NCBI GenBank assembly: GCA_002898855.1
Contig: BEIR01000012.1
Span: 1 to 13,977, forward strand
Source: a bacterium HR41
GTDB taxonomy: Bacteria > Actinomycetota > Thermoleophilia > Solirubrobacterales > Thermoleophilaceae
DNA: 13,977 bases
Direction: 5' to 3'
Shown here: positions 1 through 13,977 of the stretch, piece by piece
Numbering within the stretch: the first letter of the stretch is position 1
How the letters are laid out: every line of letters begins with the position of its first letter
Notes under the pieces: model-generated
Database searches by the model: none
What the model saw: the letters and a program-made list of their open reading frames with translations, nothing else
What the model was told of the DNA's origin: nothing
Made by a program: the position numbers and the translations under genes

Positions 1-1355
1 GCGGAACACATCTCGCTGTGCTCTCGTTGTCGGTGGTCGCCTCGCTAGCGCTAGCCGCCGGCGCCAGTGCAAGCAGCGAGTGGGCGAGTGACCGAAGCGG
101 CGTCTACGCGCAACGCGAGGTGATCGTGCGCTGGCGCCCGGACACCGACAGCGCACGGATCCGCGCGGCGCTCCGCTCGATCAGCGGCAAGATCGTCGCT
201 CGTAGCAGCGACGGCAGTGCGCTCGTTCGCTATCGGAGCGCTCTCGTCCCGCGCGACGCCGCTTTCAAGCTGCGCGCTCTGCGCGTGGCGAGTGCCGCCT
301 CCCCCAACTACCGCGCCCGCGCGAGCTTCGTACCGAACGACCCCGCCTTCGCCCGCCAGTGGCACCTCTCCTCGCAACTGGGGATCGGCGTTCCCACAGC
401 GTGGGATCTGGCGCGGCGGGCACGCGCTCCCGGCGGGCGCGGTGTTCGCGTCGCGGTCGTCGACACCGGCGTCGCGTACGGCAACTACCGCCGCTGCCGC
501 TGCCGGCGCGCACCGGATCTCGGAACTGTCGAACGCGGCTACGACTTCGTCGATCGCGACCGCTACGCCTACGACTTCAACGGGCATGGCACGCACGTAG
601 CCCAGACGATCGTCGAGCGTACGAACAACGCTCGTGCCGGTGCGGGCATCGCCTACCGGGCGCGGGTGTTGCCGGTACGGGTTCTCGACGAGCTCGGCGA
701 GGGCACAGCCTGGGAGGTCGCCGAAGGGATTCGCTATGCGGTGAGGCGCAAGGCGAAGGTGGTGAACCTGAGCGTCACGCTCGACTCCCGGGACACTGGC
801 TCCGGTGGTATCCCTGAGCTCCAGGCCGCCCTCAGCTACGCGGAGCGCAACGGCGTCCTGGTTGTAGCCGCTGCCGGCAACGCAAGTAGCGAAACGGTCC
901 CGCTGCCAGCCAGCTATCCGACGGTTTTGGCGGTCGGCGCTACAACCTTGCACGGTTGTCTTGCCACCTACTCGAACTACGGCGGCCGGCTCGATCTCGT
1001 CGCGCCGGGCGGCGGAGCGGACGCAGCTCCGCTGGCGACCCCCTGGGATCGGAGCCATTGCCGCGCCGGACGCAGAGGGGCCGACATCTACCAGGAGACC
1101 TTCCTCGTGCCAGGGCGCTTCGATCGCTTCGGCCTGCCGCCTGGCTACAACGGAACGTCGATGGCGGCAGCGCAGGTGAGCGCCGTCGCCGCACTCGTGG
1201 TCGCGTCCCGTGTGCTCGGCGAAAACCCGACGCCGGCCGCCTTGCGACAGTGGCTGCGAGCGACGGCACGCGACATCGGCGCGCCGGGACGCGACGACCG
1301 TTATGGAACCGGTCTGCTCGACGCCGCCGCGGCGCTTACGCCGCGGCGTCCGTGA
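1..1355 (+). CDS. Secreted subtilisin-like serine protease (S8), 5' end probably outside window
   Basis: Peptidase family S8, an exported endoprotease. Residue numbers count from the GTG at 18. Residues 1-18 form a signal-peptide core (LSVVASLALAAGASA). Residues 33-105 resemble a short inhibitory prodomain (EVIVRWRP...). The catalytic domain follows, with Asp149 in VAVVDTG, His190 in NGHGTHVA, the oxyanion Asn288 in VAAAGN and Ser381 in NGTSMAAAQ. The last 20 residues (YGTGLLDAAAAL) are the usual end of the S8 domain. All triad residues are present, so the enzyme should be active. Residues 156-166 hold an Arg/Cys-rich insert (YRRCRCRRA) next to the Asp loop, which is unusual. The frame stays open from 18 back to the left edge (GTHLA) and the signal peptide lacks a basic n-region, so the real start is probably upstream. 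It converges on the stress-protein gene 12 bp away. The role is probably extracellular protein degradation. The family call is firm, the substrate unknown. Confidence 0.93.
   Translation, partial: GTHLAVLSLSVVASLALAAGASASSEWASDRSGVYAQREVIVRWRPDTDSARIRAALRSISGKIVARSSDGSALVRYRSALVPRDAAFKLRALRVASAASPNYRARASFVPNDPAFARQWHLSSQLGIGVPTAWDLARRARAPGGRGVRVAVVDTGVAYGNYRRCRCRRAPDLGTVERGYDFVDRDRYAYDFNGHGTHVAQTIVERTNNARAGAGIAYRARVLPVRVLDELGEGTAWEVAEGIRYAVRRKAKVVNLSVTLDSRDTGSGGIPELQAALSYAERNGVLVVAAAGNASSETVPLPASYPTVLAVGATTLHGCLATYSNYGGRLDLVAPGGGADAAPLATPWDRSHCRAGRRGADIYQETFLVPGRFDRFGLPPGYNGTSMAAAQVSAVAALVVASRVLGENPTPAALRQWLRATARDIGAPGRDDRYGTGLLDAAAALTPRRP
1325..1348. terminator. Hairpin at the convergent gene ends
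   Basis: Two copies of the self-complementary 10-mer CGCCGCGGCG (1325-1334 and 1339-1348) flank CTTA. They form a perfect 10-bp stem with a 4-nt loop inside the last codons of the protease gene, just before its stop at 1353-1355. No T-run follows on either strand. It sits between two convergent genes and could stop transcription from both sides, as U-less hairpins are thought to do in high-GC actinobacteria. Coding constraint on Ala/Pro/Arg codons could also produce it. Confidence 0.4.
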
Positions 1356-1367
1356 GCCCGTGCGCGG

Positions 1368-1811
1368 TCAGGTCGTTCGGATGATCAGCACGCTGCAGGG
1401 CGCGTGGTGCGACACCTTGTTCGGCACGCTGCCGAGCAGGAACCGCTTGGCGCCGGTCATGCCCTTGTTGCCGACTACGATCAGATCGGCGCCGACCTCC
1501 TCGGCGACGTCGAGCAGGGCATCGGCCGCGTCCCCCTCGCGCGGGTGGAGGTACACCTCGACGCCGCGCTCCTTCAGCATCGAGGCGGCCTCATCGAGCA
1601 CGGCGTTGACCTCCTCGCGAGGGTTGATCGCCCACTCGATGTCGTCTGGCGCTTCACGCCGCTCGAGCCGCAAACGCGGCTCGGGCACCGGCTCGTACGC
1701 GCTCACCACATGCACGGTGGCAGCGAGCTGGGCCGCCAACTCCGCAGCCTGACGGACTGCCTCGCGGGCAGTTGCCGACCCATCGGTACCGACGACCATC
1801 GTTTTGAACAT
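1368..1811 (-). CDS. Universal stress protein, UspA-type
   Basis: Cytoplasmic single-domain Usp, about 147 residues, the normal family length. The N-terminus has the beta-strand and nucleotide-binding Asp of MVVGTDGSATA. The C-terminus has the ATP-binding signature G-x2-G-x9-G-[ST] in VVGNKGMTGAKRFLLGS, so it should be an ATP-binding Usp. These proteins support survival under stress. The start is chosen at the ATG ending at 1811. A GTG lies directly upstream (1814), but the Shine-Dalgarno AGGAGG abuts that GTG and is slightly better spaced from the ATG; a further GAGAGG lies just upstream. It lies 47 bp downstream of the AI-2E-type permease on the same strand, so the two may be co-transcribed. 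Family certain, target of the stress response unknown. Confidence 0.93.
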   Translation of the reverse strand: MFKTMVVGTDGSATAREAVRQAAELAAQLAATVHVVSAYEPVPEPRLRLERREAPDDIEWAINPREEVNAVLDEAASMLKERGVEVYLHPREGDAADALLDVAEEVGADLIVVGNKGMTGAKRFLLGSVPNKVSHHAPCSVLIIRTT

Positions 1812-1858
1812 CACCCTCCTCTCCCGGCGCGTCGAGCGAGCGCAGCCATCTTAAGCGC

Positions 1859-3115
1859 TCAGTCGCTTACGCTGCGCGTGTGCGTCTCCCGCGATTCTGG
1901 CTCGTCATGCAGGCGCTGATCGTGATCTTCGTCACGATCGGGATCGTGATCGCGATCGTGAAGCTCTACTAAGCCTGCTTCGACCAGCGGCCCCGTGGTC
2001 GCGGTGTCCGCCACCGGCCACGGCTCGAGGACCACGTTTTCGCGTGCGTACATCCACAGCTCGCGCAGCATCGCTGCCAGCGGCAAGGCCACCAGCGCGC
2101 CCACGATGCCAGCCACGTGGCCGCCGAACAGCAGCGCGAAGATCACGAGCAGCGGGTTGATGCGCAGCGCGCGTCCGAAGACGTTGGGCGCCACCACGTG
2201 CCCCTCCAGCTGCTGGAGCGCCACGAACGCCAAGGCCACCCACAATGCCGAGAGCGGGCTCTCGAGCAGCGCAACGACGATCGGAGGGATTGCGCCGAGC
2301 ACCGGCCCGATGAAGGGCAAGAGCTCCATCGCTCCGAAAAACGCACCGAAGAACACCGCGTAGTCGCGGCCGGCTTGAAACAGACCGACGAGCCCCAGCA
2401 CCCACAGCATCAGTGCCGCGCTCGCTCCCATGATCGACGAGAAGGCGAGCTGCCCACCGACGTAGCGGGCAACGGCGTTTTCGATACGCCACGGCAGATC
2501 GCGCTCTGGGTCTCGCCGCGGCGCCGGTGGTAGCAACGCACGCACGCGCTCGGCGGCCTTGGGCGCGTAAATCAGCATGTAGATCGAGACGACCACGACC
2601 AGCACCAGCGAGAACAGCCCCTCGGCGACGCGCTGGACGAGGTCACGAGTGAACGAGACGAGCTCTCCGGAACGCGACGTGACGTCCCGCTCAACGCGCG
2701 AGAGGACGCTCTCGCCACCGCGCACGAGATTGATGCGCACCTCGTGCCGATCGAGCCAGCGCTGGGCATCCTCGAGCCCCCGCTCGGCGCTGTCGACGTA
2801 CGCGGGGAGGTTGCGGCGAAGAGCGTCGACCTGCCCAGCGATCGGGTTCACGAGCAGGACCACCGCGCCTGCAAGCAGTGCGACGAACGCCAGGTAGACG
2901 ACGGCGATCGCCACGCCGCGCGGCACGCCCAGGCGTCCGACAGAGCGAACCAGGGGATTGAGAATCAGAGCGACAACCGATGCGACCGCGAACAGGAGCA
3001 GCACCGGGCCGGCCGCAGCGGCGATCGACCACGCACCAAGCAACAGAACCGGCAGTCCGACCAGCTGGACCCAGCGGGGTACGACGATCAGCGGGCGCTG
3101 TGGTTTCTGATCCAT
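1859..3115 (-). CDS. AI-2E family transporter (PerM/UPF0118-type permease)
   Basis: Polytopic inner-membrane permease. An N-terminal hydrophobic pair (LVGLPVLLLGAWSI and the following stretch) is followed by GVAIAVVYLAFVALLAG. A long soluble segment of about 100 residues comes next, then SLVLVVVVSIYMLIY and the family's conserved C-terminal core (LPFIGPVLGAIPPIVVALL, QQLEGHVVAPNVFGRALRINP, VIFALLFGGHVAGIVGALVALPL). Members export small solutes, in some cases autoinducer-2 or Na+/Li+; the substrate here cannot be read. After the last helix comes an unusual tail of about 35 residues rich in Asp, His, Arg and Glu (HDRDHDPDRDEDHDQ), built from a degenerate GATCGTGATC-like DNA repeat. The start could be GTG at 3124 or ATG at 3115. 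ATG is preferred because GGGTGG precedes it. It is divergent from the plsC-like gene. Confidence 0.88.
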   Translation of the reverse strand: MDQKPQRPLIVVPRWVQLVGLPVLLLGAWSIAAAAGPVLLLFAVASVVALILNPLVRSVGRLGVPRGVAIAVVYLAFVALLAGAVVLLVNPIAGQVDALRRNLPAYVDSAERGLEDAQRWLDRHEVRINLVRGGESVLSRVERDVTSRSGELVSFTRDLVQRVAEGLFSLVLVVVVSIYMLIYAPKAAERVRALLPPAPRRDPERDLPWRIENAVARYVGGQLAFSSIMGASAALMLWVLGLVGLFQAGRDYAVFFGAFFGAMELLPFIGPVLGAIPPIVVALLESPLSALWVALAFVALQQLEGHVVAPNVFGRALRINPLLVIFALLFGGHVAGIVGALVALPLAAMLRELWMYARENVVLEPWPVADTATTGPLVEAGLVELHDRDHDPDRDEDHDQRLHDEPESRETHTRSVSD

Positions 3116-3133
3116 CGCTGCCACCCGCGACGG

Positions 3134-3141
3134 TACTAGTA
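3134..3141. promoter_or_regulatory. Palindromic -10 element, candidate bidirectional promoter
   Basis: The 8-mer TACTAGTA is its own reverse complement, so each strand reads a TACTAG -10-like hexamer. On the + strand the hexamer ends at 3139, seven bases before the GTG at 3147, so the transcript would be leaderless. On the - strand it ends at 3136, 12 bases before the GTG at 3124 and 21 before the ATG at 3115. The whole divergent gap is only 22-31 bp, so both promoters must lie about here. No good -35 is visible on either strand. Confidence 0.42.
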
Positions 3142-3146
3142 GTTGC

Positions 3147-3881
3147 GTGACGAACCGAGAGGCGCACGAGCTCGCACGCCGACGCGGCGTGTCACCGCGT
3201 CTCTACCGGATCGTGCGCTCTCTCGCGCTCGTTGTGATGCGGGTGTGGTTCCGACTGGAACTGCAAGGCGCGGACAACATCCCGCGGCAAGGGGCGGCGA
3301 TCGTCTGCCCGAACCACAAAAGCTTCTGGGACGCGTTTTTCATCGGCGCGGCCACCACCCGCCCGCTCCGCTACATGGCGAAAACCGAGCTGATCGAGGG
3401 TCTATTCGGTGGCTTGCTGGTACGTCTCGGAGCGTTCCCCGTGCGTCGAGGACAAGCCGACCAGGAGGCGCTGGCCACCGCACGCGCGCTGCTCGAGCAG
3501 GGAGAGCTGCTCGTGGTTTTCCCCGAGGGCACGCGCGTACGCGACCCTGAGCGTCTAGGCGAACCGCACCGAGGTGCCGGGCGTCTAGCGCTCGAGACAG
3601 GGGCGCCGATCGTGCCGGCAGCGATCACAGGCACCCATCGCCTCTTTTGGGGCCCCCTACCGCAGCCGCGCAAGGTGCGTGTGGCGTTCGGCAAACCGAT
3701 TCTCCCGCCGCCGGTACCGCCCACGCCCGACGCCGCTCGCGAACTCGTCGAGCGAGCGGTGTGGCCTGAAGTAGCAGCGGAGTACAGGCGCCTGCGCGCC
3801 CGCAAAGGCCTGCTCGCGGCGCTAGTCGCGCTGCTTGCGAGCGCGGCCGCCGCCGCGACCGTGAGGCGCCGCCGCCGCTAG
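3147..3881 (+). CDS. Lysophospholipid acyltransferase, PlsC-like (1-acyl-sn-glycerol-3-phosphate acyltransferase family)
   Basis: Membrane-associated glycerophospholipid acyltransferase of 244 residues, the usual length for the family. It likely transfers a fatty acyl chain to lysophosphatidate or a related acceptor in membrane lipid synthesis. Motif I, H-x4-D, is at His57-Asp62 (NHKSFWDAF). Motif III, FPEGTR, is at 125-130, and a VPAAITGTH segment (about 156-164) matches the late conserved block. A hydrophobic segment (SLALVVMRVWF, 25-35) precedes the catalytic domain. The C-terminus ends in a second hydrophobic helix (LLAALVALLASAAAAA) and five Arg, which suggests a membrane anchor. The GTG start at 3147 has no Shine-Dalgarno but lies seven bases past a -10-like TACTAG, consistent with a leaderless message. 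The stop codon directly abuts the 3' end of a tRNA on the other strand. Exact acyl acceptor not determinable. Confidence 0.9.
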   Translation: MTNREAHELARRRGVSPRLYRIVRSLALVVMRVWFRLELQGADNIPRQGAAIVCPNHKSFWDAFFIGAATTRPLRYMAKTELIEGLFGGLLVRLGAFPVRRGQADQEALATARALLEQGELLVVFPEGTRVRDPERLGEPHRGAGRLALETGAPIVPAAITGTHRLFWGPLPQPRKVRVAFGKPILPPPVPPTPDAARELVERAVWPEVAAEYRRLRARKGLLAALVALLASAAAAATVRRRRR

Positions 3882-3954
3882 CGCGCCCGGGAGGATTCGA
3901 ACCCCCGACCTTGCGGTCCGTAGCCGCACGCTCTATCCACTGAGCTACGGGCGC
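3882..3954 (-). tRNA. tRNA-Arg (anticodon ACG)
   Basis: The minus strand folds as a full cloverleaf of 73 nt. The acceptor GCGCCCG pairs with CGGGCGC, the D stem is GCTC/GAGC, and the anticodon stem TGCGG/CCGCA encloses loop CTACGGA. The T stem GGGGG/CCTCC, with one G-U pair, encloses TTCGAAT. The anticodon is ACG, presumably deaminated to ICG to read CGU, CGC and CGA. The arginine identity base A20 (in AGTGGATA) and C35 are present. The discriminator is G. CCA is not encoded (CTA follows). The 3' end touches the stop codon of the convergent acyltransferase gene. Confidence 0.97.
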
Positions 3955-3966
3955 AGACGGCTCATT

Positions 3967-3972
3967 AGGGTA
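3967..3972 (-). promoter_or_regulatory. Possible -10 element for tRNA-Arg(ACG)
   Basis: TACCCT on the minus strand lies 12 bases upstream of the first tRNA base, squeezed between the speDE hairpin and the tRNA. The same hexamer occurs as the putative -10 of the MerR gene. Any -35 would fall inside the hairpin stem and is not recognisable. The tRNA could instead be processed from read-through. Confidence 0.25.
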
Positions 3973-3974
3973 CC

Positions 3975-4005
3975 GCGCCCGCTGCGACTCTGACGCAGCG
4001 GGCGC
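3975..4005 (-). terminator. Terminator-like hairpin after speD-speE
   Basis: A perfect 12-bp stem, GCGCCCGCTGCG with CGCAGCGGGCGC, encloses a 7-nt loop and begins at the base immediately after the stop codon of the speD-speE fusion (stop 4006-4008). There is no T-run. Its position between the operon end and the tRNA suits transcription termination or 3'-end protection of the polyamine mRNA. Confidence 0.6.
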
Positions 4006-5358
4006 TCAGGCGCGTTGGCCCACGAGCGCCGGTGGTGCCGTGGGCGCCAGAAGTCCATCCCACACCGGTTGCGGGACGAACATCCAGGCGTGGCACTCGG
4101 GCCGGTAGAGGCGCGTATCGAGCTCCGGTGTGCGCGCGGGCACTTCGGGCGCATAGCGCTTCGAGCCGATCGTGAAGGTCCACCAGGCGCCCGGATACGT
4201 GGGCACGACGCTCCACGCCACCGCCGTGCGCGGAAAGACCTCGGCCATCGCCTCGCGACAGGAACGGACCGTGTCGGGATGCCAGAAGGGCGACTCGGTC
4301 TGCGCGGCGACAAGACCGTCGTCGGTCAGTACTTCCGCGCAGCGGCGGTAGAAGTCGCTGCCGAACAGGCGCGCCGCCTGCCCGAGCGGATCGGGCAAGT
4401 CGCAGAGGATCACCGCGGGCGCGAAGTCGAGGCTGCCGATCGACGTGAAGGCGTCGCCGGGCAGGAACTCGACGCGCGGGTCGGCGAACGCCGCACGCGC
4501 CCTTTCGAAGTGTCGCTTGGCGAGCTCCACCACGTGTTCGTCGAGCTCGAGCACAGCTACCCGCTCGACCACGTCGTGCTTGAGCACCTCGGCGAGCGTG
4601 TGGCCATCGCCCCCGCCGACGATGACGACGTTGCGCGGTTCGGGATGGGCGTTAAGCGCGGGGTGAACGAGGGCTTCGTGGTAGGCGAAGGAATCGCGCT
4701 CGGTGAGCTGCACGATCTGGTCGAGCGCAAGCACTCGGCCAAGACCGGGGGTTTCGAAAACCACCGCCGACTGGAAAGGCGTGCGCCTCGCCTCGAGCAG
4801 CCGCCGCACGGGATAGAGCGCGCGGATCGGGGAGGCAGGCTCGTGCTCTTCGAACGTCCAGACGCGATCCCCGTGCGCCCCGTCCCGGGCCGATGCATGG
4901 CCGTTCCGCTCGCCGCCGATCACGTCCGTGGCGGTACCGTCGCCGTTCGCGACCGCGCCGTTCGCAACGGCGCCGTTCGCGACCGCACCCTTGGTGACGA
5001 CGCCGTTCGCCTCTACGGCGACGCCGGGCGACCCGCGCTCGACCGCGCGCCGGGCGACCCAGGTGGGTCGGTAAGCGTCGACCATCACCTCGACCATCGC
5101 GTCGAGATCGGTATCGCCGCAGGTGAAGACGTCGATAGCGGCGTAACCGTGTTCCGGCCAGGTGTGCAAGGCGAGGTGGCTCTCGGCGATAACCGCGATG
5201 CCCGAGATGCCCCACGGCGAAAAGCGGTGGACCTCGAGCCGTACGAGCGTCGCCCCGCCCGCCTCGACGGCGCGCTCGAGCGCAGTTCGCGCGAGCTCCT
5301 CATCGTCGAGACCTTGTGCACCCCAGAACTCGCAAAGAACCTGCCGTCCGAGAGCCAT
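4006..5358 (-). CDS. speDE: Fused S-adenosylmethionine decarboxylase (SpeD) and spermidine synthase (SpeE)
   Basis: Bifunctional polyamine enzyme, 450 residues. Residues 1-108 are a class-1b SpeD: self-cleavage at Glu59-Ser60 (AESHLALHTWPEHGY) makes the pyruvoyl group, and His65 and Cys80 keep the spacing of the Thermotoga catalytic residues. A Gly/Ala/Asn-rich linker (109-166) with VANGA repeats follows. Residues 167-436 are an aminopropyltransferase: LTERDSFAYHEAL at 218-230, the decarboxy-SAM site GGGDG at 248-252, Glu271/Asp273, Asp302 and CDLPDP with Asp320 and Asp323, then TYPGAWWTFTIGS. After self-cleavage the large SpeD chain would stay joined to SpeE, so decarboxy-SAM could be passed on directly. 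The ATG at 5358 is fixed by AAAGGAGGTGA six bases upstream, which overlaps the bpsA stop, so translation is probably coupled. Putrescine is the likely acceptor, although agmatine cannot be excluded. The symbol is a composite. Confidence 0.95.
   Translation of the reverse strand: MALGRQVLCEFWGAQGLDDEELARTALERAVEAGGATLVRLEVHRFSPWGISGIAVIAESHLALHTWPEHGYAAIDVFTCGDTDLDAMVEVMVDAYRPTWVARRAVERGSPGVAVEANGVVTKGAVANGAVANGAVANGDGTATDVIGGERNGHASARDGAHGDRVWTFEEHEPASPIRALYPVRRLLEARRTPFQSAVVFETPGLGRVLALDQIVQLTERDSFAYHEALVHPALNAHPEPRNVVIVGGGDGHTLAEVLKHDVVERVAVLELDEHVVELAKRHFERARAAFADPRVEFLPGDAFTSIGSLDFAPAVILCDLPDPLGQAARLFGSDFYRRCAEVLTDDGLVAAQTESPFWHPDTVRSCREAMAEVFPRTAVAWSVVPTYPGAWWTFTIGSKRYAPEVPARTPELDTRLYRPECHAWMFVPQPVWDGLLAPTAPPALVGQRA
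4935..5010 (-). repeat. In-frame 15-bp tandem repeats coding the SpeD-SpeE linker
   Basis: Short tandem units built on GCCGTTCGC(G/A)AC(C/G)GC (plus-strand reading) recur about three times, with a fourth degenerate copy after a break. They encode GAVAN/GAVAN/GAVANGD at residues 124-140 of the fusion. Units of 15 bp keep the reading frame, so the linker can lengthen or shorten by slippage without breaking either enzyme. Confidence 0.75.
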
Positions 5359-5361
5359 CTC

Positions 5362-5372
5362 TCACCTCCTTT
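5362..5372 (-). promoter_or_regulatory. Shine-Dalgarno of speD-speE overlapping the bpsA stop
   Basis: AAAGGAGGTGA on the minus strand. The TGA at its end is the stop codon of bpsA, and the ATG of the fusion starts three bases later. This long match to the 16S tail points to strong, coupled translation. Confidence 0.85.
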
Positions 5373-6339
5373 CCTTGCTCGCGATTGCGAAGTAGTGCTC
5401 GTCGGCGATCGGGTCGCCGGGGAGCGGGCGCGGGTTGCGCGGCTCGAAGCCAGCGAGCGTCTCGAGCCGCCACAGCGCCGACCGGTACCACGGCGCCCGC
5501 GCGGCGCGCGTGAACGCCGGGTGGCCGTACGCGCGGGCCTCCTCCAACTGTGTCGGCCAGTTGTCGTAGAAGCCCTGCTCGGGGATGACAGCGCTCAACA
5601 CGACCGGCTGCGCCGTCAACCACGCCTGCAGTTCGCGCCACTTCTCGTAGTCCGACTCGACGAGCGTGACGCCGAAGTATCCGACGCTGCCGGGGCCGGG
5701 CGCGAGCGCCGAGAGCCCGCGCCCGACGAACATCCGCAACCCAGCGCGCGTCTCGGAGGGGTCGCAGACGAAGACGTCGTAGGCACCGCGATGGCGAGCG
5801 GGCAGCGCCTTGCGCAGGTCGTGGGTGTGCACCTCGATCGGCAGGCTGTGGCGCTCGGCGAGATCCGCGATGAAGGCGGTCAAGCGCTCGTCGATCTCGA
5901 AGACGGCGATCTGCGCCGGTGCGCCGGTGAGCGCCAGAGCGATCGACAGCAGGTCGTCGTCGCCCATAATCGCGAATCGCGCCCCCTCGACGAGGTCGCC
6001 GAAACGCGCCATCTCGCGCAGCCGGCCCATCAGGCTGTCGACAGTCAGGTGGCCCTGGTCGTAGGCGTCGGTGGCGTGCGGCCGCTGCGCGACGAGCCGC
6101 AGGTAGCGGCGCTTCAGAGCCGCAAGCGCGCGGCTATCGAGGGCGACGGTGCGGGGGGCGTGCTTGCGGCCTGCGGGCGTAAGGGTCAGCCGGCCAGGAC
6201 GAGAACGGACAAGGCCGCGCTCCTCGAGATCGCGCAGCATCCCGACGAGCACGGGAAAAGGTACCCGCGCCCGACCCGCCACTTCCCAGGGGTCGGCGGT
6301 GTCGCGCAACAGCGCGAGAAGACGTTCTTCGGGATGCAG
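5362..6339 (-). CDS. bpsA: Branched-chain polyamine synthase, N4-bis(aminopropyl)spermidine synthase family
   Basis: Aminopropyltransferase of the BpsA (DUF43) family, which adds aminopropyl groups from decarboxy-SAM to the internal nitrogen of spermidine to give tertiary/quaternary branched polyamines in thermophiles. In the longest frame (TTG at 6450) residues 40-100 are a winged-helix domain (EERLLALLRD...LEERGLVRSRPGRLTLT). The catalytic domain has YDQGH (130-134), the signature GDDD (163-166), FEID (184-187) and the active-site variant DPSET (230-234; the archaeal form is usually DPPxT). Start: a perfect AAAGGAGGTGA lies inside that frame and points to CTG at 6339, five bases past GGAGG, giving about 325 residues. 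GTG at 6345 overlaps the Shine-Dalgarno, and TTG at 6450 has no Shine-Dalgarno. It lies directly before speD-speE, which supplies its donor. Family call strong; product inferred. Confidence 0.9.
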   Translation of the reverse strand: MHPEERLLALLRDTADPWEVAGRARVPFPVLVGMLRDLEERGLVRSRPGRLTLTPAGRKHAPRTVALDSRALAALKRRYLRLVAQRPHATDAYDQGHLTVDSLMGRLREMARFGDLVEGARFAIMGDDDLLSIALALTGAPAQIAVFEIDERLTAFIADLAERHSLPIEVHTHDLRKALPARHRGAYDVFVCDPSETRAGLRMFVGRGLSALAPGPGSVGYFGVTLVESDYEKWRELQAWLTAQPVVLSAVIPEQGFYDNWPTQLEEARAYGHPAFTRAARAPWYRSALWRLETLAGFEPRNPRPLPGDPIADEHYFAIASKERR

Positions 6340-6454
6340 CGTCACCTCCTTTGTGGACTCGGAAGCGCAGCAGCCTGCGCCGCAGACTGGCGGCACTTGC
6401 GACCGGGAAACCGAGACCGGCGGCGGGCGCGCCGGCCACAAGGTCTTCAAGGTA
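6340..6454 (-). promoter_or_regulatory. Leader between dioxygenase gene and bpsA, with Shine-Dalgarno 6342-6352
   Basis: If bpsA starts at 6339, these 115 bases are untranslated. They contain AAAGGAGGTGA at 6352-6342, identical in all 11 bases to the speD-speE Shine-Dalgarno. A 6-bp hairpin (GCGCAG/CTGCGC) lies near 6365-6380 and there are further GC-rich inverted segments. No riboswitch class is recognised. The same stretch can be read in frame as a 37-codon Pro/Cys-rich N-terminal extension (PVCGAGCC) that does not look like a folded domain. Confidence 0.5.
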
Positions 6455-7390
6455 CTAGCTGCGCGCTTTTCCCGTCCGCTCGGCGCGCGGGTCGGGCAGT
6501 GGTTTGAGCGTTCGCTCGAGCCGTTCGCGCAGCGGCTCGAACCGCGGCGGCAAGCTCAGACGCTCGCCCAACCGGTCGGGCGGCTCGTCGACCGCGAAAC
6601 CCGGTCCGAGCGTCGCGATCTCGAACAGCACGCCGCTCGGCTCGCGGAAGTAGATCGAGCGGAAGTAGTGGCGATCGATGATCGGCGTGACGGCTGCACC
6701 TCCCCCTAGCGCGCGCTCGCGCCAGCGGCCGTGATCCTCGGGCCGCGACGCGAACGCGACGTGGTGAACGGTGCCCGCACCGGGCACGGGCGGTGTGTCG
6801 GGCGGCTCGTCGTAGGCGTAGAAGCCGGAACGCTCTTCGCCCCCGACGAGCCACTGGTGCGGTCCGCTCGGTTGGAAAGCTAGATGCTCCTCGAGTAGCG
6901 GGCGACTCCGTTCGGGATCGGAGGCGTAGGCGCGAACACCGTGGAAGCCCTGGAGAGCGTGCTCGATGGGGACGTCGGGGGCGCGCGCCACTAGCGGCCG
7001 CTCGCCGCCGTCGTAGACGACAAGCTCGTGGCGGAGCCCCTCGGGATCGTGGAACGAGAGAACATCGCCGGAGCGCTCCGCCGTGAACCCCTCGCGCTCC
7101 AACCGCTCGCCCCAGAAATCGAGCGAACCCGGCGAGCCGACACGCCAGACGACGGTGTGGACCATCCCTTCGCCGGCGCTACCGCGGGGCGTGCCCGGAT
7201 ACTCGAAGAAAGTGATGTCGGCGCCAGCACTGCCCTCCTCGTCGGCGTAGAAGAGGTGGTAAACGGTCGGGTCGTCCTGGTTGACCGTCCGTTTCACCAG
7301 CCGCAGCCCGAGCGTGCCGGCGTAGAAGCGGACGTTGCGCGGTGCGTCCGCGCAGATCGCTGTCACGTGATGGATCCCCTCGAGCTTCAC
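6455..7390 (-). CDS. VOC-family ring-cleaving dioxygenase (MhqO/LinE-like)
   Basis: Cytoplasmic extradiol-type dioxygenase of the vicinal-oxygen-chelate (glyoxalase) superfamily, 311 residues, the standard two-module size for the MhqO/YdfO hydroquinone dioxygenase group. It probably cleaves a hydroquinone or similar aromatic ring using Fe(II). The first module starts with GIHHVTAICADAPRNVRFY, with His7/His8 as likely metal ligand. The second carries GTVHHVAFAS (metal His) and ends in GVLFEIATLGPGFAVDEP, whose Glu is the expected third ligand. YFREPSGVLFEIAT is typical of this group. The start is GTG at 7390 with AAGGGAG upstream at good spacing. It runs in the same direction as bpsA, 115 bases before the preferred bpsA start, but no functional link to polyamines is evident. 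Substrate unknown. Confidence 0.88.
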   Translation of the reverse strand: MKLEGIHHVTAICADAPRNVRFYAGTLGLRLVKRTVNQDDPTVYHLFYADEEGSAGADITFFEYPGTPRGSAGEGMVHTVVWRVGSPGSLDFWGERLEREGFTAERSGDVLSFHDPEGLRHELVVYDGGERPLVARAPDVPIEHALQGFHGVRAYASDPERSRPLLEEHLAFQPSGPHQWLVGGEERSGFYAYDEPPDTPPVPGAGTVHHVAFASRPEDHGRWRERALGGGAAVTPIIDRHYFRSIYFREPSGVLFEIATLGPGFAVDEPPDRLGERLSLPPRFEPLRERLERTLKPLPDPRAERTGKARS

Positions 7391-7469
7391 CGCTCTCCCT
7401 TTCCTGGTCGCGCCCTACTGGAGGGCTTGGCCCGCACGCCCCGGCGCAGACGTCGCGGCCGCGCGCGAG

Positions 7470-7542
7470 TGCGCCCGGCAGGAGTCGAACCTGCGGCCTC
7501 CACCTCCGCAGGGTGGCGCTCTATCCGCTGAGCTACGGGCGC
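7470..7542 (-). tRNA. tRNA-Arg (anticodon GCG, unusual in bacteria)
   Basis: The minus strand forms a complete 73-nt cloverleaf. The acceptor GCGCCCG/CGGGCGC is identical to the other arginine tRNA here. The D stem is GCTC/GAGC with A20 in AGCGGATA. The anticodon stem CCACC/GGTGG encloses loop CTGCGGA, and the T stem GCAGG/CCTGC encloses TTCGACT. The anticodon is GCG, reading CGC and CGU. C35 and G36 plus A20 support arginine identity. Discriminator A; no encoded CCA. Most bacteria read these codons only with ACG (inosine) tRNA, which this genome also has. Confidence 0.93.
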
Positions 7543-7614
7543 TCGTGCCAGTGGTACGAGGCTAGCGATCGCCAGGTGCGCCCCCCGCCGGGCGCTCCGT
7601 CGTGTGCACAGTTC

Positions 7615-7625
7615 GATGTAACACC
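7615..7625 (+). promoter_or_regulatory. Dyad operator copy 1, upstream of the MerR gene
   Basis: GATGTAACACC, preceded by TTC. It matches the interrupted dyad GATGT-n-ACATC at nine of ten arm positions. It lies 18 bases before the start codon and directly upstream of the putative -10 TACCCT, where a regulator could act on its own promoter. It is one of three such sites in the window, all at gene starts. Confidence 0.5.
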
Positions 7626-7631
7626 GTCGGA

Positions 7632-7643
7632 TACCCTTGCAGT
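7632..7643 (+). promoter_or_regulatory. -10 element giving a leaderless MerR transcript
   Basis: TACCCT (7632-7637) is followed by six bases and then the GTG at 7644, about where transcription would begin. No Shine-Dalgarno precedes the GTG. No clear -35; the operator copy occupies the spacer region. Confidence 0.4.
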
Positions 7644-8453
7644 GTGGAAGCGGCTAACGGCGCACGGAAACGTTCCGGCGATGTAGAGATCGCCGACGAG
7701 CGCAGCGAGCTGACGATCGACGAGCTTGCTCGGCGCACCGGCATGACCATGCGCAACATCCGCGCTTACCAGTCGCGCGGACTGCTACCGCCACCGGAGG
7801 TGCGCGGCCGAACCGGCTACTACGGCCCCGATCACGTCGCGCGTATCGAACTGATCAAGGAGCTTCAGGCCGACGGCTTCAAGCTCGACCACATCCGCCG
7901 CCTGTTGGACGGAGCCCGTGGTTCGAGCCACGAGGTGTTGCGCTTCACGCGGATGTTGCGGATGCCGTTCGGCGAGGAGCGCACCGAGATCGTCACAGTC
8001 GAGGACCTTGCCGAGCGTTGGGGTACACGCGACGCCGCCTTGCTCGAACGCGCAGTCAAGCTCGGACTGCTGCGCCCGCTCGGCGACGACCGCTACGAGG
8101 ACGCGAGCCCGACGCTCAGCCGGGCTGGCCGCGAGCTGGTTCAGCTCGGCATCCCGATCAGCGAGGCGCTCACGCTCCTCGAGTCGGTCAAGCGCCACGC
8201 CGACGCGATCGCACGCAGTTTCGTGAAGCTGTTCCTGGAACACATTTGGCTGCCGTTCGAACGCGAGGGCACACCGGACGAGCGCTGGCCGGAGATCGCC
8301 GACGTGCTCGAGCGTCTGCGACCGCTCGCCTTGGAGTCGGTGACGGCGGTCTTCCGTCTGGCCATGACTGAGGCGACGGAGCGCGCGTTTGGCCGCGAAA
8401 TCCAGCGTTTCCAGCGGCAGCTTCGACAAGAGGAGCGACGGGCGCGCGCCTGA
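7644..8453 (+). CDS. MerR-type transcriptional regulator with a second MerR-like unit
   Basis: DNA-binding regulator of 269 residues. Residues 22-90 are a canonical MerR winged helix (LTIDELARRTGMTMRNIRAY, then GLLPPP, RTGYYGPDHVARI and DGFKLDHIRRLL). Residues 117-181 repeat the same plan (VTVEDLAERWG, LGLLRP, a short wing with RY, LVQLGIPISEALTLL), so the chain may carry two MerR-like DNA-binding units. Residues 182-269 are helical and charged, with no metal-binding Cys, probably for dimerisation or ligand sensing. GTG at 7644 is chosen because it falls six bases after a -10-like hexamer; a GTG at 7602 would place the operator inside the coding region. It converges with the SCP2 gene, and the shared operator suggests it may control itself, the SCP2 gene and the acyl-CoA dehydrogenase. 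Family certain; target set inferred. Confidence 0.88.
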   Translation: MEAANGARKRSGDVEIADERSELTIDELARRTGMTMRNIRAYQSRGLLPPPEVRGRTGYYGPDHVARIELIKELQADGFKLDHIRRLLDGARGSSHEVLRFTRMLRMPFGEERTEIVTVEDLAERWGTRDAALLERAVKLGLLRPLGDDRYEDASPTLSRAGRELVQLGIPISEALTLLESVKRHADAIARSFVKLFLEHIWLPFEREGTPDERWPEIADVLERLRPLALESVTAVFRLAMTEATERAFGREIQRFQRQLRQEERRARA

Positions 8454-8455
8454 GC

Positions 8456-8521
8456 GCTGCCGCCCGCCGCTCCTGCCCCCTACGGAAAGCGCTTACGACA
8501 AACCCGACAGCGGGCGCCAGC
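8456..8521. terminator. Long-loop inverted repeat between convergent genes
   Basis: GCTGCCGCCCGC (8456-8467) and GCGGGCGCCAGC (8510-8521) pair over 12 positions with one mismatch, across a loop of about 42 bases that also holds the small palindrome AAGCGCTT. It fills the gap between the MerR and SCP2 stops. It may be a bidirectional terminator, although the long loop weakens the case. Confidence 0.3.
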
Positions 8522-8523
8522 CC

Positions 8524-9003
8524 TCAGGCGGCTTTCGGGATGTCGAAAAGGCCCTGGACCTGGGCGGCGAACACGAGGTCGCCGCGCACCTGGAGCTTGC
8601 CGGACATGAAGAGATCGGGGCCGCTGCGACCGCCGGTGACGAGGCGCAGGAAATCGACCCCATCGAGCTCGATCGCCACCCGCGGCTCGCGATCGAGCTC
8701 ACGGCTGACGGTGCACTGGCCGTTCTCCAGGACGACTTGGTACTCGTCGACACCGCCGTCCGGGCGACCCTTGATGCGCCAGTGAATCACCGCTTGCACG
8801 CCGCGCACGCGGTCGGCCCGCACGTGCTGCTGCATACGCTTGAAGATCTCGTCGAGGATCAAGCCACGCAGCTCGCTCGACATCGCTTGCGCCAGCTCTT
8901 CGTCGCTGGCGCGCGCAACGTTGGCTGCAAACTCGGCCGGATCGACGGACGCCGCATCGATCGCCTGCCCGCCGAGCATCGTCGTTTCGCTGTTGTTCTC
9001 CAT
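8524..9003 (-). CDS. SCP2 sterol-binding domain protein
   Basis: Small cytoplasmic protein of 159 residues with a sterol carrier protein 2 fold, which offers a hydrophobic tunnel for fatty acyl-CoA or other lipids. Residues 1-60 are an acidic, helical N-terminal segment. Residues 68-155 match the SCP2 core: VIHWRIKGRPDGGVDEYQVVL, VSRELDREPRVAIELDGVDFLRLVTG, and the closing signature LFMSGKLQVRGDLVFAAQ followed by GLF. The ATG at 9003 is fixed by GGAGG at 9011-9015; the frame runs further upstream but has no Shine-Dalgarno and would include the promoter and operator. It lies downstream of the acyl-CoA dehydrogenase with its own promoter region. The role is probably binding or delivery of lipid substrates for oxidation. 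Ligand unknown. Confidence 0.88.
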   Translation of the reverse strand: MENNSETTMLGGQAIDAASVDPAEFAANVARASDEELAQAMSSELRGLILDEIFKRMQQHVRADRVRGVQAVIHWRIKGRPDGGVDEYQVVLENGQCTVSRELDREPRVAIELDGVDFLRLVTGGRSGPDLFMSGKLQVRGDLVFAAQVQGLFDIPKAA

Positions 9004-9058
9004 CGCACTTCCTCCAGGGACGGGGCCTACCGATACATCGTGTGACGCTACATGCGCA

Positions 9059-9069
9059 AATGTGACATC
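9059..9069 (-). promoter_or_regulatory. Dyad operator copy 2, upstream of the SCP2 gene
   Basis: On the minus strand GATGTCACATT, preceded by TTC, matching nine of ten arm positions of GATGT-n-ACATC. It lies about 55 bases before the ATG. A possible -35 TTGACG (around 9083-9088) lies upstream, so the site would fall in that promoter's spacer and -10. A weaker GATGTATC element occurs closer to the gene (about 9031-9038). Confidence 0.5.
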
Positions 9070-9152
9070 GAATCGTGACGACGTCAAGAGCAGGCTGTAG
9101 CGCAGCGCTAGAGAGCCGCTGTTCGCAGCAGAGCTACCTTCGAGCGAGCGGT

Positions 9153-9177
9153 CGCCGCCGGGTGCGCACCGGCGGCG
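9153..9177 (-). terminator. Second hairpin downstream of acyl-CoA dehydrogenase gene
   Basis: CGCCGCCGG pairs perfectly with CCGGCGGCG around a 7-nt loop, with 18 bases between it and the next hairpin. No T-run. The two tandem hairpins separate the dehydrogenase from the SCP2 promoter. Confidence 0.4.
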
Positions 9178-9195
9178 CGGCACGATGCGCGACGT

Positions 9196-9226
9196 GGTGG
9201 GGCGCGCCGCGGCGACGCGCCCCACC
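9196..9226 (-). terminator. Hairpin terminator downstream of acyl-CoA dehydrogenase gene
   Basis: A perfect 11-bp stem, GGTGGGGCGCG with CGCGCCCCACC, around a 9-nt loop. It starts 44 bases after the dehydrogenase stop. It lacks a U-run, as the other terminator candidates in this window do. Confidence 0.55.
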
Positions 9227-9270
9227 CGCTTCCGCCGCTCGCACTTCGCGAACGGTCTGGACCGAGACCG

Positions 9271-10533
9271 TCAGCGGATGTACGTGCCCGAGATCGCGCG
9301 CGCGATCACGAGCCGCTGGATCTCGGAGGTCCCTTCGAAGATCGTGTAGACCTTGGCGTCGCGGTGCATCCGCTCGACGGGGTACTCGCGCGTGTACCCG
9401 TTGCCGCCGAGGATCTGCATCGCCCGCTCGGTGACCCAGACGGCCACCTCGCCAGCCTTGAGCTTCGACATCGACCCCTCGGCGTTCTCGAACTCCTTGC
9501 CGGTCCGCCCCATCCACGAGGCTCGCCAGACCAGGAGCCGCGCACAGTCGATCTCCATCTTCATGTCGGCGAGCATGAAGGCGATCGCCTGGTTCTCGAT
9601 GATCGGGCGGCCGAACTGCACGCGCTGCTTGGCGTACTCGAGCGCGTACTCGTAAGCCGCGCGGGCGATACCGACGGCTTGCGCGCCGACCGTGGGACGG
9701 GACAACTCGAAGGTGCGCATCGCTGCCTGCTGCTTGGCGCGCTTGCCCTCGCGCGCACGGGCGAGCCGTTCGTCGAGCTTCTCCTTGCCGCCGAGCAGAC
9801 AGCGCCCGGGGATGCGACAGTCGTCGAGGAAGACCTCAGCCGTGTGGGACGCACGCAACCCGTGCTTCTTGAGCTTCTGACCAGGCGTGAGCCCCTTGGT
9901 TCCAGGCGGGATGATGAAGGCGGCTTGCCCGCGGGCGCCGAGCTCGGGGTCGACCGAGGCGACGACGACGTGAACGTTGGCGATGCCGCCGTTCGTAGCC
10001 CAGGCCTTCTGGCCGTTGAGCACCCACTCGTCCTTGGCCTCGTCGTAGCGCGCTCGCGTGCGCATCGACGAGACGTCGGATCCGGCATCGGGCTCGGACA
10101 CGCAGAAGGCAGCGACCTTCGGATCGTCAGGCGTGCCGTAGCACTGCGGGATCCATTCGGCCATCTGCTCGGGCGTGCCCGAGGCGTAGATGCCAGCGAC
10201 GGCGAGCGTCGTGCCCATGATCGCCATCGCGATGCCGGCGTCGCCCCAGAACAGCTCCTCGTTGACGATCGGCAGCATCAGGCCCGTCGGATCGGCGTAG
10301 AACTGGGCCAGTGCTTCGAAGCCGTAGAGGCCGATCTTGGCGGCCTCCTGAATGATCGGCCACGGCGTCTCTTCGCGCTCGTCCCACTCGTGCGCCGCCG
10401 GACGAATGACGTTCTCGGCGAAACCGTGGACCCAGTCGCGGATCTCCTTCTGCTCCTCCGACAGCTCCATCGAGAAGGGAGCGTCGGGAGCCTGCTTGGG
10501 AAGTGCTTGTTCGATAGCGGCGGAAGCGTCCAT
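9271..10533 (-). CDS. Acyl-CoA dehydrogenase
   Basis: FAD-dependent acyl-CoA dehydrogenase, 420 residues, full length; it catalyses the first alpha,beta-desaturation of acyl-CoA in beta-oxidation. The N-terminal helical domain starts at about 21 ([19 protein letters not shown]). The FAD/substrate signature is [12 protein letters not shown] at 142-153, then [26 protein letters not shown] (300-311) and [21 protein letters not shown] (374-394) are typical of the C-terminal domain. The likely catalytic base is Glu400 in [12 protein letters not shown]. An extra charged helix ([20 protein letters not shown], 250-269) sits after the middle beta domain. The ATG at 10533 lacks a Shine-Dalgarno and lies seven bases past a -10-like TACGAT, so the message is probably leaderless. 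An operator overlaps the -35. Chain length specificity unknown. Confidence 0.95.
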
Positions 10534-10540
10534 GCGCTGG

Positions 10541-10570
10541 ATCGTACTACACGCCCTGATGTAACATCAA
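10541..10570 (-). promoter_or_regulatory. Acyl-CoA dehydrogenase promoter with dyad operator copy 3
   Basis: Minus strand: -35-like TTGATG (10570-10565), an 18-base spacer, then -10 TACGAT (10546-10541). The ATG follows after seven bases, so transcription and translation would start together. The perfect dyad TGATGT-n-ACATCA (10557-10569) covers the -35, a position suited to repression. A degenerate second site (GATGC-A-ACGTG) lies beside it at about 10573-10583. Confidence 0.55.
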
Positions 10571-10617
10571 GCGATGCAACGTGCACCAGCTGACGGTGTA
10601 CAGCTATGCGGAGAGAT

Positions 10618-10672
10618 CGACCGACCTGTCCAGCCGGTGCGACCTCGAGCCGCTGGCTTGCCTGGTCGGTCG
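10618..10672 (+). promoter_or_regulatory. Nested inverted repeat in the leader of the membrane operon
   Basis: Perfect 9-bp arms CGACCGACC (10618-10626) and GGTCGGTCG (10664-10672) enclose an inner stem CCAGC (10630-10634) / GCTGG (10652-10656), itself extended by CGG/CCG. This would fold as one long, interrupted hairpin 38 bases before the ATG of the 682-residue protein. It may be a regulatory RNA structure, or a protein-binding dyad. No known riboswitch class is recognised. Confidence 0.35.
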
Positions 10673-10710
10673 CTGACGGGGGCGAACGAAGAGCGAGCAG
10701 GGGGTAGAGA

Positions 10711-12759
10711 ATGGTCGTGAGCAGAAGGACCGCCGGAACGCGCGGCACAGCCGACGGTCGGCGCACCTTCGGAACGCGTCCGAGCGATCGCAGTGCAGTG
10801 ACAGCTCGCCGCTATCGACGCACGCTGCTCGCCCGCAGCTTCGCCACGCTGATCGGCGCAGCGGCGCTCCTACCGGCGACCGCGTTCGCGCGTGGCGAGC
10901 AGGAAGCGGCGCCCTCGGCTGGCGGCGCCGCCCTCGACCAGGTCGCGATCGCCACCGCCGCGGGGCTCTTGGTTACAGGCCTGCTGATCGTGCTCGGCGT
11001 GCGCCACCGCACCGGCAAGACGCAACGGCTGGCGAAGGTCGCTGCATCGGCAGCGCGCGTTACGGGTATGCCGCCGTTCGTGGCGCTGCCGGCCGCGATC
11101 AGCACGATCTCGCTGCTCACCGCGGCGTTCGGCCTGTACTGGGACATCTCCCTGCATATCGACAACGGGCGCGACCCCGGACCGCTCGCGAACCCGTCGC
11201 ACTACTTCATCCTCGCCGGTCTCTTGGGCGTCTTCGCCGCCGGCTGGATCTCGATGATCCTGCCGCTCAACCGCCCCAGCCCCGCCGCTGTCCGCGTGAT
11301 CGGAGATTGGTGGGCGCCACTCGGGGGACTGCTCCTGGCGGCGTGCGGCTCGTTCGCCCTGCTCGGCTTCCCGCTGGACGACTTCTCGCATCGTCTGTTC
11401 GGCCAGGACGTGACCCTCTGGGGTCCGACGCACTTGATGATGCTCGCCGGCGCGGCGATGAGCCTCGTCGCGATGCTCGTACTATTCACCGAGGGCCGGC
11501 TCGCGCTGCGCGCGCACACGGTCGAGGAACCGCCACCGGCGCGATTCGGCGGCGTGCGTCTGAGCGCCGAGCAGTTGCGCCGCCTGCGGCTGGTGATGAC
11601 GACGGGCGGGCTGCTCGTGGGGCTGTCGATATTCCAGGGCGAGTTCGACTTCGGCGTTCCCCAGTTCAGCCAGCTCTTCCAGCCGGCCCTGATCGCTATC
11701 GCTGCCGGCTGGGCGCTCGTCTGCGCACGCATCGTCGGCGGCCGCGGAGCAGCGCTGGCGGCGGTCGGCTTGTACCTCCTGACGCGCTCGTTGCTGAGCG
11801 CACTGGTCGGCGGCGTCTTCGGCCAGACCCTGCCGCACTTCCCGCTTTACCTCGCCGAAGCAGCGGTGGTGGAGGTCGCTGCGCTGGTGGTCGGCACGAC
11901 GCGGCCTTACCGGCTTGCGGCGGTGGCCGGCGTCGCGATCGGAACGCTCGGCACGCTCGCCGAGTTCGCGTGGTCGCACGCCTGGATGCCGCTGCCCTGG
12001 CCTAGCGCGATGCTGCCCGAGATCGTCGCCGTCGGTCTGATCTGTGGTGTAGCGGGCGCGATCATCGGCGCCTTCCTCGCTTCGGGTATCCGGCTCGACC
12101 CGGTCAACGCCGGTTCCGGACGGGCGCTCGCGCGCCTCGGTGCGGCCGCGGCCGCGGTCGTCGCTCTGTTCGCCTATCTCGGCTCGACGACCACCCCCGA
12201 CGGTGCGCGTGTCCTGGCGCGCGTCACCACCACGCAGCCGGCACCCGAGCGCTGGGGGATCGTGACCGTGCGCGTAGAGCCCGCCTTGACGGTTCGCGAC
12301 CCCAACTGGTTCAACATCACGTCGTGGCAAGGCAAGACGAAGCTGCGGCTGACGCGCCTGGTGGCGGTGGGGCCGGGCGTGTGGCGAGGCGAGCGGCCAG
12401 TACCGCTCTACGGCTCGTGGAAGTCGATGATCCGCTTCCACCAGGGACGGATCCTGTCGGCCGTGCCCGTCTACATGCCGGCTGACCGGGCAATTCCGAC
12501 GCCGGAAATTCCCGCGACCGCCACGTTCGCGCGTCCCTTCGTCCCCGATTGGCACGTGCTGCAGCGCGAGCGCAAGCGCGACGTGCCGGGCTGGTTGTGG
12601 GGAGTCGCAGGGCTGACGGTGCTCGCACTCTCGAGCGTGCTGCTCGTGGCGCTGGCGGCGGGCCTCGTCCGACTGTCGCGGAGCGAGCTGACCCGCACGC
12701 GCCGACCAGGCACAGCTCCGGCAACGGCGCCCGCGGCGGCTGCCCCTGCCGGCGGCTGA
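10711..12759 (+). CDS. Uncharacterised polytopic membrane protein with duplicated Asp/His motif and extracytoplasmic domain
   Basis: 682 residues; I do not recognise a named family. A basic n-region and hydrophobic stretch (SFATLIGAAALLPATAFA, 43-60) form a signal peptide or first helix. About ten further transmembrane segments run from 75 to 490. Two halves of the early part repeat a polar motif at helix ends: D145-x3-H149-x5-D155...P162-S-H164 then LAG, and D223-x3-H227-x5-D233...P239-T-H241 then LAG. Later helices carry more acidic and His residues (E311, D313, H376, E418, H423, E437). Residues 505-612 form an extracytoplasmic, probably beta-rich domain (WGIVTVRVEPALTVRDPNWF, GSWKSMIRFHQGR), followed by a last helix (629-654) and an Ala/Pro tail. 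The ATG has AGGGGG upstream; a GTG at 10798 is an alternative. It leads a three-gene operon. Metal binding is a speculation. Confidence 0.8.
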   Translation: MVVSRRTAGTRGTADGRRTFGTRPSDRSAVTARRYRRTLLARSFATLIGAAALLPATAFARGEQEAAPSAGGAALDQVAIATAAGLLVTGLLIVLGVRHRTGKTQRLAKVAASAARVTGMPPFVALPAAISTISLLTAAFGLYWDISLHIDNGRDPGPLANPSHYFILAGLLGVFAAGWISMILPLNRPSPAAVRVIGDWWAPLGGLLLAACGSFALLGFPLDDFSHRLFGQDVTLWGPTHLMMLAGAAMSLVAMLVLFTEGRLALRAHTVEEPPPARFGGVRLSAEQLRRLRLVMTTGGLLVGLSIFQGEFDFGVPQFSQLFQPALIAIAAGWALVCARIVGGRGAALAAVGLYLLTRSLLSALVGGVFGQTLPHFPLYLAEAAVVEVAALVVGTTRPYRLAAVAGVAIGTLGTLAEFAWSHAWMPLPWPSAMLPEIVAVGLICGVAGAIIGAFLASGIRLDPVNAGSGRALARLGAAAAAVVALFAYLGSTTTPDGARVLARVTTTQPAPERWGIVTVRVEPALTVRDPNWFNITSWQGKTKLRLTRLVAVGPGVWRGERPVPLYGSWKSMIRFHQGRILSAVPVYMPADRAIPTPEIPATATFARPFVPDWHVLQRERKRDVPGWLWGVAGLTVLALSSVLLVALAAGLVRLSRSELTRTRRPGTAPATAPAAAAPAGG

Positions 12760-12772
12760 GAGACAAGGCACG

Positions 12773-12895
12773 ATGCCGCTGCTCGCCGATCACAGCCTCG
12801 TCCAGAGCCTGGCGTTCGTTCTTCCCGCGCTGATCCTTCCGCTCGTTCTCGGCGTGCTGGTGATCCGCGACAGGGTCCGGAGATCGAAGACGTGA
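12773..12895 (+). CDS. 40-residue single-pass membrane peptide
   Basis: A small open frame from ATG (12773) to TGA encodes 40 residues. An N-terminal MPLLADHSLVQS is followed by a hydrophobic helix (LAFVLPALILPLVLGVLVI) and a basic C-terminus (RDRVRRSKT). This gives a clear inside-positive pattern with the N-terminus outside. It begins 13 bases after the stop of the 682-residue protein and ends 12 bases before the next start, with a weak AAGG upstream. Its tight placement, helix and charge pattern make it a likely real subunit or stabiliser of the neighbouring membrane protein, comparable to small single-helix subunits of respiratory complexes. No homologue recognised. Confidence 0.7.
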   Translation: MPLLADHSLVQSLAFVLPALILPLVLGVLVIRDRVRRSKT

Positions 12896-12907
12896 GCGGT
12901 TGACACC

Positions 12908-13327
12908 ATGGGAGCGTCGCGCCCCTTCCTCTCGAGCGCCAATCCGCGCTCCGGTCGTGACGGGAGCCACCGTCTGGCGGGCGCGCCCGGTCGCCTCGCG
13001 GCTGTCGTTATCGCGCTCGCGATGGCTGTGGGCAGCGTGGGGCTGTGGGTTGCGACGCCGCTCGTCGGGCTCTGGGTCGGCTCGCGCGTGCAGGCTGGCA
13101 CCGGATCGGTGAGCGCGGCGCTGCTCGCGGCGTTCGCGTCGGCGATCGCTACCGCGGTGCTGTTGGCGCTGCTTCTGGCACGCCTTGACCGCGCCTACCG
13201 TGCTCTGCGCGACGGACGCAGTGCACTCGAGCGAATGTTGGTGGCATCGGCGGCTATCGCCGTCACCGGGTTCACGATCTGGTTCCTCGGCTTCGCCGGA
13301 CCCGGTCCGCTGCTCGCCCCGCGCTGA
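12908..13327 (+). CDS. Small multi-pass membrane protein, uncharacterised
   Basis: 139 residues, unknown function. A Ser/Arg/Gly-rich N-terminus of about 28 residues precedes hydrophobic segments at about 29-55 (LAAVVIALAMAVGSVGLWVA, LVGLWVG), 68-90 (VSAALLAAFASAIATAVLLALLLA) and 110-130 (MLVASAAIAVTGFTIWFLGFAG). A charged loop (RLDRAYRALRDGRSALERM) lies between the last two and is probably cytoplasmic. The ATG at 12908 follows the micropeptide stop by 12 bases and has no strong Shine-Dalgarno, so translation may depend on coupling. It is the third gene of the membrane operon, followed by a 190-base gap. No conserved catalytic residues are evident. Confidence 0.72.
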   Translation: MGASRPFLSSANPRSGRDGSHRLAGAPGRLAAVVIALAMAVGSVGLWVATPLVGLWVGSRVQAGTGSVSAALLAAFASAIATAVLLALLLARLDRAYRALRDGRSALERMLVASAAIAVTGFTIWFLGFAGPGPLLAPR

Positions 13328-13365
13328 GCTGAGCCGCAGCGCACCCGCTACCTACGCGCTAGATG

Positions 13366-13420
13366 ACAAGTTGACAGCGGAAATGCTTGCGTCAAGCAGC
13401 TGCTTGCGGTAACAAGTTGA
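13366..13420 (+). promoter_or_regulatory. Repeats and 14-bp palindrome upstream of the surface protein gene
   Basis: The gap 13328-13518 has no gene. It holds two direct copies of ACAAGTTGA (13366-13374 and 13412-13420; the first overlaps a TTGACA hexamer at 13371-13376), two copies of TGCTTGCG (13384-13391 and 13401-13408), and the perfect palindrome CAAGCAGCTGCTTG (13393-13406). The density of symmetric sequence suggests a promoter with a dimeric regulator site. No convincing -10 follows the TTGACA. Confidence 0.4.
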
Positions 13421-13506
13421 TCAAGAGCAGGGGTGCGGTCGAGCGATCAGAGGGCGCTAGCCGCACACACATCGAGCACGCACACGCGCAAGCGAACCCG
13501 GGCCAC

Positions 13507-13512
13507 GGAGGG
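13507..13512 (+). promoter_or_regulatory. Shine-Dalgarno deciding the start of the surface protein
   Basis: GGAGGG lies six bases before the GTG at 13519. It supports that start over the internal GTG and ATG codons nearer to the signal peptide core. Confidence 0.6.
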
Positions 13513-13518
13513 CAGGAC

Positions 13519-13977
13519 GTGACGTATCCAGCGAGCCGTACAGCGATCGCTAACCGCTGCGGAAGGGCGCGGTCACGGGTGCGCACCGGTGTCGACAGCC
13601 CGACCGCCTGCGCGGAGAACTTCAGCCGGCTCCGGCGCATCGGCCGGTCGCTGATGCTGGTGGCGATCTTCGTCTTGGCAGTCGCCGCGACTTCGGCTGC
13701 TACGGCGCCGCTGGCGCAGGCGGCGGTCCAGGTGACGTCGCTGACGGTGTCGCCGAACAACCCGACCGCCAACTCGAGCCCGAACCTGACGGTGTCGATG
13801 AACTTCGCCTACACGCCGTCCTCGGACGACATCAAGCGGCTCACGATCACGCTGCCGCCCGGCCTCGTCGGCAATCCGAACGCCGTCACCAAGTGCACTA
13901 CGGCACAGTTCAGCGCCGACAGCTGCCCCTCCGGCAGTGACGTCGGCGACACGACGGTGCGCGTGGTGGTGGACGCG
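13519..13977 (+). CDS. Secreted surface protein, 5' part only (runs off window)
   Basis: An open frame of 153 codons reaches the right edge without a stop. Residues 1-45 are a long basic n-region (RCGRARSRVR, RLRRIGRS). A hydrophobic core at 46-60 (MLVAIFVLAVAATSA) and a likely signal peptidase site after LAQA (about 68) mark export. The mature part begins VQVTSLTVSPNNPTANSSPN and continues as a beta-rich, Thr/Ser/Pro/Asn-rich domain with RLTITLPPGLVGNPNAVTKC and a second Cys ten residues on (Cys126/Cys136). Repeating segments of the type LPPGLVGNPNA...C...C are, to my knowledge, common in large secreted proteins of Thermoleophilia, which supports the lineage guess. If translation began at a later codon the n-region would be shorter. 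Function unknown, probably cell surface. Confidence 0.8.
   Translation, partial: MTYPASRTAIANRCGRARSRVRTGVDSPTACAENFSRLRRIGRSLMLVAIFVLAVAATSAATAPLAQAAVQVTSLTVSPNNPTANSSPNLTVSMNFAYTPSSDDIKRLTITLPPGLVGNPNAVTKCTTAQFSADSCPSGSDVGDTTVRVVVDA

Follow-up and report, generated by a model that had tools for sequence, protein, structure and literature searches.

The window, a stretch of DNA of 13,977 nucleotides taken at its full length, carries two adjacent genes on the (-) strand. The first, bpsA (5362..6339), is followed by a speD-speE fusion (4006..5358), and three bases separate the bpsA stop from the speD-speE start. bpsA encodes a predicted BpsA-family branched-polyamine synthase of 325 aa with a CTG start, an assignment based on start comparison and on a Pfam match to BpsA_C (PF01861; 1.7e-59, 201.5 bits against a curated cut-off of 27). 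Its features, all (-), include a GDDD motif (residues 126-129; 5953..5964), a DPSET motif (residues 193-197; 5749..5763), and DPIADE in an acidic C-terminal tail (residues 309-314; 5398..5415). The fusion gene encodes 450 aa, also with all features on (-). A SpeD domain of the class 1b AdoMet decarboxylase type (~residues 1-110; 5029..5358) contains the predicted self-cleavage and pyruvoyl site, Glu59-Ser60 (5179..5184). It is joined by a low-complexity linker in which VANGA is repeated and which is modelled as disordered (~residues 111-165; 4864..5028) to a SpeE aminopropyltransferase domain (~residues 166-450 with the stop codon; 4006..4863), which carries GGGDG at residue 248 (4603-4617) and CDLPDP at residue 319 (4387-4404).

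A sequence-only reading of this DNA had placed Glu59-Ser60, His65, Cys80, GGGDG, and CDLPDP in the fusion, and these residues are found at the positions given; both gene coordinates and all the motifs it named were right on re-check. It had also called the first gene a BpsA homologue, in agreement with the BpsA_C match and with GDDD at 126 and DPSET at 193. Pfam recognizes AdoMet_dc (1.5e-31), Spermine_synt_N (2.2e-7), and Spermine_synth (1.4e-48) in the fusion, and the domain assignments of both proteins are far above chance. Among NCBIfam models, SAM_DCase_Bsu passed its cut-off on the fusion (113.2 vs 75.65), two SpeE models scored under theirs (PRK00811, 253.2 vs 260; TIGR00417, 215.9 vs 249.55), and none matched the window BpsA. 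The PDB matches of the window BpsA comprise four distinct sequences, namely three BpsA entries and 2qm3 from Pyrococcus furiosus, which is labelled 'predicted methyltransferase.'

The ribosome-binding site of bpsA, AAAGGAGGTGA (6342..6352, (-)), is shared with a further genome of the species (L003) and with Thermoleophilum album (L002), and it ends two bases ahead of the CTG in all three. All ten next-nearest homologues (P0003-P0012, 53-64% identical) have a Met or Val start at the CTG column. The spacing of AAAGGAGGTGA in three genomes and the homologue starts favor the CTG at 6339, which is probably the bpsA start, over the GTG at 6345, which would fall within the ribosome-binding site. A CTG start under a strong ribosome-binding site (window 6337-6352) is common to the three Thermoleophilum genomes. 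The same sequence, AAAGGAGGTGA (5362..5372, (-)), also serves as the ribosome-binding site of speD-speE, where it lies within the end of bpsA and includes the TGA stop. This overlap with the last bpsA codons and stop suggests that translation of speD-speE is likely coupled to that of bpsA. The close coupling of the two genes noted earlier holds up. Upstream of bpsA, at a distance of 115 bases, is a glyoxalase/dioxygenase-superfamily gene (6455-7390, (-)) that occupies the same place in T. album and in the second genome of the species (G146).

The SpeD domain keeps S60, H65, and C80, together with the sole Pro of its central motif. According to the available part of PMC10407285, true AdoMetDC has a conserved Pro; that this residue is the Pro meant by the rule is the analyst's reading. 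A SpeD that is a disguised ornithine or arginine decarboxylase is not favored, given the intact AdoMetDC pattern. In the SpeE domain, PF17284, PF01564, GGGDG, and DxxDP are all present. The claim of a SpeD-SpeE fusion is borne out by Pfam and by the structural model, which place both intact domains on one chain, and T. album has the same layout. Cleavage at Ser60 would leave SpeE attached to the pyruvoyl chain, as had been proposed; the channelling of decarboxylated AdoMet suggested along with it may or may not follow from this arrangement. The predicted structure gives the linker a block pLDDT of 31-62 over residues 111-160; as delimited in the comparison, the linker spans 62 residues in the window fusion and 29 in T. 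album.

A quick SpeD tree of 122 columns did not resolve the origin of the fusion. In a quick SpeE tree, which kept 105 of 142 rows and left out the actinobacterial-type fusions P0104-P0140, Thermoleophilum falls in a 40-row starred group with other SpeD-SpeE fusions and free SpeE proteins, one of which (P0152) carries a Dormibacteraeota name. An independent fusion event and descent from the fusions of this group would both fit the SpeE tree. A further fusion, P0088, combines a SpeD domain 100% identical to that of T. album with a SpeE domain that is 65% identical to its counterpart there and 73% to that of the window. P0088 apparently shares a contig with BpsA P0002, one residue off T. album BpsA (the longest contig of either protein measures 7782 bases), and may reflect either a SpeE-domain swap between strains or a chimeric assembly.

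The window BpsA has PF01861, GDDD, DPxE, the acceptor residues, and an acidic tail in common with the solved enzymes of Thermococcus kodakarensis (Tk-BpsA; 5xnc, 5xnf, 5xnh) and Thermus thermophilus (Tt-BpsA; 6j27, 6j28). All six catalytic and acceptor residues of Tk-BpsA (D159, D160, D225, E259, Y290, and Y316) are identical in the window protein, in which Asp128/Asp129 of GDDD correspond to Asp159/Asp160 and Asp193 of DPSET to Asp225. The available part of PMC12979288 describes the roles of the GDDD Asp residues in Tk-BpsA, a relay from decarboxylated AdoMet (dcSAM) to the acidic C-terminal tail, which carries the aminopropyl group, and on to the polyamine, and the control of the product ratio by the C-terminal region. 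A counterpart of this tail is present in the window BpsA and is acidic at three of five positions in the analyst's reading of the aligned tails. Unlike the two solved enzymes, the window BpsA has fewer acidic tail residues, DPSET, and no CxxC element between the N- and C-terminal domains (the element is present in 15 of 27 aligned rows); it belongs to another clade, and its gene lies directly ahead of speD-speE. Around the Thermococcus loci L117 and L123, no SpeD match was found. The suggestion that DPSET alters specificity is rejected because the third position of the DPxE motif is variable (P 58, L 40, T 29, S 27, V 22, other 2, among 178 partly redundant rows), and the solved Thermus enzyme carries DPVEG. 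In the predicted structure, residues 69-321 share the fold of solved BpsA, with ~36% identity in the structural match. Over the whole chain, Foldseek gave a TM of 0.68 and an rmsd of 17 Å, which suggests that the small N-terminal domain is differently placed in the model, or misplaced.

An alignment query of genome contigs confirmed at least 437 BpsA relatives, the best 80 of which were used for gene contexts; a query with the single window BpsA returned none. Some of these 80 loci lie on short contigs, where 'none' can mean off contig. A quick tree of 148 BpsA rows, which left out P0001, P0041-P0048, and P0054-P0075, puts the window among the 55 rows of a starred group from which both Tk-BpsA and Tt-BpsA are absent, and a careful tree built on a selection of 55 rows gave the same placement (support 83/97 when the deep row L056 is included and 97/92 when it is not). 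The sequence-only reading had taken a phylogenetic place outside functional BpsA as a sign against its proposal, and this holds by half: the window BpsA groups in neither clade that contains a solved enzyme, yet it keeps the catalytic residues of both. The Tk and Tt enzymes themselves sit in different clades, so sharing a clade with a measured enzyme is not treated as defining. No measured activity was found for any BpsA of the window clade.

Within this clade, speD lies directly behind bpsA or is fused to it in 24 of the 25 loci with context (23 from the best 80 of at least 437 relatives, plus L002 and L003), L057 being the sole locus without speD. The speD homology starts no more than 6 bases past the last bpsA sense codon in 13 of the 25, and in two of these 13, both from Thermoleophilum, speD is fused to speE. 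Another 11 of the 25, all Chloroflexota by title, encode BpsA and SpeD in one protein, and the stretch matching the aminopropyl-bearing acidic tail of Tk-BpsA precedes the SpeD join in the eight of these that were inspected. Outside the clade (57 loci among the best 80 of at least 437), speD is found within 150 bases downstream in two (L072 and L109); among the other 55, it lies within 1.5 kb in 14 and upstream in three, and 38 have none on the same strand in the available stretch. The Thermoleophilum locus shares its clade and gene order with bpsA-speD pairs found in Bipolaricaulota and further MAGs and with BpsA-SpeD fusions of Thermoflexus and other Chloroflexota, whereas its SpeD, free or BpsA-fused in those relatives, is fused to SpeE. 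A SpeD-SpeE fusion next to bpsA, which the earlier reading had proposed to look for in other genomes, was found in all three Thermoleophilum genomes but in none of the best 80 of at least 437 relatives. The BpsA-then-SpeD single proteins of Thermoflexus and other Chloroflexota are ~500 aa long (L063, L066, L067, L068, L077, L078, L085, L087, L090, L103, and L130; P0023 and P0027), and at six of the 11 loci (L067, L078, L087, L090, L103, and L130) the fusion is followed by one or two more BpsA-like genes.

A search for SpeE (PF01564) covered 25 genomes behind the loci, 21 of them of the window clade and most of them MAGs whose completeness is not given. Among the clade's Bipolaricaulota, from which L058 was left out, four of the five genomes searched gave no match (L059, L061, L062, and L115), and L060 gave a single match in an 898-aa frame. 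Matches in L053-L056 occur only in frames of at least 734 aa. Ordinary SpeE is present in all five Thermoflexus-type genomes (L063, L066, L068, L077, and L085; 152.7-156.9 bits) and in L052, L087, L090, and L103, which argues against a general loss of SpeE in the clade.

The host, suspected earlier to be an actinobacterium, is Thermoleophilum: the fusion of a genome of the same genus (G001) and P0089, a protein that NCBI names as T. album, are identical from end to end. The window lies within G000, an assembly of 1.6 Mb in 285 contigs that is 72% complete, and G146, of the same species, is a single contig and 95% complete. All three genomes have bpsA and then speD-speE, and the recurrence of this order in G146 and G001 shows that it is no artefact of assembly. 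The open frames round the locus in G146, compared by length, follow the same order as in the window. A search of 28 further genomes from the family, of varying completeness, found no BpsA. Across the class, PF01861 matched in 18 of 399 genomes (14 above the cut-off), with scores of at most 131.9 bits outside Thermoleophilum versus 202-226 within. This patchy distribution and the far lower scores outside the genus suggest that Thermoleophilum probably gained bpsA/speD-speE by transfer. The nearest BpsA with a source-given organism name, P0011 of Dormibacteraeota (55% identical), is identical in the tree to L052, which comes from a MAG labelled Bacillota.

For the two-gene route from putrescine proposed earlier, both genes, their domains, and their residues are in place, but a source of putrescine was not found in the families searched. 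PF00491 (agmatinase), PF01862, and PF04371 each gave no match in the three Thermoleophilum genomes. PF02784 matched in G001 and G146, where the proteins are LysA by NCBIfam, and had no match in G000. PF01276 identified one short AAT-fold decarboxylase in each genome (L144, L145, and L146), encoded in G146 near leuS and competence-type genes; its relatives are very numerous (6614 of 7999 scored), and no NCBIfam decarboxylase model scored above cut-off on the G146 and G001 copies. The available part of PMC8503589 argues that decarboxylases of this type in actinobacteria probably have no role in polyamine metabolism. This protein and LysA are the sole decarboxylases found that might form a diamine. 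Overall, PF00491, PF01862, PF04371, PF02784, and PF01276 yielded no convincing diamine source in Thermoleophilum, which leaves the putrescine route incomplete. In mineral medium, T. album can live on alkanes and would then have no diamines to import.

In the thermophile Thermoleophilum, bpsA and speD-speE can with good confidence be read as a branched-polyamine unit. The reading is built on the domains, residues, gene order, three-genome recurrence, phylogenetic place, and the clade's habitual speD coupling; from these, we infer every enzymatic activity, the shared transcript, and the nature of acceptor and product. The fusion would cleave itself between Glu59 and Ser60, and its SpeD domain would produce dcSAM. 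On the pyruvoyl chain, the SpeE domain would combine dcSAM with a diamine, most simply putrescine, to form a triamine such as spermidine. BpsA, which probably shares its transcript with the fusion, would then place one or two aminopropyl groups on an inner nitrogen through the relay of Tk-BpsA, yielding tertiary and quaternary branched polyamines. Novel branched polyamines were reportedly described in Thermoleophilum by Hamana in 1992, to go by the title of the paper. The presence of such compounds, on which the earlier proposal hinged, is thus reported for the genus, and the chemistry was on record before the genes, for which bpsA and speD-speE are candidates. The points against a branched-polyamine unit are the separate clade, for which no measured activity was found, the NCBIfam shortfalls, the absence of CxxC, the 17 Å rmsd of the whole-chain superposition, two non-acidic positions among the five of the tail, and the lack of a diamine source.

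Several of these points would also suit the same genes performing other chemistry, in which BpsA makes a linear long-chain product or branches a different acceptor, or SpeE transfers the aminopropyl group to agmatine; the end product would then be something other than N4-bis(aminopropyl)spermidine. The separate clade, the missing CxxC, and the reduced acidic tail lean this way, as do the influence of the BpsA C-terminal region on product ratio (available part of PMC12979288) and a section head in the available part of PMC11107197, 'Most spermidine synthases are N1-aminopropylagmatine synthases,' together with its statement that the motifs do not discriminate. All six named catalytic and acceptor residues are kept, however, and a PF00491 agmatinase able to process aminopropylagmatine is found in none of the three genomes, which makes other chemistry rather improbable. 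That the BpsA-like protein is a methyltransferase or has another SAM-dependent role beside an incidental speD-speE is highly improbable: its Rossmann fold is common with methyltransferases and homologues still carry the label 'predicted methyltransferase' in some sources, but GDDD and all acceptor residues are kept, and of the 25 clade loci that have context (23 from the best 80 of at least 437), 24 are coupled to speD, whose product makes the BpsA donor.

Beyond the branched-polyamine unit, a wider proposal is offered tentatively and is itself unlikely, if conceivable. A distinct bacterial BpsA clade may form a physical unit with its own donor enzyme, SpeD handing dcSAM to the acidic tail of BpsA. 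The unit would be one chain in Chloroflexota, with SpeD attached at the acidic tail, a coupled pair in Bipolaricaulota, and a three-activity complex with SpeD tied to SpeE in Thermoleophilum; BpsA may be the only aminopropyltransferase in clade lineages without SpeE.

Taken one by one, BpsA, AdoMetDC-aminopropyltransferase fusions, and the branched polyamines of Thermoleophilum were known before. Green et al. reportedly described a bacterial fusion of this kind in 2011, judging by the title. Such fusions are known and functional in other bacteria, working in E. coli deletion strains (available parts of PMC12803844 and PMC11107197). Those of Pelagibacter (PMC11107197) and of a delta-proteobacterium and Krumholzibacteria (PMC12803844) share the SpeD-SpeE order of the Thermoleophilum fusion and have both domains motif-intact; a BpsA partner, present in Thermoleophilum, goes unmentioned for them ('BpsA' has no occurrences in the available text of either paper). 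The available text of a 2026 review of branched polyamines contains neither 'Thermoleophil-,' 'actinobac-,' nor 'fusion' (PMC12979288). No paper on BpsA-SpeD fusions or Thermoleophilum polyamine genes was found in the open-licence literature, and as far as that literature shows, the bpsA/speD-speE pair of Thermoleophilum, the BpsA clade coupled to SpeD, and the BpsA-SpeD fusions are new. The clade's natural BpsA-SpeD and SpeD-SpeE fusions are material for testing donor channelling, and since two genomes that are 95% complete show no obvious diamine source, a missing step of the pathway can be put to the test.

Some other loci depart from these patterns. In family f7 of the same class (L004, L005, L007, L011, and L014), a divergent BpsA-like gene lies directly behind an altered SpeD, in which the cleavage-site Glu is replaced by Gln and the catalytic Cys by Tyr (AQSH...LLSYG). 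The BpsA-like proteins of L004, L005, and L007 have Arg at the Glu259 position and Tyr in place of the Glu of DPxET, and these pairs probably have another activity. In L053, L054, and L055, the SpeD beside bpsA seemingly has Ser at the catalytic Cys position (DIYSS). Opposite bpsA-speD in L052, an open frame (6298-7871, (-)) encodes ~130 residues and then SpeE, and a second AdoMet_dc-like frame (68 bits) follows it.
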